Shown here one piece after another: positions 1-64,000 of a stretch of DNA of 64,000 nt. The DNA is taken from contig JACCRF010000030.1 of assembly GCA_013813715.1 (NCBI GenBank), forward strand, positions 1 through 64,000, read 5' to 3'. Each line of letters opens with the position of its first letter. The first letter of the stretch is position 1. Position numbers and translations under genes: made by a program. The notes beneath the pieces are model-generated. The model saw only the letters and a list, made by a program, of their open reading frames with translations. It was not told the origin of the DNA and ran no database searches. The DNA is from Gemmatimonadaceae bacterium (lineage in GTDB: Bacteria; Gemmatimonadota; Gemmatimonadetes; Gemmatimonadales; Gemmatimonadaceae).

Positions 1-4
1 ACCA

Positions 5-403
5 TTATCGCCTGACAGCCACACGACGCGAGTCCGGCGCCGCGGCGCCGCTCACGGCGCTCAGCAACTTCACTGCGTACAACGACTCACGAAGCCAGCC
101 GAGGTCGCGAATATTGGTCTTCTGGGAAGGCTTGAGCACGCACCAGGCCTCCGCAAATGCGCCGTAAGCAATTTGGCGTTCGCGGTTGATCTGCTGAACC
201 GCATTGCGGGTGAAGAAGTAGGTGACCAGTGCACCTGCGACGGGCCCCAGAACGGCGCTGACGGCTGCCCAGATTCTCAGTGCGTCTTCGACGGTGTAGC
301 TCTTTATTGATATAACCGCAACGGCGGCGAGGAACAGGATCGCCGAGATGGCGACAGCCGCTGATGGCCAATCGCTGGCGGCAACACGATGTCGCTCATT
401 CAA
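5..403 (-). CDS. small membrane protein, unknown function
   Basis: I do not recognise the family of this 132-residue protein. Two hydrophobic stretches (about residues 16-34 and 45-65) suggest a membrane protein with two helices and a cytoplasmic C-terminal half rich in charged residues. Its start lies inside the end of the upstream gene (8-base overlap), so the two are probably co-transcribed and translationally coupled. The stop codon is complete at the very edge of the window. It could be the membrane partner of the small soluble upstream protein, but nothing in either sequence gives a function. Confidence 0.55.
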   Translation of the reverse strand: MNERHRVAASDWPSAAVAISAILFLAAVAVISIKSYTVEDALRIWAAVSAVLGPVAGALVTYFFTRNAVQQINRERQIAYGAFAEAWCVLKPSQKTNIRDLGWLRESLYAVKLLSAVSGAAAPDSRRVAVRR

Positions 404-686
404 GGCGATCCGTCAACGCGTTCACGAGCTGCTTGTTCCCCTCACTGGTGCGCCCCAGCGCCTTGTGCAGCTGCACTTTCAGCTTCGTCAAGGCCTTGTC
501 GCCCGCCTTTCGGTCTTCCTCGATCGCGTAGCGAACGTTTTCGGCGGTTACGGCGTCCTTCGCATTTCCTCCGGGCTTATTCAGGCCGATCCGCAAATGA
601 ATCTCGCAGTACACTTCCTCGGTGACCTGATCCTCCACGATGCTGATGTTAGGCCATCTGACTCCCCGGATTTCCGACGACTCCAT
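396..686 (-). CDS. hypothetical protein, first gene of a two-gene operon
   Basis: This 96-residue soluble, charged protein has no motif I recognise. I chose the ATG at 686 because GGAGG lies 4 bases upstream of it. A longer reading to 713 is open but has no comparable ribosome site. The C-terminal third is helical and basic (KALTKLKVQLHKAL). The stop overlaps the start of the following membrane-protein gene, which indicates an operon. The gene is divergent from the kinase gene that begins near 824, so the roughly 140 bases between them should hold both promoters. Confidence 0.5.
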   Translation of the reverse strand: MESSEIRGVRWPNISIVEDQVTEEVYCEIHLRIGLNKPGGNAKDAVTAENVRYAIEEDRKAGDKALTKLKVQLHKALGRTSEGNKQLVNALTDRLE

Positions 687-823
687 AAAGCCTCCTTGAT
701 CGGGACTTCCCATACTCGGATGGAAGATGGTGTCACGCGGCTATAAAATAGCGGTTGACGTTTGCCCCAGCCAATTCGAGGTTCCCAGCGCTGATTCGTG
801 ACCTGGATGGACAGGACGCGGCC

Positions 824-3424
824 GTGACCGAGCTGCGGGAGAGGGTCCAACAGGGACTCCGGGAAACGTACGTCATCGAATCGAGAATCGGTGCCGGCGG
901 GATGGGAGTTGTGTTCCGCGCCCACGACATCAAGCACGACCGCCGCGTTGCACTCAAGCTCGTGCGTCCGGAGTTCGCCTCCGCCATCAGCACTGAACGC
1001 TTCGCGCACGAGATCATGACGGTCGCACGGCTCACCCACCCGGGCATTCTCCCGGTGCATGACTCGGGATCGGTGGACGGGCTCCTCTACTACGTGATGC
1101 CGTTTGTCGAAGAAGGTTCGCTCCGTGACCTTCTTCGCCGCGAAACACAGCTTCCGATTGAGCAGGCAATTGCGATTGCCGGAGATATCGGCGACGCAAT
1201 CGCCTACGCTCACGCGCAAGGCGTCATCCATCGCGATCTCAAACCGGAGAACATCCTGCTCGAAAGCGGCCGTCCGGTGGTCGCCGATTTCGGGCTCGCC
1301 CTTACGCTCAAAGGGAACGCCCCTCAAGGCGTAGTCGAGGAGGCCATGGGGACTGCGGCATACATGGCTCCGGAGCAGGGTCCCGATTCGCCGCCCGCCG
1401 ATCACCGGGCCGATGTCTATTCGCTAGGCTGCATCCTCTATGAAATGCTCGCCGGCGCGCCGCCAATCACTGGTCCCAACGTACAGGCGGTTCTCACCCG
1501 TAAGATGCTTGGCCGGGTGCCGATGCTCAGAATCCTTCGGCCGACAGTTCCGGCGCGTCTCGAGCGCGCAATTGTCAAGGCGCTTGCCCCGGTCCCTGCC
1601 GATCGCCACCCGACCATGGAGGCGTTCGTGCGCGCCTTTCGAGCGCCGCCTTCGCGCCGCGCGCGCATGCTTACGGTATCGACGGCTGCTCTTGTCGTTC
1701 TGGTCGCGGCGACCTCATATGCCGGTAGCCGCCAAGTCGACATCGATCCTGATACGGTCATGGTCGATGAGTTCGAGAACCGAACCGGCGACCCTCAATT
1801 GTCGGGCATCGGAGTCGCGCTCGCCGACTGGACCGTTCAGGGCCTGCATGGGACTCGCCTCACGGCCGTAGTTCCCACGCCGACTGCATTGCAGGCCTCA
1901 CGTTTTGTCCGCCGTGAAGCCACCGCCGGCCGTACACGGAATCCTCTGGCCATGCTGGCCGAGGAAACAGGTGCCGGCATCATTGTTTCAGGAGCCTATT
2001 ACCTGACCGGCGAACGGCTGACGTTCCAAACCCAGCTATCACTGGCGTCGGCAGGATTCTGGGAAAGGCTCCTGAGAAAAGATGTTCGCGTACGCCTCAG
2101 GACAAGCCTCGTTCCCGTGCGTGTTCACCTCGACAGCACGCAATCCGCGATCGCGGAGATTCGCGACAGAGTGATGGGAGCCCTGTCGCTGGTGCATGGC
2201 GAGGCAGATTTCTCCGCTCCGAAGCTGAATCGAGCGCCACCCAGGTACGATGCATACGACCGATTCGCTTCCGCGATGACTGCGTACATCGCGAACGATC
2301 ATCGGAGGGCGGCCGAGTCATTTCTCACCGCCTATCGCCTCGATACGACCTTCGTCGTCGCCCTGCTCTACGCCGCTTTGGCCCGGTCCAACATGCAGGA
2401 GTTCGCTACTGAAGACTCACTGCTGAAGGTCGTTGCGCGATCGCCCGACAGGCTGACCGCGTATGACAGGCTATGGCTCGAATACCGTCAGTCGCTTCTG
2501 GCGCAGGATAGACCGAACGCGCTGAGAGCCGTCCGCGCACTCGCGGCTGAGGCGCCGCGATCCAAGGTCACGTACAACCTCGCCATAGAGGCCTGGGAGG
2601 ATGGACATCTCGAGGAGTCGCTTCAAGCAATGAAGAGCCTGCCTCCCGACATCGGCCCGGTGCGAAACTTTCTGCCATATTGGGGCGCGCTCACTTATGT
2701 GCACCACGAGCTGGGCAATTACGGAGAAGCGCTCGCTGTAGCGCGGCGCGCCAGGACGCGCCATCCCGGCAAATGGTGGCCCGTCGGCTGGGAGCTCGGC
2801 GCGATGGCGGCTCTGGGCCAGGTGCCTCCGATTCTGACTCGAGCTGAAGAAATGGCCGATGCTACCCGCGACGAGATGGGTTGGTCCCCCGCCGAGTCTC
2901 TGCGTGAGGCCGCGGAGGAGTTGCGGGCACACGGACACCGTGAAGAAGCTGCAACAGTCTGGCGGGCCGCGCTCCGCGCTTATCGCTCGGCCAGCGAAGC
3001 GGCGGCATTGCCGCCGGGTGATCAGTTCGGACTGGTAAGCACGCTCTACGCCCTGGGTGCTTATGCTGATGCGGAGCAGGAATCCCGCAAGCTACTGGAG
3101 GCGCTTCCGGGAGACCTGAGGACCATCGGGCTGCTGGGGTCCATCGCTGCCAGACGCGGCGATTCCGCCGTTGCCACATTGACCCTGGAACAGTTGGCCG
3201 CGATAGACCTGCCTTACCAGTTTGGTCAGCCTGCATACCAGGCCGCGCTGGTGGCGTCAGTTCTGGGGAAGTACGACCGTGCGCTTCAGCTGCTCCGCAG
3301 GTCAATGGCGCAGGGGCTGTCGTACGGCCAATGGATTCACACCGAGATCGATCTCGAGCCGCTCCGCGGAACTCGCGCGTATGCAGCGCTCGTTCGACCG
3401 ATTCCGCTCAGAGAGCGTGAGTGA
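824..3424 (+). CDS. membrane-anchored Ser/Thr protein kinase with TPR tail
   Basis: A Hanks-type kinase that phosphorylates Ser/Thr on protein targets. Counting from the GTG at 824, the glycine loop GAGGMG is at about 24-29, the ATP-binding Lys (VALKLV) at about 45, HRDLKPEN near 136, DFG near 155 and APEQ near 182, so the domain looks active. A single transmembrane helix follows at about 282-301. The remaining 560 residues are helical and TPR-like and probably extracytoplasmic. The frame is open to a TTG at 755. I prefer 824 because AGGAC precedes it, and TATAAA at 742 resembles a -10 box that would leave the TTG almost leaderless. The ligand and substrates are unknown. Confidence 0.9.
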   Translation: MTELRERVQQGLRETYVIESRIGAGGMGVVFRAHDIKHDRRVALKLVRPEFASAISTERFAHEIMTVARLTHPGILPVHDSGSVDGLLYYVMPFVEEGSLRDLLRRETQLPIEQAIAIAGDIGDAIAYAHAQGVIHRDLKPENILLESGRPVVADFGLALTLKGNAPQGVVEEAMGTAAYMAPEQGPDSPPADHRADVYSLGCILYEMLAGAPPITGPNVQAVLTRKMLGRVPMLRILRPTVPARLERAIVKALAPVPADRHPTMEAFVRAFRAPPSRRARMLTVSTAALVVLVAATSYAGSRQVDIDPDTVMVDEFENRTGDPQLSGIGVALADWTVQGLHGTRLTAVVPTPTALQASRFVRREATAGRTRNPLAMLAEETGAGIIVSGAYYLTGERLTFQTQLSLASAGFWERLLRKDVRVRLRTSLVPVRVHLDSTQSAIAEIRDRVMGALSLVHGEADFSAPKLNRAPPRYDAYDRFASAMTAYIANDHRRAAESFLTAYRLDTTFVVALLYAALARSNMQEFATEDSLLKVVARSPDRLTAYDRLWLEYRQSLLAQDRPNALRAVRALAAEAPRSKVTYNLAIEAWEDGHLEESLQAMKSLPPDIGPVRNFLPYWGALTYVHHELGNYGEALAVARRARTRHPGKWWPVGWELGAMAALGQVPPILTRAEEMADATRDEMGWSPAESLREAAEELRAHGHREEAATVWRAALRAYRSASEAAALPPGDQFGLVSTLYALGAYADAEQESRKLLEALPGDLRTIGLLGSIAARRGDSAVATLTLEQLAAIDLPYQFGQPAYQAALVASVLGKYDRALQLLRRSMAQGLSYGQWIHTEIDLEPLRGTRAYAALVRPIPLRERE

Positions 3425-3430
3425 CACCGC

Positions 3431-4904
3431 TCAGGGCGCTGCAAGGAAGCTCAGGTACTCAAACTCCTGCCGCGTCAGCGATCCGCTGTTCCGACTCAGG
3501 AAGTCAGCAAGGTTCAGGTAGCGTAACGCGTTGAGGCCAAAGAACTGGTGTTCGTATTTGGCGAGTGTCTGATTGCCTCGGAAGATTTTGCGAAAGACGT
3601 CATCAAAATCCTCTACGTCCGGCGTCCGCGCAAGCAAATGCCAGTCGCTGCCGTACATGATTTTCGTTCCAAAGTCATACCTGACTCCCGTCGCGGTAAC
3701 CGCATCGGCCAATCGCCTCGCGAAATAAGGGCGGTTGGATTCCACAAAGAGCTGCTCCGTATGTCCGAACTCGCAATAGACGTTTGGGTAGGTCTGGCAC
3801 AGCCGAACGACTTCGGGGACAAAATCGGGGTCAACCGGCAGCCCCGGCTTCGCACACCATCCTGCGTCTCCTCCAGCGTGTGCAAGGCAAAGTCGAAGGT
3901 TGTTGAAGCGTGGCTGTTCGAGAACCTTGCGCCAGTACTTCGGATCGGCAAACAGTCCAGCGCCTTTCCATCGCTCCATCTCGCCAGGTGAGCAATGCGC
4001 GAAAACTGGAGCATCGAGGTCTACGCACAGCTTGAAGAGGCGCTCGTTTACGGCGTTTATCCTCGAAGGGTCCTTTCCCGAGCGAGACATATCCTTCTTC
4101 GTATTGCCCAAAGGCTTATACCCGCTGGGAGGATAGAACTTCACACCTGCGAAGCCACTCTTCAGGGCCCGCTCAACGACTGCTACTGCCTCGTTCTCGC
4201 CCTTGTCCGCTTCGCGGAAGGGATCGTAGGCGACAAAACCGAGCAGGCGGCCACCTGCCCGCTGGGCGAGGATCCGGATGCGCCGCATTTGCAGAGTCAC
4301 AAATGGGTAGAGCGATCGTCCGGGAGGATAATGGTTGTCCATATCCATCATGTGATGGACGAAAAGGCTCATGGTTGGCCATGTACCGAGCAGCGCGTCA
4401 TAATAGACGCGACTCCCGGCCGAGCAGGAGGAGAATCCAGCTGACGAGAGCCGCTCCTCCTTCGATTAATCTGGCGAGGCGCTTGAGAAGCCACCGCAAT
4501 CTTGCCCGGAGATAGCCACGCGAAAGCATCAGCAATCTCTCGGTTTCCTCGTCTGGCATCTCAGACAGGGAGGGGTCAGCCGCCCTGAGGATAGTCACTC
4601 CCTCCTCGATATCCGCGGCGTGGGAGTCCAGATACTCCGAAGCTACTGCCCCCACGAACGCAGTGATGAAGTGGTCTACTGCTGCTTCATCGTCGAGCCC
4701 GATCAAGCGGGCTCGCAGCCCCGGTAAAGAAAAGAAACTGTCAGGAAGCGACTCGTCTCTTTCCAGCGCACCCTCGAGCAGACGCGCAACTATCGTGGCC
4801 AGCGGATGGTATTCTTTCTCAAGCCGCGACCGAAAAATGCCCTCGAGCGGAACGTATCCGGCGTTGAAGACGTGGCTATGGATATCGATGACTGGATTGG
4901 TCAT
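3431..4904 (-). pseudogene. amidohydrolase (Amidohydro_2-like), split by a frameshift
   Basis: This is one metal-dependent hydrolase gene in two reading frames. The first part (4904 to about 4398) opens with the metal-binding HxH motif in VIDIHSHVFNAG. The second part (about 4430 to 3431) carries FAHCSPGEM, CLAHAGGDAGW and IMYGSDWH, as expected for the later His and Asp ligands of the family. At 4415-4425 the first frame runs to a TGA, while the second frame continues upstream as SRVYYDALLGTWPTM, which reads as a natural join. A single extra base near the run CCGGGA explains the split. Either the gene has lost function or the base is a sequencing error. The substrate is unknown. It is convergent with the kinase gene. 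Confidence 0.8.
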
Positions 4905-5072
4905 TCTCTACCAATTCCGAATTGCACTGCGAATCGCCTTTCCGCCGGGAATTTCATCGTTTTCTCCTTCAGCCGGAAACTTCCGACTGTGAATAGAGAC
5001 ACATCCGGATGTCCATGCACGACCCTGCCGATCGCTTATGCGGCCGGCCACTGGTGCAATGTCGGTCGTGAC

Positions 5073-5411
5073 TCATCGCCCCCCTTTCTCCATCTCCACG
5101 GCAGTCCCACTAGCGCTCACCATCAGCATCCCGCCGCCCTGCCCCATCTGGATCGACTCGTAGTCGATATCGACTCCAATCACGGCGTTGGCTCCCATCT
5201 CCTGCGCCTGCGTCGTCATCTCATCGAGCGCGATCTGGCGCGCCTTCCGCAGCTCGGCCTCGTAGGCACCTGACCGGCCGCCGACGATGTCGCGTATGCC
5301 GGCGAAGAGATCCTTGAAAATATTGGCGCCGAGTATCGCCTCGCCCGTCACGACGCCGATGTGGCGGCGAATCGTCTGGCCCTGAACGTCGGAAGTTGTT
5401 ACCACGAGCAT
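5073..5411 (-). CDS. YbjQ/UPF0145 family protein
   Basis: This 112-residue protein has the hallmarks of the YbjQ (PF01906) family: an N-terminal strand [12 protein letters not shown], the segment [14 protein letters not shown], and [14 protein letters not shown] towards the C-terminus. Family members form small pentameric rings. A heavy-metal-binding role was proposed from the fold, but the function is unsettled. I chose the ATG at 5411 because AAAGGAGA lies just upstream. Eleven further codons are open before it but carry no ribosome site. The gene stands alone between divergent or unrelated genes. Confidence 0.85.
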
Positions 5412-5567
5412 CGTCTTCTCCTTTGGATTGGTGACATCTTCCAAGAAAATAGCGCCGCCGATTCTCTACGGCCGCCCCGACGCCTCCGTGATCACCGGGG
5501 TCTCTGTGTCCGGAGCAACCCTTCGGTCATGGCACCACCCCCTCCACAGGGGTCGTATCATTCTCCA

Positions 5568-6188
5568 ATGAACGTTCGCCCAACTCTGATCGCCTGCACT
5601 CTGATCCTCGCACCGCAACTTGCCGCCTGCGCCCCGGGCACGGCAAACCCGAGATCGGCGTCCCCGGCCATCCTGGCTCTCGCTTCCCCTCAACAGGATT
5701 TCTGGCAACGACTCCAGTCGCTTTGCGGTCGTGCGTTCCCCGGTCGCCTCACGGAGAGCAACGCAGGCGACTCTCTCTTCGCGCGTTCCACAGTGGTGAT
5801 GCACGTGCGCGAATGCACCCCCGGTGAAGTGCGCGTCCCATTGCATGTTGGCGACGACCGGTCGCGTTCGTGGGTCATCACCCCTGTGAATGGCGGGCTG
5901 CGACTCAAGCACGATCATCGTCATCGGGACGGGGCCGAGGATCCGATAACGCAGTACGGCGGCGATACGCGGGGGCCGGGAACCGGATCACGACAGGAAT
6001 TCCACGCCGACTCACTAACGGCAGCACTGATCCCCGCCGCGCGCACTAACGTCTGGACAATCGAGATTCTGCCCGGCAGCGTCTTCGCGTACGGACTCCG
6101 GCGCGAGGGAACGGACCGGCGGTTCCGCGTGGAGTTCGACCTGACGCGGCCGGTCGCGCCGCCAGCACCACCTTGGGGAAGCCGGTAG
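5568..6188 (+). CDS. putative lipoprotein, unknown function
   Basis: This 206-residue protein opens with a lipoprotein signal peptide whose lipobox LAAC is near residue 20, so it should be anchored in an envelope membrane after Cys lipidation. The mature part has no motif I recognise. It contains a central DxxxHDHRHRDG segment rich in His and Asp and ends in a Pro-rich tail. The ATG at 5568 fits the signal peptide, while the open frame upstream to 5361 does not look like protein. The gene stands alone and is convergent with the next lipoprotein gene. Confidence 0.65.
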   Translation: MNVRPTLIACTLILAPQLAACAPGTANPRSASPAILALASPQQDFWQRLQSLCGRAFPGRLTESNAGDSLFARSTVVMHVRECTPGEVRVPLHVGDDRSRSWVITPVNGGLRLKHDHRHRDGAEDPITQYGGDTRGPGTGSRQEFHADSLTAALIPAARTNVWTIEILPGSVFAYGLRREGTDRRFRVEFDLTRPVAPPAPPWGSR

Positions 6189-6260
6189 AGACTCTGTGTG
6201 CGTCGGCCCGTGCCTGAACGGGCAACGAGCAACGACTAGTAAATAGTCGTTAGGACGAGA

Positions 6261-6746
6261 CTATGCCGGAGGAATGTCATTCGCGTGGCGTGCAATGAGG
6301 CGCCAGGTTGATCCTTCACGCTGCCAGAGGTGTGTGAACCGCCGTGCGACAGTCTGTCCTGCCTTCGGCGCGTTTCCCTTCGGCACGACCGTCTCGCCTC
6401 CCATCACGATCGCCATGTCACCTTCCAACCTTACGTACTCGACCTTTCTGTCGAATGCTGAGTACTGCGCGAACCCTTGTCTGAAAACTGCAAGCACCGC
6501 GGCCCGGTCGCTTGACACGGTATTGAGAGGCGTATTCACGCTGAAGCGCTCCGACCAGATCCGTTCGAGCGCGGCGAAGTCTTGATTCAGGACCCCGATG
6601 CGCTCCTGTTCCTCGGCCGCCCTTACCGCTGCCTCGTCGCTTGCAACATTCGACTGCGCGGCAGCAGGCGGACTGGACGAGCTGGGCGTGATTGAGGCGA
6701 CGCAACCGCCAAGAAGGAACAGCGCGACAAGGAAGTTGCGGCTCAT
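6261..6746 (-). CDS. SnoaL/NTF2-like (DUF4440-type) lipoprotein
   Basis: The protein has 161 residues. The ATG at 6746 is preceded by GAGGGAGA and gives a clean lipoprotein signal (FLVALFLLGGC). The mature domain starts with a helix around VRAAEEQERIGVLNQDFAAL and ends with strands including RRFTHLWQREGSTWRLIARH. This is the pattern of the NTF2-like cone fold of SnoaL/DUF4440 proteins. Such domains bind small molecules or act as simple isomerases or hydrolases, but no catalytic residue can be assigned here. It is divergent from the second kinase gene. Confidence 0.75.
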   Translation of the reverse strand: MSRNFLVALFLLGGCVASITPSSSSPPAAAQSNVASDEAAVRAAEEQERIGVLNQDFAALERIWSERFSVNTPLNTVSSDRAAVLAVFRQGFAQYSAFDRKVEYVRLEGDMAIVMGGETVVPKGNAPKAGQTVARRFTHLWQREGSTWRLIARHANDIPPA

Positions 6747-6895
6747 TTTGAATCTCCCTCTTGAAGGTGTGGGCAATAAGGAGCAGCCAAGGACAATGCT
6801 ATTCCGGCTCGATCCGTGCCGCCAGCCATCCCAGTCGAGCGTGTCCCACTCGAGCGACCCGCTATCTCCCCGAGACTCTGCCGAGGCAGTAGAAT

Positions 6896-9097
6896 TTGAG
6901 TCCCCATGAAATACCGGTCTTAGGGAACGTGCTGGATCGGCTCGAGAAAGCCTTGTCCGGGAAGTACGCCTTCCAGCGCGAGCTCGGACGCGGTGGAATG
7001 GCGACAGTCTATCTCGCCCATGATCTCAAGCACGACCGCGAAGTCGCGCTCAAGGTACTCCACCCGGAGCTCTCATCCTCGCTTGGCCCCGACCGTTTCC
7101 TCCGCGAAATCAAGGTCGCTGCGCGTCTCAACCATCCGCACATCCTTCCGCTACACGATTCGGGCGAGGCTGACGGACTCCTCTACTACGTGATGCCGTA
7201 CGTCGAGGGGGAATCGCTCCGCTCGCGACTCAACCGGGACAACAAGCTTCCGCTCGACGAAGCGCTTTACCTCGCGCGCGGAGTCGCCGGCGCACTCGAC
7301 TACGCTCATCGGCAGCGCGTCGTGCACCGCGACGTCAAACCGGAGAACATCATGCTTCACGAAGGTGAGGCGATGGTGATGGACTTTGGCATCGCGAAAG
7401 CGGTGAGCGTCGCGAGCGGCGACACTCTCACCCAGATGGGGATGATGGTCGGCACACCGGCGTACGTGAGTCCCGAGCAGGCAGCGGGTGAATCGGAGAT
7501 AGACGGTCGCAGCGATCAGTACAGCCTCGCCTGCATGCTCTACGAGATTCTTTCAGGGAAGAAGGCGTTCACCGGATCGACTACGCAGGCGGTGCTCAGC
7601 AAACGGTTCACCGAGCCGCCGCCGTCGCTGCGCAAAATCGAACCCGGAATTCCTGACGAGATAGAAGAAGCGGTAACGAAAGCACTCTCGCCGGATCCCC
7701 GCGCGCGCTACACGACATCGGGTGAATTCGCGAAGGCACTGGTATGGCCGAAGGTCAGCACTCCGGCCGATCAGTCAACGTTCAAGCCAGCGCCAGCACC
7801 CAAGTCCATCGCGGTGCTTCCCTTCGCCGACATGAGCGCCGAACGTGAGAACGGGTACTTCACCGACGGCATGGCCGAGGAGATCATCAACGCTCTCACC
7901 ACCATCAAGGCGTTGCGTGTTGCCTCGCGCACATCGTCGTTCGCGTTCAAGGCGACCACCGAGGACATTCGCCAGGTGGGCAAGAAGCTCGACGTCGCGA
8001 CTGTTCTCGAGGGCAGCGTCCGCAAAGCCGGCAACAAGCTTCGCATCACCGCCCAGCTCGTGAACGTCGCCGACGGATACCAGCTCTGGTCGCAGCGCTA
8101 CGACCGCGACATGGAAGACGTGTTCGCGATTCAGGACGAGATCGCGCAGAACATCGTCAAGGCTTTGAGCGTCATTCTCAGTGAGGACGAGAAGCGCGCG
8201 ATCGAGAAAGTGCCGACGGCCAACGTCGAGGCCTACGAGTGCTACCTGAGGGGGCGCCAGTTCTTCCACCAGTTCCAGAAATCCGCTCTCGAGTTCGCCC
8301 GGCAGATGTTCACCCGGGCAATCGAGATCGACCCTACCTACACGCTGGCATACGCGGGCATGGCCGACTGTTGCTCACTCCTCTACACCAACTTCGACGC
8401 GTCCGAAGCCAATCTCCTGAACGCCGAAACGGCGAGCCGCCGCGCACTCGAGCTCGGACCCGAGCTCGCCGAAGCGCATGTCGCGCGCGGCCACGCCGTT
8501 TCTCTCCAGGGGAAGCAGACCGAGGCCGAAGCGGAGTTCGAGACAGCGCTTCGCCTCAACCCGCAACTTTTCGACGCTGCCTACATGTTCGCCCGCGCGC
8601 TGCTCGCGCAGGGTCAGCTCGAGAAAGCCGCCACGATGTTCGAGCGCGCCTCCGAGCTTCGTCCCGAGGATTACGTGGTGCCGAGTCTGCTCGGTAACAC
8701 ATACGCCAGCCTCGGCCGGACGGCGGACGCCCAGCGCGCGTACAAGCGATGCCTGGCCGCGGCAAGCAAACGTCTCGAGTTGAATCCCGACGATCCGCGC
8801 GCGCTCTACATGGGCGGCACCGCGCTGGCCCGGCTCGGCGAGAGCGCCCGCGCCAGGGACTGGGCGAATCAGGCGATCGCGATCAATTCCAACGACGCGA
8901 CGGTTTTGTACAACGTCGCCTGCATCTACTCGGTGAGTGGAGAAATCGAGCAGGCGATCACGCTGCTCGAGCGTTCGGTGGCGGCTGGGTTCGGCCACTG
9001 GAAGTGGATCCAGAATGACTCTGATTTCGAGCCGCTGCGAGGGCACCAGCGGTTTGAGGCGTTGCTGGCTGGAAGAAACGACGGGAAGGCAACCTAG
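6896..9097 (+). CDS. soluble Ser/Thr kinase with TolB-like and TPR domains
   Basis: A 733-residue Hanks kinase. The glycine loop GRGGMA is at about 31-36, the invariant Lys at 53, HRDVKPEN from 144, DFGIAKA from 163 and SPEQ near 192, so it is probably active. Unlike the kinase at 824, it has no transmembrane helix. After the kinase domain comes a region from about 304 (SIAVLPFADMSAE...GMAEEI) typical of the TolB-like N-terminal domain seen beside adenylate cyclases and TPR regulators. TPR repeats then run from about 430 to the end. The start is uncertain: TTG at 6896 has GAGG upstream at good spacing, and GTG at 6929 is the alternative. Its targets are unknown. Confidence 0.9.
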   Translation: MSPHEIPVLGNVLDRLEKALSGKYAFQRELGRGGMATVYLAHDLKHDREVALKVLHPELSSSLGPDRFLREIKVAARLNHPHILPLHDSGEADGLLYYVMPYVEGESLRSRLNRDNKLPLDEALYLARGVAGALDYAHRQRVVHRDVKPENIMLHEGEAMVMDFGIAKAVSVASGDTLTQMGMMVGTPAYVSPEQAAGESEIDGRSDQYSLACMLYEILSGKKAFTGSTTQAVLSKRFTEPPPSLRKIEPGIPDEIEEAVTKALSPDPRARYTTSGEFAKALVWPKVSTPADQSTFKPAPAPKSIAVLPFADMSAERENGYFTDGMAEEIINALTTIKALRVASRTSSFAFKATTEDIRQVGKKLDVATVLEGSVRKAGNKLRITAQLVNVADGYQLWSQRYDRDMEDVFAIQDEIAQNIVKALSVILSEDEKRAIEKVPTANVEAYECYLRGRQFFHQFQKSALEFARQMFTRAIEIDPTYTLAYAGMADCCSLLYTNFDASEANLLNAETASRRALELGPELAEAHVARGHAVSLQGKQTEAEAEFETALRLNPQLFDAAYMFARALLAQGQLEKAATMFERASELRPEDYVVPSLLGNTYASLGRTADAQRAYKRCLAAASKRLELNPDDPRALYMGGTALARLGESARARDWANQAIAINSNDATVLYNVACIYSVSGEIEQAITLLERSVAAGFGHWKWIQNDSDFEPLRGHQRFEALLAGRNDGKAT

Positions 9098-9296
9098 AGA
9101 GGAAGCGGCTGAACTCGCGGGTGGTTTGCTCTCCGGCGCCTTCGACGATGTTCGCCGGTACTGACATTGCCGATCTGATGACCTGGCTCCGGAGCGACGA
9201 ATATTTTGCTCCGCGGACTTTCCCCGCCACCCGGTGTGCAGCCAGGGTCATAGCATGGGCCTTCTGCCAGACCAGAAGTTTCTTGAAATCCGCCAT
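9098..9296 (-). pseudogene. truncated four-helix-bundle (23S rRNA intervening-sequence type) gene
   Basis: From the ATG at 9296 the product opens as MADFKKLLVWQKAHAM and continues through SVPANIVEGAG, which is diagnostic of the PF05635 four-helix-bundle family (about 115-130 residues). After about 66 residues (EFSRFL) family similarity ends exactly where the kinase stop codon lies. The open frame then continues as antisense of the kinase, which is not meaningful protein. About the last half of the family domain is therefore missing, and I read the gene as a remnant. The region 9297-9473 between this start and the next gene holds nothing else I can recognise. Confidence 0.75.
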
Positions 9297-9473
9297 TCCC
9301 TACGATGTCGCGCAGCCCCCTTTCGTCACTCACCATTTCATGACCCGGATGCTCGGAATCCCGAAGACTACCGCAAAGCGAATAGGCCTCAAACTAGCCA
9401 CTCGCCAACTATACCTCTGTCCTCTCGCACCTGCGCCGTTCTTGGTTAATCTTACCTGACCGGCAATCATCCC

Positions 9474-10643
9474 ATGACAACACACACCGACGCGCGCCCC
9501 GCGCTCACCACCCTCTCCGAAGAAGAGGAGATGTTCCGCGACGCCGTCGCGGCCTTCGCCGAAGAAGAGGTCCGCCCAATCGTCATGGAGATGGAGAAAG
9601 CGGTAAAGATTTCGCCCGCTCTCATCCCCAAGTATTTTGAGCTCGGGCTCATGGGCATAGAGGTGCCCGAAGAGTACGGAGGCGCAGGCGGATCTCTCTT
9701 CATGGTCACCCTCGCCGTCGAGGAGATCTCGAAAGTCGACGCGTCAGCCGCGATTCTCTGCGACGTCCAGAACACTCTCGTCAACTACCCGATCACCCGT
9801 TACGGCAGCGATGCGCAGAAGGCGAAATACCTGCCGATGCTCACGTCCGACACCGTGGGCGCATACGCACTTTCCGAGTCGGGCTCCGGCTCCGATGCAT
9901 TCGGACTCGCCGCCCGTGCTGAAAAGAAAGGCGACCGCTGGATCCTCAACGGTCGGAAGCTGTGGATCACCAACGGCGCGGAAGCCGGGATCTTCGTCAT
10001 CTTCGCCAACATGAACCCCGCCTCCGGTTACAAGGGAATCACCGCTTTCATTGTCGAGCGCGACTTCCCCGGCTTCAAGGTCGGCAAGAAGGAGGACAAG
10101 CTCGGCATTCGCGCATCGAGTACGGTCGAGCTCCTCCTCGACAATTGCGAAGTGCCCGACGAGAACGTGCTCGGCCCCGCCGGCCAGGGCTACAAGATCG
10201 CGATCGAGACGCTGAACGAGGGCCGCATCGGCATCGGGGCGCAGATGATCGGCGTCGCGCAGGGTGCATTGAACGCCACGGTGGAGTATCTCAACGAGCG
10301 CAAGCAGTTCGGCAAGCTGCTCTCCGAGTTCCAGGGCATCCAGTTCCAGGTCGCGCAGGCCGCGACCGATCTCGAAGCGGCGCGGCTCATGGTGTACAAC
10401 GCCTCCCGCCTCAGGGACGCCGGGCGCGACATCGCCCGGGAAGGTGCCATGGCGAAATTATTCGCCTCGCAGGTCTGCGAGCGGGTCACATCGCTGTGCG
10501 TCGAACTGTTCGGCGGCTACGGGTATACCAAGGACTACCCGGTGGAGAAGTTCTATCGCGACGCAAAGATCGGCGCGATCTATGAAGGCACATCGAACAT
10601 GCAGCTACAGACAATCGCCAAAGCCGTGCTGAAACCAACATGA
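9474..10643 (+). CDS. acyl-CoA dehydrogenase
   Basis: A 389-residue flavoenzyme that oxidises acyl-CoA to trans-2-enoyl-CoA and passes electrons to electron-transfer flavoprotein in fatty-acid or branched-chain amino-acid breakdown. Family signatures include the FAD-site stretch AYALSESGSGSDAF, LWITNGAEAG, and the C-terminal signature around FGGYGYTKDYPVEK. The catalytic base is the Glu in AIYEGTSN, near residue 370, as in short-chain (butyryl-CoA) enzymes. Full length for the family. Its stop overlaps the start of the peptidase gene by four bases (ATGA), so the two are translationally coupled, although the link between their functions is not obvious. Confidence 0.95.
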   Translation: MTTHTDARPALTTLSEEEEMFRDAVAAFAEEEVRPIVMEMEKAVKISPALIPKYFELGLMGIEVPEEYGGAGGSLFMVTLAVEEISKVDASAAILCDVQNTLVNYPITRYGSDAQKAKYLPMLTSDTVGAYALSESGSGSDAFGLAARAEKKGDRWILNGRKLWITNGAEAGIFVIFANMNPASGYKGITAFIVERDFPGFKVGKKEDKLGIRASSTVELLLDNCEVPDENVLGPAGQGYKIAIETLNEGRIGIGAQMIGVAQGALNATVEYLNERKQFGKLLSEFQGIQFQVAQAATDLEAARLMVYNASRLRDAGRDIAREGAMAKLFASQVCERVTSLCVELFGGYGYTKDYPVEKFYRDAKIGAIYEGTSNMQLQTIAKAVLKPT

Positions 10644-12145
10644 AAAAAACGACAAGGCAGTTCATCGCTCCGACGCTGCTGCTCCTCGCAACGGTAACAC
10701 CAGAGCTCGCCGCGCAGATCTCCGCCACCGAATACACGGCGAGACGCACCGCCCTCGCGCAAGGCATACCCAATGGCATTCTCGTCGCGCTCGGCTCACC
10801 TGCCCCATCAGAAGATTTTCTCTGGTTCTACCAGAACTCACCCTTCAAATATCTGACGGGGTTCGACGAGCCCGAAGCGGCACTCGTCATGGTCGTCCGC
10901 GACGGAGCCATCGCCGGCAAGCCGCTGATCTTCGTCCAGCCGAAGGACCCGTCGCGCGAAGTCTGGGAAGGCACACGCCTCGGAGTGGACGGCGCGCGCT
11001 CCGCATTCGGTTTCGACGCGCGCGTGAACACCACCCTGCCAGCCGTGATTGATTCGCTGCTCGGCTCGGGTGCCGGACGAACGCTTCACGTTGTCGGCGA
11101 CTACCGCCCCGACCGCGAGATACGGTCGCACGACGACCAGTTCGTGGCCGCCGTCGCCCGGCGAAACCCGGGTATCACAGTCCAGTCGGCAAACGCCAAG
11201 CTTAATACGGTGCGGGGCGTGAAGAGCGCCGTCGAACAGGACCTCCTCCGGAAGTCGATCGCGATCACGGTGGACGCCCACCGCGAGGCAATGCGGCTCG
11301 TCGAGCCCGGAATGAACGAGTTCGAGCTCCAGGCGCTCATCGAGTACACGTTCAGGCGGAATGGAGCAGACCGCCCAAGTTTTGTCTCGATCGTCGGCTC
11401 AGGGCCCAACTCGACGACGCTGCACTACGGCGCTGACGACCGCTTCATCGAGAACGGCGACGTCATCGTCATGGACATCGGCGCGTCATACCGGGGCTAT
11501 GCCGCCGACGTGACGCGCACCGTTCCGGCAAACGGCACCTTTACGCCCGCCCAGCGTGAGATCTACCAGGCAGTTCGCGATGCCCAGGCCGCCGCCGAGC
11601 GCGCGGCAGCGGTAAACGGACCTGCCGGCGTTCTGTCGGAGGTGGCGAGAGCGTCGCTCCGCACCTCGCTCGTGAAATTCGGTTTGATCGAATCGGCCGA
11701 CGCGACCTACGACTGCGATGCTGCGGCAAGTCGGCAGTGCACACAATTGTCGCTCTACTACATGCACGGACTCGGGCATGGCATCGGGCTCGACGTTCAC
11801 GACCCCGGATCAGCCACCGGCTCCGGGAATCTCGTCCCCGGCAGCGCATTCACTATCGAGCCCGGCATCTACGTTCGCGGGAATCTTCTCGACATCATCC
11901 CGCGCACGCCGCGCAACCAGGCGATGATAGGGAAGATCCGCCGCGCGGTCGAGAAGTACCGCAATATCGGCGTCCGGATCGAGGACGACTACATCGTGAC
12001 GCCGACCGCGGTCGAGTGGGTTTCGCGCGCGCCGCGCGAAATCGCGGAGATCGAAGCGATCATGCGCCAGCCGTGGACTGGGCCGGCGCCACGCGACCGG
12101 TCTAAGGTCGAGTGGTACCGTTCAACAGGCCGTCCCGCACCCTGA
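10640..12145 (+). CDS. secreted M24B aminopeptidase (Xaa-Pro aminopeptidase type)
   Basis: This 501-residue protein has an N-terminal signal peptide (about 1-25, ending PELAAQ), a creatinase-like N-domain, and a pita-bread metallopeptidase domain. The dinuclear metal ligands are visible in order: Asp in MDIGASYRGYAADVT (two Asp, about 278-289), His in HGLGHGIGLDVHD (about 375), Glu in FTIEPGIYV and Glu in GVRIEDDYIV. It should remove N-terminal residues before proline from peptides in the periplasm. It is translationally coupled to the upstream dehydrogenase. Its last 44 bases overlap the end of the convergent M61 peptidase gene. Confidence 0.93.
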   Translation: MKKTTRQFIAPTLLLLATVTPELAAQISATEYTARRTALAQGIPNGILVALGSPAPSEDFLWFYQNSPFKYLTGFDEPEAALVMVVRDGAIAGKPLIFVQPKDPSREVWEGTRLGVDGARSAFGFDARVNTTLPAVIDSLLGSGAGRTLHVVGDYRPDREIRSHDDQFVAAVARRNPGITVQSANAKLNTVRGVKSAVEQDLLRKSIAITVDAHREAMRLVEPGMNEFELQALIEYTFRRNGADRPSFVSIVGSGPNSTTLHYGADDRFIENGDVIVMDIGASYRGYAADVTRTVPANGTFTPAQREIYQAVRDAQAAAERAAAVNGPAGVLSEVARASLRTSLVKFGLIESADATYDCDAAASRQCTQLSLYYMHGLGHGIGLDVHDPGSATGSGNLVPGSAFTIEPGIYVRGNLLDIIPRTPRNQAMIGKIRRAVEKYRNIGVRIEDDYIVTPTAVEWVSRAPREIAEIEAIMRQPWTGPAPRDRSKVEWYRSTGRPAP

Positions 12146-13907
12146 CCGCCTTCGCGGAGGCGTCGGAGAGCTCGATAAGCCGGCGCCCCTCGGTAGTACT
12201 GAAGCGTGTCGGAGGATTTACCGTCAAACGCTCGGCACCACGTCTGATCTGGACGGCAATTGTGCCGGTGGGCGGAACGGCCGCGTATTTGTCGTTGAAC
12301 TTCTGCGAGAACGCGGGATCATCTACGTCGAGTCCGCCGATCGAAAGCAGATAATCGCCCAGCCTGATCCCCGCCGTGGCACCCGGCCCGCCAACCACGA
12401 CCTGCATCACCCTGGCACCCTTCTCATCCGCGGATACTGACACTCCGAGCGCTGGCAGCACAGTCCTTTCGGTAAGGAGACGCAGCCCGGCGAGAGGCAG
12501 CACACTGTCGTACGGAAATGCGTCGCGGCCGTCTATGTACCGCCGTTCGAACTCCGCGAACGATTTCCCGCCCGCCGCGCGCGACACCGACGCCCACCAG
12601 TCGGCGTTCGTGAGCCCGCGACCCTGCTTGTAAACGGTGTCATAGAGCTCGCGCATAACAGTATCGAGAGACCGTGCGTTGTCGCTGCCGTCGCGGATCA
12701 GGATGTCCAGCAACAGGCCGGCAAGCGATCCCTTGTCGTAATACAGATCATCCGTCCCGTCGACGGGATGAATCCACGCCGACAGCGACGCATCCTCGAG
12801 CGCGGTCGGAACCGTTTCCTCGACATCGTCTATCTTGCGATTCGTGGACGAGTAGAAGCCGCGGGGTGTGATAACCTTGGCACGCACCTCTGAAAGATCG
12901 GCGTAGTAATCCGTAATCCCTTCGCTGATCCAGAGCAGCGTCGTCGGCTGCTGCACATCGTACCGGTACGGAACCATCTCCGCGGGCCGTAGCCGCTTCA
13001 CGTTCCACGCATGAAATACTTCGTGAGCGTACAGGGACGAGAGCCCTGGATTGGCGACTACCGACGATGAAACGATCGTGAGGTGCGAATTCTGGTGCTC
13101 GAGCGCGGCCGCGCCGCCGAGCGCGAAATCGGCGTCCGCAACCTGGAGCATTGTGTACGTGTCCCACGGCACCTCGCCGAAGATCTCGACCTGACGTGGC
13201 ACGTACTTCGATGCATGCTCGAGTATCTGCGACCGGCGCGCCGGGGTGACGCTGCCGGCTGGATAGCTGGCGAAGCGGAACCACCGGTCGACTATCCGCA
13301 TGCTGTCGATGTCGAATCGGCCGACGAAGAACGGCATGTCGACGAGCTCGTGATAGCTTGATGCCGTGTACGTACGTGCCGCTGCCGCCGGAGTCATCCC
13401 CGTCGCGACTCGCCATGCGGGCTCGGTAAGGACGGTGACGGTTGACGCGAAACTGGCGCCCGCTCCCTCCGGATACATGAAAAGATTAGTGCCGTTGAAG
13501 AACGCGAAGTCGGACTTCGACCACGACATCGCGTTATCGAGCGAGTCAGCACGGTAATCGAACGTGACTGTCGCTTCCCCGCCCCGAGCGAGTGCAACGC
13601 GCCAGGTGTCGGGATCGACCTTGTCCCAGTCAAGCGAATCGTTCGCCATCCGCGCCGAAAAGTTCGTGACGAACCGTGCATAGTTGCCGAGCTCGTAGGC
13701 GCCGGGTGTCCATGACGGCAGGGAGAGCAGGACGTCGCCCGCCGCGGCCGCGCTGAACGACATCGAGACGATGATTTTGCGCGACTGGGCGTTCGCCGAG
13801 TCGAACGTGACTCGGTAGCGAATTCCGGTTACCGGGACGGAGAGGTGCTGCGAAGGTGGCGCAGCGAAGGCGATGCCGGCCGCGATCAGAAGTTGCAGAG
13901 AGTTCAC
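12102..13907 (-). CDS. secreted M61-family aminopeptidase with PDZ domain
   Basis: A 601-residue protein with a signal peptide (about 1-16). A beta-rich N-domain is followed by a gluzincin catalytic domain with the HExxH zinc motif in HEVFHAWNVKRLRP (about residue 293). The downstream segment around EGITDYYADL supplies the third-ligand Glu. A C-terminal PDZ-like domain (about 480-570, with LGDYLLSIGGLDVDDP) is usual for the M61 glycyl-aminopeptidase family. It probably trims peptides in the envelope. The 44-base tail-to-tail overlap with the M24 gene means mutations there alter both proteins. Confidence 0.92.
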   Translation of the reverse strand: MNSLQLLIAAGIAFAAPPSQHLSVPVTGIRYRVTFDSANAQSRKIIVSMSFSAAAAGDVLLSLPSWTPGAYELGNYARFVTNFSARMANDSLDWDKVDPDTWRVALARGGEATVTFDYRADSLDNAMSWSKSDFAFFNGTNLFMYPEGAGASFASTVTVLTEPAWRVATGMTPAAAARTYTASSYHELVDMPFFVGRFDIDSMRIVDRWFRFASYPAGSVTPARRSQILEHASKYVPRQVEIFGEVPWDTYTMLQVADADFALGGAAALEHQNSHLTIVSSSVVANPGLSSLYAHEVFHAWNVKRLRPAEMVPYRYDVQQPTTLLWISEGITDYYADLSEVRAKVITPRGFYSSTNRKIDDVEETVPTALEDASLSAWIHPVDGTDDLYYDKGSLAGLLLDILIRDGSDNARSLDTVMRELYDTVYKQGRGLTNADWWASVSRAAGGKSFAEFERRYIDGRDAFPYDSVLPLAGLRLLTERTVLPALGVSVSADEKGARVMQVVVGGPGATAGIRLGDYLLSIGGLDVDDPAFSQKFNDKYAAVPPTGTIAVQIRRGAERLTVNPPTRFSTTEGRRLIELSDASAKAVRVRDGLLNGTTRP

Positions 13908-13952
13908 GTTCGTTCGTTAGAGATTGGCAGATAGCGATGCTATTATACGCGA

Positions 13953-14814
13953 ATGTTCAATGACGATGCGATGACCTTCCTGAGGAACCTACTGGATACG
14001 CCCGGCCCGTCGGGCTTCGAGTCGGCTCCAGCGAAAATCTGGCGCGAGCAGGCTTCGCAGTTCGCCAAGGTTCGTGCGGACGTTGCGGGAAACAGCATCG
14101 CGGAAGTGAACCCCGGTGGGTCACCTACAATCATGCTCGCCGGCCACATCGACGAGATCGGCGTCATCGTCACCTACATCGACGACGAGGGCTACGCGTA
14201 CATCACCGGGATCGGTGGCTGGGATCCACAGGTGCTGGTCGCGCAGCGGATCAGGTTCATCGGCCGGCACGGCGACGTATTCGGCGTGGTGGGGAAGAAA
14301 CCGATCCACCTGATCAAGCAGGACGAGCGCGACAAGGCGGTGAAGATGACCGACCTGTGGGTGGACATCGGGGCAGCGTCGAAAACCGAGGCGGCGGTGC
14401 GGCAGTCTGCGCGACCTGCGTCAATCCAAAGATGGCGATCGTGGTGGATGTCACATTCGCCACCGATCACCCGCAGGTCGAGAAAAAGGAGCTCGGCGAA
14501 GCGAAACTCGGCGGCGGCCCGGTCTTCGCGCGCGGCTCGATAGTCTCACCGGTGGTCTTCGAACTGTTGAGAAAAACCGCGGAGGATTCGAAGATCGCGT
14601 ACGCGGTGCACGCCGCCGGCCGCGACACCAGTACTGACGCTGACGCAATCCACATCGCGCGCGAGGCATCGCGACTGCGCTGGTCTCGGTCCCCAACCGG
14701 TACATGCACTCTCCGAACGAGATGGTCTCGCTCGCCGACCTCGACAGCACCGCGACTCTTATCGCCGAGACCTGTCGCGCCGTGACCGACGAGACCGACT
14801 TTACCGCCAGATAG
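13953..14814 (+). pseudogene. M42 glutamyl-aminopeptidase-like gene with an internal deletion and frameshifts
   Basis: The first frame gives a normal M42 N-terminus: LLDTPGPSGFESAPAKIW, the metal-site His and Asp in AGHIDEIGVIV, and GVVGKKPIHLI, up to about residue 150. The text then jumps in another frame to ATCVNPKMAIVVDVTFATDH, which lies roughly 80-90 residues later in family members. The segment with the SLDNR motif and the catalytic Glu pair is missing. Near 14667 a missing G shifts the frame again. The last part (GIATALVSVPNRYMHSPNE to the TAG at 14812) is the normal C-terminus. The damage is too extensive for an active enzyme. Small TET-type aminopeptidases of about 350 residues are the intact form. 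Confidence 0.88.
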
Positions 14815-14823
14815 GACCGGTAC

Positions 14824-14864
14824 CCGGTGCGCGTTATCCGGTGCGCGTTATCCGGTGCGCGTTA
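14824..14864. repeat. three tandem 14-base repeats
   Basis: Three copies of TCCGGTGCGCGTTA (the first lacks its leading T) lie back to back in the gap behind the broken M42 gene. The left flank is CCGGTACCCGG. A related motif (GGGTACC repeated) sits behind the permease gene at about 26731-26755. Confidence 0.8.
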
Positions 14865-14974
14865 CCCGTCGTTCCCCCAGTTCATTCCCGTCCCTAATCC
14901 GTTCAATCCGTCAAATCGCTTTTCACCCTTCCGTCACAGATGCCCGTCGGGGCCCCACGTTATAGAATTCCCCC

Positions 14975-16264
14975 ATGATCCCAATTCGATTCCGCAGATC
15001 GGTCAAGCTTTGTCTGCTCAGCACACTGACCGCGTGCAGCGTCCGCGTCATGCCGGCCGGCGTCCCCACTCTCCCCGACTCGGCCATCATCCGCGGCCAC
15101 ATCGAATACCTGGCCAGCGACCGACTGGAGGGGCGTGGCACCGGTACGGCTGGCAATGACAGCGCTGCCGCCTACATCGCGAGACGGTTCCGCGAGCTTC
15201 AGCTCATCGCGCCCTTCCCGGGCTATTTCCAGCGCTTCGAGGCGCGCGGCGCGCAGGACGCCCACCTCGGTCGCACCACGCCGCGTGCGACGCAGAACGT
15301 GGTCGGGCTCCTCCGCGGGCGTGATCCCATTCTGCGCGACCAATACATCGTCGTAGGTGCTCACTTTGATCACCTCGGCCGAGCGCCCGAGTCATCGCTC
15401 GATCCCGGCGCGAGAGATGCGATCAGGAACGGCGCCGACGACAACGCCTCGGGCACCGCGGCCGTGCTCGAGCTCGCGAGACTGCTCGCGTCGCACCCGC
15501 TCCGCCGCTCCGTCCTGTTCGTCACGTTCAGCGGCGAGGAGCTCGGCCTGCTCGGTTCCCAGTTTTTCGTGGACAACCCGCCGGTCGCGCTCGACCGCGT
15601 CGTCGCCATGCTCAACTTCGACATGGTGGGCCGGCTAAAGGACGACAAACTGTTTGTATACGGAACCGCGACGGCGACCGAGCTGGTGGCCATTCTCGAC
15701 AGCGCCAACGCGGCCGGACAGCCACAGTTCAAGGTCACGGGAGGCGGTGACGGCTTCGGCTCATCCGATCACAGCTCGTTCTACGCGAAGGGCCTTCCCG
15801 TCCTTCACTTTTTCACCGATCTGCACGAGGACTACCACCGCGCGACCGACGACCCCGACAAAGTCAACGCGGCGGGTGCCGCGCGCGTTGTTGGCCTCGC
15901 GCTTCGTACCATTCGCGAAATCGGCAACCGCGATTCGCGGCTCACCTTCGTGCGAGCCTCCGCGCCACGTCAGGTATCCGGCACCCGCCAGGGCTCCGAC
16001 ACATACCTCGGGTCAATCCCCGATATGTCGGCGAGCAGTGAGGGCCTGCGCCTCACTGGCGTTCGCCCCGACAGCCCCGCGGACAAGGGCGGACTCAAGG
16101 CAGGGGATGTCATCGTCGAGTTCGGCGGCAAAGCGGTGAAGGACCTTTTCAGCTACAGCGATGCGCTCTACTCCCACAAACCGGGAGACACGGTCAAGAT
16201 CGCCGTCCTTCGCGAAGGCCAGCGGATGGATCTGACAGTCACGCTCGGCAGGCGCGGGCAATAA
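14975..16264 (+). CDS. M28 family metallopeptidase lipoprotein with PDZ domain
   Basis: A 429-residue protein with a lipoprotein signal (lipobox LTAC, about 17-20). The co-catalytic zinc ligands of M28 aminopeptidases appear in order: His in VGAHFDH (about 128), Asp in NGADDNASG (about 155), the Glu pair in SGEELGLLGS (about 188), Asp in NFDMVGR (about 215) and His in DLHEDYHRATD (about 283). A PDZ-like domain occupies about 330-425 (ADKGGLKAGDVIVEFGG). It probably degrades peptides at the outer face of a membrane. The ATG at 14975 was chosen for the signal peptide. It is followed by another peptidase gene on the same strand. Confidence 0.93.
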   Translation: MIPIRFRRSVKLCLLSTLTACSVRVMPAGVPTLPDSAIIRGHIEYLASDRLEGRGTGTAGNDSAAAYIARRFRELQLIAPFPGYFQRFEARGAQDAHLGRTTPRATQNVVGLLRGRDPILRDQYIVVGAHFDHLGRAPESSLDPGARDAIRNGADDNASGTAAVLELARLLASHPLRRSVLFVTFSGEELGLLGSQFFVDNPPVALDRVVAMLNFDMVGRLKDDKLFVYGTATATELVAILDSANAAGQPQFKVTGGGDGFGSSDHSSFYAKGLPVLHFFTDLHEDYHRATDDPDKVNAAGAARVVGLALRTIREIGNRDSRLTFVRASAPRQVSGTRQGSDTYLGSIPDMSASSEGLRLTGVRPDSPADKGGLKAGDVIVEFGGKAVKDLFSYSDALYSHKPGDTVKIAVLREGQRMDLTVTLGRRGQ

Positions 16265-16318
16265 GACGAGGCGCAGAACGCGCTTCGCGCGACGCAGAGA
16301 CGCTGGGACCCACCGCAC

Positions 16319-17206
16319 ATGCCTGAACCGATTCCTCCCCCCCGCGTTTCAGGGTTCACCAGAACCACTGCATCTCCGCTCTATTGGTGCGCGTATGGCC
16401 CCGAGGACGCGGAGAAGCTGCTCGTACTTCACGGCGGACCGGGCGCGCATCATGACTATCTGCTGCCGCAGATGCTCCACCTCGCGAAGTCCCACAACGT
16501 CATCTTCTACGACCAGCGCGGTGGTGGACGCTCGAAGTCGGGCTTGGGCGAGGCGATTACATGGCAGACAAGCGTCGCCGACCTGCATGCCGTCATCCGG
16601 GAGTTTTCGCTTGGGGCTCCTTCACTGGTCGGCTACTCGTTCGGCGGGATGCTCGCGCTCCTGTACACGATCTCAGCGATCCGTGACGGCACGTATTCGA
16701 CTCCCGCGCGGCTCGCGTTGATAGATCCCGCTGCCGTCACGAAGGAATACCGTCGGCAGTTCGAGCACGAGTTCGCCGCACGACAGAATGGGATGCAGAT
16801 CAGACAGCTCCGCGAGGAGCTCGCCGCATCCGACCTCCGCCAGCGTGATCCCGAAGCGTACAGACAACGCACGTTCGAGCTGGCTGTCGCTCCCTATTTC
16901 GCGGATCCGGCGAGAGCACGTGATCTCACGCCATTCCGGGTAAACGGACGGATTCAGGAGTCGGTGTGGGAAAGCCTGGGGGATGACTACGACATCCTGA
17001 AGGATCTGGCGCCACCCGGATTTCCCGTGCTGTTCGTTCATGGGCGTGACGATCCAATTCCCGCGGCGTCTTCCGAGCGGGCAGCAGGGGCGATGAACGC
17101 GAAACTCGTCCTGCTGGACGATTGCGGGCATGTTCCTTACGTTGAACAGCCGAGCCGATTGTTCGCGGCGCTGGACGAGTTCCTCGCCGCTTCCCGCCCC
17201 CAATGA
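16319..17206 (+). CDS. alpha/beta hydrolase, proline iminopeptidase-like (S33)
   Basis: A 295-residue alpha/beta hydrolase without a signal peptide. LHGGPGAHHDYLLP provides the oxyanion-hole HGGPG typical of S33 proline iminopeptidases. The nucleophile elbow is GYSFGG (Ser, about 103), the acid probably lies in HGRDDPIP, and the catalytic His is in DDCGHVPYVEQP near 275. It would release N-terminal proline from small peptides in the cytosol, complementing the secreted aminopeptidases nearby. Related esterases share the same motifs, so the substrate is an inference. The next gene starts 14 bases after its stop. Confidence 0.88.
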   Translation: MPEPIPPPRVSGFTRTTASPLYWCAYGPEDAEKLLVLHGGPGAHHDYLLPQMLHLAKSHNVIFYDQRGGGRSKSGLGEAITWQTSVADLHAVIREFSLGAPSLVGYSFGGMLALLYTISAIRDGTYSTPARLALIDPAAVTKEYRRQFEHEFAARQNGMQIRQLREELAASDLRQRDPEAYRQRTFELAVAPYFADPARARDLTPFRVNGRIQESVWESLGDDYDILKDLAPPGFPVLFVHGRDDPIPAASSERAAGAMNAKLVLLDDCGHVPYVEQPSRLFAALDEFLAASRPQ

Positions 17207-17219
17207 CCCGCGATCAGCG

Positions 17220-17669
17220 ATGTCAGACTTCGGAGTGATCCAGCAGCACCTGTCGACGATGGAGATGGACGGAGCTCCCACCGATGTCTCGGTCCGGATC
17301 GCGTACGACGGCATCGAGTACATTGGCCGACTTTTCTTCGCCGATCCCGCCACCGGAGAAGGAATCCCGGATCATGGGGCTATTCCCGGCCGCACCGCCG
17401 AGGAAGCGATTGGGCTCGCGCGCCGCCTCACGCTCGACGATCTCACCCGCCGCTACCACCGGGCGCGCGCCGACAAGCGGCGTTACACGTCGCTGCGTCG
17501 GGCAACCGACGACATGTTGATGAAGATCAAGTACATGAACCGCGTTTCCATCAACATGCAGAGCGGCATCCTCGACAGGGAAGGCGCGACACAGGAGATC
17601 GAGCTCATTCAGCGGCAGCTTCATGAGATGATAGACGGCCTTCCCGGCCACGCCGGCATGGAGGGATGA
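17220..17669 (+). CDS. conserved-looking hypothetical protein
   Basis: I do not recognise this 149-residue soluble protein. The N-terminal half looks like mixed alpha/beta (VSVRIAYDGIEYIGRLFFAD), followed by two long helices with many charged residues, one of them ending QEIELIQRQLHEMIDGL. This suggests a small oligomeric or coiled-coil protein. It starts 14 bases after the S33 hydrolase gene and ends 31 bases before the PolX gene, so it probably belongs to the same transcript. A longer frame to 17130 overlaps the hydrolase and is not needed. Confidence 0.6.
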   Translation: MSDFGVIQQHLSTMEMDGAPTDVSVRIAYDGIEYIGRLFFADPATGEGIPDHGAIPGRTAEEAIGLARRLTLDDLTRRYHRARADKRRYTSLRRATDDMLMKIKYMNRVSINMQSGILDREGATQEIELIQRQLHEMIDGLPGHAGMEG

Positions 17670-17700
17670 GCTAGCACACTTCGATCGATAGATTGCGGCC

Positions 17701-19446
17701 ATGGATTCCCGCACCGCCGCGCACGTCCTCTCGAGTATCGGCGCGCTCCTCGATCTGAGCGGATCTCCAGGTTTCAAGCCACGAGCATATCAGAACGCCG
17801 CCAGGGCAGTGCTCGCGCTTGGCGCAGACGACCTCGCGCCGCTGCTCGAATCGGGTGAGCTGTTAGCGACCCCCGGAATCGGACCCGCCACCCTCAGTGT
17901 GATTCGCGAGCTGATCGAAACCGAAGAGTCCAGCTACCTCGCGCGGCTGAGCGAAGCGACACCACCCGGACTCCTTCAGATGGTTCGCGTTCCCGGACTC
18001 GGACCGGCGAAAGTCCACTTCATTCACCAGGAGCTCGGCATCGAAAGCCTCGACGAGCTCGAGGACGCCGCGCGCGACGGGCGTCTCGAGAAGCTGCGCG
18101 GATTCGGGCCAAAGACCGCACGGCGCATCCTCGACGGCATACCGTTCGCCCGCAACGCCGGCGAGCTGACGCTGTATCATCACGGGCTACATCAGGCAGT
18201 ACTCCTTCGCGAGGCGGTTTCGCGTCATCCCGACGTCACCGAAGCGATCATCGCGGGGTCGGTTAGGCGTCACATGGAGGTAGTTGGAGAGATAGACATT
18301 GTCGCGGTCTGCAACGCCCACCCAGTCGAGGTCGCGCATTCGTTCGCGAACATGGCGTCGGTGCGCGAAGTGAACGGGGAGGGGGCGACGCTCGTCATTC
18401 GGTACGTGGACAACGTTCGAATGCGGCTCGTGTGCGCAGCGGCCGACAATGCCGGATTCATGCTGTGGCGAGCCACCGGCAGTGAGGCCCACGTCGCGCA
18501 GCTTCGCGACCTGGCGGCGCGAAACGGGATCACGCTCGCCGAGGACGGGATTTTTGACCCGTTCGGGGGCGCCCTGGCGCTGACGTCCGAGGAAGCTTTG
18601 TTCGAGACGATTGGCCTCGATGTCATCCCCCCCGAACTTCGCGAGGGAAGCGGAGAGATCGAGGCCGCGGCAGCGCATACCCTGCCCGAGCTGCTTCTCA
18701 GCTCAGACATTTGTGGCGCGCTCCATTGCCACTCCACCTGGTCGGACGGCGGCGCGACGATCGAGGAGATGGCGAGTGCCGCGCAGGCGCGCGGTTGGAG
18801 CTATATCGGAATCACTGACCACTCCGAATCTGCGTTCTACGCGAGCGGCATGAAACGCGACAAGGTGCTGAAGCAGCACGCTGAGATAGATGAGCTCAAC
18901 TCGAGGATGAAGGGATTCCGGATACTCAAAGGCATCGAGGCGGACATTCTCGCCGACGGCAGCGTGGATTATGACGATGAGACGCGCGGAACCTTTGACT
19001 TCGTCGTCGGCTCAGTGCATTCGCGATTCGGGATGACCGGTGCCGCGATGACCGATCGAATCCTTACCGCGATGGATGATCCTCGTCTCACGATTCTCGG
19101 ACATCCAACGGGGCGGCTGCTCCTTTCGAGAAGCGGCTATGACTTGGATATCGCCGCGGTGATCGAGAAGGCCGCCGGTACCGGAACCGTACTGGAGCTC
19201 AACGCCGATCCCCACCGGCTCGACCTCGACTGGCGGCATTGCCGCGCGGCAAAGGAGCACGGCGTGCTGATCGAGATCGGCCCCGACGCGCACTCCGAGA
19301 GAGGCCTCGACACTATGGACATCGGAGTCGGACTCGCACGAAAGGCATGGCTCGGCCGCAATGACGTTCTGAATGCGAAACCGGTAGAGGAAGTTCTCGC
19401 GGTCGCCGCAAAAAAACGAGGCGCGATGAAACGAGGCGCAGATTAG
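17701..19446 (+). CDS. PolX family protein with degenerate polymerase site and PHP domain
   Basis: A 581-residue protein with the usual bacterial PolX layout: an HhH 8-kDa-like domain (about 1-150), a nucleotidyltransferase domain, and a C-terminal PHP phosphoesterase/3'-5' exonuclease domain. The PHP metal motifs are complete: LHCHSTWSDGG (about 342), GITDHSES, KGIEADI, GSVHSRFG, LGHPTGR and GPDAHSERG. The polymerase site is not. Where family members have GDIDxLV, this protein has GEIDIVAV (about 196-203). The third catalytic Asp (VDLR) aligns with Arg in VRMRLV (about 240). It is probably a nuclease or repair factor rather than a polymerase. It is coupled to the nth gene downstream. Confidence 0.9.
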   Translation: MDSRTAAHVLSSIGALLDLSGSPGFKPRAYQNAARAVLALGADDLAPLLESGELLATPGIGPATLSVIRELIETEESSYLARLSEATPPGLLQMVRVPGLGPAKVHFIHQELGIESLDELEDAARDGRLEKLRGFGPKTARRILDGIPFARNAGELTLYHHGLHQAVLLREAVSRHPDVTEAIIAGSVRRHMEVVGEIDIVAVCNAHPVEVAHSFANMASVREVNGEGATLVIRYVDNVRMRLVCAAADNAGFMLWRATGSEAHVAQLRDLAARNGITLAEDGIFDPFGGALALTSEEALFETIGLDVIPPELREGSGEIEAAAAHTLPELLLSSDICGALHCHSTWSDGGATIEEMASAAQARGWSYIGITDHSESAFYASGMKRDKVLKQHAEIDELNSRMKGFRILKGIEADILADGSVDYDDETRGTFDFVVGSVHSRFGMTGAAMTDRILTAMDDPRLTILGHPTGRLLLSRSGYDLDIAAVIEKAAGTGTVLELNADPHRLDLDWRHCRAAKEHGVLIEIGPDAHSERGLDTMDIGVGLARKAWLGRNDVLNAKPVEEVLAVAAKKRGAMKRGAD

Positions 19447-20092
19447 GAAAAAGCGAGGCGCCGAGCTGAAATCGCACGCACTGGAGCTGCTGCTTCGCCT
19501 CAAGAAGGAGTATCCGGACGCGCATTGCGAGCTCGATTTCGAGACGCCGCTCCAGCTGCTTATCGCGACAATCCTCAGCGCGCAGTGCACGGACAAACGC
19601 GTCAACATGGTCACGCCCGCTCTCTTCCGGGCGTTCCCCGACGCGCAGTCCATGGCAAAGGCCGAGCGCGAGCGGCTCGAGGACATGATCCGCAGCACCG
19701 GCTTCTTCCGCAACAAGACAAAGAGTCTCCTCGGAATGTCGGCGGCGATCGCCGAGCGTCATGGCGGAAGCGTTCCCTCGACGATGGATGAGTTGGTGGC
19801 GCTGCCGGGCGTCGGCCGAAAGACAGCCAACGTCGTACTCGGAAATGCTTTCGCGACCAACGTGGGCGTCGTCGTCGATACCCACGTCGGCCGCCTCAGC
19901 ATCCGCCTCGGCCTGACCAACGAGACCGACCCCGTGAAGGTGGAGAAGGTTCTGATGAAGCTCTTTCCGAGCGACGATTGGGCGTTGCTTGCACATCTGC
20001 TGATTTCTCACGGCCGCAGGGTGTGCATCGCGCGGACGCCCCGGTGCGAGTCGTGCGTGCTCTCCGATATCTGCCCGTCGAGCAGGGTTTGA
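19442..20092 (+). CDS. nth: endonuclease III (non-standard start codon)
   Basis: A DNA glycosylase/AP lyase for oxidised pyrimidines in base excision repair. Visible features are ATILSAQCTDKRVN, the HhH with catalytic Lys in LPGVGRKTANVVL, the catalytic Asp in VVDTHVGRL, and the 4Fe-4S loop C-x6-C-x2-C-x5-C at the C-terminus. No ATG, GTG or TTG in frame lies upstream of the conserved region. The first is ATG 19607, which would delete essential sequence. The frame is open from 19430. I place the start at ATT 19442, with GAGG 5 bases upstream and overlapping the PolX stop (ATTAG). CTG at 19466 is the alternative, and a frameshift cannot be excluded. Confidence 0.88.
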   Translation: MRKKRGAELKSHALELLLRLKKEYPDAHCELDFETPLQLLIATILSAQCTDKRVNMVTPALFRAFPDAQSMAKAERERLEDMIRSTGFFRNKTKSLLGMSAAIAERHGGSVPSTMDELVALPGVGRKTANVVLGNAFATNVGVVVDTHVGRLSIRLGLTNETDPVKVEKVLMKLFPSDDWALLAHLLISHGRRVCIARTPRCESCVLSDICPSSRV

Positions 20093-20123
20093 TGTATCAT
20101 TCAGCGAACTTCTCACCTAAACG

Positions 20124-20609
20124 ATGACCCGATACGCAGCGATCGAGACCAACCGCGGGACGATGTTGGCCGAGCTCTACGACGCAGAGGCGCCGAACAC
20201 CGTCGCCAACTTCGAGAAGCTCGCCAACGACGGCTATTATGATGGTGTGAAGTTCCACCGGGTGATTCCCGACTTCGTCGTGCAGGGCGGCGACCCGCAA
20301 TCGCGCGACCTGCCCGAGGGCGACGGCCGCATCGGCTCGGGCGGTCCTGGCTACAAGATAGATTGTGAGACCGAGGGCAACCCCCACCGCCACGAGCTCG
20401 GCGCTCTCTCGATGGCCCATGCCGGAAAGAACACCGGCGGGAGCCAGTTCTTCATCGTCTTGAGCGAGGGGAACACACGTCATCTGAACGGGGTCCACAC
20501 GGTCTTCGGAAAAGTGACGGAAGGTCTGGACGTCGTGATGGCTATCCAGGCCAATGACAAGATGACCAAGGTGCGAGTGGCCGACGCCCCGCCGTCGCCG
20601 AACGAGTAG
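20124..20609 (+). CDS. cyclophilin-type peptidyl-prolyl isomerase
   Basis: This 161-residue protein catalyses cis-trans isomerisation of proline bonds to help folding. The cyclophilin core is clear: [20 protein letters not shown] with the catalytic Arg, FVVQGGDPQ, the active-site stretch GSQFFIVLS, and [12 protein letters not shown]. There is no signal peptide, so it is probably cytosolic, like PpiB. Length is normal for the bacterial single-domain form. It starts 31 bases after nth and is followed at once by a tiny membrane-protein gene. Confidence 0.95.
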
Positions 20610-20615
20610 ACGATC

Positions 20616-20780
20616 ATGGCCATCAAGAAAAAGACGGACCTCGGCGCCGCCCTGGCCGGACTCGTGCTGGGTGGCTCCGTGCTGTTCCTGCTCATGCTCA
20701 CGATCGTGTGGCTGACGAATCGGCACTTTGCCGGAAAAGAGGGGCATTCGAAGGCAGCGGCCGTTCAGACGCCCCCTTAG
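20616..20780 (+). CDS. 54-residue single-pass membrane protein
   Basis: A short reading frame starts at ATG 20616, 6 bases after the cyclophilin stop. It has a basic N-terminus (MAIKKKTDLG), one strong hydrophobic helix (about 12-34, GLVLGGSVLFLLMLTIVW) and a polar tail, then a TAG at 20778. The positive-inside pattern and immediate linkage to the cyclophilin gene argue that it is translated. No family is recognised. Small single-helix proteins like this often act as accessory or anchoring subunits, but that is speculation here. Confidence 0.55.
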   Translation: MAIKKKTDLGAALAGLVLGGSVLFLLMLTIVWLTNRHFAGKEGHSKAAAVQTPP

Positions 20781-20872
20781 CCTCCGCTGACAGGGCTCAA
20801 CACCGGAAGGCGCGGAAGCGTATTGCAGGCATCCCGACGTAATCCGCCATTCCAGCCACATCCGCTCAACGA

Positions 20873-21421
20873 TTGAATCGCCCGGTGCGTATTCCCGATG
20901 AGGAACGCGTGCTGGCGGAAGCCGCCCGCGCCGGCGATCACGCCGCCTTCGCGGGGTTGGTACGTATGCACCAGCAGCGGGCTTACCTCGTGGCCCGTTC
21001 GATCGTAACGATCCATGAGGACGCTGAGGACGCGCTCCAGGAAGGATTCGTGAGGGCATTCCAGGCGCTCGACCGGTTCGATACCTCGCAGGCGTTCGGT
21101 GCCTGGCTCAACAGGATAGTCGCCAACGCCGCGCTCGATCTCGCCAGGCGCCGCAAGGTACGCACCGCGGAAGAGCTGAGTGACGCTCTGCACACGCCTT
21201 TTCGTGACCCGGGGGAAGCCGCAGAGCTGCGCGAGCGGCTTGCTGATGCGCTCGCCGAGCTGCCGGAGCGCGCAAGGTCGGTGATCGTGATGCATGACGT
21301 CGAAGGATTTACGCACGTGGAGATCGGAGAGATGCTCGGGATTCCGGGCGGCACCGCACGTTCCGACCTCCACCACGCCCGGCAGAAGCTGCGCGGGTTA
21401 CTGAATGACCTGAGGGACTGA
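20873..21421 (+). CDS. ECF sigma factor (sigma-70 family)
   Basis: This 182-residue protein has sigma region 2 (AYLVARSIVTIHEDAEDALQ...FGAWLNRIVANAALD) and region 4 with a helix-turn-helix (LPERARSVIVMHDVEGFTHV followed by EIGEMLGIPGGTARSDLHHA), and no region 1.1 or 3. This is the layout of group 4 (ECF) factors that redirect RNA polymerase to stress genes. The start is either TTG 20873 or GTG 20885. The next gene begins five bases after its stop and looks like the anti-sigma partner. The four genes after that encode a Spy-like protein and efflux parts, which suggests that this factor senses envelope stress and controls the operon. Confidence 0.93.
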   Translation: MNRPVRIPDEERVLAEAARAGDHAAFAGLVRMHQQRAYLVARSIVTIHEDAEDALQEGFVRAFQALDRFDTSQAFGAWLNRIVANAALDLARRRKVRTAEELSDALHTPFRDPGEAAELRERLADALAELPERARSVIVMHDVEGFTHVEIGEMLGIPGGTARSDLHHARQKLRGLLNDLRD

Positions 21422-21425
21422 CGAT

Positions 21426-21860
21426 ATGACGAAGGAACTGAATTTTCCCGATCCATCGGACCGGAACTCCGCTGACCGCGACGCCCTGAACGAGCCCGCG
21501 ATCCAGCTCATACGCGACGCGTACATGCCGCCCGCCAGCGCCGCGGAATCGGCCGCCTATTGGAGCTCGCTCGAGGACCGGATAATGGCCCGGGTGGTGA
21601 CGTCCGGTAACGCCCAACTCGATGGTCGCTTCTGGTCAGTCTTCGACGGGTGGGCGCAGGCCGGTCTCGCCGCCGCGGTCGCGATTTTCGCAATCGCCGG
21701 ATTCGTAAATCAGCGGCTCCCCGAGCTCGAGCCGCAGTATGCCTACGAGACGGTAATGGCACCGACGCCCGAGGCACTCGCCGGCCCCGCTGATCTCATC
21801 CTGGCCACTGACCGTTCGGCGCAGAGCGACGCGGCACTTCGCTACGTCCTTTCACACTAG
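21426..21860 (+). CDS. putative membrane anti-sigma factor
   Basis: A 144-residue protein with a cytoplasmic N-terminal part of about 75 residues, one transmembrane helix (about 78-96, QAGLAAAVAIFAIAGFV) and a short outer tail. Size, topology and position (5 bases after the ECF gene, 12 before the Spy-like gene) are those of a membrane anti-sigma factor. I see no zinc-binding HxxxCxxC motif, so it would be a non-ZAS type. The assignment rests on context and topology rather than on a recognised domain. It also resembles no transporter accessory protein that I know. Confidence 0.6.
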   Translation: MTKELNFPDPSDRNSADRDALNEPAIQLIRDAYMPPASAAESAAYWSSLEDRIMARVVTSGNAQLDGRFWSVFDGWAQAGLAAAVAIFAIAGFVNQRLPELEPQYAYETVMAPTPEALAGPADLILATDRSAQSDAALRYVLSH

Positions 21861-21872
21861 AGGCAAATCGCG

Positions 21873-22307
21873 ATGCAACGCTCGAAGAGCTACGCAGTGA
21901 TGTTCCTGCTTGGAACCTTTCTCGCCGGCGGCGCCCTCGGCTTCACGGCCGACCGCGTGATGTCGCGCGACAAGCCATGCCGTCACGGATCGGGCTCTCG
22001 CTCGTATCTCGACCGTATGGCCAGCGAATTGAAGCTGACGCCGGCACAGCGGGTACAGTTCGACTCGATCATGAGCCGACGCCGGACGCAGATGCGCGCA
22101 GTATACGATCCGATCCGCCCGCAGATGGACTCGCTGTCGAAGCTCGGTAAGGTCATCAGCGACAGCACGCATGAGCAGCTCAAGCGCGTTCTCAATCCCG
22201 AGCAGCAGGCGAAGCTCGACATGATGCGCGACAGGGGCAGAAAGGAGTCGGCCGACGCACGGGCGCGATACGGCTCAGAGAAGGGTACACCCGCACCGAG
22301 GCCGTGA
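21873..22307 (+). CDS. Spy/CpxP-like periplasmic protein (LTxxQ type)
   Basis: A 144-residue protein with an N-terminal hydrophobic helix (about 8-26) that acts as signal or anchor. A helical domain contains LTPAQRVQFDSIM and a second related helix LNPEQQAKLDMM. Paired LTxxQ-like helices are typical of the Spy/CpxP/CnrX/ZraP group of envelope chaperones and metal or stress sensors. Next to an ECF sigma and anti-sigma pair, it could be the sensory input, as CnrX is for CnrH. Its stop overlaps the start of the TolC gene (GTGATG), which indicates co-translation. Confidence 0.7.
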   Translation: MQRSKSYAVMFLLGTFLAGGALGFTADRVMSRDKPCRHGSGSRSYLDRMASELKLTPAQRVQFDSIMSRRRTQMRAVYDPIRPQMDSLSKLGKVISDSTHEQLKRVLNPEQQAKLDMMRDRGRKESADARARYGSEKGTPAPRP

Positions 22308-23623
22308 TGAATCGTCTTGCACTCCTTGCCGCTGTCTCGCTGGGCGTCGCTCCCGCCGCTCTCCGGGCGCAGGAGGCCGTGGACACGGCGGCCACTCCGA
22401 TATCGCTGGACGATGCCATCCGCCTCGCCCAGCGCAACGCACCCTCGACAACCCAGGCGCGCGGTAGCATCCGCACGTCCGAGGCGTCGGTGAAGCAATC
22501 ATACGCCGCGTTCCTGCCGAGCATCTCGCTTTCCGCAGGCACCTCCAACCAGCGCGGCGACAGATTCGACGCGCAGGGGAACCTCGTCCCCTTCACCGGC
22601 AATCCCACGAATTATTCGACAGGTTTGAACGGCAGTCTCCAACTCTTCGACGGCGGCCGCCGTTTCTACGAGATTGGCAGGGCGAAGGCCGACGTGAATG
22701 CCGCCGAGGCTGGCGAGACGGCGCAACGCTATCAGGTCGCGCTCCAGGTGAAGCAGCAGTACTACAACATTCTCGCAGCGAGAGAATCCGAAAGCGCGGC
22801 GAACGCGCAGATCGAGCAGACGACGCAACAGCTTCGCGCCGCATCGATCCGGCTCCGCGCAGGCGCGGCGACACTGTCGGATTCGCTCCGTTCCGTCGTC
22901 CAACTCGGCAACGCGCGTCTCTCGTTGCTGAGCGCACAGAACAATCTCCAGCTCGCTAACGCGACGCTGACTCGTCTCGTCGCTTCCCCCCGCCCCGTCA
23001 CTGCGAATCCCTCCGACACGCTCGATCAGCGCGTGGTGATTCCCGACATCGCCCAGCTGGCGATCCTCGTCGAAAAGGCCCCCGCGATCGAGCAGGCCGA
23101 CGCCCAGCTCTCTGCCGCGCGGGCGGGAGTCCGATCGTCGAAGACAGCGTTTTTTCCGACGGTGAACATGAATTTCAGCCGCGGCGGCAGCGGCCTCGAC
23201 CCGCAGTTCGGGCTTGGGGACCGCCGGTACGCGTACAACCAGACCATCAACTTCAGTCTTGCGTTTCCGCTGTTCAACAATCTCGGCCGCGAAGTGAATG
23301 TCGCGCGGGCAGAGGTTGCCGAAGACAACGCGGAAGTGTCACTGCGCGACGCGCGGTTTCTTGCGCGGCAGACGCTGGTACAATCGGTAGGACAGATGCG
23401 CACGGCGCAGCAGCAGGTGGACATTCAGATCGGGTCTGTCGCCGCCGCGCTGGAAGATCTCCGCGTTCAGCAAAAAAGGTACGAGCTCGGCGCGACGACG
23501 CTGCTCGATCTGCTCACATCACAAACTCAGCTCGACCAGGCGCGCACATCGCTCATCCGGGCGCGCTACGACTATCGCGTGGCGAAGGCGCAGCTCGAAG
23601 CGCTCATCGGCCGTGACCTTTAG
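22307..23623 (+). CDS. TolC-family outer-membrane efflux protein
   Basis: A 438-residue outer-membrane factor with a signal peptide (about 1-20, ending LRAQ). Two repeats of long amphipathic helices around short strands are visible. NQTINFSLAFPLFNNLGREV marks the second strand-helix junction, and RYELGATTLLDLLTSQTQLD is the typical C-terminal TolC signature. Trimers would form the exit duct for the adaptor and permease encoded directly downstream. The ATG at 22307 is preferred over the overlapping GTG at 22304. The product starts within the stop of the Spy-like gene, and the adaptor gene starts 9 bases after this stop. Confidence 0.93.
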   Translation: MNRLALLAAVSLGVAPAALRAQEAVDTAATPISLDDAIRLAQRNAPSTTQARGSIRTSEASVKQSYAAFLPSISLSAGTSNQRGDRFDAQGNLVPFTGNPTNYSTGLNGSLQLFDGGRRFYEIGRAKADVNAAEAGETAQRYQVALQVKQQYYNILAARESESAANAQIEQTTQQLRAASIRLRAGAATLSDSLRSVVQLGNARLSLLSAQNNLQLANATLTRLVASPRPVTANPSDTLDQRVVIPDIAQLAILVEKAPAIEQADAQLSAARAGVRSSKTAFFPTVNMNFSRGGSGLDPQFGLGDRRYAYNQTINFSLAFPLFNNLGREVNVARAEVAEDNAEVSLRDARFLARQTLVQSVGQMRTAQQQVDIQIGSVAAALEDLRVQQKRYELGATTLLDLLTSQTQLDQARTSLIRARYDYRVAKAQLEALIGRDL

Positions 23624-23632
23624 GGAGAAGAA

Positions 23633-25396
23633 GTGGACAACAGGACAATACTCGCGATCGCCGTACTCGCCGCAGTCGCCTGCTCGAAGGACGACGAGAA
23701 GAAGCTCACCATTCCGGTCGAGCCGGTCTCGCGCCAGACCATCATCGTGGATGCGCAGGCAACCGGCGTCGTCGAGCCTATCAACGTCATCGAAGTGAAG
23801 GCCAAGTCATCGGGCCAGATCGTCGCGATGCCGGTAGAGACGGGGAGCTTCGTGAACCCCGGCGATCTGCTGGTACAGCTCGACACCCGCGACACGCGAA
23901 ACGCGTACGCGCAGGCGAAGGCCGACCTCGACGCGGCGAACATCAGGCTCCGGGTCTCGGGCAACGCGCGCGAGCGCGCCGCGCAGCTCTTCCGCGAGCG
24001 CATCATCACGGCGCAGGAGCACGAAGCGTCGCAGGTTGACTTCGCCAATGCGGAGGCCACGGTGCTGCGCAACCGCGCCGCCCTCGACCTGCGGGCGCAG
24101 GGCCTCGAGGAGGCGACGGTGCGCGCACCAGTCTCCGGCACGGTGATCGAAAAAACCGTCGCGCTCGGGCAGGTCATCGCGTCGGGCACGTCCAGCTTCG
24201 GCGGCGGCACCACGATTCTCAAGATGGCGGACCTCACAAAGGTCCAGGTGCGGACGCTGGTGAACGAAACCGACATCGGCAAGGTGCGCCCCGGGCTTTC
24301 CGCGAGCGTGAGGGTCGACGCTTACCCCGACCGGCCGTTCGTCGGAGTCGTCGAGAAGATCGAGCCAAAGGCGACGGTGCAACAGTCGGTGACGATGTTT
24401 CCCGTTCTCGTGAGCATAGATAATCAGCAGCGACTCCTCATGCCGGGAATGAACGGCGAGGTCTCGATCGAAGTTGAGCGACGCGAGAATGTACTGGCGA
24501 TTCCGAACGACGCGGTGCGAAACCAGAACGAGGTCGTGTCGGTCGCCACGCTGCTCGGCCTCGACCCGGATTCGGTTCGCGCGCAGATCCGGAATGCGAG
24601 CGGTGGCGGACGACCGGACGGCGGCACGCAGGCGACGAACGCTTCGTTCGGCGGCGGAAATCAGGGCGGCAGTCAGACCGCTTCGCGGGGTTCCGCCGCG
24701 TCGGCGAATGGCAACGGACCGCAAGGCGGTGGAGGGCGAGCCTCGATGCCCGATGTCACCGATCAGCAGTGCGCGGCCGTCACCGCCGCTTTGGCCAGGA
24801 GTCCCGATACCCAGAAGAAGCTGGGCGCTCTCCGCGAGCGCATGAGATCGGGCGAACTCGATCGCCAGGCAGTCCAGGCGGAGTCGCAAAAGCTGTACGC
24901 CGCGATCAAGGTGGATCCAGCGGTCGCGCGCGCATGCAACGCCCGCGAGCGTGGCGGCCAACGCGGGGGTCAGCGCGCTGACGGCGCGACGGGCGGTGGT
25001 GAGTCAGCGACATCCGGACCGGCCGGCGCTCAGGCCGGCACCGCTGCGCAAAATGGTAACAGCGCGGTCCAGGACGGCGGCTCAGGCCGCGGCCGCCGCG
25101 GTATGGTGTTCACTGTAAAGGACGGCAAGTACACGGCGCGAGTTGTACGCCTCGGAGTCAGCAACTTCGACGTCGCCGAGGTCCTCGAAGGACTTCAGGA
25201 AGGCGAACAGGTCGCCATTCTGAACGTTGCCGCGATGCAGGCCCGCCAGCAGACCGAGCTCGACCAGATGCGTGGACGGGCTGGGGTGCCCGGCATGCAG
25301 AGACAGCAACCGGGTGGACAGAGCGGGCAAGGTGCCCAGGGCGGGCAAGCTGGACGCGCTGGCGCCGGGGGTGGCCAGCGGGGAGGGGGGTTCTGA
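23633..25396 (+). CDS. MacA-like efflux adaptor lipoprotein with a large Gly-rich insert
   Basis: This 587-residue protein is much longer than usual MacA/HlyD adaptors (370-420). It has a lipoprotein-like signal (AAVAC), then barrel-sandwich and hairpin domains (KAKSSGQIVAMPVETGSFV, coiled coil at about 100-150, RAPVSGTVIEKTVALGQVI) and a beta-barrel domain to about residue 300. An insert of some 170 residues follows (about 325-495). It is Gly/Gln/Ser-rich and surrounds a helical core from VTDQQCAAVTAALARS to the Cys of ARACNARE. Only then does the membrane-proximal domain finish (YTARVVRLGVSNFDVAEVL). The tail is again Gly/Gln-rich. The start codon is GTG. Confidence 0.9.
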   Translation: MDNRTILAIAVLAAVACSKDDEKKLTIPVEPVSRQTIIVDAQATGVVEPINVIEVKAKSSGQIVAMPVETGSFVNPGDLLVQLDTRDTRNAYAQAKADLDAANIRLRVSGNARERAAQLFRERIITAQEHEASQVDFANAEATVLRNRAALDLRAQGLEEATVRAPVSGTVIEKTVALGQVIASGTSSFGGGTTILKMADLTKVQVRTLVNETDIGKVRPGLSASVRVDAYPDRPFVGVVEKIEPKATVQQSVTMFPVLVSIDNQQRLLMPGMNGEVSIEVERRENVLAIPNDAVRNQNEVVSVATLLGLDPDSVRAQIRNASGGGRPDGGTQATNASFGGGNQGGSQTASRGSAASANGNGPQGGGGRASMPDVTDQQCAAVTAALARSPDTQKKLGALRERMRSGELDRQAVQAESQKLYAAIKVDPAVARACNARERGGQRGGQRADGATGGGESATSGPAGAQAGTAAQNGNSAVQDGGSGRGRRGMVFTVKDGKYTARVVRLGVSNFDVAEVLEGLQEGEQVAILNVAAMQARQQTELDQMRGRAGVPGMQRQQPGGQSGQGAQGGQAGRAGAGGGQRGGGF

Positions 25397-26721
25397 TGAC
25401 CGTCCCGGCGACTACCGCTCACGAGCGGGGCGCGAGCTTTCGCGAGCCGCCGCAGCCCGCTCGCAGGCCGATCCCTGTCGACAGAACCGGGCACAATGCG
25501 ATGCTCGTCAAGGAAATTGTGCTCGTCGCGCTCGGCGCGCTCCGAGCCAACAAACTCCGTTCCTTCCTCACGATGCTCGGCATCGTCATCGGCGTGGCAG
25601 CCGTCATCGCAATGGTCGCGATCGGAAAGGGTGCGCAAAAATCAATAAGCGAGCGCATCGCCAGTCTGGGGACCACCTATCTTCAGGTGCGTCCCGGCAC
25701 CCGTCGCGGTTTCGGTGTCGCAACTGAGAACGACGAGAAGCTGACGCTGCGCGACGCTGAAGCGCTCGAGAAGCGCGGACAGTATCTCGCCGCCGTTGGA
25801 CCGGAGATGAACAAGCGCCTGATGTTCCAGTACGGCAGCGCCAACGCGTCGTCGTCGATAACCGCGGCGAAGCCGAACTACCTGGAAATCCGCAAGTACA
25901 CACTCGCCGCGGGCCGGATGTTCAACGATGCGGAGGAAAGCGGAATGCGGCGTGTCGCTGTCGTCGGCGCCGAGGTTCTCGAGAACCTCGGACTTCAGTC
26001 GCCGGAGGCACTCCTCGGCGAGTACGTCCGCATCGGTGGATTGCAGTTCCAGGTCATCGGCGCGCTCGCACCCAAGGGTCAGACAGGCGGCCCGGGACAG
26101 AACCCCGACGATCTGGTCCTCATACCGCTCGCAACCGGACGCTACCGGTTAATGGGAACCGACCACCTGAACTCGATCGGCGTCCTCGCGATTGATGAGA
26201 CTAGAATTCCCGAGGCGCAGGCGGAGATCCAGTCCATCCTCCGCCGCGAGCACCGGCTCGGGCCGGAGAAGCGAGATGACTTCGATATCCGGAACCAGGC
26301 CGAGTTTCTGAGCACGTTCGCCGAGACGACCAAGACGTTCACATTCCTGCTCGCCGGCATCGCTGCCGTGAGTCTACTCGTTGGCGGCATTGGCATCATG
26401 AACATCATGCTGGTCTCGGTCACCGAACGCACCCGCGAGATCGGCATCCGCAAGGCCCTCGGCGCCACGCGCGGCGCGATCCTTTTTCAGTTCCTGATTG
26501 AGGCCATCGTTCTCTGCCTTCTCGGCGGCTTCGTCGGGATATTGCTCGGCGGGGGTGGCGCGGCACTGCTCAACAAGCTCGGCGACTTCAACACAGCTGT
26601 GGATCCGTCGTCGGTGGTGCTTGCCTTCGCATTCTCCGCCTTCGTGGGAGTGCTCTTCGGAGTATGGCCCGCACGACGTGCTGCATCGCTTGACCCGATC
26701 ACGGCGCTCAGATACGAGTAG
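25396..26721 (+). CDS. MacB-type ABC transporter permease without ATPase
   Basis: A 441-residue FtsX/MacB-fold permease. TM1 follows ALGALRANKLRSFLTML, a large periplasmic MacB_PCD domain spans about 80-300, and three C-terminal helices surround GGIGIMNIMLVSVTERTREI and IGIRKALGATR. It starts within the adaptor stop (TGATG), so the usual ATPase gene between adaptor and permease is absent, and none lies elsewhere in the window. The first 35 residues look like an unusual leader, and the conserved part begins at ATG 25501. The permease must borrow an ATPase encoded elsewhere, or the operon has lost one. Confidence 0.9.
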   Translation: MTVPATTAHERGASFREPPQPARRPIPVDRTGHNAMLVKEIVLVALGALRANKLRSFLTMLGIVIGVAAVIAMVAIGKGAQKSISERIASLGTTYLQVRPGTRRGFGVATENDEKLTLRDAEALEKRGQYLAAVGPEMNKRLMFQYGSANASSSITAAKPNYLEIRKYTLAAGRMFNDAEESGMRRVAVVGAEVLENLGLQSPEALLGEYVRIGGLQFQVIGALAPKGQTGGPGQNPDDLVLIPLATGRYRLMGTDHLNSIGVLAIDETRIPEAQAEIQSILRREHRLGPEKRDDFDIRNQAEFLSTFAETTKTFTFLLAGIAAVSLLVGGIGIMNIMLVSVTERTREIGIRKALGATRGAILFQFLIEAIVLCLLGGFVGILLGGGGAALLNKLGDFNTAVDPSSVVLAFAFSAFVGVLFGVWPARRAASLDPITALRYE

Positions 26722-26730
26722 CGGGTTGCT

Positions 26731-26755
26731 GGTGCCGGGTACCGGGTACCGGGTA
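26731..26755. repeat. short tandem GGGTACC repeat
   Basis: Three near-copies of CGGGTAC(C) follow the permease gene immediately upstream of its terminator. The motif CCGGGTACCGG resembles the flank of the tandem repeats at 14818-14830. Confidence 0.6.
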
Positions 26756-26758
26756 ATG

Positions 26759-26797
26759 AAAGCGCCCCCCGGGAATCCCGGGAGGCGCTTTGTTTTT
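26759..26797 (+). terminator. strong rho-independent terminator of the efflux operon
   Basis: The arms at 26759-26773 and 26777-26791 form a 15-bp stem with one mismatch around a 3-base AAT loop, followed by GTTTTT. It closes the sigma-efflux operon. The A residues on the other side could also let it serve the convergent csbD gene. Confidence 0.9.
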
Positions 26798-26826
26798 CGA
26801 TTCGAGTCAGTTGTCGCGAAAGCTGA

Positions 26827-27027
26827 TCAGACCGCGTCGTCTACCGCCTTCTCCGCCTCGCCGAAGTTCTTCTGGATCTTGCCCTTCACCTGCTCAGCAC
26901 GACCCTTGACGTGCTCGCTCGTGTTGTCCGTGGCGTCGCCGAGGTCGCCGCGAAGTTCGCCCTTCATCTCCTTCGCCTTTCCCTTGACTTCGTTCTCGGT
27001 CCCACGGTCTCTCAGGTCTTTATCCAT
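26827..27027 (-). CDS. CsbD family stress-response protein
   Basis: A 66-residue, highly charged, intrinsically helical protein with the CsbD signature: repeated VKGKAKEMKGEL / VKGRAEQVKGKIQ segments. In other bacteria, CsbD-like proteins rise strongly under general stress, but their biochemical role is unknown. The ATG at 27027 is followed by a typical MDKDL start and preceded by GGAG in the leader. It is a single gene convergent with the efflux operon and divergent from kup. Confidence 0.92.
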   Translation of the reverse strand: MDKDLRDRGTENEVKGKAKEMKGELRGDLGDATDNTSEHVKGRAEQVKGKIQKNFGEAEKAVDDAV

Positions 27028-27218
27028 AACTCCTCCGATTCTGACTTAAGTGACTTGTATCGGCCGCCATTTGCGGCGTTAATTGTATTCGCAAACGACA
27101 TGCCGTTCGTGCGGCTCAATTTCGTTATGCGCATGTCCGTTGCCGGGCACGGTATTTGACGAGGCGTCGCTATTTGTCCCTGGAACGGGGCCCAAATTTA
27201 ACCTGAAGGGACTCCCCC

Positions 27219-29114
27219 ATCAGCTCGAATACCGAAGCAGCCCCGAATGGCGGCCGTCTCGCGAAATTAACGCTTCTGGCGGTCGGCGTCGTCTATGGCG
27301 ACATCGGCACCAGCCCGCTTTACGCTGTCCGCGAGTGCTTCAAGGAGCAAAACGGCCTGTCCGCGACGCCGGCGAACGTGTACGGCGTACTGTCGCTCAT
27401 CGTATGGGCGCTGATCATCATCGTCAGCATCAAGTACATCGTCTTCATTCTCCAGGCCGACAACCGCGGCGAAGGAGGCGAGCTCGCGCTACTGGCGCTC
27501 ATTCTCCAGAAGCAGCGACGTGAAGGCGACAGCCGCCGGCGCTTTATCATCATTGCGCTTGGCCTGATCGGCGCATCGCTTCTCTACGGCGATGGAGTGA
27601 TCACGCCGGCGATGTCCGTGCTTGGCGCGACCGAGGGGCTCGAAGTCATAACTCCGCGGTTCAAGGTATTCGTCGTGCCGGCGACGCTCGTCATCATCTT
27701 TTCGCTGTTCATGGTGCAGAAGAAAGGAACGGCGAAAGTGGGCCGCGTGTTCGGCCCGGTGATGGTGCTCTGGTTCATCGTCATCGCGATTCTTGGGGGA
27801 ATGGAGATCGCAAGGGGGCCGGGGATTCTGCTCGCTGTAAATCCGATGCATGGCGTCCGGTTCTTCATGAACCACGGCTTCCCCGGGTTCCTGATACTGG
27901 GAGCGGTCGTGCTTGCAGTCACGGGTGCCGAAGCGCTTTACGCTGACATGGGGCATTTCGGACGCCGTCCGATCAGGGTGGCATGGTTCGCGCTCGTGCT
28001 CCCCGCGCTACTCCTCAATTACTTCGGGCAGGCGGCTCTCATTCTGCGCGAGCCCGCGGCGGCAGCGAATCCGTTCTATCTCCTCGCTCCGGGTCTCATT
28101 CTTTACCCGCTGATCGCGCTCGCGACGGCAGCAGCGATCATCGCTTCGCAAGCACTCATCTCCGGTGCGTTCTCGATCACGCAGCAGTGCGTCCAGCTCG
28201 GCTATACTCCCCGCGTCACTATCGTTCACACGTCGGAGACCGAGCACGGGCAGATCTACATTCCGGAAGTCAACAAGGCGCTGATGGTCGGCACCCTGCT
28301 GATCGTAGTTGGCTTCCGTTCGACGACCGCGCTCGGCGCCGCCTACGGAATCGCGGTGACCGGATCGATGGCGATAACGACCATCCTGTTCGCGACTCTC
28401 GCGCGCACCCGGTGGGAGTGGAGCTGGCCGCGCGTCATCGGACTCGCGGCCGTTTTCCTCATCGTCGACCTGTCGTTCTTCGGATCGAACGCGCTCAAGG
28501 TCAAGGACGGCGGCTGGGTTCCGCTCGCAATTGCACTCGTGGTTTTCACGCTGATGACGACGTGGAACCGCGGACGCAAGATCGTGCTCAGCATTCTTGC
28601 GAGGGGGTCGCTGCCGCTCGATCTCTTTCTCGCCGATGTTGCGAGACGCAAGCCTTATCGCGTGCCGGGGACGGCGGTGTTCATGACATCCAATCCGGAC
28701 GGCGCGCCGCTGGTGCTCCTTCATCACCTCAAGCACAACAAGGTGCTCCACGAGCATGTGGTACTTCTCTCGATCCTGTCGGAGAACGTTCCCCGCGTCG
28801 GAGACGACGAACGTATCGAAGCAACGCACCTGGGCGAAGGTTTCTCCCGTATCGCGGCCCGCTACGGCTTCATGGAGAGTGCGAACGTGCCGGAGGTACT
28901 GGCGCGCTGTCGCTCGACGGGCGTTGTGGCCGAGCCACTCGAGACTACCTACTACCTCGGTAGAGAGCGACTGCTCCCGCACGGGCATGAGAAGCTCGCC
29001 GGTTGGCGCAAGAAACTCTACGTGTTCATGTCGCGAAACTCGAGAACGGCGACCGAGTACTTCGCGATCCCTCCCAACCGCGTGGTCGAGCTGGGGGCCC
29101 AGATCGAGTTCTGA
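27219..29114 (+). CDS. kup: Kup-type K+ uptake transporter (apparent ATC start)
   Basis: An inner-membrane K+/H+ symporter of the Kup/HAK/KT family. The first helix carries VVYGDIGTSPLYAVRE, then come GALSLIVW-like TM2, LADNRGEGG-like loop, SLLYGDGVITPAMSVL, GAEALYADMGHFG and YFGQAALI, and a cytoplasmic tail ending VVELGAQIEF. In frame, no ATG, GTG or TTG precedes GTG 27378, which would remove TM1. ATC at 27219 lies 7 bases after a strong GAAGGGA and begins the sequence SSNTEAAPNGGRLAKLTL. An ATG-to-ATC change at the start codon is the simplest explanation. Whether translation still starts there is uncertain. Confidence 0.9.
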   Translation: MSSNTEAAPNGGRLAKLTLLAVGVVYGDIGTSPLYAVRECFKEQNGLSATPANVYGVLSLIVWALIIIVSIKYIVFILQADNRGEGGELALLALILQKQRREGDSRRRFIIIALGLIGASLLYGDGVITPAMSVLGATEGLEVITPRFKVFVVPATLVIIFSLFMVQKKGTAKVGRVFGPVMVLWFIVIAILGGMEIARGPGILLAVNPMHGVRFFMNHGFPGFLILGAVVLAVTGAEALYADMGHFGRRPIRVAWFALVLPALLLNYFGQAALILREPAAAANPFYLLAPGLILYPLIALATAAAIIASQALISGAFSITQQCVQLGYTPRVTIVHTSETEHGQIYIPEVNKALMVGTLLIVVGFRSTTALGAAYGIAVTGSMAITTILFATLARTRWEWSWPRVIGLAAVFLIVDLSFFGSNALKVKDGGWVPLAIALVVFTLMTTWNRGRKIVLSILARGSLPLDLFLADVARRKPYRVPGTAVFMTSNPDGAPLVLLHHLKHNKVLHEHVVLLSILSENVPRVGDDERIEATHLGEGFSRIAARYGFMESANVPEVLARCRSTGVVAEPLETTYYLGRERLLPHGHEKLAGWRKKLYVFMSRNSRTATEYFAIPPNRVVELGAQIEF

Positions 29115-29135
29115 CGCGGGGCCGCCGGGACTATG

Positions 29136-29184
29136 CTTTGCGTCGAACCGGGTCGTGGAACTCGGAGCCCACGTCGAGTTGTAG
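29136..29184 (+). repeat. duplicated remnant of the kup 3' end
   Basis: Twenty-odd bases after the kup stop the sequence reads FASNRVVELGAHVEL then TAG in one frame. This is a second, diverged copy of the true Kup terminus (IPPNRVVELGAQIEF). It is probably the remnant of a tandem kup copy or of recombination between paralogues. Confidence 0.75.
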
Positions 29185-29193
29185 CCGGCCGTT

Positions 29194-29622
29194 CTACGTC
29201 GAGCGCCGCCTGACGCGCTCGATGTCCCGCCTGTCCTTCTTTGTGGGACGTCCGCTCTCGTAACCGGTGCTCGCGCTCATCGCCCGGACGTGCGCGGCCA
29301 TCGCTTCCCGGGCCTTCCTGCTGTCTACCGTCTCCTGGTAGAGGGCTGACGCGATCGCCGCTGACCCTCGCCGATCTGATACGCCCTGCACCTCAATAAC
29401 GTGCTCGTAGGGGCCGCTGCGAATGCGGAGCCGGTCTCCCGCCTGAACCAGCCTCGATCGTTTCGCGCGCTCGCCATCGACCTCGATCTTCCCACTGTCG
29501 ATCGCCTCCGCGGAGAGGCCCCTGGTCTTGTAAAAGCGGGCTACCCACAGCCACTTGTCCAGCCGAACCCGTCCGCCGGGCTGGCCACCTCCGGTGAGCG
29601 ATTCAGTCTTGCGCATGGTCAC
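29194..29622 (-). CDS. S4-domain RNA-binding protein (Hsp15-like)
   Basis: A 142-residue protein whose S4 RNA-binding domain starts with VRLDKWLWVARFYKTRGLSA and continues to IEVDGERAKRSRLVQAGDRL, as in Hsp15/RqcH-partner (RqcP-like) proteins. The C-terminus is a basic helix rich in Arg and Lys, as in Hsp15, which binds 50S subunits carrying stalled nascent chains. The product is cytosolic. The start could be GTG 29622 or ATG 29616. The gene is transcribed away from the metal operon promoter, and only about 40 bases separate it from the -35 element of that operon. Confidence 0.88.
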   Translation of the reverse strand: MTMRKTESLTGGGQPGGRVRLDKWLWVARFYKTRGLSAEAIDSGKIEVDGERAKRSRLVQAGDRLRIRSGPYEHVIEVQGVSDRRGSAAIASALYQETVDSRKAREAMAAHVRAMSASTGYESGRPTKKDRRDIERVRRRST

Positions 29623-29661
29623 GCCAGTGTCACAAACATTACCGCGCCCCCTAAGAATGTC

Positions 29662-29692
29662 TTGACAATAGTCGAAAGTTAGGATAACCTAA
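29662..29692 (+). promoter_or_regulatory. promoter overlapped by a DtxR/IdeR-like palindrome
   Basis: TTGACA at 29662-29667, a 17-base spacer and TAACCT at 29685-29690 form a plausible sigma-70 promoter. The perfect inverted repeat TTAGG-ATAA-CCTAA (29679-29692) covers the -10 element. The core half-sites and 4-base spacer equal those of the DtxR/IdeR/MntR-type iron or manganese operators. A metal-loaded repressor bound here would block the promoter, fitting the oxidase and ZIP genes downstream. No dtxR-like gene is in the window. Confidence 0.65.
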
Positions 29693-29760
29693 TTTATTGA
29701 TATGGCGGTACCGAAACCTAAGATTTGGCAGTCCCTAATCCGAACCAAGCGGGTAGCTCC

Positions 29761-30603
29761 ATGAGATCATTCTGCGCCGTGGCGATTCTCGTCGCCGGCT
29801 CCATTGGCGCTCAGGAACCTGCGGCGAAGCCGCCGGAAATCGACCCCCCCATCCAGGACAACAGCTTCCTGATCGAGGAAGCATACAACCAACCCGCCGG
29901 GGTGGTGCAACACATCAACACCTTCACGCTCGGCCGGAAGACGGACTCGTGGGCCTACACATTTACGCAGGAATGGCCACTGTTCAACCAGCGCCATCAG
30001 GTCAGCTACACCATTCCCCTTTCCCGCACCGACCGCCGCGTGACGATGGGGCTCGGCGACCTCGGCTTGAATTATCGCTATCAGGTCCCGACCGGACGGC
30101 ACGCCGATCTCGCCGTCGCGCCGCGCCTCAGCTTCCTGCTTCCGACAGGCGCGGTATCGAAGGGCAGAGGCACCGGCGCCATCGGGCTTCAGGCGAATCT
30201 CCCAGTCAGCTACGCGCTGACCACGTCTCTCGTCACCCACTCGAACGCCGGCATCACGTACACGCCCTCGGCGGAAAACGCCTTCGCAAACAAGGCGACG
30301 ACCACCGGCTTCAATGTCGGGCAGAGCCTGATCTGGCTTTTTCGGCCGACGTTGAATTTCATGCTGGAGCTTGCGTGGGAAAGTAGTGAAGAGGTACTCG
30401 TCAACGGCCAGCGCGCACGGAGCGAAGGGCTCCTGCTGGCACCAGGAATTCGCGGGGCCCTGAATCTTTCCTCCGGACTTCAGGTGGTTCCAGGAATTGC
30501 GGTGCCAATCGGCATCGGGCCGAGTAACGGCGAAAGGTCGGTTTTCTTCTACCTGAGTCTCGAGCACCCCTTCGGAGGCAAAGCGCTCGAGGAAGGAAAA
30601 TGA
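29761..30603 (+). CDS. putative outer-membrane beta-barrel protein of the metal operon
   Basis: A 280-residue protein with a signal peptide (about 1-17, ending SIGAQ) and then alternating amphipathic strands (QVSYTIPLSRTDRRVTMGLG, LGLNYRYQVPTG, LAVAPRLSFLLPTGAVSKG) ending in YLSLEHPFGG. This pattern resembles the MetA/phenol-degradation or transporter-like barrels often found with exported metal or organic uptake genes. ATG 29761 is preferred over the open frame from 29725 because of the signal peptide and GCGGGT upstream. The stop overlaps the oxidase start (ATGA). It is the first gene behind the DtxR-like operator and could be a pore or receptor for a metal or metal complex. Confidence 0.75.
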   Translation: MRSFCAVAILVAGSIGAQEPAAKPPEIDPPIQDNSFLIEEAYNQPAGVVQHINTFTLGRKTDSWAYTFTQEWPLFNQRHQVSYTIPLSRTDRRVTMGLGDLGLNYRYQVPTGRHADLAVAPRLSFLLPTGAVSKGRGTGAIGLQANLPVSYALTTSLVTHSNAGITYTPSAENAFANKATTTGFNVGQSLIWLFRPTLNFMLELAWESSEEVLVNGQRARSEGLLLAPGIRGALNLSSGLQVVPGIAVPIGIGPSNGERSVFFYLSLEHPFGGKALEEGK

Positions 30604-31700
30604 CGAATCCGATCGAAAAAGCGCCGGCCGCGGACGGCGTGGCAGAGCCGGCGCCTGGGCTGTCGCGGCGCGGTTTTGTCAAAGCGGCAGGTGTAGGCGG
30701 AACTGGACTTCTCGGGGCCGCGGCACTCGGCATTTCGCGTGGCGGGCTTGCCCAGGGGTCCCAGTCGCGCCCGGCTACTTCGTATGCGCCAGCGCACGGA
30801 GCTGGCGCGCACCTGATGCCGACAGTTGTTGGTGAAGTGGATCATGTGAAGAACGGATTCAACCCGTCGCAGATTTTGGGCGACTTCGACGGGGGCACCA
30901 TCAGCACGCTTCCGAGTGGCCAGACGCTGCGCGAGTACTCGCTCGTCGCGCAGAACACCACGATCGAGATCGTTCCGGGAGTCGAGTTCGCGGCGTGGAC
31001 CTACAACGGCCGCGTCCCGGGCCCGACTATTCGCGTGACGGAGGGCGACCGCGTCCGCATCACTCTGCACAACGCCAGCGATCACCCGCACAGCGTTCAT
31101 TTTCACGGCGTCCATCCCGGACTCGTTGACGGAGTGTTCGATATCAGGTCCGGGGTGGTTCAACCGAACGGCCGGCACACGTACGAATTCGACGCTGAGC
31201 CGTTCGGGCTGCACCTCTATCACTGCCATACCGCACCACTCGCCAAGCACATCGCGAAGGGGCTCTATGGAACGTTCATCATCGACCCGAAGGGCGGCCG
31301 GCCAAAGGTCGACCGCGAGATGGTGATGGTGATGAGCGGGTACGATGTCGACTTTGATGGAGCAAACGATTTTTATCTCGTCAACGGGATCCCATTCCAC
31401 TACGACCATGGAAAGAACCCGATCACGCTGCGAGTCGGCGAAAAGGTGCGAATCTACCTTGTGAACGTGCTGGAGTATGACATTTCCAACTCATTCCACC
31501 TGCACGCGAACTTCTTTCACTACTATCCGACCGGAACGAGTCTGACGCCGAGCGAGTTCACGGACACGGTGGCGCTGATGCAGGGCCAGCGCGGCATCCT
31601 CGAATTCAGCTTCCGGCACCCAGGGCGGTACATGTTTCACGCGCACAAGACCGAGTTCGCCGAGCTCGGCTGGACTGGAGTCTTCGAGGTCGGGGCGTAG
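30600..31700 (+). CDS. Tat-exported two-domain multicopper oxidase
   Basis: A 366-residue protein with a Tat signal (LSRRGFVKAAG, about 22-32) and two cupredoxin domains. The four HxH motifs that bind the trinuclear copper cluster are present: HFH at 167-169, HCH at 208-210, HLH at 300-302 and HAH at 347-349. The type-1 copper Cys (C209) lies in domain 1, with His downstream (AKHIAKGLYG) and Leu where Met is the usual axial ligand. Domain 2 has no Cys. This is the arrangement of type-C-like two-domain laccases, which act as trimers. With a ZIP transporter and a DtxR-like box, oxidation of Fe(II) or Mn(II) is the most likely role. A nitrite reductase is less likely because all trinuclear His are kept. 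Confidence 0.88.
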   Translation: MTNPIEKAPAADGVAEPAPGLSRRGFVKAAGVGGTGLLGAAALGISRGGLAQGSQSRPATSYAPAHGAGAHLMPTVVGEVDHVKNGFNPSQILGDFDGGTISTLPSGQTLREYSLVAQNTTIEIVPGVEFAAWTYNGRVPGPTIRVTEGDRVRITLHNASDHPHSVHFHGVHPGLVDGVFDIRSGVVQPNGRHTYEFDAEPFGLHLYHCHTAPLAKHIAKGLYGTFIIDPKGGRPKVDREMVMVMSGYDVDFDGANDFYLVNGIPFHYDHGKNPITLRVGEKVRIYLVNVLEYDISNSFHLHANFFHYYPTGTSLTPSEFTDTVALMQGQRGILEFSFRHPGRYMFHAHKTEFAELGWTGVFEVGA

Positions 31701-31702
31701 CG

Positions 31703-32902
31703 GTGGCGGCGACCGAGGTTCCAGAAAGCCCGGCACGTCCGCGTTTCAACCGCTTCACGCTGCTATTCGCCCCTCTCGTGCTGCTGGCCGGCGTGATTGC
31801 GCTGTTCGTATTCACGAGCGGCGCCGGCCTGAACGTGACGCCCGCCGCTCCCATCGAGACAGTCCAGTTCGGGCGCACGGTACTGAGTCCGGGAAGAATC
31901 GAGCTATCCCTTCGCAACACGAGCCCGCAAGAGATTAGAGTTGCTCAGGTCAACGTTAACGACGCGATCTGGCCGTACACGATTTCTCCCGGCCCGGCGA
32001 TCTCGCGCCTCGGCAGCGCCACGCTGACCCTCGAGTACCCGTGGGTGCAGGGCGAGGCATACGAAATATCGATCCTGTCCGCCAATTCGATTGCTTTCGG
32101 CACTTCGATCGATGTTGCAACCGAGACCGCACACAGGTCCGGCGGCACGCTGTGGAGCTTCACGCTCATCGGTATCTACGTTGGCCTCATTCCGATAGTG
32201 CTTGGCATGTTCTGGCTGCCGCTCCTCAGGCAGCTCGGCCCGCGCGCCATCGCGTTCCTGATGGCGGCGACAGTCGGCTTGCTTGTGTACCTCGGCATCG
32301 ACGCGACGAGTGAAGCGCTGGAGCTGGGCGGCGTGCTGGGCGGTGCGTTTCAGGGAACGGGGCTGGTGGGCATCGGGATTGTGGGAACCTGGCTGCTGCT
32401 CGACACGATCAGCCGCCGCCAGAGAAGCATCAAGCAGAGTGAATCGGGACAGCGGATGTCGCTCGCCCTGGTGATCGCGGCGGGAATCGGCCTTCACAAC
32501 CTCGGCGAAGGCCTGGCCATCGGCGCGGCTTACGCGGTGGGCGCGGCGTCGCTCGGTACTTTTCTCGTGATTGGATTCATCATCCAGAACATCACTGAAG
32601 GTCTTGGGATCGTCGTTCCGCTGGCCAAGGGGCGGCCTTCAATGCAATCCCTTGCATTGCTTGGTTTCATCGGCGGCGCACCGGCGATCGTTGGAACGTG
32701 GATTGGCGGGCTTATTTACTCGCAGCCCCTGTCCGTTCTGTTTCTCGCTATCGGTGCGGGCGCGGTATTTCAGGTGGCGTTCGAGATTGCCAGGCAATCG
32801 ATCTGGAAGGACGCGTCGGCCCGGCAGGCACCCGCAGTCACCTTCGCGGGTGTGCTGGCGGGGATGCTGATACTCTACGTCACTGGCGTCGCGATCAAGT
32901 AA
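31703..32902 (+). CDS. ZIP-family metal transporter with extra N-terminal beta domain
   Basis: This 399-residue protein starts at a GTG two bases after the oxidase stop. After one membrane helix (about 18-36) it has an extracytoplasmic domain of roughly 100 residues with beta-rich text (VLSPGRIELSLRNTSPQEIR, ATLTLEYPWV), and then seven or eight helices of the ZIP fold. The TM4 metal motif is HNLGEG (H265, E269). TM5 has QNITEG (Q295, E299) where HNxPEG is usual, so one metal ligand is Gln. ZIP proteins carry Zn, Fe or Mn into the cytosol. The linkage to an oxidase suggests Fe or Mn. Confidence 0.9.
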   Translation: MAATEVPESPARPRFNRFTLLFAPLVLLAGVIALFVFTSGAGLNVTPAAPIETVQFGRTVLSPGRIELSLRNTSPQEIRVAQVNVNDAIWPYTISPGPAISRLGSATLTLEYPWVQGEAYEISILSANSIAFGTSIDVATETAHRSGGTLWSFTLIGIYVGLIPIVLGMFWLPLLRQLGPRAIAFLMAATVGLLVYLGIDATSEALELGGVLGGAFQGTGLVGIGIVGTWLLLDTISRRQRSIKQSESGQRMSLALVIAAGIGLHNLGEGLAIGAAYAVGAASLGTFLVIGFIIQNITEGLGIVVPLAKGRPSMQSLALLGFIGGAPAIVGTWIGGLIYSQPLSVLFLAIGAGAVFQVAFEIARQSIWKDASARQAPAVTFAGVLAGMLILYVTGVAIK

Positions 32903-33007
32903 CGGCGGAACCGAGAACCACCCGGCGGCCGGCCTCCGGCTCGGTAAGGCGCTGCCGGCCGCGGGCTGAAGCGAAACTGCAACCGATCGCTACTAAGGTT
33001 CAGGAGT

Positions 33008-33083
33008 CTCCCGTCGTTTCTGTTCGAGCCGGTAGACGGGAGCGCCTTTTGTGGCCGGAAGCCGGTCGCACTATTTTCCGGCC
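33008..33083. terminator. hairpins between the convergent ZIP and PDZ genes
   Basis: CTCCCGTC at 33008 pairs with GACGGGAG at 33035-33042, followed by CGCCTTTT. GGCCGGAA at 33053 pairs with TTCCGGCC at 33076-33083. Both 8-bp stems lie between convergent genes and may end transcription. The loop of the first is long, so the call is tentative. Confidence 0.45.
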
Positions 33084-33120
33084 TCTCCCTAGCCTCGCAA
33101 TCTCGAAATTTCGGAAAGAA

Positions 33121-33984
33121 TCACTTTTTCTGAGTTTTCGGTTTCGCCGCCGACTTCTCCTTCAGCGGCTCGAGCTCCTCCAGGAGAATCTCGTTCAGCG
33201 GCTCGAGCTCCTCCAGGAGAATCTCGCCGTCACGATCGAGGAGCATGTCGCCCTGTGGACGAATCACGCGCACGCGACTTGGCGCGCGCATGCGCGGGAA
33301 TCCCTCGAGCCTCATCTTCCTCAACCCTTCCATGTCCATGCGCCTGAGGCCCTCGAAATCCTCGAGCCTCATCCGCTCCATCGGCGCCATCTGCATGGCT
33401 CCATCCCGGAACATGAACGCGTTGCCCGGGCCGTCGAAGTGGAAGCCGAACGCGCGATTGCCCCGCATCAGGTCGGATGCCCGGCCGGCTGTCACTCGGA
33501 CATCGCGCACTCGTCCTCCCGAATACACGCGCAGACTTGCGATGGCGCCCGGCGTGAGCTTGCCGACTTCACGCGTCAGCCGGCGCGCGGGCAGGCCGGC
33601 CGCATACTCGTCGCCCGCATCGGCGGACGACACCCTGAGATCGACTCCATTTATCGAGACTATCCGGTCACCCTCGATGATGCCCGCCGTCTCGGCGGGC
33701 CCTTTGGGCGTCACATGGGAGACGAAAACACCCAGGGTATCGCGGACGCTTCCGGTCGACCCGAGCTGAATCCCGAGCGCGGCGCGCTTGATGAGCGCCG
33801 AATCCATCAGCGACGACCGAATGATGCGGCATTCGGTTTTGCCGTCGGTCGTGACGCACTCCGGCGCGGGAGCGCGTATCGGTGCAGGCCGCCTCGGTGG
33901 AGCCGGTGTGCGGGGTTCCTGGGCCTCTAGTACGCCGGCGCAGACTGCTGCCGCGCCCGTGAATATCGAAAGAATGATACGCAT
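33121..33984 (-). CDS. secreted PDZ-domain protein with duplicated acidic tail
   Basis: A 287-residue protein with a signal peptide (about 1-20, MRIILSIFTG to LEAQ), a Pro-rich linker, and one PDZ domain (about 70-165: ALGIQLGSTGSVRDTLGVFV, GPAETAGIIEGDRIVSINGV). A Met/Arg/Glu-rich helical stretch follows, then a tail in which an 11-residue unit (EILLEELEPLN/K) occurs twice. I see no protease active site, so it is probably a binding or scaffold protein in the envelope. I chose ATG 33984 because upstream codons read as non-protein. It sits between the two metal-transport gene sets but is transcribed the other way. Confidence 0.8.
   Translation of the reverse strand: MRIILSIFTGAAAVCAGVLEAQEPRTPAPPRRPAPIRAPAPECVTTDGKTECRIIRSSLMDSALIKRAALGIQLGSTGSVRDTLGVFVSHVTPKGPAETAGIIEGDRIVSINGVDLRVSSADAGDEYAAGLPARRLTREVGKLTPGAIASLRVYSGGRVRDVRVTAGRASDLMRGNRAFGFHFDGPGNAFMFRDGAMQMAPMERMRLEDFEGLRRMDMEGLRKMRLEGFPRMRAPSRVRVIRPQGDMLLDRDGEILLEELEPLNEILLEELEPLKEKSAAKPKTQKK
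33161..33226. repeat. perfect 33-base tandem duplication inside the PDZ gene
   Basis: Bases 33161-33193 are repeated without any difference at 33194-33226. This adds exactly 11 codons in frame to the C-terminal tail. The identity implies a recent event. Confidence 0.95.
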
Positions 33985-34085
33985 TGCCGTGTCTCCGGAT
34001 GACGGGGTTTCGTAGTCGTATGACAGCGGCCGACCGGATAGGGTTGCCGGTGCCGAAAGGTGGCCTGCCCGGGCATATTTGACCG

Positions 34086-35234
34086 ATGGCCACGACAGTC
34101 GAACCCCCGGGCAGAACGCGTCACGAGCCTGATCTTCACACCTTCGAACACCATTGGCAGGACGAAGCGGACGCGGCTTTCCTTTACCGTATTCTCGCGG
34201 CCTCCGAGCCTGACGCGCGCAAGAAGGGGATCTATTCGCGGCTGGCCGAGGTTGAGGACAGGCATGTGGTCGTCTGGGGAGAGTTGCTGGCGAAGCACGG
34301 CCATCCGCCAAAGTTTTTCAAGCCAAGCACACGCGCACGCGCGCTGGCTGGTCTCGGGAAATTGTTCGGGCCCGGTTTCCTGCTGCCGATGCTGCTCGAA
34401 GAAGAGGGTCGCGAGGTCAAGGCATATCTCGACATGCATCGCGCCACGCCGGCGGGGGCGCCCGGGGGTGGCGAGGCACTCACCCTCGCGAAGGAGTCGG
34501 CCGAGCATGCGACCACCCTCGCGGGAATCGCCGGCAAGAGCGGCGAGCCGTGGCATCGGACGGGGTCCGGCGGATTTCTCAGGAACGTGGTTTACGGATT
34601 CAACGACGGACTTACGGCGAACTTCGGACTCGTCGCCGGCATCATCGGCGCGAGCGTCGCCCAGGAGCATCAGGCGGTGATCGTCGCCGGCGTCGCGGGC
34701 CTCATTGCCGACGCGCTGTCCATGGGCTCGAGCGGATACCTGGCGGCTAAGAGCGAGCGTGAGGTTTACGACTACGAGATCGCGATGGAGCGCGACGAAA
34801 TTGCGCTGATGCCCGAGATCGAGCGTGACGAGCTGGCGCTCATTTACGAGGCCAAGGGGATGGACGCCGACTCGGCGCACCGGCTCGCAACGCAGGTGAT
34901 GGCCGACCCCGAGCGGATGCTCGAGGAGCAGGTACAAGAGGAGCTGAAGATCGGAGAGCAGACCATCCCGCCATTTCGCGAGGGCTGGGTGACCGGACTG
35001 GCGACGGCGTTCGGAGCGATCATTCCGGTGTTTCCTTTCTTCTTTGCGCGCGGCCCGACGGCGATCGCGATGTCATTTGGTTTTTCGATGCTGTCGCATT
35101 TTCTGGTCGGCGCGGCGCGGTCGGTATTCACTGGCCGCAGTATTCTCCGCTCGGGCCTCGACATGTTTGTCGTCGGCCTGGGCGTGGCGGTCGTCGGCTA
35201 TTTCGTGGGTGACTGGGTGGGGAAGGTCTTCTAG
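34086..35234 (+). CDS. mbfA: ferritin-like/VIT1 fusion membrane protein (MbfA-type iron exporter)
   Basis: A 382-residue protein. The N-terminal 160 residues form a rubrerythrin-like four-helix domain with di-iron ligands in EHHWQDEADAAFLY, RLAEVEDRHVV, EEEGREVKAY and AKESAEHA. The C-terminal part is a VIT1/CCC1-family membrane domain with VVYGFNDGLTANFGLVAGI, LIADALSMGSSGYLAAKSE and a charged loop between helices. This is the architecture of MbfA, the membrane-bound ferritin that exports iron and protects against peroxide in Rhizobiales. In VIT1 relatives the same fold moves Fe or Mn out of the cytosol. It lies about 1.2 kb from the multicopper-oxidase/ZIP operon, giving import and export of metal in one region. 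Confidence 0.92.
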   Translation: MATTVEPPGRTRHEPDLHTFEHHWQDEADAAFLYRILAASEPDARKKGIYSRLAEVEDRHVVVWGELLAKHGHPPKFFKPSTRARALAGLGKLFGPGFLLPMLLEEEGREVKAYLDMHRATPAGAPGGGEALTLAKESAEHATTLAGIAGKSGEPWHRTGSGGFLRNVVYGFNDGLTANFGLVAGIIGASVAQEHQAVIVAGVAGLIADALSMGSSGYLAAKSEREVYDYEIAMERDEIALMPEIERDELALIYEAKGMDADSAHRLATQVMADPERMLEEQVQEELKIGEQTIPPFREGWVTGLATAFGAIIPVFPFFFARGPTAIAMSFGFSMLSHFLVGAARSVFTGRSILRSGLDMFVVGLGVAVVGYFVGDWVGKVF

Positions 35235-35240
35235 TGGGTG

Positions 35241-35308
35241 GCAGTTTAACCCCAAGAGAACAAATCTATTTTGTCCCTAATAGTCTTTTTTTGTTTTTTG
35301 GGAACTGC
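35241..35308. terminator. bidirectional terminator-like inverted repeat
   Basis: GCAGTT at 35241 pairs with AACTGC at 35303-35308, CCCAA with TTGGG, and ACAAA with TTTGT, making an interrupted stem with A/T runs on both strands. It lies between the convergent mbfA-like gene and leuS, where termination from both sides is needed. Confidence 0.5.
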
Positions 35309-35312
35309 GGAA

Positions 35313-37775
35313 TCAGGCAACGATGTTGAGCAATCGCCCGGGAACGAAGATGATCTTTCTCGGCGGGCCGGTGACGAACTTGGCGATAGACGGTTCCTGC
35401 ATCGCCGCGGCGACCGCATCGTCCTGGCCGATGTCGCGGGCAACTGATACCGTGCCGCGGGTTTTTCCGTTCACCTGCACCACCAGACTGATCGTCTCGT
35501 CAGTCGCGCGATCGCTGTCGAACGCGGGCCAGCCGGAATCGAACACGCTGCCCGAGTGGCCGAGCTTCTCCCATAGCTCTTCCGCGATGTGCGGCGCGAA
35601 TGGCGACACGAGCTGCACAACCGGCTCGACCTCGTCGCGCGCAGGCACTCGCTCGCCGCGGCGGAGGACATTCATGTACTCCATCATCGCCGCGACCGCG
35701 GTGTTGTAGCTGAGGCGCGGGATGTCGTCGCCGACTTTGCGAATCGTCTGGTGCAGCTTCCGCATCACGTCCCGGTCGGGGGCGCGGTCAACCGAACCCT
35801 GATCCGTAGCCGCGCCCACCGACGCCCACAACCGGTCGAGGAACCGCTTTACGCCGGAGATACTCGCGTCGCGGAAATCGCCACCCTCCTCGAACGGACC
35901 GAGGAACATGAGATACATGCGGAAGGCGTCCGCTCCCCATTTATCGATGTATTCATCGGGTACGACGACATTCCCGCGACTCTTGGACATCTTCGAGCCG
36001 TTGCGCACGATCAGGCCATGCGCGCGGAATCGGCGGTAGGGTTCGTCGAATCCGAGAAAGCCCATGTCGTGCAGCACCATCGTTACGAACCGCGAGTAGA
36101 GCAGGTGCAGAACCGCGTGCTCGTTACCGCCGATGTAGCTATTCACCGGAAGCCAGCGCTGGGTGATTCCGGGGTCGAACGGAACCTCGTCGATTCCCAC
36201 ACTGGGGTAACGCAGGAAATACCAGGCGCTGTCGAGAAACGTGTCGGAGACGTCGGTCTCGCGCCGTGCCATGCGGTTGCATTTCGGGCATGCGACGCGA
36301 TACCAGCTCTCGTGGCGCGCCAGCGGTGACATCCCCGAATCGTCGGGCTTGAAATCCTCGACGTAAGGGAGCACCACCGGCAGGTCATCCTCCGGCACCG
36401 GCACCGCGCCGCATTCGTCACAGTAGATGATCGGAATCGGGGGGCCCCAATACCGCTGTCGCGAAATGCACCAGTCATGCAGCCGGTAATTCACGATCGG
36501 CGACCCGGAGCTCTTCGCGGTGAGCATCTCGACGATTGCGCTCTTCGCTTCTTCCACGCGCATGCCGTCGAAGCGCCCCGAGTTCACGAGCACGCCGTTA
36601 CCTGATTCGGTGAACGCCCCGCTAAGCGGCGTGGTGGCGTCCTCGCCCTCTGCGCACACTACCCGCACGATCGGCAGCCCGAATACACTGGCGAACTCGA
36701 AGTCGCGCTCGTCGTGTCCCGGAACCGCCATAATCGCGCCGGTGCCGTACTCCATCAGTACGTAATCCGAAATCCATATCGGAATGTCCTCTCCGGTCGC
36801 CGGATTCGTCGCGTGCGCGCCCGTGAATACGCCGGTTTTCTCCGTGCTCGATTTCCGCGTAACGACATCCTGCTTCGCGCTTAGCGCCAGATACCGATCG
36901 ACGGCGCTCTTGTAAACGCTGCTCGTCAGCTCAGCGACCATCGGATGCTCGGGCGCCAGAACCAGATACGTGCCACCGAAGATCGTGTCCGGCCGGGTCG
37001 TGAAAACGGGTATCACATCGCCCCCGCCCGTCGTTGCCGGAAAGATGATCTGCGCACCCTCAGACCGGCCGATCCAGTTCCGCTGCGCGGTTTTCGTGGT
37101 CTCTGACCAGTCAAGCCTGTCGAGATTGGTGAGTAGACGCTCCGCGTAGTCGCTGATCCGGAAGAACCACTGGCTCAGAAAGCGCTGCTCGACCGGCGTG
37201 TCGCATCGCTCGCACGCTCCGCCAATTACCTGCTCGTTGGCGAGCACGGTCTTGCAGCTCGGGCACCAATTGACTGCCGCCTGCTTCTTGTAGGCGAGTC
37301 CGTGTTTCAGCAATTGGAGAAAAACCCATTGCGTCCACTTGTAGTAATCCGGGTCCGTGGTGGCCAGCGATTTCGTCCAGTCCACCATCAGCCCCGCGCG
37401 CTCAAGTTGGCGCCTGAAGTTGACGATGTTCTGCGGGATCAGCTCCATGGGATGCTGGCCCACCTTCAGCGCGTAGTTCTCGGAATGAATGCCGAACGCG
37501 TCGTAACCCAGCGGCTCGAATACGTTGTGCCCCTGAAGACGCTGGAATCGTCCGTAGATGTCATTGCCGACGAACGCGAAAAGGTTTCCGACGTGGAGTC
37601 CTTCCGCGGACGGATACGGAAACATCATCAGGGCATAGAACGGGTCGGCGGCGCCAGCTATATCGGCGATGTTTGTCCGGTGCTCGCTCCAGATCCGCCG
37701 CCATTTCTCCTCGATGGCGGTGGGATCGTAGCCCGTCGTCTCTTCGTGCGGGATCGCGTTCACCGACTTGTCCAT
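35313..37775 (-). CDS. leuS: leucyl-tRNA synthetase
   Basis: An 820-residue class I aminoacyl-tRNA synthetase that charges tRNA-Leu. The HIGH-type motif appears as HVGN in PYPSAEGLHVGNLF (about 57), a Cys-rich insertion CPSCKTVLANEQVIGGACERC-like region lies at about 170-190, and the CP1 editing domain contains TTRPDTIFGGTYLVLAPEHP. A second zinc-like CPKCNR follows near 495. KMSKS occurs in NGSKMSKSRGN (about 594). The anticodon-binding and C-terminal domains are complete, and the length is normal. The gene is convergent with the exporter and divergent from a small membrane-protein gene 41 bases upstream. Confidence 0.97.
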   Translation of the reverse strand: MDKSVNAIPHEETTGYDPTAIEEKWRRIWSEHRTNIADIAGAADPFYALMMFPYPSAEGLHVGNLFAFVGNDIYGRFQRLQGHNVFEPLGYDAFGIHSENYALKVGQHPMELIPQNIVNFRRQLERAGLMVDWTKSLATTDPDYYKWTQWVFLQLLKHGLAYKKQAAVNWCPSCKTVLANEQVIGGACERCDTPVEQRFLSQWFFRISDYAERLLTNLDRLDWSETTKTAQRNWIGRSEGAQIIFPATTGGGDVIPVFTTRPDTIFGGTYLVLAPEHPMVAELTSSVYKSAVDRYLALSAKQDVVTRKSSTEKTGVFTGAHATNPATGEDIPIWISDYVLMEYGTGAIMAVPGHDERDFEFASVFGLPIVRVVCAEGEDATTPLSGAFTESGNGVLVNSGRFDGMRVEEAKSAIVEMLTAKSSGSPIVNYRLHDWCISRQRYWGPPIPIIYCDECGAVPVPEDDLPVVLPYVEDFKPDDSGMSPLARHESWYRVACPKCNRMARRETDVSDTFLDSAWYFLRYPSVGIDEVPFDPGITQRWLPVNSYIGGNEHAVLHLLYSRFVTMVLHDMGFLGFDEPYRRFRAHGLIVRNGSKMSKSRGNVVVPDEYIDKWGADAFRMYLMFLGPFEEGGDFRDASISGVKRFLDRLWASVGAATDQGSVDRAPDRDVMRKLHQTIRKVGDDIPRLSYNTAVAAMMEYMNVLRRGERVPARDEVEPVVQLVSPFAPHIAEELWEKLGHSGSVFDSGWPAFDSDRATDETISLVVQVNGKTRGTVSVARDIGQDDAVAAAMQEPSIAKFVTGPPRKIIFVPGRLLNIVA

Positions 37776-37816
37776 GATTACAAACTAGCGTCACCCTTCC
37801 ACACTTTCACCCCGGC

Positions 37817-38236
37817 ATGCACCAACCGTATTCGATGCGCGCCCAAGCCGCACTCACCGACATCGACCCGGCCTTCACGGCATCGTGGCAGGGCATTCCG
37901 ATCGTTGACATCAGGCCCGAAGGGCTGTTGAGTCCGATCGTCGGCATGCTTCAGCGGCAGACTGCGATCGTAATCGCAGGGTCGCTCGTGATATTTCACG
38001 TCGGGATCGGGTGGATTGGGTGGCGTTTGTTCCACGTCCTCTCGCCCGAAGTCCGCGAAGCATTCCTCGCCTCAAGCGAGGTACGTTCGAGCGAGGAGCA
38101 CAGCGACAGCATCGATCAGATCGCCGGCGCCGCGACCTCGCTAAGTTCGGCGGCGAGGCGCGTCGCCCAGCGCGTCGGGACGTTCAGGCTCGGGGATACG
38201 CCGGCGAGAGGGACGCCCGCCGTTTTGATGCCCTGA
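37817..38236 (+). CDS. hypothetical single-pass membrane protein
   Basis: I do not recognise this protein of up to 139 residues. One transmembrane helix lies at about 50-70 (TAIVIAGSLVIFHVGIGW), preceded by a polar N-terminus and followed by a helical tail with Ser/Arg-rich text (VLSPEVREAFLASSEVRSSE). The ATG at 37817 is only 41 bases from the leuS start, and ATG 37835 is an alternative start. Codon use matches the neighbouring genes, so I think it is real. The region 38237-38517 after it holds several copies of GCCGGC-type palindromes and no gene I can see. Confidence 0.5.
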   Translation: MHQPYSMRAQAALTDIDPAFTASWQGIPIVDIRPEGLLSPIVGMLQRQTAIVIAGSLVIFHVGIGWIGWRLFHVLSPEVREAFLASSEVRSSEEHSDSIDQIAGAATSLSSAARRVAQRVGTFRLGDTPARGTPAVLMP

Positions 38237-38517
38237 AGTGCTTGCCTAAGTACGGAACTACCGTGCTGCCGGCTGCCGGCTACAAAAGGCGCTTCCGGCT
38301 TCGGGCTCGACCAGAACGACGGATGTTGGAGTCTTCCGAGCTCTGTCTCAACTTCAAATATCTCCATGCCGTCTCTGATCCTTCCGATCCGCTCGATTGC
38401 TTTCTGCCAGTTCCGATTGAGCAGGCAGCCGGCAGCGCCCCATCGAGCCGGTGGCCGGCAGCCCGGTCGTTCTCAGTTCCGTACCTGTTGGCCCCTCGCT
38501 TACGCGACGATTCCAGC

Positions 38518-39633
38518 CTACGGCTTGCCACTCAATAGAGACTCCATCGGTTCGAGCCTCGCCCCCTGTTCCGTACAAACTGCAAACCTCTGCCCCTCGT
38601 AAAGCGATACGCCGGCGTACTGGCCGCGCGCGTTGATCACGTAGAACTCGAGCCCGAAATTGGGATGGCCCCCGTCGTTGAGCAGTCTCTTCTCGATCGT
38701 GTTCTTCTGAATCCGGCGGCAGACGTCGATCGCCGCATCCTTTGGATGCATTCCGAGGCGCATGTTCTCCACGATCTGATACGAAGCAAGACTGAACAGA
38801 TTGGCTTCGCCGCGTCCGGTTGAGCCCGCGGCTCCCACTTCACCGTTCACATAGAGTCCGGCGCCGAGTATCGGCGAATCGCCGACGCGGCCGGGGATCT
38901 TCCACGCAAGGCCGCTGGTTGTCGTGACGCCGCAGATCTCGCCCTTCGCGTTTACGCCATCGCAGTTGATCGTACCGTACTGGTGGCGGCCGTCCATCAG
39001 TCCCTCGGCCACCATTTCGGCGCGCACCCTGCATTCAGCGTCGGAACGGCTCTTCGGGTCGAGGTAGTGCAAGGGATCTGTCCGCCGCTTCCACTCGAGC
39101 CACCGTCCGCGCGATCGTTCGGTATTGAGGTCAGGCTCTATCGCAAAGCCCATGTTGCGAGCGAACCGCTGGGCGCCTTCACCCACCAGGAGATGATGGT
39201 CTGTCTGCTCGAGGACCGCCTTGGCGACGAGCGACGGCGTACGCACTCCTTCGAGCGCGGCGACGCCACCGGCACGCTTCTTCGGTCCGTGCATCACTGA
39301 CGAATCGAGCTGGACGACACCATCCGCGTTCGGGAGGCCGCCGTATCCGACACTTGTGTCGAGTGGATCGAGCTCGACTATGTTCACTCCGGCGACGAGG
39401 GCATCCAGCACATCCGATCCACCCATCATCATCTGGAACGATTTCTCGACCGCGGTCTGAGATCCCCCGTTCCTGTAGACGTTGCCGTTGTCGGACGAGA
39501 CCACCACGGGCGTTGCCGCAGAGCGTTGCATCACCTGAGGCGCAGCCGCCTCGGCCTTTCCGCCGATTGCGAGAGAGACACTGGCTGCGGTGCCGGCGCG
39601 AACAAAGCCCCTGCGGTTGATCCTCGAGCCCAT
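38518..39633 (-). CDS. Tat-exported N4-glycosylasparaginase/isoaspartyl peptidase family
   Basis: A 371-residue Ntn-hydrolase precursor. The Tat signal is INRRGFVRAG (about 5-14). The family cleaves itself before a Thr that becomes the nucleophile. Here it is probably the Thr in HQYGTINCDGVNAKG (about 223). After it come TTTSGLAWKIPGRVGDSPI and GAGLYVNGEVGAAGSTGRGE, which are conserved in aspartylglucosaminidase. The enzyme would hydrolyse GlcNAc-Asn, or beta-aspartyl peptides, in the periplasm. It is divergent from aspartate ammonia-lyase by about 70 bases, so asparagine or aspartate release followed by deamination is a tempting pathway, but that is inference. Confidence 0.92.
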   Translation of the reverse strand: MGSRINRRGFVRAGTAASVSLAIGGKAEAAAPQVMQRSAATPVVVSSDNGNVYRNGGSQTAVEKSFQMMMGGSDVLDALVAGVNIVELDPLDTSVGYGGLPNADGVVQLDSSVMHGPKKRAGGVAALEGVRTPSLVAKAVLEQTDHHLLVGEGAQRFARNMGFAIEPDLNTERSRGRWLEWKRRTDPLHYLDPKSRSDAECRVRAEMVAEGLMDGRHQYGTINCDGVNAKGEICGVTTTSGLAWKIPGRVGDSPILGAGLYVNGEVGAAGSTGRGEANLFSLASYQIVENMRLGMHPKDAAIDVCRRIQKNTIEKRLLNDGGHPNFGLEFYVINARGQYAGVSLYEGQRFAVCTEQGARLEPMESLLSGKP

Positions 39634-39704
39634 GGTATGCTCCCGTCATGCGGTGAGTTTCGGCTTCGCTTAACCTACGAACCGGCGATAGTTTCCCGCT
39701 ATCC

Positions 39705-41141
39705 ATGAGCACTCCCATCGAAGGGAACGAGCAGCGTTCCGGACACGAACCCACGACGCGGCGCGAGCACGATCTCCTCGGCCACCGCGACGTGCCGGCA
39801 GACGCCCTCTATGGAATCCAGACCCTCCGCGCGATGGAGAATTTCGCCATCAGCGGTGTGGAGCTGTGTGATTTTCCGACGCTTGTTGGCGCTGTCGCCG
39901 CGGTCAAGGAAGCCGCCGCCGAGGCCAATCGCGAGCTCGGGCTGCTGGACGATGTCGTGGCAGACGCAATCGTAGCCGCCTGCCGCGAAGTCCGAGCCGA
40001 TCTGCACACGGCGCATTTCAGAGTTGACATGATACAAGGCGGAGCCGGCACGTCCACGAACATGAACGCGAACGAGGTTATCGCGAACCGTGCTCTCGAG
40101 CTCATGGGGCGCCCGCGCGGCGACTACGACACCGTGCACCCGAATACGCATGTGAATCTCAGCCAGTCGACGAACGACGTGTATCCCACCGCCATCAAGC
40201 TCGCGATGCATCGCAGCATCGACGACCTGAAGGAAGCGATGGGCGCGCTCGCCGGTGCATTCCTGCTGAAGGGCGAAGAGTTCTCACCGTACCTCAAGAT
40301 GGGACGCACTCAGCTTCAGGACGCGGTGCCGATGACGCTGGGACAGGAGTTCACCGCGTTCGCGCATACGATGCTCGAGGACGTCGACCGGCTGACCGAA
40401 GCCCAGTCGCTGATCCGCGAAATAAATATGGGCGCTACAGCCATCGGTACCGGCATCACCGCGCAAAAGGGCTACGCCGAAGCCGTGAGAAAGCATCTGT
40501 CGCACATCACCGGACTCGAGCTGATAACCGCTCCAGACCTCGTCGAGGCGACGTCAGACACTGGCGTTTTCGTTCAGCTGTCGGGCGTTCTCAAGCGATG
40601 CGCCGTAAAACTGTCGAAGATCTGCAACGATCTCCGGCTGTTGAGTTCGGGGCCGCGCACCGGATTAGGGGAGATTAATCTCCCGCCGATGCAACCCGGA
40701 TCCTCCATCATGCCGGGCAAGGTCAATCCGGTGATACCCGAAGTCGTAAACCAGGTCTGCTTCGACATCATCGGCGGTGATGTCACCGTCACGATGGCGG
40801 CTGAAGGCGGACAACTCCAGCTCAACGTATTCGAGCCGATCATCGCGTACAGGCTACTCGGCGGAATGAGTATCCTAACGCGGGCATGCGGCGTGCTGCG
40901 TGAGCGCTGCGTTCTTGGAATCACCGCCAACGTCGGCCGGATGCGCTACTTCGTTGAGCATTCCGTCGGCATTGTCACGGCCCTCGTCCCCGTGCTCGGC
41001 TACGAGACAGCGAGCGAGATAGCGAAGGAGGCACTGGAATCAGGACGCGGGGTGTACGACCTCGTTTGCGACCGGGGTCTGATGACTCGTCAGGAGCTTG
41101 ACCGTGCGTTGAATCCGGAGGAGATGATTACTCCAAACTGA
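39705..41141 (+). CDS. aspA: aspartate ammonia-lyase
   Basis: A 478-residue member of the fumarase/aspartase superfamily that interconverts L-aspartate with fumarate and ammonia. The opening REHDLLGHRDVPADALYG, then QGGAGTSTNMNANEVIANRA, the NLSQSTNDVYPTA region, and the mobile-loop signature GSSIMPGKVNPVIPE (about 326-340, with the catalytic Ser) are all present. The LTEAQSLIREINMGATAIGT region is as in aspartases rather than class II fumarases, but fumarase activity cannot be excluded. Length and domains are normal. It is the only gene on its strand before the oxidase operon. Confidence 0.93.
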   Translation: MSTPIEGNEQRSGHEPTTRREHDLLGHRDVPADALYGIQTLRAMENFAISGVELCDFPTLVGAVAAVKEAAAEANRELGLLDDVVADAIVAACREVRADLHTAHFRVDMIQGGAGTSTNMNANEVIANRALELMGRPRGDYDTVHPNTHVNLSQSTNDVYPTAIKLAMHRSIDDLKEAMGALAGAFLLKGEEFSPYLKMGRTQLQDAVPMTLGQEFTAFAHTMLEDVDRLTEAQSLIREINMGATAIGTGITAQKGYAEAVRKHLSHITGLELITAPDLVEATSDTGVFVQLSGVLKRCAVKLSKICNDLRLLSSGPRTGLGEINLPPMQPGSSIMPGKVNPVIPEVVNQVCFDIIGGDVTVTMAAEGGQLQLNVFEPIIAYRLLGGMSILTRACGVLRERCVLGITANVGRMRYFVEHSVGIVTALVPVLGYETASEIAKEALESGRGVYDLVCDRGLMTRQELDRALNPEEMITPN

Positions 41142-41264
41142 GACGCACGATACTCCCGATGAAGCATTGAAGACGTTAGCTTTTCAGCGATTTTACCACC
41201 CCGAAGGACCGTTCGCCCGTCTCCTCCCCGCTCGCTCTGAAACGATGGACCTAAAGGAACCGGA

Positions 41265-42533
41265 ATGAAAGGCAATTCCCGCCTGCGGCGGCTTGCAAGG
41301 TTTGGCTCAGTAGCTGTGCTCGCATTGTTGCTTGCCGCCTGCGCCGGGCAGTACCCGAACACGACCTTCGAGCCGCACAGCGACCTGGGACGGGCCATCG
41401 ATTTTCTGTGGGATCGCCTCCTTCTTCTCGGTACGATCGTGTTCGTACTCGTCGAAGCGGCACTTCTGTTCGTGGTGTTTCGCTATCGACGGCGGCCTGG
41501 AAACGACGTCAAGCCGCCGCAGACGCACGGCAACGCCTTGCTCGAGGTGATCTGGACACTAATTCCTGCCTTCGTCCTTCTCTTCATCGCTGTTCCCACG
41601 GTACGGACAACCTTCAATACGCAGGCGAAGGTTGCGGCGGGGGCGCTCGAGATCGAGGTGATCGGGCACCAGTGGTGGTGGGAGTTCCGCTACCCTGAGT
41701 TCGGCATCACAACCGCCAACGAGATATATCTGCCCACCGGGCGCACGGTGAACTTCAAGCTCACATCCGTCGATGTGATCCACTCGTTCTGGGCGCCGCA
41801 ACTGGGCGGAAAGCGCGATGTCATGGCAAACCGGACCAACTACATCTGGCTGACCCCCGATTCGACGCTCCAGCCGTCGGTCTGGAATGGGTTCTGTGCG
41901 GAGTACTGCGGTGCTTCGCACGCGCGGATGCGGTTCCGAGTATTCACGGTCAAGCCGGATCAGTTCGCGAGCTGGGTTGCCGGGCAGCAGCGGCCAGGCA
42001 TCGTTGGCTCCGCACCCGTTTCGCCCGGAGCCGGGGCACCGCCGGCTGGCGCTTCCCCGGCTTCAGTCACGGGCGCGGCCACCGCGACAATGGCGTCGAA
42101 CGGCGCGCCGGGCTACACATTTCCTCAGAACGTTCCGGAGTTCGACTACGCCCGCCCGAATGGCGCGATCCCGGATGGCCTGACATTCACGAAGGGACTC
42201 ACCGGCAACGCGGGGCGCGGCCAGCGAGTGTATTCCTCGGCGGCGTGCATCGGATGCCACGCGATCGCGGGCAATCCGATGTCGGTGGGAGTCGTGGGCC
42301 CAAACCTGACACACTTCGGCTCGCGAAGCACGATCGGCGCCGGCAGCTTTCCGAATACGCCCGCCTATCTGGCTCTCTGGATCAAGAACTCCAGAGCGAT
42401 GAAGCCGGGAGTCCTGATGCCCACGCTCGGCAAGAACGAGTACGATCCGCACCTGAAGACCAGAGTGACCACAGGCGGGCTTGACGACCAGCAGATCGCT
42501 GACATCGTCGCCTACCTCATGGTGTTGAAGTAA
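41265..42533 (+). CDS. ctaC: cytochrome c oxidase subunit II with fused cytochrome c (caa3 type)
   Basis: This 422-residue protein starts with a lipobox (LLAAC), followed by two membrane helices (about 40-65 and 85-105). The CuA domain has the ligand pattern CAEYCGASHARM (two Cys, His, Met) near 206-217. After a Pro/Ala-rich linker comes a cytochrome c domain with CIGCH (about 326) and an axial Met, probably in KPGVLMPTLG. It accepts electrons and passes them to subunit I. It heads the operon II-I-III-IV-CtaG, with 14 bases to subunit I. The fusion marks a caa3-type oxidase. Confidence 0.96.
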   Translation: MKGNSRLRRLARFGSVAVLALLLAACAGQYPNTTFEPHSDLGRAIDFLWDRLLLLGTIVFVLVEAALLFVVFRYRRRPGNDVKPPQTHGNALLEVIWTLIPAFVLLFIAVPTVRTTFNTQAKVAAGALEIEVIGHQWWWEFRYPEFGITTANEIYLPTGRTVNFKLTSVDVIHSFWAPQLGGKRDVMANRTNYIWLTPDSTLQPSVWNGFCAEYCGASHARMRFRVFTVKPDQFASWVAGQQRPGIVGSAPVSPGAGAPPAGASPASVTGAATATMASNGAPGYTFPQNVPEFDYARPNGAIPDGLTFTKGLTGNAGRGQRVYSSAACIGCHAIAGNPMSVGVVGPNLTHFGSRSTIGAGSFPNTPAYLALWIKNSRAMKPGVLMPTLGKNEYDPHLKTRVTTGGLDDQQIADIVAYLMVLK

Positions 42534-42547
42534 GAGGAATCGAGAGA

Positions 42548-44404
42548 ATGGCAACGACAGCAGTGCCCACTCGCGGCACTCACCACACGGCGACCGCGCC
42601 GAGCTACCAGTCAGGAGTATGGAGCTGGCTTGCCACGGTCGATCACAAGCGGATCGGAATTCTCTACCTCTACACCGCGCTCACCTTCTTCATCATCGGC
42701 GGATTGGAGGCGGTGCTCATTCGCGCCCAGCTCCAGGGGCCGAATCGCGAGCTGCTCTCCGCCGAGATGTACAATCAGCTCTTCACGATGCATGGCACGA
42801 CAATGATCTTCCTCGCGATCATGCCGCTGTCGGCAGCGTTCTTCAACTTCCTGATACCGCTTCAGATCGGCGCTCGCGACGTGGCGTTCCCCCGCCTCAA
42901 CGCGTTCAGCTACTGGGTGTATCTCTTCGGCGGAATCTTCATCACGCTGCCGATCTTCTTTCAGCTTGCGCCAAATGCCGGCTGGTTCGGCTACGCACCG
43001 CTGACAACCAGGGAGTACTCTCCAGGCATCAACATCGACTTCTGGGTGATCGGTCTCCAGATCCTTGGAGTCTCGTCGCTGGCGGCGGCGTTCAACTTCA
43101 TCACCACGATTATCAACCTTCGCGCACCAGGCATGACGCTGATGCGGATGCCGATGTTCACGTGGATGTCATTCGTCGTGCAGGTCCTGATCGTGCTCGC
43201 GTTTCCCGTGATCACCATCGCGCTCGTGTTTCTTCTTTTCGACCGGTTCTTTGGAACGAACTTCTATACCATAGCTCAGGGGGCTGACCCACTCCTCTGG
43301 CAGCACCTGTTCTGGATATTCGGCCACCCCGAGGTCTACATCCTGATTCTGCCGGCGTTCGGGCTCGTTTCCGAGGTACTTCCGGCATCGTCGCGAAAGC
43401 CTCTGTTCGGGTATCCGGTAATGGTCTACTCGGGAATCCTGATCGGAGCGCTCGGCTTCGGAGTCTGGGCGCACCACATGTTCGCGGTGGGCATGGGGGC
43501 GATCGCCGACAGCGTGTTCGCGGTCTCGACGCTGCTCATCGGAATTCCGACCGGCGTGAAGATTTTCAACTGGATCGGCACGATGGCTCAGGGCTCGATC
43601 CGCTTCACCAGTGCGGCGCTGTTCGCCATCGGCCTCGTCGCCTTGTTCACGATCGGCGGCATCTCCGGCGTCATGCACGCGTCGCCACCAGCCGACCTCC
43701 AGCAGACCGACACCTACTTCGTGGTGGCACACTTCCATTATGTGCTTTTCGGTGGCTCGATCATGGGGATCTTCGCCGGTATCTACCATTACTTCCCGAA
43801 AATCACGGGACGCCTGATGGACGAGCCGCTCGGCAAGATTCACTTCTGGCTCAACTTCATCGCCATGAACCTGACGTTCTTCCCGATGCACTTCGCGGGA
43901 ATGCTGGGAATGCCTCGCCGCATCTACACCTACGATTCAGGCCAGGGCTGGGACACCTTCAATCTGATCTCGAGCATCGGCGCTTACATGCTCGTCGTTT
44001 CGACGGCGATCTTCGTCTATAACTTCTTCCGGAGCCGGAAGAACGGTGAGGTGGCGGGGGCGAATCCGTGGGACGCCGGCACTCTCGAGTGGTCGATTCC
44101 ATCGCCCCCGCCCGAGTACAACTTCGCGACTCTTCCCAACGTGACTTCCCGCTATCCGCTATGGGAAGGCAATGAGAAGGACATGGAGAGTGCGCGCGTG
44201 AATTTGCAGGAAGGCAAGACGGCCGAGCAGCTCCACATCGTGCTTCCGTACAGCACGATCAAGCCGCTGATCGTCGCTGGCGCGATGGTGATCATGTTCT
44301 GCGGCCTTATCACGACGAAAGCGCTGATCTTCGTCGGCGCTGCGGTACTGGTGGGCTCGCTTTACAGCTGGCTGCTGAGCCCGCTCGAGCCGGAGCATCA
44401 TTAG
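42548..44404 (+). CDS. ctaD: cytochrome c oxidase subunit I
   Basis: A 618-residue, twelve-helix core subunit of a heme-copper oxidase that reduces O2 to water and pumps protons. Visible ligands are an early His in MHGTTMIFL (low-spin heme a), FGHPEVYILILP (CuB His and cross-linked Tyr), HHMFAVG (two CuB His), and VVAHFHYVLFGGS (heme a3 and heme a His). The C-terminal extension of about 100 residues contains two extra helices, as in caa3-type subunits that carry part of subunit III. It is full length. The subunit III gene starts two bases after its stop. Confidence 0.97.
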   Translation: MATTAVPTRGTHHTATAPSYQSGVWSWLATVDHKRIGILYLYTALTFFIIGGLEAVLIRAQLQGPNRELLSAEMYNQLFTMHGTTMIFLAIMPLSAAFFNFLIPLQIGARDVAFPRLNAFSYWVYLFGGIFITLPIFFQLAPNAGWFGYAPLTTREYSPGINIDFWVIGLQILGVSSLAAAFNFITTIINLRAPGMTLMRMPMFTWMSFVVQVLIVLAFPVITIALVFLLFDRFFGTNFYTIAQGADPLLWQHLFWIFGHPEVYILILPAFGLVSEVLPASSRKPLFGYPVMVYSGILIGALGFGVWAHHMFAVGMGAIADSVFAVSTLLIGIPTGVKIFNWIGTMAQGSIRFTSAALFAIGLVALFTIGGISGVMHASPPADLQQTDTYFVVAHFHYVLFGGSIMGIFAGIYHYFPKITGRLMDEPLGKIHFWLNFIAMNLTFFPMHFAGMLGMPRRIYTYDSGQGWDTFNLISSIGAYMLVVSTAIFVYNFFRSRKNGEVAGANPWDAGTLEWSIPSPPPEYNFATLPNVTSRYPLWEGNEKDMESARVNLQEGKTAEQLHIVLPYSTIKPLIVAGAMVIMFCGLITTKALIFVGAAVLVGSLYSWLLSPLEPEHH

Positions 44405-44406
44405 CG

Positions 44407-45057
44407 ATGACAGCACCCGCCGCGCATCACTACACGTCGACCGGGCTCGACAGCCGCAAGATCGCAATCTGGGCCTTTATTGGCTCCGAGTGCATGCTGT
44501 TCGTGTCGCTCATCTCCACGTATCTCATCTACAAGGGCAGAAGTCTCGTTGGCCCGTTTCCGCACGACGTCTACACGAATCCAGCGGGCGAGACGTTCAA
44601 TCCAATCCTCAACATTCCCGTCACGTCGGCGTCGACGTTCGTCCTACTCATGTCGTCACTCGCCATGGTGCTTGCGCTTGCCGCGGTTCAGAACAAGGAC
44701 CTGCCCAAGCATACCCGCGGAGAACGCGTCCTCGGCTCGTCGAAGCTGTGGCTCTGGATGACCGCCCTGCTCGGGACGACGTTCCTCGGATTCCAGGCGT
44801 ACGAATTCACTTCATTCGTACACGAGGGATTGTCGATCCGGACGAACCTCTTCGGCTCGTCGTTCTTCACCCTGACCGGATTCCATGGCGCGCACGTCAC
44901 TGCCGGTGTCATCTGGCTGGTGACGCTGCTGGCGATTGACTATCGCCGGGGGCTTGGGCCAAATGACGCGCTCAACGTCGACATTGCTGCGCTGTACTGG
45001 CACTTCGTGGACGTAGTGTGGATCGTGATCTTCACTGTGGTTTACCTCCTCAAGTAG
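44407..45057 (+). CDS. ctaE: cytochrome c oxidase subunit III
   Basis: A 216-residue, five- or six-helix subunit that stabilises the oxidase. The typical stretches KIAIWAFIGSECMLFVSLI, SSLAMVLALAA, ALLGTTFLGFQAYEF, FFTLTGFHGAHVTAGVIWL and ALYWHFVDVVWIVIFTVVYL are present, so this is the short, actinobacterial- or Bacillus-like form without the first two helices. The gene begins two bases after the end of subunit I, and the subunit IV gene follows 11 bases after its stop. Confidence 0.96.
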   Translation: MTAPAAHHYTSTGLDSRKIAIWAFIGSECMLFVSLISTYLIYKGRSLVGPFPHDVYTNPAGETFNPILNIPVTSASTFVLLMSSLAMVLALAAVQNKDLPKHTRGERVLGSSKLWLWMTALLGTTFLGFQAYEFTSFVHEGLSIRTNLFGSSFFTLTGFHGAHVTAGVIWLVTLLAIDYRRGLGPNDALNVDIAALYWHFVDVVWIVIFTVVYLLK

Positions 45058-45068
45058 GCCAGGGGACG

Positions 45069-45431
45069 ATGGCAGAAAACCCTCATTCTGATCCCTCGGC
45101 TACAGAGCCGAAGGCGGACGAGCATATCGCTCAGCATCACCATCCCGACTGGAAGACGTACGTGAAGGTCGGCGCGGTTCTCACAGCGATCACGATCTGG
45201 GAGGTGTGGGCGTATTACATCCCTTCCGTGGTCGCCTCGCGCATCTTCGTTCCGATGCTGCTCACGCTGTCGGCAGTAAAGTTTGCGACGGTGGTGATGT
45301 TCTACATGCACCTCAAGTACGACCACCGCCTTTTCCGCGTTCTTTTCACCGGCCCGCTCCTCATTGCCGCGCTCACGCTGATTTCGCTGCTTTTCCTCTT
45401 CGGACAGCTCGTGGCGCGGTTCGGCAGGTAA
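45069..45431 (+). CDS. cytochrome c oxidase subunit IV (CtaF-like)
   Basis: A 120-residue protein with a His-rich cytoplasmic N-terminus (HIAQHHHPDWKTYVKVGAVL) and three membrane helices, including SAVKFATVVMFYMHLKYDHR and PLLIAALTLISLLFLFGQL. This matches the COX4_pro/CtaF family of prokaryotic subunit IV proteins (about 110 residues). The ATG at 45069 has AGGGG just upstream. A longer open frame from 45018 overlaps subunit III and lacks a ribosome site. It is the fourth gene of the caa3 operon, followed after 7 bases by the assembly-factor gene. Confidence 0.88.
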   Translation: MAENPHSDPSATEPKADEHIAQHHHPDWKTYVKVGAVLTAITIWEVWAYYIPSVVASRIFVPMLLTLSAVKFATVVMFYMHLKYDHRLFRVLFTGPLLIAALTLISLLFLFGQLVARFGR

Positions 45432-45441
45432 GCCTCCCGTG

Positions 45442-46278
45442 ATGGCGCTGGCGCTGCTTCATCCATCCGCCACGCTCGACTGGTGGGCGTGGTCTATACA
45501 TCCCAGCACCGTTCTTGGCCTCGCGGTATTGGCCGCGGCGTATGAATGGCGCGCGAACAGGCGCGCGCAGAACGAAAGCCTCGGAGTCGGGCGCAGGCTG
45601 TCGTTCCTTGCCGCGCTCCTCGTCATTTTCGTGTCGCTCAATGGGCCAATCCACGATCTGAGTGACGTCTACCTTTTCAGCGGCCACATGGTGCAGCATC
45701 TGTTGCTCACCCTGGCGATGCCACCGCTCCTCATCGGTGGCGTTCCCGGCTGGATGCTGCGCCCAATTCTGCGCAAATCTGTGGTCGCAGCCGGAGCGCG
45801 GTGGCTGACGCGGCCGGTCACCTGCTTCGTGATCTTCAACGTCGTGATCGCCGCCTGGCATCTGCCGGCGCTTTACAATGCGGCGATGGCGGACCACGGC
45901 GTCCACATCTTCGAGCACTTGATGTTCATGTCGGCAGCGGTGCTCATGTGGTGGCCGCTCACCAGCCAGCTACCCGAGCTGCCACGCCTGCCGTATCCCG
46001 GTCAGATGCTCTACTGCTTCCTGATGAGCATTCCGATGTCGATCGTCGCCGTCTACATCGTGATGGCTGACCACATCCTCTACCCATCCTACTCGGCTGC
46101 GCCGCGCATATGGGGCCTGTCCCCGATGGACGATCAGATGCTTGGCGGTCTCATAATGTGGGTGCCCGGCGGACTGATCTTCATCATCATGATGTCCGTG
46201 GTTTTTTTCAAATGGGCAGCCCGTGGCGAAGACCATTCCGCGGGGGCGCAGGTCGACTGGAAGCCGGGAACCGCCTAG
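45442..46278 (+). CDS. ctaG: CtaG-like caa3 oxidase assembly protein
   Basis: A 278-residue, seven-helix membrane protein of the Caa3_CtaG family (PF09678), needed in Bacillus for a functional caa3 oxidase, probably in CuB or copper insertion. The family hallmarks HMVQHLLLTLAMPPLLIGG, HLPALYNAAMADHGVHIFEH, MADHILYPSY and DDQMLGGLIMW are all seen, with repeated His that could carry copper. It closes the oxidase operon. GTG 45439 directly before the ATG is an alternative start. The last four bases overlap the end of the convergent gene. Confidence 0.92.
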   Translation: MALALLHPSATLDWWAWSIHPSTVLGLAVLAAAYEWRANRRAQNESLGVGRRLSFLAALLVIFVSLNGPIHDLSDVYLFSGHMVQHLLLTLAMPPLLIGGVPGWMLRPILRKSVVAAGARWLTRPVTCFVIFNVVIAAWHLPALYNAAMADHGVHIFEHLMFMSAAVLMWWPLTSQLPELPRLPYPGQMLYCFLMSIPMSIVAVYIVMADHILYPSYSAAPRIWGLSPMDDQMLGGLIMWVPGGLIFIIMMSVVFFKWAARGEDHSAGAQVDWKPGTA

Positions 46279-46778
46279 TCGTCGTCAGTGCCGCCGAGTG
46301 CCGCGTTGATGTCGCGGCCAAGGTGCGGATGGCGCCGCCACATGAACCAGAACATGAGCGCGGCAGCCAACAGGTTGGCGATGAAGATCTGGTACCAGGC
46401 CATGCCGCCGAACATCGACTCGGTGAACAGCGTCGTAATGCCGATCGCGCCGAGCTCGAATGCCACGAAAGCGATCAGAAGTCCGGCGAGAATACCCGGC
46501 GTGCGGGCGGACTGATGTACTATGCTGACGACGATGATTCCGACGAGAGAGAATGCCGCGTAGTGAAAAACCGTGTACGCGGCAACGCGGGTGAACATCG
46601 CGTCTGGCATCATCGGGATTTTCCCCAGTACACTGATGAGCCCGCGGCCGAGTATCTCCGGCGTGTGGAGCGGCTGGCCGGCGACGATGTCAACGATGAG
46701 GAACCAGACCGCGACCGCGGTCGCCCCAATGAAGCCAGCAAATATCCCTTCACTTACTGTATTATGCCGGTCGGCCAT
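46275..46778 (-). CDS. four-helix membrane protein, unknown function
   Basis: A 167-residue protein with four hydrophobic helices (EGIFAGFIGATAVAVWFLIV, the region around YTVFHYAAFSLVGIIVVS, LAGLLIAFVAFELGAIG, IFIANLLAAALMFWFMW) and a short acidic C-terminus. I do not recognise a family. The start ATG 46778 has GAGGAAAG upstream; the open frame further up (to 47009) runs into the leader of the next gene and reads as non-protein. The gene lies against the oxidase operon, overlapping ctaG by four bases. The roughly 230 bases between it and the PBP4 gene hold no other gene. Confidence 0.7.
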   Translation of the reverse strand: MADRHNTVSEGIFAGFIGATAVAVWFLIVDIVAGQPLHTPEILGRGLISVLGKIPMMPDAMFTRVAAYTVFHYAAFSLVGIIVVSIVHQSARTPGILAGLLIAFVAFELGAIGITTLFTESMFGGMAWYQIFIANLLAAALMFWFMWRRHPHLGRDINAALGGTDDD

Positions 46779-47011
46779 CGATCTTTCCTCGGGTGGTCTC
46801 CCGTGACGCATTCGTCTCGCCCCGGATCCTTCTTTCCTCGCCCGCCTTGGTGTTCTCCGCGGGAAATTACGCAAAGCGGCCGTGTTTGCAAAGGCACTCC
46901 CGGCTCGCTCACGGTGTCTAACGAATGTCATTCCCGCGCGGTGCGGAAATCGCGTTTGACGGGTATTGAGCCAGACACCAGACAACATCGCACACACCTC
47001 GAACTCCATTC

Positions 47012-48586
47012 ATGCTCTATCGCAAATTAAGATTCCTTGCAGTTGTTCTGCTCGCCGCCGTGACAGCGATGCCGGCTGACGGTCAGACGCGGCGACGAAC
47101 CACCAAAAAACCTGTCGCGAAGAAGACGACAGCCAAAGCGAAAAAGAAGCCTGTTTCGCGCCGCAACCGAAGGCCGGTTCGCAGACCGGTTGCGCCGCCG
47201 GTGCCGGTCGTCCGCTACACATCGCCCCGCACCCTTGCCGCCCTGTCGGCCGACCTCGGTTTTATGACTACCCGTGTGCGAAGCGGACAGTTTGGAGTGA
47301 TGGCGGTCTCGCTCACTCGGGGAGACACGCTGTTCGCATGGGGCGCGGGGGCGCCGCTGGTTCCCGCGTCAACACTCAAGATGCTCACGACAGCCGTTGC
47401 GCTCGAGGAGCTCGGGCCCAACTACCAGTTCAGTACCGACGTTCTTCACGACGGGACGGTTGGGGCGGATGGAACGTTGACCGGGAATGTGTACCTCCGC
47501 GGGGATGGCGACCCGACACTGGGCGGCCGTTACCTCAGTGGGGGACCTGCCGCTCCGATGAATCTGCTGGCCGACCAGATCGCGGCTCGGGGGATCAGGA
47601 GGATCACCGGCGAGGTGATAGGGGATGCGACCGCATTCGACGACCAGAGAATTCCGGAGGGATGGCTCACCCGATACCTGCAGTCGGGCTACGCCGCGCG
47701 TGTATCCGGTCTCTCGCTCAACGAGAACCTCGTGTGGGTGACCATCACGCCAGGAGAAGGGGCGAAGCTCGAGCCAGCGACGAGCGCGATTCCGCTCACG
47801 AGCAACGTGCGTACGGTCAAGGGAGGGGGAGCCCGCGTTTCCATCCGCCGCACTACAGATGGCGCGATCTCGGTTTCGGGGACGATTGGCACGAGGTCGC
47901 CGCCGCGCCGTTACGTGTACGTCGTCGAGCACCCCGCGCCATTCGCGACCGGAGCGCTCAGGAGCGCTCTGGTCGCAAAGGGCGTCGAGGTGGTTGGCGG
48001 GATTCGGCTTGACAAGACGCCGGCCGGAGCCAACAGGATCGCGAGCGTGCAGTCACCGACGCTCGATCGTATTCTGGCCGCAATGAACCGCGAAAGCATC
48101 AATCATTACGCCGAGCTCGTTCTCCGCAATGCCGCCCGTGGACCACGCCGCGATGCTCTGGGGGACATGGCCAATTCACGATCCATGATGAGACAGTTCT
48201 TCGCGAAGAAGGTCGGCGCGGATACGATGTCGCTCCAGATCTCCGACGGCAGCGGACTTTCTACTCTCGACCGCGTCACGTCGCGGGCGATGGTGCAGAT
48301 GCTCGGCTACGCCCACCGTGCTTCGTGGGGACCGTGGTTCCATGCCTCGCTCCCGGTCGCCGGCGAGTCAGAGCTGCTTCGCCGCCGGATGCGAGGCGGC
48401 TCGGCGCAGGGAAATCTCCACGCCAAGACGGGCACGACCAACGATGTGGTTGGGCTCGGGGGCTACGTCACCGCGCTCAACGGCGAGGTCATCGCCTTCT
48501 CATTCATCTACAACGGCCGCGATCGGTGGACAGCCAAGAGCATGATGGATGCGATGGGGCAGACGCTGGCCAACTTTGCGCGCTGA
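47012..48586 (+). CDS. dacB: D-alanyl-D-alanine carboxypeptidase/endopeptidase (PBP4, S13)
   Basis: A 524-residue penicillin-binding protein of peptidase family S13 that trims or opens peptide cross-links in peptidoglycan. A signal peptide (about 1-25) is followed by an unusual Lys/Arg/Pro-rich linker (about 27-65). The catalytic motifs are SxxK in PASTLKMLT (S120, K123), SxN in RESINHYAE, and KTG in LHAKTGTTNDV. Domains II and III are inserted as usual. The basic linker may hold the protein to teichoic-acid-free, negatively charged envelope polymers, but that is a guess. Its stop directly abuts the stop of the convergent dehydrogenase gene. Confidence 0.95.
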   Translation: MLYRKLRFLAVVLLAAVTAMPADGQTRRRTTKKPVAKKTTAKAKKKPVSRRNRRPVRRPVAPPVPVVRYTSPRTLAALSADLGFMTTRVRSGQFGVMAVSLTRGDTLFAWGAGAPLVPASTLKMLTTAVALEELGPNYQFSTDVLHDGTVGADGTLTGNVYLRGDGDPTLGGRYLSGGPAAPMNLLADQIAARGIRRITGEVIGDATAFDDQRIPEGWLTRYLQSGYAARVSGLSLNENLVWVTITPGEGAKLEPATSAIPLTSNVRTVKGGGARVSIRRTTDGAISVSGTIGTRSPPRRYVYVVEHPAPFATGALRSALVAKGVEVVGGIRLDKTPAGANRIASVQSPTLDRILAAMNRESINHYAELVLRNAARGPRRDALGDMANSRSMMRQFFAKKVGADTMSLQISDGSGLSTLDRVTSRAMVQMLGYAHRASWGPWFHASLPVAGESELLRRRMRGGSAQGNLHAKTGTTNDVVGLGGYVTALNGEVIAFSFIYNGRDRWTAKSMMDAMGQTLANFAR

Positions 48587-49732
48587 TCAGGCAATCTCGC
48601 TAATTTCCACTCCCCGCTTCCGAAGCTCGGCGATGTACTTTGCCGGCGGCACGCATTCGTCCGGTGTGTGGACGCCCGGCGGCTGGATCTCGCCCCTCGC
48701 CTGCATCTGTCCGGTAATCGAAAGCGAGTAACCGGTAGCGCGCATCATGGCACTGATCCCCCGCTCTTCATCGTAATGGTCGATCAGCTCCCAGCCCACG
48801 GTCTTTGGCTGCCCGTTCTTCTTCCCCTTGACAGTGACACGGAGCACGACAAGGTCGCGCCCGCCCGGCTTCGTGAGGCGGGGCGCCATCGCAGCTACGG
48901 CGACGTCGCGCGGAGCCACCTTCACACCCTTCACGTCAACCGGCTCGAGCTCGAGCAGCCCGAGGTCGCGGATGGCTTCCATGATTCGCGCGTGGCCCGG
49001 ATAGCGAAGCGTCTTGTACTCCATCGTGCGAATCTTCCCCTCGTACCGGGAGGCCATCGTTGACAGGCCGCCAGCGGTATGAAACGCCTCGAGCTCGCCG
49101 ACGGGGGCGTCGAACTGCACGGGCTCTGCTTCGGAGAGCGCGGCGACCTGAGCGCGCTTTCCGTCGCGAATGACCCACGACACCGTCGTGTAATAATCGA
49201 GTACACCCTCCAGCGAGTACACGATCTGATAGTTGAGCGGGGGCTCGGGATTCTGCGGGAGCCCGCCGACGAAAATCCTGACGTCATCGACGCTGTCCAT
49301 CTGATCGATGCCATGCTGGGCCAGAATGTTCACCATCCCGGGTGCCAATCCGCAGTCGGGCACGATGGTGACGCCCCTCTCGCGCGCCCTGCCATCGAGT
49401 TTCTTCTGGGCGAAAACGATCTCCGTGTTTCCGCCGAGGTCGCAGAAGTGGACGCCAGCCTCAGCGGCGTGCGTGGCCAGGTCGAGGTTGAAGTAGTAAG
49501 GGATCGCGCTCATCACCGCATCCGACTCGCGCATCAGCGCACTCACCCCGTCGCGATCGCGCACGTCGAGCACGGTGGGAATGAGTCGCTCGCCCGAATA
49601 GGGGGCCAGGAAATCCGCGACGTGCTGGACGTGCAGGTCGCACAGGCGGACTTCGGTGACTTCGGCGTTCTGAAGCAAATCATACGCGCAGGCGGAGCCC
49701 TGAAGCCCCGCCCCGAGAACCAGCATCCGCAT
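48587..49732 (-). CDS. saccharopine dehydrogenase-family oxidoreductase (lysine 6-dehydrogenase-like)
   Basis: A 381-residue NAD(P)-binding protein. The Rossmann start is MRMLVLGAGLQGSACAYDL with GxGxxG. DAVMSAIPYYFNLDLATHAA and HFCDLGGNTEIVFAQ are hallmarks of the saccharopine-dehydrogenase fold, as are DCGLAPGMVNILA and the domain II stretch YKTLRYPGH. The layout matches L-lysine 6-dehydrogenase, which oxidises the epsilon-amino group of lysine to a semialdehyde, though related enzymes use other amino acids. The start is placed at 49732 (CGGAG upstream), and 49726 is also possible. It is divergent from the CoA-binding protein gene. Confidence 0.85.
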   Translation of the reverse strand: MRMLVLGAGLQGSACAYDLLQNAEVTEVRLCDLHVQHVADFLAPYSGERLIPTVLDVRDRDGVSALMRESDAVMSAIPYYFNLDLATHAAEAGVHFCDLGGNTEIVFAQKKLDGRARERGVTIVPDCGLAPGMVNILAQHGIDQMDSVDDVRIFVGGLPQNPEPPLNYQIVYSLEGVLDYYTTVSWVIRDGKRAQVAALSEAEPVQFDAPVGELEAFHTAGGLSTMASRYEGKIRTMEYKTLRYPGHARIMEAIRDLGLLELEPVDVKGVKVAPRDVAVAAMAPRLTKPGGRDLVVLRVTVKGKKNGQPKTVGWELIDHYDEERGISAMMRATGYSLSITGQMQARGEIQPPGVHTPDECVPPAKYIAELRKRGVEISEIA

Positions 49733-49833
49733 TCGGTGAATCTCCGTAAATGCATTTTTTGGAATCGACCGGAAATTTATTCGGGCGGGTGGGACGACGT
49801 TACCCCGGCGCGTTCGTTGCATTTGACCGGTTC

Positions 49834-50298
49834 ATGACGATATCCCGCACCAATCAGCCGGACGATGCGTGGCGCGAGCATCTCGTCGAATCGGCGGACG
49901 GCATCCGCCGCATCCTCGAGGAAACACATCGCATCGCGGTACTTGGCATCAAGGAGGGGGACACCCGGCCGGCGTTTTTCGTGCCCGAGTACGCCCAACG
50001 CGCCGGATACGAGATCGTTCCAGTGCCGGTTTTTTATCCCAACGCGACCGAGATGCTGGGTGAGCCGGTGTTCCGCACACTTGGCGCGATTCCCGGTGAC
50101 GTCGACATGGTGAACGTCTTCCGCCGTCCCGAGGACATCCCGCCGCATGTCGATGACATGATCGCGAAGAAACCACGGTGCGTTTGGTTTCAATCCGGCA
50201 TCAGGAACGACTCAGCGGCAGCGCGACTCGCGAAAGCGGGCATAGATGTCGTTCAGGATCGGTGCCTGCTCGTGGAGCTGCGGCGGATCGGAAAATAG
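49834..50298 (+). CDS. CoA-binding (YccU-like) domain protein
   Basis: A 154-residue protein of the CoA_binding_2 type. The Rossmann-like sequence RIAVLGIKEGDTRPAFFVPE, YEIVPVPVFYPNATEMLGEP, VDMVNVFRRPEDIPPHVDDM and PRCVWFQSGIRNDSAAARLA matches the family in order. The final VVQDRCLLVEL contains the conserved Cys. Such proteins bind CoA or related nucleotides, and their exact role is unclear. I chose ATG 49834; a longer frame from 49750 reads poorly. About 100 bases separate its start from that of the divergent dehydrogenase gene. Confidence 0.88.
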   Translation: MTISRTNQPDDAWREHLVESADGIRRILEETHRIAVLGIKEGDTRPAFFVPEYAQRAGYEIVPVPVFYPNATEMLGEPVFRTLGAIPGDVDMVNVFRRPEDIPPHVDDMIAKKPRCVWFQSGIRNDSAAARLAKAGIDVVQDRCLLVELRRIGK

Positions 50299-50490
50299 AC
50301 CTTGCAATAATGTTGGTGGATTGAATGCAACCGAGAAACACTGACCTGCCTGAGGCCAGCCGGGCAGATGTCAACTACGAGGAAAGGCGCAGTGGCGTAC
50401 CAGGTTTGCCCCTTAGCTGCCTTCTGCCTCCCTGACCGTTGGCAGGTCGGCTGTTCTCAATTGCCTTTACTAGAGTCCATTGCGGCGCCC

Positions 50491-51540
50491 CTACCAGCCC
50501 ACTACATACACGACCGCCTCAACAGGAACTTCGTGCGCAACGGCATTCGCCCGTGGCGCAAGGGCCAGGATGTAGCGCCCGCCTTTGGTCGCCGCGAGCG
50601 CTTTCCCCGATCCGACAGCAAAGGGAGTCGCGGTGGGCGACGCGCCCACGGTCGTTTCGCGCGCAGTGATGACCCCCCTGCTGCTCTCGATGGCGAATGT
50701 CCGCGCGTCGCTCGCGACGTGGATCGCGGGCGCGGCCTGCATGTCCGCCGGCGCCGAGATGTCGAGCACCGGCCCCATCACCCACTTCGGCGCGACGAGC
50801 TGCGCGCCGGCAGCGAGGGTGCCATGGAAGGCGCCGGTCGCCGGGTCGAGCGCCGCCCACGCCTCGGATGGCTCGTCATCCTGCACGCGGGCGGGATTGG
50901 CGCCGAGCGCGACAGTAGTTCCGTCCGCCGTCCATCGCACGCGCCACCCTCGCACGATCGGGTACATCCGCGGCGCAGCGGCGTCGCTGGCGCCGCTGGC
51001 TCGCGAGTCGGCCGGAACCCGGATCGTCCCCGGCTGCGCGATCGCTCGGGCAAGCGACATTCCGCTCGAGGCGAACGATCCGTTGCGGAGCGTTGCCGTG
51101 TCGATGCCGGTGCGGCGTGCCAGGTCGACCCACAGCGGCGCCGGAATCGTATCCGATTCGCGCGCGCTCAGAACGTGAGCCCGCGAAAAAGCGATCGTCT
51201 GCCAGTCAGGCGATGGAGCGACGTCCCACACCTCGTCCATCCGAGCGTGGAAGTTCTTTCCCTCACTGCCGTAGAAGAATCCGTTCGGGACTGCTTCGTT
51301 CTCGACGCCCACCGGGTCCACCATCACGAGGAGCGAGGAGCTGTCGGGCGACAAGATCCATTTCACTCGCGACGTCATCCCGTACGTCCCCTGATTGACC
51401 CGCACCGAACTGACAACCGGTGTGGGGCGAGCTGACACGATGCTGTCGGCCGTTGACGGCCTGGGGCTCGAATCGACGCATCCGGCCGATCCGGCGAGTA
51501 CCAGCAGAAGGGTGAGGGCGGTCGCGTTTAGCTGCATCAC
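50491..51540 (-). CDS. lipoprotein with beta-propeller-like repeats, downstream of gyrA
   Basis: A 349-residue protein with a lipoprotein signal (LAGSAGC, about 15-21). The mature part has repeating segments of the PD40/WD40-like type ([46 protein letters not shown]), so a beta-propeller is likely. No catalytic motif is visible. Its start overlaps the gyrA stop by four bases, so it is translated with gyrA, although no functional link to DNA topology is obvious. The roughly 190 bases between its end and the convergent CoA-binding gene hold a hairpin-like stretch but no gene. Confidence 0.72.
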
Positions 51541-54065
51541 TCGGCGTCCGCTTCGACTTCCGGTTCGTCTCCCGCAACGGCAGCAGTATCATCGCCCGGT
51601 GAGTCCACATCATCGTCCTCAGGCACTACCCGGGCGACCGCGGTCAGAATGTCGCCGTCATCCAGATTGACGAGCCTGACCCCCTGCGCGATGCGTCCGG
51701 TTACGCGGATCTGGGCGACCGAAGAACGGATAATGACGCCGTTTCGCGTGATGAGCATGATCTCGTCTTCGGGGAGCACTTCCATCACGCCGACCACGTC
51801 GCCGGTTCTCTCCGTCCGGTGGACGGTGATTATTCCCGTTCCGCCACGGCGCTGCACCCGGTAATCATCGATGTGCGAGCACTTGCCGAGGCCCCGCTCG
51901 GTGACGACGAGAATCGTCGCCTCGCGTTTGATCACGACCATGCCCACGACGGCATCGCTTGCCCGGAGCGCGATTCCTCTCACGCCTGTGGTGTCACGCC
52001 CCATCTCCCGGGCGTCCTGCTCGTGGAACCGGCAGGAAAGGCCGTGCTTTGTGGCGAGAACGATGTCATTCGTACCACTCGTCACCTGAACGTCGATCAG
52101 CTCATCCCCCGATTCGATCTTGATCGCCTTGATGCCATTCGCGCGCACGTTCGAGTACTGTGACAGGGCGCTCTTTTTCACCGTTCCCTTCTTCGTGCAG
52201 AAGAGGAGAAACTGTGTGTCGGTGAACTCGCGCACCGGCACCATCGCCTGGATCCGCGTGTCCGGCTGGACGTTGATCAGGTTGACGATCGGCTTGCCCT
52301 TGGTCGCCCTCCCTGCCTGCGGAATCTCGTGCACCTTGAGCCAGAAGCAGCGGCCATCGTCGGTGAAGCAGAGGATGTAATCGTGCGTCGAGCCGATGAA
52401 CAGCTTCTCGATGAAATCCTCGTCCTTCAGCGTCTGGCCGCTCAGGCCCCGGCCCCCGCGCCGCTGTTTGCGATACGTCGACACCGAAGTCCGCTTGATG
52501 TATCCCGAATGCGAGATCGTGATCACCATGTCCTCTTCGGCAATCAGGTCCTCGATCGTGAACTCGCCCTCATCGCTCGTGATCTCCGATCTCCGCTCGT
52601 CGCCGAACCGCTTCACCGCGTCGAGCAGCTCGTCGCGGATGATCGTCATCCGCCGCGGTCGCGACGCCAGGATATCGCGCAGCTCCTTAACGAACGCGCG
52701 GACTTCGCGGAGCTCCGCCTCGAGCTTCTCGATCTCGAGACCGGTGAGCTTGGCGAGACGCATGTTGAGAATCGCTTCGGCCTGCCGCTCACTCAGCTTG
52801 AACCGCTTCTGGAGCTGGGCGCCCGCCGTTGGCGTGTCCTCCGCGGCACGGATGAGCTTGATGACCGCGTCGATGTTGTCGACAGCGATCTTGAGGCCCT
52901 CGAGGATGTGCTCGCGCTCAAGCGCCTTGTCGAGCTCGAACTGGGTGCGCCGGACCACCACGTCGTGGCGGTGCTTGATGTAGTGCTCGAGCACTTCCTT
53001 CAGCGGCATGATCTTCGGCACCAGCTGCCCCGTATGCGAATCAGGGACGAGCGCCAGCATGATCACGCCGAAGGTGGACTGCATTGTCGTGTGCTTGTAG
53101 AGCTGGTTGAGCACCACCCGCGGAATTGCATCACGCTTCAGCTCGATCACGACCCGCATGCCGTCCCTGTCGGATTCGTCCCGCAGATCGGAGATGCCTT
53201 CCAGCTTCTTGTCCCTCACCAGCTCGGCGATGTCGAGCACCAGCTTCGACTTGTTGACCTGGTAGGGCAGCTCGTTGATGACGATCTGCGACTTGCTCGA
53301 GCTCTCCTTCTCTTCGATCACGGCGCGCGCGCGCATCACGATGCGGCCGCGGCCAGTCTCCTGGTAATCCTTGATGCCGGCGCGGCCGTAAATGTACCCG
53401 CCGGTCGGAAAGTCAGGACCCTTCACGAACTTGCGCAGATCTCCGCTCGTGAGTTCCGGGTTGTCTATCAGCGCGATAGTGGCGGCGACGATCTCGCCGA
53501 TGTTGTGCGGCGGGATGTTGGTGGCCATTCCGACCGCGATTCCGGACGAGCCGTTGATGAGGAGGTTAGGCACCGCCGACGGAAGAACCTTTGGCTCCAT
53601 CAGCCGGTCATCGAAGTTCGGCGCGTAATCCACCGTGTTCTTGTCGATGTCGGCAAGCATCTCCATCGCGATGCGTGTCAACCGCGACTCGGTATACCGG
53701 TACGCCGCCGCCGGATCTCCGTCCACGCTGCCGAAGTTTCCCTGTCCGTCTACCAGCGGGTAGCGAAGCGAGAAGTCCTGCACCATGCGGACAAGCGCGT
53801 CGTACACCGACTGGTCGCCATGCGGGTGATACTTGCCGAGCACGTCGCCGACGACAGTCGCCGACTTCTTGTAGGGACGGCCGGGCACGAGGCCAAGCTC
53901 GTTCATCGCATACAGCACCCGTCGGTGCACCGGCTTCAGACCGTCGCGCACATCCGGCAGAGCACGCGACACGATGACGCTCATCGAGTAATTGATGAAC
54001 GATTCCTTCACTTCATCGTGGATCAGACGCGGAAGAATCCGCTCACGATTGTTGGGCGCTGTCAT
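51537..54065 (-). CDS. gyrA: DNA gyrase subunit A
   Basis: An 842-residue type IIA topoisomerase subunit that cuts and rejoins DNA during negative supercoiling. The N-terminal [18 protein letters not shown]-like start, [14 protein letters not shown], the quinolone-region [15 protein letters not shown] and the catalytic Tyr in [12 protein letters not shown] (about 122) are present. The GyrA box QRRGGRG near 535 marks it as gyrase rather than topoisomerase IV. The C-terminus is an acidic tail ([10 protein letters not shown]). The length is normal. It is followed by a co-translated lipoprotein gene. The partner gyrB is not in the window. Confidence 0.97.
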
Positions 54066-54187
54066 GGGATGTCGGAGCGGGCTTCGAAAGGCGGGAAAGA
54101 CAACCCTGAAATATACCTTTTTTCAGCCCTTGATGCAACTTTCGGAGTCGCCTCTAAGTTATTGCAGTACCGCCAGTTACGCTACAA

Positions 54188-55009
54188 TCACGAGACCATT
54201 CGGCGTGTCCGGCGGCGCACCTCTGAGGTGCCTGCGGGTGGGGTGCGGCTGGAGACCAGTCGCGGGTTCGCGAGCAGCCTTTCGAAATCCACCGGGGGCA
54301 ACGGCCGCGACAGGTAAAAGCCCTGCCCGAGACTGCACCCAAGCCTCCGCAGAACGTCCCATTGTTCCGCCGTTTCGATCCCTTCCGCGACGACGCGAAG
54401 TCCGAGAATTCTTCCCAGTCCAATGACCGCTTCGGCAAGCGGCGAATTGGAGCTCTCCCGGCCAAGTCCAGCGATGAAAGAACGGTCCATTTTGAGGCTG
54501 TCCACTGGAAATCTTTCGAGGTAGGCAAGCGATGAGTAGCCCGTTCCAAAATCGTCGATCGACAGTCTCACGCCGAGCGCCTTCAGTGCGTCCAGTCGCT
54601 CCAGAGTGGCCGAAGCAATCCCGATCGACACAGTGACGACGATATCGGTGCCCTGCACCGAGAACGGACGCACGAATGCGTCGATAATCGTGTCGGTGAC
54701 GCCCCGCGACCCGTCCGTCTCGTTCTCGAGCAGCACCGCGAACTCGTCGCCTCCCAGTCGTGCGACGGTGTCGGCAGGACGGCCAATGACGAGGAGCAGA
54801 AGGAGGATCTCGGCGAGTATCAACGCGGTCGTCAGTACCCGAACGCGTTGCTCATGGTGATGCCGTTCGGTGTAAAGCAGCTCTTCTCCGGCGATGAACA
54901 GTCCAAGACGAGTGCGAAGAATGTCGAAGCGTTTTCGCTGAACCTGCGTCGAGGCCGCACGCCGAGCGCTCGGCTGCCGCCGCCGGAAACAGCCAGGCTT
55001 TGCTGCCAC
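54188..55009 (-). pseudogene. decayed CHASE3-GGDEF-EAL gene, in frame but with internal deletions
   Basis: The 273-residue frame is a patchwork. It starts in the last helix of a CHASE3-like sensor and a membrane helix (ALILAEILLLLLVI). It jumps to the GGDEF signature (VARLGGDEFAVLLE) without the first half of that domain, then from VTVSIGIA jumps to the middle of an EAL domain (LSIDDFGTGYSSLAYLERF, VVAEGIETAEQ, QGFYLSRPL). The EAL motif and the first catalytic Glu and Asn are missing. A TGA in frame just upstream of GTG 55009 confirms that the N-terminus is gone. Neither cyclic-di-GMP synthesis nor breakdown is likely. Confidence 0.85.
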
Positions 55010-55119
55010 GCGCTCGCGGCCTCACTGATGCCTGGTATCCGACTGCTCCGCGTCCGGTGCGTACGCCGGCTCGGTGCGCTTACCGAGTCAGAAGCGGCAT
55101 GGCACGGGATAGCGGGTGG

Positions 55120-55875
55120 TTAGTGCGATGGCCCTTTGTAACCCGCAGCCTCGGCTTCGTCTTCCAGCTCCAGCTGCGCCTGGTCCTTGTCGATAGCATC
55201 CTTCTCGGCGCGATAGCGGTTGTACCACTCGCGGGTCACCTCGGCCGCGAGCTCGCGGTTACCGAGCCCGAACGACAGCGCTAGAGCGAGCGCGACCGCC
55301 CCAAAGAGAAGCGCGAAAGCGGTGGTCACGATCTCACTCGCGACCCCTAGCTCCTGGAGCGCCATGAACACGGCGAGGACTATGACACCGCCCTTGCCGA
55401 CGCGCGAGAGAGTCGGCCCGCCGTGCAGCCCACCGGCACTCGCCATGATGAGCCCGCCCACGAAGCCGCCGAGCACGATCCCGACAACGATGATCACCAC
55501 CGCAGCAATGACACTGGGGATATAGCTCACCAGCTCGCTGAAGACGTTGGCGAGCGACTGGAGGCCGAGCGCGTTGGCGGCCACCAGCATCACGGTGAAC
55601 ATGATGAACCAGAAGACCAGATTCGCCGCGATGCGCGTTGGGTTCATGTGCGAGCCGGCGCGCTCGACCGCGTCCATCACGCCGCCCCGTTCGAGCAGCT
55701 GGGTGAACCTGATCCGGCGGAGGACTCTCTCGGTGCCCTTCTCGAACAGCCGCGCGAGCAGGTAACCGGCGAAGAGGATGACGAGCGCGCCGACTAGCGG
55801 CGGGAAATACTGGTAGAGCTGCGCGAAGCTTTCCTGAAGCCGGTCGAGAAAAGTCTGGTTGCTGGTGTCACCCAC
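55120..55875 (-). CDS. TM-helix (mechanosensitive-channel-related) membrane protein
   Basis: A 251-residue protein with an N-terminal helix FPPLVGALVILFAGYLLARL that matches the conserved TM-helix repeat (PF05552) found beside MscS channels. A second such unit follows at SVIAAVVIIVVGIVLGGFV, with two or three further helices up to SFGLGNRELAAEV. The cytoplasmic beta domain of MscS is missing, and the C-terminus is a charged helix. Such proteins are usually annotated as mechanosensitive channel-like, but gating has not been shown for this form. It is a single gene, separated by about 100 bases from the zinc-ribbon gene on its upstream side. Confidence 0.78.
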   Translation of the reverse strand: MGDTSNQTFLDRLQESFAQLYQYFPPLVGALVILFAGYLLARLFEKGTERVLRRIRFTQLLERGGVMDAVERAGSHMNPTRIAANLVFWFIMFTVMLVAANALGLQSLANVFSELVSYIPSVIAAVVIIVVGIVLGGFVGGLIMASAGGLHGGPTLSRVGKGGVIVLAVFMALQELGVASEIVTTAFALLFGAVALALALSFGLGNRELAAEVTREWYNRYRAEKDAIDKDQAQLELEDEAEAAGYKGPSH

Positions 55876-55975
55876 GTATGACTCTGGCTGAAGTGCAAGT
55901 CGAACAGCACTTAAGGATAGCAGTCAGGTCGTCTTTTCGCTGGTGTTCAGGACACCGATGCGCTTACTGGCAACG

Positions 55976-56200
55976 CTAGTTCCGCGTCCCGCGCCTGATG
56001 TCGTAGATCGCGCTGCGATGGCACCGCGGGCAGATGAGCCACTCCCGCTTGCGGGCGTAGCCGAGCCCGAATGAGCCTCCTCCGATCGGCCGCTCGGTCA
56101 TGGGAACGCGGCAGCGAGGGCATTCGGGCATCTTGCCCTCCTTGAACGCCTCCCGGATCGCCCCGAGCTCGTCTGGACTGTACTGTGCCAACTCGGTCAT
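55976..56200 (-). CDS. small zinc-ribbon protein
   Basis: A 74-residue protein with two knuckles, CPRCRVPM and CPRCHRS, about 30 residues apart, giving four Cys for one structural zinc. Between them lies a Gly-rich, basic segment (GGGSFGLGYARKREW). Such zinc ribbons bind nucleic acid or proteins, and I cannot tell which. Its start overlaps the stop of the oxidoreductase gene by four bases (ATGA), so the two are co-translated. It has no signal peptide. Confidence 0.72.
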   Translation of the reverse strand: MTELAQYSPDELGAIREAFKEGKMPECPRCRVPMTERPIGGGSFGLGYARKREWLICPRCHRSAIYDIRRGTRN

Positions 56201-57228
56201 ATCCGGACGACTACCTTGCCAAACTGCTCGCCGCTGACAAGCCGCTCGAACGCCGCCTTGCCGTTCTCAAGCTCGAACACGGAATCCACGACCGGATTTA
56301 ACCGGCCGGCCCGGAATTCCGCGACGACCGCGGCGAACTCGGCGTCGTTGCCCATCGTCGAGCCCATTATTGTCCATTGATTCCAGAACAGCCGCCTCAC
56401 GTCAGTCACGACTTCGGGGCCTGATGTACCCCCACATGTAACGAGTCGCCCACCTCGCCCAAGGGCTACGAGCGACTCGGCCCACGTCGCCTGACCGACG
56501 CTGTCGATGACAACGCTCACACCGCGCTTCCCGGTGCGGCCGCGAATCTCCTTTCCCACCTGCATCGTGCCGTGATTCAGCGTTTCGTCGGCGCCGAGCT
56601 CGCGCGCCCTCTCGAGTTTCTCGTCGCTCCCCGAGGTTACCCAGACGCGCGCGCCGCGGTGCTTCGCGATTTGCAGCGCCGCGAGCGCCACACCGCCGCC
56701 GATCCCCCATATAAGAACTTCGTCGCCCGGGCCAACTTTGGCGCGTGTGACAAGCATCCGCCACGCCGTGAGCGTCGCGAGCGTATACGCTGCCGCCCTC
56801 TCGGCAGGCACCCGATCGGGAACAGCCAGCACGTTCCGCGCGGGAACAACTACATACTCGGCGAGAGTACCCGGCAAGTGCTCGCCCAGCAGCCGAAAGC
56901 GCACGCACAGGGACTGTTCGCCAGCAAGGCAGAACGCGCAGGTTCCGTCGCTGATTCCGGGATTGATCACAACAGTCTCGCCCACTGCCGGCGATTCGAC
57001 TTCCTCTCCGGCGGCGTCGATGATGCCCGTGGCGTCGGCGCCGAGTATCCACGGCGCGACGATGCTCGCGCCCGGCAGGCCGCCAAGCATATGAACGTCG
57101 AGGCGGTTCAGGGCGGCCGCGGTGATCCGAACCCGCACCTGGCCGGATGAAGGTTCGGGCACCGGGAGATCGGCGCGGTACTCGAGTTTATCTACGCCAC
57201 CGTGCGCGGAGATGGTGACTGCTCGCAA
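56197..57228 (-). CDS. zinc-type MDR alcohol dehydrogenase/quinone oxidoreductase
   Basis: A 343-residue medium-chain dehydrogenase/reductase. An N-terminal GroES-like domain (LPVPEPSSGQVRVRITAAAL) is followed by a Rossmann domain with VLIWGIGGGVALAALQIAKH. The structural zinc lobe is reduced to three Cys (CAFCLAGEQSLC) instead of four. The catalytic-zinc Cys/His of true alcohol dehydrogenases is not evident: LNRLDVHMLGG has Asp where Cys is usual. A quinone-reductase- or enone-reductase-like activity with NADPH therefore fits better. It is divergent from the sucB gene and overlaps the zinc-ribbon gene. Confidence 0.87.
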   Translation of the reverse strand: MRAVTISAHGGVDKLEYRADLPVPEPSSGQVRVRITAAALNRLDVHMLGGLPGASIVAPWILGADATGIIDAAGEEVESPAVGETVVINPGISDGTCAFCLAGEQSLCVRFRLLGEHLPGTLAEYVVVPARNVLAVPDRVPAERAAAYTLATLTAWRMLVTRAKVGPGDEVLIWGIGGGVALAALQIAKHRGARVWVTSGSDEKLERARELGADETLNHGTMQVGKEIRGRTGKRGVSVVIDSVGQATWAESLVALGRGGRLVTCGGTSGPEVVTDVRRLFWNQWTIMGSTMGNDAEFAAVVAEFRAGRLNPVVDSVFELENGKAAFERLVSGEQFGKVVVRI

Positions 57229-57321
57229 CGAAACCTCGAGCGTTATATTGAGGGTCGCATCGCGTTTCCCCGCGATTCAGCCTGAAGATACGGGGTCTGT
57301 TCTCATTCTGCTCTGACCGTA

Positions 57322-58620
57322 ATGGTATCCATCAAGGTCCCTCCGCTCGGTGAATCGATTGTCGAAGCCACAGTCTCGCGGTGGATGAAGAAGCAGGGCG
57401 ACGCGGTTGCGACCGGTGAGACGATCGTCGAGCTCGAGACCGACAAGATCACAGTGGAGGTGCCTGCACCTCGCGCCGGCGTCCTTTCGTCGCAGGCGGT
57501 TGCGGAAGGTGCGATCGTCAAGGTTGAGGATGTCCTGGGCGAGCTCGATGAAGCAGCGGCCGGTGCCGCTGCAGGGTCATCGGCCGCTCCAGCCGCTGAG
57601 GCCCGTCCCGCCACTGATACGCCTTCCGCTACTGGCAGCCCTCCTACCGCTGAGCTCGCGGAGGCCGCGTCTCCGAAACCTGATTCGAGCGCACCGGCTT
57701 CCTCCAGCGAAGTGAAGTCGTCACCAGCTGCCCGTCGAACCGCCGCAGACGCAGGAGTCGATGTCGCGAACATCACCGGTACCGGTCGGGGTGGCGTAGT
57801 CAGCAAACCTGACGTGGTGGAACATGTGGCCGGCGGCGTATCGAAGCCTCTCGCCGCTGAAACACCTGCGCCTGTCTCGCAGGAGTCTGCGCCTCCGCGC
57901 GCACCAGCCTCAGCGCCTCCGCGTGGTTCTGAGACAAGAGAAAAGATGACCACGCGGCGGAAGCGGATCGCTGAGAATCTCCTGCAATCGCAGCACGCGA
58001 CCGCTCACCTGACGACGTTCAACGAGATAGACATGTCGGCGGTGAACGCACTCCGCGAGCGGATGAGGGATCGCGTCGAGAAGGAACAGGGAGTCAAGCT
58101 GACCTTCATGCCGTTCTTCGTGAAGGCGGCGTGCATGGCGCTCGAGAGCTATCCGGTGGTCAATGCGCAGATAGATGGCGACACGATCGTCTACAAGCAC
58201 TACGTCAACATGGGCATCGCGGTCGCATCGGAGGCCGGACTTGTCGTGCCCAACATCAAGGACGCGCACCGGAAGGGAACGATCGAGATCGCCCGCGACA
58301 TCGCGGCCGTCGCGAAGCGCGCACGCGACGGGAAGCTCGGGATGGATGACCTCACCGGCGGCACGTTCACGATCACCAATGGCGGCGTGTTCGGATCGCT
58401 CGTTTCGACGCCGATCATCAACTACCCGCAGGTCGGCATCCTCGGGCTCCACAAGACTCAGGAGCGGCCGGTCGCCGTCAACGGCCAGGTCGAGATCAGA
58501 CCGATGATGTACATCGCTCTCTCGTATGATCATCGCATCGTGGATGGCCAGCAGGCCGTGCTGTTTCTCGTGCGCATCAAGGAGCTGATCGAGGATCCCG
58601 CGTCGATGCTCATCTCCTGA
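57322..58620 (+). CDS. sucB: dihydrolipoamide succinyltransferase (2-oxoacid dehydrogenase E2)
   Basis: A 432-residue E2 component that transfers the acyl group from lipoamide to CoA in the 2-oxoglutarate dehydrogenase complex. The lipoyl domain (1-80) has the lipoylated Lys in ETDKITVEV (about 42). An Ala/Pro-rich linker leads to the E3-binding domain ([20 protein letters not shown], about 133-165), then another linker, and the catalytic domain with [10 protein letters not shown] and the HxxxDG motif in [10 protein letters not shown] (about 403). It is the succinyl rather than the acetyl type by overall sequence, but the branched-chain enzyme is an alternative. The lpdA gene follows after 6 bases. 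E1 is not in the window. Confidence 0.92.
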
Positions 58621-58626
58621 CGCGCG

Positions 58627-60033
58627 GTGCCCGACAAGCAACTAGCGGACGTCGTCATCATTGGTGGCGGGCCAGGTGGCTACGTCGCCGCGATCCGCGC
58701 AGCGCAGCTCGGACTTGCAACGGTCTGCGTCGAGATGGACAAGACCCTCGGCGGCACGTGCGTCAACATCGGATGCATCCCGTCCAAGGCGCTGCTCACA
58801 TCGTCGGAGCACTACGAATTCGCCCGATTGCATGCCGCCGAGCATGGGGTGACGTTCGAAGGGGTGTCGTTCGATCTCGCCACGATGATGAAGCGCAAGG
58901 ATTCGGTCGTCGCCCAGAACACAAAGGGTATCGAGTACCTCTTTCGCAAGAACGGAATCGAGTGGGCTAAAGGGCGCGGCACACTCAAGGCGGGCAAGGT
59001 CGTCGAGGTATCGGCGGCAGACGGATCGACCAGCTCCTACCAGGCCAGGAACGTCATCATCGCGACGGGGTCGGTGCCAGTTGAGCTTCCATTCCTCAAG
59101 TTCGACGAAGAGCGAATCCTGTCAAACGACGGCGCTCTGCGCATTCCCGAGATACCGAAGCATCTAATCGTAATCGGCGGCGGAGTGATCGGGCTCGAGC
59201 TCGGCTCCGTGTGGCGCCGACTCGGCGCAAAGGTCACGGTGATCGAGCTGCTACCATCGATCCTCCCCGGCAACGATGCCGAGATCATCAGGGAAGCCGA
59301 CAAGATCTTCCGCAAACAGGGGCTCGACATCCGCGCCGGCACACGCGTTGTGGGTGCGCGTCGCGATGGGAATCACGTGCTCATCGACGTCGAGAAAGAC
59401 GGGAGTGCCGAGACCCTCGACGCCGACTACGTGCTCGTGTCCATCGGCAGAAAATCTTCCCTTACCGGCATCGACCCCGCGGCGCTCGACCTCACCCTCG
59501 GCAAGCACGGCGAGATCGCAGTCGATGCGCAGATGCGGACGAATCTACCGAACGTCTTTGCAATCGGCGATGCGGTCGGCGGCAAGCTGCTCGCGCACAA
59601 GGCTGAAGAGGAAGGCGTGATCGCAGCCGAGGTGATCGGCGGGCATGATGTGCAAATGGACTACAGGTCCATGCCATCGGTCGTCTATACATGGCCCGAA
59701 ATAGCAACCGTCGGGCTCGCCGAGCACGAGGTGAAGGAATCGGGCAGCAAGTATAAGGTCGGGCGGTTCCCCTTCTCGGCGAACGGTCGCGCCCGCACCA
59801 TGGCAGAGACGACGGGCCTGGTGAAGTTCATTGCGGACGCAACAACGGACGAGCTGCTCGGGTGTCACATTATCGGGGCGAACGCGTCGGACCTGATCCA
59901 GGAGGTCGTGCTCGCATTCGAATACCGGGGGTCGTCCGAGGACATCGGGATGACGGTTCACTCGCACCCGACGTTATCGGAGACCGTAAAGGAAGCGGCC
60001 CTGGGCGTGCTGGGCCGCTCCATACATATATAG
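58627..60033 (+). CDS. lpdA: dihydrolipoyl dehydrogenase
   Basis: A 468-residue FAD-dependent E3 enzyme that reoxidises dihydrolipoamide with NAD+. The FAD motif VVIIGGGPGGYVAAIRAAQL is at the start. The redox-active disulfide is in GGTCVNIGCIPSKALL (C45 and C50). The NAD motif is VIGGGVIGLELGSVWRRLG, and the C-terminal HSHPTLSE carries the catalytic His-Glu pair. The start is GTG. It lies 6 bases after sucB, forming an E2-E3 operon that serves the 2-oxoacid dehydrogenase and perhaps the glycine cleavage system. The GNAT gene begins 36 bases after its stop. Confidence 0.96.
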   Translation: MPDKQLADVVIIGGGPGGYVAAIRAAQLGLATVCVEMDKTLGGTCVNIGCIPSKALLTSSEHYEFARLHAAEHGVTFEGVSFDLATMMKRKDSVVAQNTKGIEYLFRKNGIEWAKGRGTLKAGKVVEVSAADGSTSSYQARNVIIATGSVPVELPFLKFDEERILSNDGALRIPEIPKHLIVIGGGVIGLELGSVWRRLGAKVTVIELLPSILPGNDAEIIREADKIFRKQGLDIRAGTRVVGARRDGNHVLIDVEKDGSAETLDADYVLVSIGRKSSLTGIDPAALDLTLGKHGEIAVDAQMRTNLPNVFAIGDAVGGKLLAHKAEEEGVIAAEVIGGHDVQMDYRSMPSVVYTWPEIATVGLAEHEVKESGSKYKVGRFPFSANGRARTMAETTGLVKFIADATTDELLGCHIIGANASDLIQEVVLAFEYRGSSEDIGMTVHSHPTLSETVKEAALGVLGRSIHI

Positions 60034-60069
60034 GATGCGACGCGCCGCCCGGGCCCCGTAGAGGCAACG

Positions 60070-60561
60070 GTGCTTGCGCCTGCACTGAAGCGACTGGCGG
60101 TGCGCGCGGCGTGCGAGAACGACCTCGCCGCCGCTCTTGCATTGCTGAACTGGGAAAAAGCCCGGAATCCCTGGATCGGCCGCGTTCCGGATCTTCTCAG
60201 AAACGCTGTGGCAGATCCAACCGGGGAGCACCGCGCCTGTGTCGCCGAGCGTGACGCGGAGGTCGTGGGGCTGGGTGTGTATGGAATGGTGGCAGGAGCA
60301 GTGCGAACAGGCATGCTCTACGCCGTGCTGGTTGCGCCGCGTTCCCGCCGCTCCGGCATCGGCTCCCGCATCGTATTCCACGTCACCACCGAACTCGCAT
60401 CCGTCGCTGCACGCACGATTTTCGCGGAAGTACCCGGTGACCCATGTCTCGTTCGATATCGCGCGCTCCTCATCGCGTACGGATTCGTGGAAGAGTCGCG
60501 CATCGACGATTACTACCGCGATGGCGTTCCGCAAATCGTATCGCGTTTCGACCTGCCGTGA
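60070..60561 (+). CDS. GNAT family N-acetyltransferase
   Basis: A 163-residue acetyltransferase that uses acetyl-CoA. The GNAT core is seen as AVLVAPRSRRSGIGSRIVFH, where the R-x-x-G-x-G/A loop binds CoA pyrophosphate, followed by AARTIFAEVPGD and ALLIAYGFVEESRIDDYYRDGV. The acceptor cannot be told. It starts at GTG 60070, with GAGG upstream. It is on the same strand as lpdA (36 bases) and ppk2 (24 bases), so it may be part of the same transcript, but no common pathway is clear. Confidence 0.85.
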   Translation: MLAPALKRLAVRAACENDLAAALALLNWEKARNPWIGRVPDLLRNAVADPTGEHRACVAERDAEVVGLGVYGMVAGAVRTGMLYAVLVAPRSRRSGIGSRIVFHVTTELASVAARTIFAEVPGDPCLVRYRALLIAYGFVEESRIDDYYRDGVPQIVSRFDLP

Positions 60562-60585
60562 CCTCACCCATCCACTGAAGAAAAC

Positions 60586-61392
<807 letters not shown>

Positions 61393-61469
61393 CGCGGGGA
61401 TTCATGGCGGACGGTTAACGACCTGGTGCACCGTGGCGTCAAATGCCTGGACACTTTCACGCACCCCGC

Positions 61470-63314
61470 ATGAGCCCTGCATTCAAGCGTACTGCCCTGA
61501 CTCTGCTGCTGCTGAGCGCGCCCGTGTATCGAGCCGCTCCGCAAACGGCAACGGCGATGGGCCGAGCGTCGGCATCAGGTCGACTTGATCACCGCGAGTT
61601 AGCAGCCGATCAGCAAGTCATCCACGTTCTCAACCGCTTGACGTTCGGCGCGAGGCCGGGTGACGCCCAGAAGGTCAGAGTACTCGGTGTCGACCGCTGG
61701 GTGGCTGAGCAGCTCAATCCCGAACGCATTGACGATGCATCGCTCCAGCGTTTTCTGGCAGGATATTCCGTATTCAACCAGAATCAGGAGGACCTGCTTC
61801 AGCAATACGCCGAGGCACAGCAAGACCGGCGATCCATGAAGCGAGCTGACGCCGCCGATCAGGTGACGCCGGACGACAGCGTCGCGATGCGGCAGCTCGG
61901 CATGCGTCGCACCGCCGCAGTCAGCCAGCTTCAGTCGGCACGGCTCGCGCGTGCGGTCGTGAGCAACCGCCAGCTCGAAGAGGTGATGATCGATTTCTGG
62001 CTGAATCACTTCAACGTTTTCATCGGTAAGGGGCCGCCTCAGGCGTATTACATCGTCGACTACGAGCGCAGCGCGATTCGCCCCCATTCCCTCGGAAACT
62101 TTCGAGATCTTCTCGGCGCGGTCGCGAAGAGCCCGGCGATGCTTTTCTACCTCGACAACGCGCGCAGCATGGCCGACAGCACGCGGCCTCGACTCGAGAA
62201 CCCCGATCGCCGCCGGGGACGCCGGGCAGCTAAACCGCGCGGTGGCCTCAACGAGAACTACGGGCGTGAGTTGCTCGAGCTCCACACGCTGGGTGTGGAT
62301 GGCGGGTATACGCAGCAGGACGTGATCGGCGTCGCCCGCGCCCTCACCGGCTGGACAATCAACCCGCCGGCGACGGGTGGCGGCTTCGTTTTCCGCCCCG
62401 TGATGCACGACGCCGGTGAGAAAATCGTCCTCGGCCGCCGGCTGGCCGCGGGACGCGGGATCCAGGATGGCGAGGATGTGCTCGACATCGTCGCGCGGCA
62501 TCCCGCGACGGCCCGCCACATCGCAACGAAGCTCGCCCGCCGATTCGTGTCGGACAATCCGCCGCCTGCACTCGTGGATTACGCGGCAAGCGTGTTCACG
62601 CGGACGGACGGCAATATCCGCGAAGTCGTGCGCGCGATCGTCACGTCGAACGAGTTCTTCTCGCGGCAGGCGTTCCGGAGCAAAGTGAAGTCTCCATTCG
62701 AGGTCGTTGTGAGCGCGCTCCGCGCGCTGAACGCCCAGCCGGACGCAACCCGCCGGTCGGCGCAGGCAGTCGCGTACCTCGGCCAGCCGATCTACGGCCA
62801 CCAGGCGCCAAACGGGTATCCCGAGACCGGCGAGTCCTGGATGAATGCCGGCGGGATCCTGAATCGCATCAACTTCGGAATGGCTGTCGCGGCGAATCGC
62901 ATTCCGGGGGCACGAATCGACGCGATCCCGGGCCTTGACTCGCTCGCCAATGCAGGCCGCGCCCGACAGGTCGATGCCGTTGTCGCGATGCTGCTGAACG
63001 GATCGGCTTCGGCGGATACGCGGGCGATCCTGATGTCAGGAGAGAATCCGCTCGCGCGCAGGGATGAGGGTGTTGAAATCCCCACTGAAGCGAGCGGTAA
63101 CGCTTCTACACGAGATGGAAGCATGATGCAGGATGGGGGTCGTCGCCCCAGAAATGGTGCGCGCCGGCAAAGGGCCAATCTGTTGGGCAAGAAAACCGCG
63201 CCATCCGCTAAATCCGCAAAATCGTTGCTTCCCCTCGATCGGCTCCCCCAGCTCGGCGGCATCGCGCAGGTCGTCGGCCTCGCGCTCGGATCACCCGAGT
63301 TTCAGCGGCGCTGA
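61470..63314 (+). CDS. DUF1800 family secreted protein
   Basis: A 614-residue exported protein with a signal peptide (MSPAFKRTALTLLLLSAPVYRA). The DUF1800 domain is clear: HVLNRLTFGARPGDAQKV, FWLNHFNVFIGK, NENYGRELLELHTLGVDGGY and QDVIGVARALTGWTI, then FSRQAFRSKVKSPFEVVVSA and a C-terminal half with YGHQAPNGYPETGESW. The molecular role is unknown. These proteins occur next to DUF1501 proteins in many bacteria, as here, and the pair probably acts in the envelope. ATG 61443 is an alternative start. Confidence 0.9.
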   Translation: MSPAFKRTALTLLLLSAPVYRAAPQTATAMGRASASGRLDHRELAADQQVIHVLNRLTFGARPGDAQKVRVLGVDRWVAEQLNPERIDDASLQRFLAGYSVFNQNQEDLLQQYAEAQQDRRSMKRADAADQVTPDDSVAMRQLGMRRTAAVSQLQSARLARAVVSNRQLEEVMIDFWLNHFNVFIGKGPPQAYYIVDYERSAIRPHSLGNFRDLLGAVAKSPAMLFYLDNARSMADSTRPRLENPDRRRGRRAAKPRGGLNENYGRELLELHTLGVDGGYTQQDVIGVARALTGWTINPPATGGGFVFRPVMHDAGEKIVLGRRLAAGRGIQDGEDVLDIVARHPATARHIATKLARRFVSDNPPPALVDYAASVFTRTDGNIREVVRAIVTSNEFFSRQAFRSKVKSPFEVVVSALRALNAQPDATRRSAQAVAYLGQPIYGHQAPNGYPETGESWMNAGGILNRINFGMAVAANRIPGARIDAIPGLDSLANAGRARQVDAVVAMLLNGSASADTRAILMSGENPLARRDEGVEIPTEASGNASTRDGSMMQDGGRRPRNGARRQRANLLGKKTAPSAKSAKSLLPLDRLPQLGGIAQVVGLALGSPEFQRR

Positions 63315-63331
63315 ACATGAGGAAAGGGCAT

Positions 63332-64000
63332 ATGGAACGAAGAGCATTCGTAAAGTCGGGAGCGATCGCGCTCGTCACTATGGGGCTGAGTCCGAGTTTC
63401 CTGCGCCGAACAGCGTTTGGCGCGGAGCTGCTTTGGGCCCCGAAAGGCAAGACTCTCATCTGTCTCTTTCAGCGCGGTGCGGCTGACGCGCTGAACATGA
63501 TCGTGCCACACGGCGAGAAGGCGTATTACGCGATGCGTCCTACAATCGCGATCCCGAGGCCGTCGGGTCTCGCCCGGACGATTTCGCCGCTGGCGGCGGT
63601 TGACCTCGATGGATTCTTCGGCCTGCATCCTGCGCTCGCGCCGCTCAAACCATTGTACGACCGGGGCCTTCTCGCGCCGGTGCACGCGGTCGGTAGCCCA
63701 AGTGCCACGCGCTCGCATTTCGATGCGCAGGACTATATGGAGACGGGAACGCCCGACGTGAAGGGCACTGCCGACGGGTGGCTGAACCGATATCTCGCGG
63801 TCAAGGGCACATGCGACGAGTGCAAGACGAGTCCGTTTCGCGCCGTCTCGCTCACCCAGCAGACACCGCGCATTCTTGAAGGGCCGAACGAGACAGTCGC
63901 AATGAACAGTCTCAGCGAGTTCACCGTTCGCGCCGCGGGCTCTCAGGCCGACCGGCTCGAAGCGCTGTACCGAACGGGCTCCACCGATCTAGTTCACGGC
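63332..64000 (+). CDS. DUF1501 family protein, Tat-exported, cut by the window edge
   Basis: The 223 codons in the window run off the end. The start ATG 63332 follows AGGAAAGGG, and an earlier ATG at 63317 is possible. The N-terminus ERRAFVKSGAIALVTMGLSP resembles a Tat signal. The sulfatase-like DUF1501 fold follows: LICLFQRGAADALNMIVPHG, GFFGLHPALAPLKPLYDRG, VGSPSATRSHFDAQDYMETG and DGWLNRYL. The family is related to alkaline-phosphatase/sulfatase enzymes but has no proven activity. It follows the DUF1800 gene by 17 bases, the usual pairing. Confidence 0.9.
   Translation, partial: MERRAFVKSGAIALVTMGLSPSFLRRTAFGAELLWAPKGKTLICLFQRGAADALNMIVPHGEKAYYAMRPTIAIPRPSGLARTISPLAAVDLDGFFGLHPALAPLKPLYDRGLLAPVHAVGSPSATRSHFDAQDYMETGTPDVKGTADGWLNRYLAVKGTCDECKTSPFRAVSLTQQTPRILEGPNETVAMNSLSEFTVRAAGSQADRLEALYRTGSTDLVHG

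Follow-up and report, generated by a model that had tools for sequence, protein, structure and literature searches.

The window, a 64,000-nucleotide stretch of a Gemmatimonadaceae genome, contains three genes in one tightly coupled operon (29761-32902) encoding an outer-membrane β-barrel, a multicopper oxidase (MCO) and a ZIP permease, and the pairing of the oxidase with the permease is real and obligate. Judged from sequence, the operon is probably a transition-metal acquisition cassette repressed by an MntR/DtxR-type regulator, with Mn(II) as its most likely cargo and Fe(II) as a possible additional one. The host is a soil bacterium. The locus comprises the following features:

29662..29690, + strand: predicted sigma70-type promoter, with -35 TTGACA at 29662-29667, a 17-nt spacer and -10 TAACCT at 29685-29690 within the operator box
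29679..29692, no strand assigned: putative DtxR/MntR-type operator TTAGGATAACCTAA, an exact TTAGG-N4-CCTAA (consensus in PMC8464063)
29761..30603, + strand: outer-membrane β-barrel of 280 aa with a signal peptide, an accessory channel (AlphaFold2; homologues beside MCO or ZIP genes)
30600..31700, + strand: two-domain MCO of 366 aa with a Tat signal and type-C layout (Pfam, Tat score, 3GDC match, alignment)
31703..32902, + strand: ZIP permease of 399 aa, with a TM helix (17-37), a predicted extracytoplasmic β-sandwich (54-136) and the ZIP domain (147-398)

The MCO start codon (ATG at 30600) overlaps the stop codon of the barrel gene (ATGA, ending at 30603), and a 2-nt gap separates the end of the MCO gene (31700) from the GTG start of the ZIP gene (31703), which ends at 32902. 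Together with the Pfam matches and Tat score, these junctions confirm the arrangement described in an earlier sequence-only reading, namely three overlapping or near-touching genes for a barrel, a Tat-exported oxidase and a ZIP permease. A VIT-type gene downstream can be ruled out as an operon member, as a PDZ gene on the opposite strand intervenes.

Of 298 sampled genomes from the phylum, 52 have the ZIP gene and the identical 52 have the MCO gene, neither being found alone in any genome. The two genes are adjacent wherever contigs permit, with the MCO directly 5′ of the ZIP in loci long enough for the order to be judged, which bears out the co-occurrence that the earlier reading had proposed as a check. 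The MCO and ZIP trees are correlated (r=0.93, n=117). The pair is also found in Chloroflexota, Planctomycetota, Deinococcota, Actinomycetota, Alphaproteobacteria, Bacilli, Cyanobacteria and haloarchaea, the haloarchaeal pair being homologous to that of the window, and its range extends to at least nine bacterial or archaeal groups and many conjugative plasmids. Plasmid copies often lie within copper/heavy-metal islands. This linkage is strikingly tight for an uncharacterized metal gene pair.

The box at 29679-29692 matches TTAGGNNNNCCTAA, the published 14-bp single-dimer consensus of IdeR/DtxR (PMC8464063), without a mismatch. It is the sole exact copy in the whole 3.73-Mb genome and overlaps the predicted -10 element (TAACCT) of the operon's TTGACA promoter. 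The DtxR-like operator noticed in the earlier reading is therefore an exact match to the family consensus, and the upstream sites that it suggested looking for in other genomes are present: the exact box occurs in 15 of 86 non-redundant operon-start windows (shuffle mean 0.02), and a box with at most one mismatch in 40 of the 86 (shuffle mean 0.4, maximum 3), an enrichment of about 100-fold. Shuffle counts and conservation rule out a chance occurrence. Chloroflexota orthologues have a TTGACA-N17-TAAAAT promoter with the box directly 3′ of it, in Deinococcus the box is placed between -35 and -10, and the Shinella intergenic region contains CATAGC-N4-GCTATG palindromes. The genome's own mntH promoter has no box with up to one mismatch.

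The position of the box on or next to the promoter core fits the geometry of a repressor. This bears on a detoxification role, in which surplus Mn(II), Fe(II) or Cu(I) would undergo extracytoplasmic oxidation by the MCO and the transporter would be secondary. Such a role, an option in the earlier reading, would suit the plasmid copies in heavy-metal islands and the weak fold resemblance of the barrel to PcoB (TMq 0.37), but a box over the promoter core fits metal repression and not activation, and the obligate partner is a ZIP, a member of an importer family. Given this position on the promoter, we consider detoxification quite improbable if the regulator is a co-repressor.

Genes of the DtxR/MntR family, NRAMP and FeoB are recurrent neighbours of the pair. 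DtxR-family genes are near it in 53 of the 81 loci examined, often directly beside it, and then NRAMP or FeoB. The pairs of Shinella and Pseudosulfitobacter are divergent from regulators that pass the MntR model NF008273 (240.1 and 204.6 against a cut-off of 153), and the pair on a plasmid of Arthrobacter sp. FB24 is divergent from a DtxR-family gene. In the Cytobacillus and Leptolyngbya copies an ArsR-family gene is nearby instead, and no DtxR gene was found near the Rhodococcus copy. The genome's own DtxR-family regulator lies in an mntH-uspA-regulator cluster on contig 64, where mntH passes the NCBIfam MntH cut-off. This regulator scores 188.9 bits with the MntR model NF047407, short of the equivalog cut-off of 350, versus 95 for DtxR; at the primary site it has the Asp/Glu residues of the MntR type, a pattern shared by most regulators linked to the operon. 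No FUR protein was detectable in the MAG, so that iron may be sensed by its DtxR-family protein. A FeoB search of the genome returned weak GTPase matches (best 47 bits); FeoB-linked copies of the pair elsewhere point to iron. Operator and neighbours place the earlier assignment to Fe/Mn handling in the right class.

These regulators also weigh against copper acquisition, in which the MCO would turn Cu(I) into Cu(II) for import by the ZIP, as proposed for ammonia-oxidizing archaea. Copper genes are close to several plasmid copies, and the pair of N. viennensis is reported to be modestly upregulated under Cu limitation (log2 FC 0.81 for MCO1 and 1.33 for the adjacent permease; PMC7785015). In the present loci, operators and regulators alike belong to the DtxR/MntR (Mn/Fe) family, with NRAMP and FeoB co-clustering; they predict Mn/Fe repression, unlike the archaeal proposal, and we regard copper as a very unlikely cargo.

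The oxidase has Cu-oxidase_3 and Cu-oxidase_2 Pfam domains and a Tat signal scoring over the cut-off, and its best PDB match is 3GDC (E=3e-117). Domain 1 carries HxH, YHCH and HxxxxL/M motifs and domain 2 two HxH motifs without Cys, the type C layout with the T1 Cys in domain 1 only and eight cluster histidines. The predicted copper-ligand set is complete, with T1 ligands H164, C209 and H217, axial L222, and trinuclear-cluster histidines H167, H169, H208, H210, H300, H302, H347 and H349. The motif His and Cys residues are invariant across 23 members from nine groups, and D294 and E352 are acidic residues specific to this family. NirK identity is rejected by the NCBIfam model TIGR02376 (104.7 bits against a cut-off of 296.3) and by the presence of T3-type histidines. 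The CopA model is matched in part and far under its cut-off, excluding membership; the operon resembles the PcoA/CopA-PcoB/CopB copper-resistance systems in combining an MCO with an outer-membrane barrel, but differs from them in its ZIP and DtxR-type operator.

The permease is assigned to the ZIP family by Pfam (38.1 bits against a cut-off of 35.1), by the TM4/TM5 binuclear metal-site motifs HNLGE (265-269) and QNITE (295-299), and by its predicted structure, for which BbZIP is the best fold match. Residues H265, N266, E269, N296 and E299 are invariant in 42 sequences. A cupredoxin identity for the N-terminal domain was rejected, the nearest folds being the β-sandwich archaellum proteins FlaG/FlaF at marginal E-values. 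The comparison with yeast Fet3-Ftr1 drawn in the earlier reading, which would have the MCO act as a ferroxidase handing Fe(III) to the ZIP, holds in so far as a multicopper oxidase is paired with a metal permease. The T1 axial position of Fet3p is Leu, as in the window's MCO, and the FeoB and DtxR neighbours and undetected FUR are compatible with iron. The comparison fails at the permease, which has the ZIP fold with BbZIP-type divalent-metal motifs and in whose sequence the REXXE motif of Ftr1 was not found. Moreover, several orthologues have Met at the axial position, alphaproteobacterial copies are accompanied by true MntR genes, and the MCO, unlike Fet3, is a soluble two-domain Tat-exported protein with a different probable metal. 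Because ZIPs carry divalent ions, a strict analogue of the yeast system is unlikely.

The barrel is an accessory and not an integral part of the unit, contrary to the earlier view that the system has its own outer-membrane component: homologues adjoin the MCO or ZIP in 15 of about 50 Gemmatimonadota loci (about 30%), and none was detected in Chloroflexota loci. Its listed open reading frame opens at TTG 29725, and the signal peptide MRSFCAVAILVAGSIGAQ at ATG 29761. No confident Pfam family was found for it, DUF3187 falling under the cut-off. The AlphaFold2 model is a β-barrel closest to FapF and COG4313 channels, closer than to PcoB, and identity with the latter is rejected.

Under the favoured reading of a repressed Mn(II), and possibly Fe(II), acquisition cassette, metal-loaded repressor bound to the TTAGG-N4-CCTAA box would keep the promoter shut while metal is plentiful, and metal shortage would lift the block. 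The repressor is probably the only MntR-like protein of this genome, whose gene adjoins mntH on contig 64. The ZIP would carry the divalent ion across the inner membrane, and the exported MCO would oxidize competing or ligand-bound periplasmic species, such as Fe(II), Cu(I) or an organic chelator, and so condition the metal supplied to the ZIP, whose conserved extracytoplasmic β-domain may be the MCO's partner. In some Gemmatimonadota the small outer-membrane channel may aid entry. Scavenging when Mn or Fe is short is probable because the pair is widespread and usually near an Mn/Fe-sensing repressor. More tentatively, the pair could be an ancient, horizontally mobile Mn(II) importer under MntR/DtxR in which the MCO docks on the extracytoplasmic ZIP domain and filters or frees metal ahead of import, making it a prokaryotic system functionally equivalent to Fet3-Ftr1 but handling a divalent ion. 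The cassette resembles the MntR/MntH regulon in its adjacent MntR or MntR-like regulators, the clustering of its own regulator with mntH and its palindromic operator on the promoter, but adds an MCO and a ZIP, and its own regulator falls under the MntR equivalog cut-off.

The MCO-ZIP pair is not new, as linked MCO1-ZIP genes of ammonia-oxidizing archaea have been published with a Fet3-type analogy and a copper-uptake hypothesis (PMC7785015, PMC5767755), and the earlier statement that such a unit was undescribed does not stand. By the published description, N. viennensis NVIE_000600/000590 place a two-domain MCO gene directly beside a ZIP gene, like the window's pair. The available parts of these papers report a Leu axial ligand for MCO1, as in the window's MCO, and propose copper as substrate; unlike in the window, they do not mention DtxR/MntR control or a barrel. 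The earlier interpretation keeps its oxidase-ZIP pairing, DtxR operator and Mn/Fe class; its integral barrel, Fet3-Ftr1 parallel and undescribed pairing are not supported as put, and its detoxification option becomes unlikely. We found no paper describing DtxR- or manganese-controlled MCO-ZIP operons in bacteria, or the 7RAB oxidase, in the open-licence literature; DtxR/MntR control, bacterial breadth and the barrel appear to be new. If correct, the acquisition reading would describe a widespread oxidase-assisted Mn or Fe uptake route in soil and water microbes.

It would also suggest a role for the structurally solved oxidase of Arthrobacter, for which no description of the FB24/3GDC pair's function was found in the open-licence literature. 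The FB24 MCO matches the 3GDC sequence wherever the two were aligned, and its locus has the MCO-ZIP pair beside a DtxR-family gene, as elsewhere, in a monoderm host and with no barrel.

The outer-membrane barrel, multicopper oxidase (MCO) and ZIP permease genes, their coupling and the DtxR/MntR-type operator (TTAGG-N4-CCTAA, the box) were all confirmed where the sequence-only reading had placed them.

Features of the operon and its surroundings
29194–29622, opposite strand: S4-domain gene, upstream of the operon
29662–29667, + strand: −35 element TTGACA, followed by a 17-nt spacer
29679–29692: box TTAGGATAACCTAA, within the core promoter
29685–29690, + strand: −10 element TAACCT
29761–30603, + strand: barrel gene, most likely starting at ATG 29761, which yields a signal peptide, rather than at TTG 29725
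30600–30603, + strand: barrel/MCO overlap (ATGA)
30600–31700, + strand: MCO gene
31703–32902, + strand: ZIP gene, 2 nt after MCO

The co-occurrence of oxidase and permease genes, for which a search had been proposed, is complete in a phylum sample of 298 genomes: ZIP (E ≤ 1e-40) is found in 52 and MCO (E ≤ 1e-70) in exactly those 52. Among 61 relatives, including the window's own genome, 11 have ZIP and the same 11 have a close MCO, adjacent to it. MCO is followed directly by ZIP at the fetched phylum loci, except in two sampled Gemmatimonadota genomes (G246 and G252), where the genes fall on different short contigs or sit at the ends of contigs. GTDB contigs yielded 77 ZIP loci, nearly all in Chloroflexota, with MCO immediately upstream wherever the contig extends, except at L119, a distant archaeal match (28% identity across part of ZIP). 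Plasmid records contain ZIP in 150 cases and MCO, under its stricter limit, in 129, most genera having as many records with ZIP as with MCO (Pseudosulfitobacter 37/37, Rhodococcus 30/30, Sinorhizobium 10/10); the pair is present in annotated records of Deinococcus, Rhodococcus, Arthrobacter, Pseudosulfitobacter, Shinella, Cytobacillus, Leptolyngbya and Halobaculum. Distances for MCO correlate with those for ZIP at r = 0.93 (n = 117), a value inflated by shared ancestry. For both proteins the window's clade, which includes five other Gemmatimonadota copies, is nearest to Chloroflexia, suggesting that the two genes were transferred as one unit.

Adjacent MCO1 and ZIP genes are published for ammonia-oxidising archaea, with a Fet3-like hypothesis for copper (PMC7785015, PMC5767755). 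The pair itself is therefore not undescribed; within open-licence papers, we found none on the bacterial operon, its DtxR/MntR control or the barrel. MCO–ZIP is a known but uncharacterised gene pair.

The oxidase matches Pfam Cu-oxidase_3 and Cu-oxidase_2, carries a Tat signal scoring above the cut-off and has 3GDC as its top PDB match (E = 3e-117). From the sequence alignment, domain 1 alone is predicted to hold a T1 site (H164, C209, H217, axial L222), and eight histidines are predicted for the trinuclear cluster (H167, H169, H208, H210, H300, H302, H347, H349), assignments based on homology with NirK and other MCOs and not derived from a structure. These two predicted features mark the protein as a full two-domain MCO and rule out a nitrite reductase. 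The axial residue is Leu here and Met in several orthologues; across the family D294, N297, Q328, E352, F353, L356 and W358 do not vary, and the four paralogues compared lack them. On a Cytobacillus plasmid, a TatA/TatE gene (L180:7150–7326) lies immediately 3′ of MCO–ZIP, which fits Tat export of the oxidase. Plastocyanin/azurin-like cupredoxin genes occur directly after ZIP in Halobaculum (L182) and, in Anaerolineales (L056, L078, L083), shortly 3′ of the pair after a DtxR gene.

The permease's Pfam Zip match is barely above the cut-off. Its AlphaFold2 model (mean pLDDT 85.9) comprises one TM helix, a β-sandwich (54–136) and a ZIP domain (147–398) and has BbZIP as its fold match; the motifs HNLGE and QNITE are counterparts of the TM4 and TM5 metal-site motifs. 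The β-domain, with invariant residues P50, E52, N72, R102 and W114 in 42 aligned sequences, may have a docking role. The barrel gene product is modelled by AlphaFold2 as a β-barrel (pLDDT 71) closest to FapF and COG4313 channels. Its inclusion as an integral member of the unit was not borne out: homologues lie immediately 5′ of MCO or 3′ of ZIP at 15 of about 50 Gemmatimonadota loci, and none was detected at the Chloroflexota loci examined. The barrel is an accessory component.

The box, which the sequence-only reading had proposed to seek upstream of other copies, is strongly enriched in 86 non-redundant operon-start windows of 240 bp: exact in 15 (shuffles 0.02), with at most one mismatch in 40 (0.4, maximum 3) and with at most two in 67 (6.5). 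An unbiased dyad search of these windows ranked TTTAG-N6-CTAAA first (29 versus 0.07). A structural study of IdeR proposed a single-dimer 14-bp consensus, TTAGGNNNNCCTAA, identical to the box consensus (PMC8464063). At many Chloroflexota loci the box begins 6–10 nt past the 5′-most base of a TAAAAT-like −10 element, itself preceded by TTGACA-N17, and so covers the start site; Deinococcus QL22 has an exact TTAGGCAGACCTAA between −35 and −10. As judged from predicted promoters, this placement is repressor geometry. A DtxR-family gene lies within the fetched stretch at 53 of 81 loci, often immediately 5′ of MCO or 3′ of ZIP, and in many of these FeoB or NRAMP is next. Six loci (L054, L055, L065, L071, L089, L094) have two distinct DtxR-family genes in one run, of about 225 aa after MCO–ZIP and of 335 aa immediately before FeoB; the proteins differ at the DtxR Cys102 position.

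Predicted metal-repressed expression and the importer family of the permease argue for uptake under Mn/Fe scarcity, and metal-repressed uptake in general is the probable function: when Mn or Fe runs short, the operon would be expressed and uptake would follow. The comparison with Fet3–Ftr1 does not carry over in simple form, since Fe(III) or Mn(III/IV) made by the oxidase would not directly feed ZIP. Tentatively, the MCO might instead oxidise organic ligands or a competing metal ion, Fe(II) or Cu(I), a more coherent role than that analogy.

The window's own genome encodes one Fe_dep_repr_C protein, in an mntH–uspA–DtxR/MntR-like cluster on contig 64 (L134:5270–7865), and this is the probable regulator of the operon. 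The clustered NRAMP protein scores above the cut-off for MntH. The regulator's own score for MntR falls short of the cut-off but exceeds its score for DtxR. No TTAGG box (≤1 mismatch) was found at the cluster's own promoter. At its primary site the regulator has Asp and Glu, the MntR type, which most operon-linked regulators share; FeoB-linked ones also retain the Asp. In DtxR, Met and Cys occupy these positions. The divergent regulator in Shinella and Pseudosulfitobacter is MntR, above the equivalog cut-off, and the Shinella intergenic region contains CATAGC-N4-GCTATG palindromes, which resemble the enterobacterial MntR box. Manganese is favoured over iron as the operon metal. Iron sensing by the window genome's regulator is possible because no FUR-family protein (PF01475) was detected in this MAG (96.6% complete), one being present in 13 of 14 control genomes; the regulator may be the main iron/manganese sensor.

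A VIT1-family gene (34086–35234, + strand) lies 1.2 kb 3′ of the operon, past an opposite-strand PDZ gene. Its product carries a long extension at the N-terminus, ferritin-like on visual inspection and without a Pfam match, and is possibly an erythrin-VIT (MbfA-type) iron/manganese exporter. On an Arthrobacter FB24 plasmid, a VIT1/CCC1 gene lies about 3 kb from the MCO–ZIP pair.
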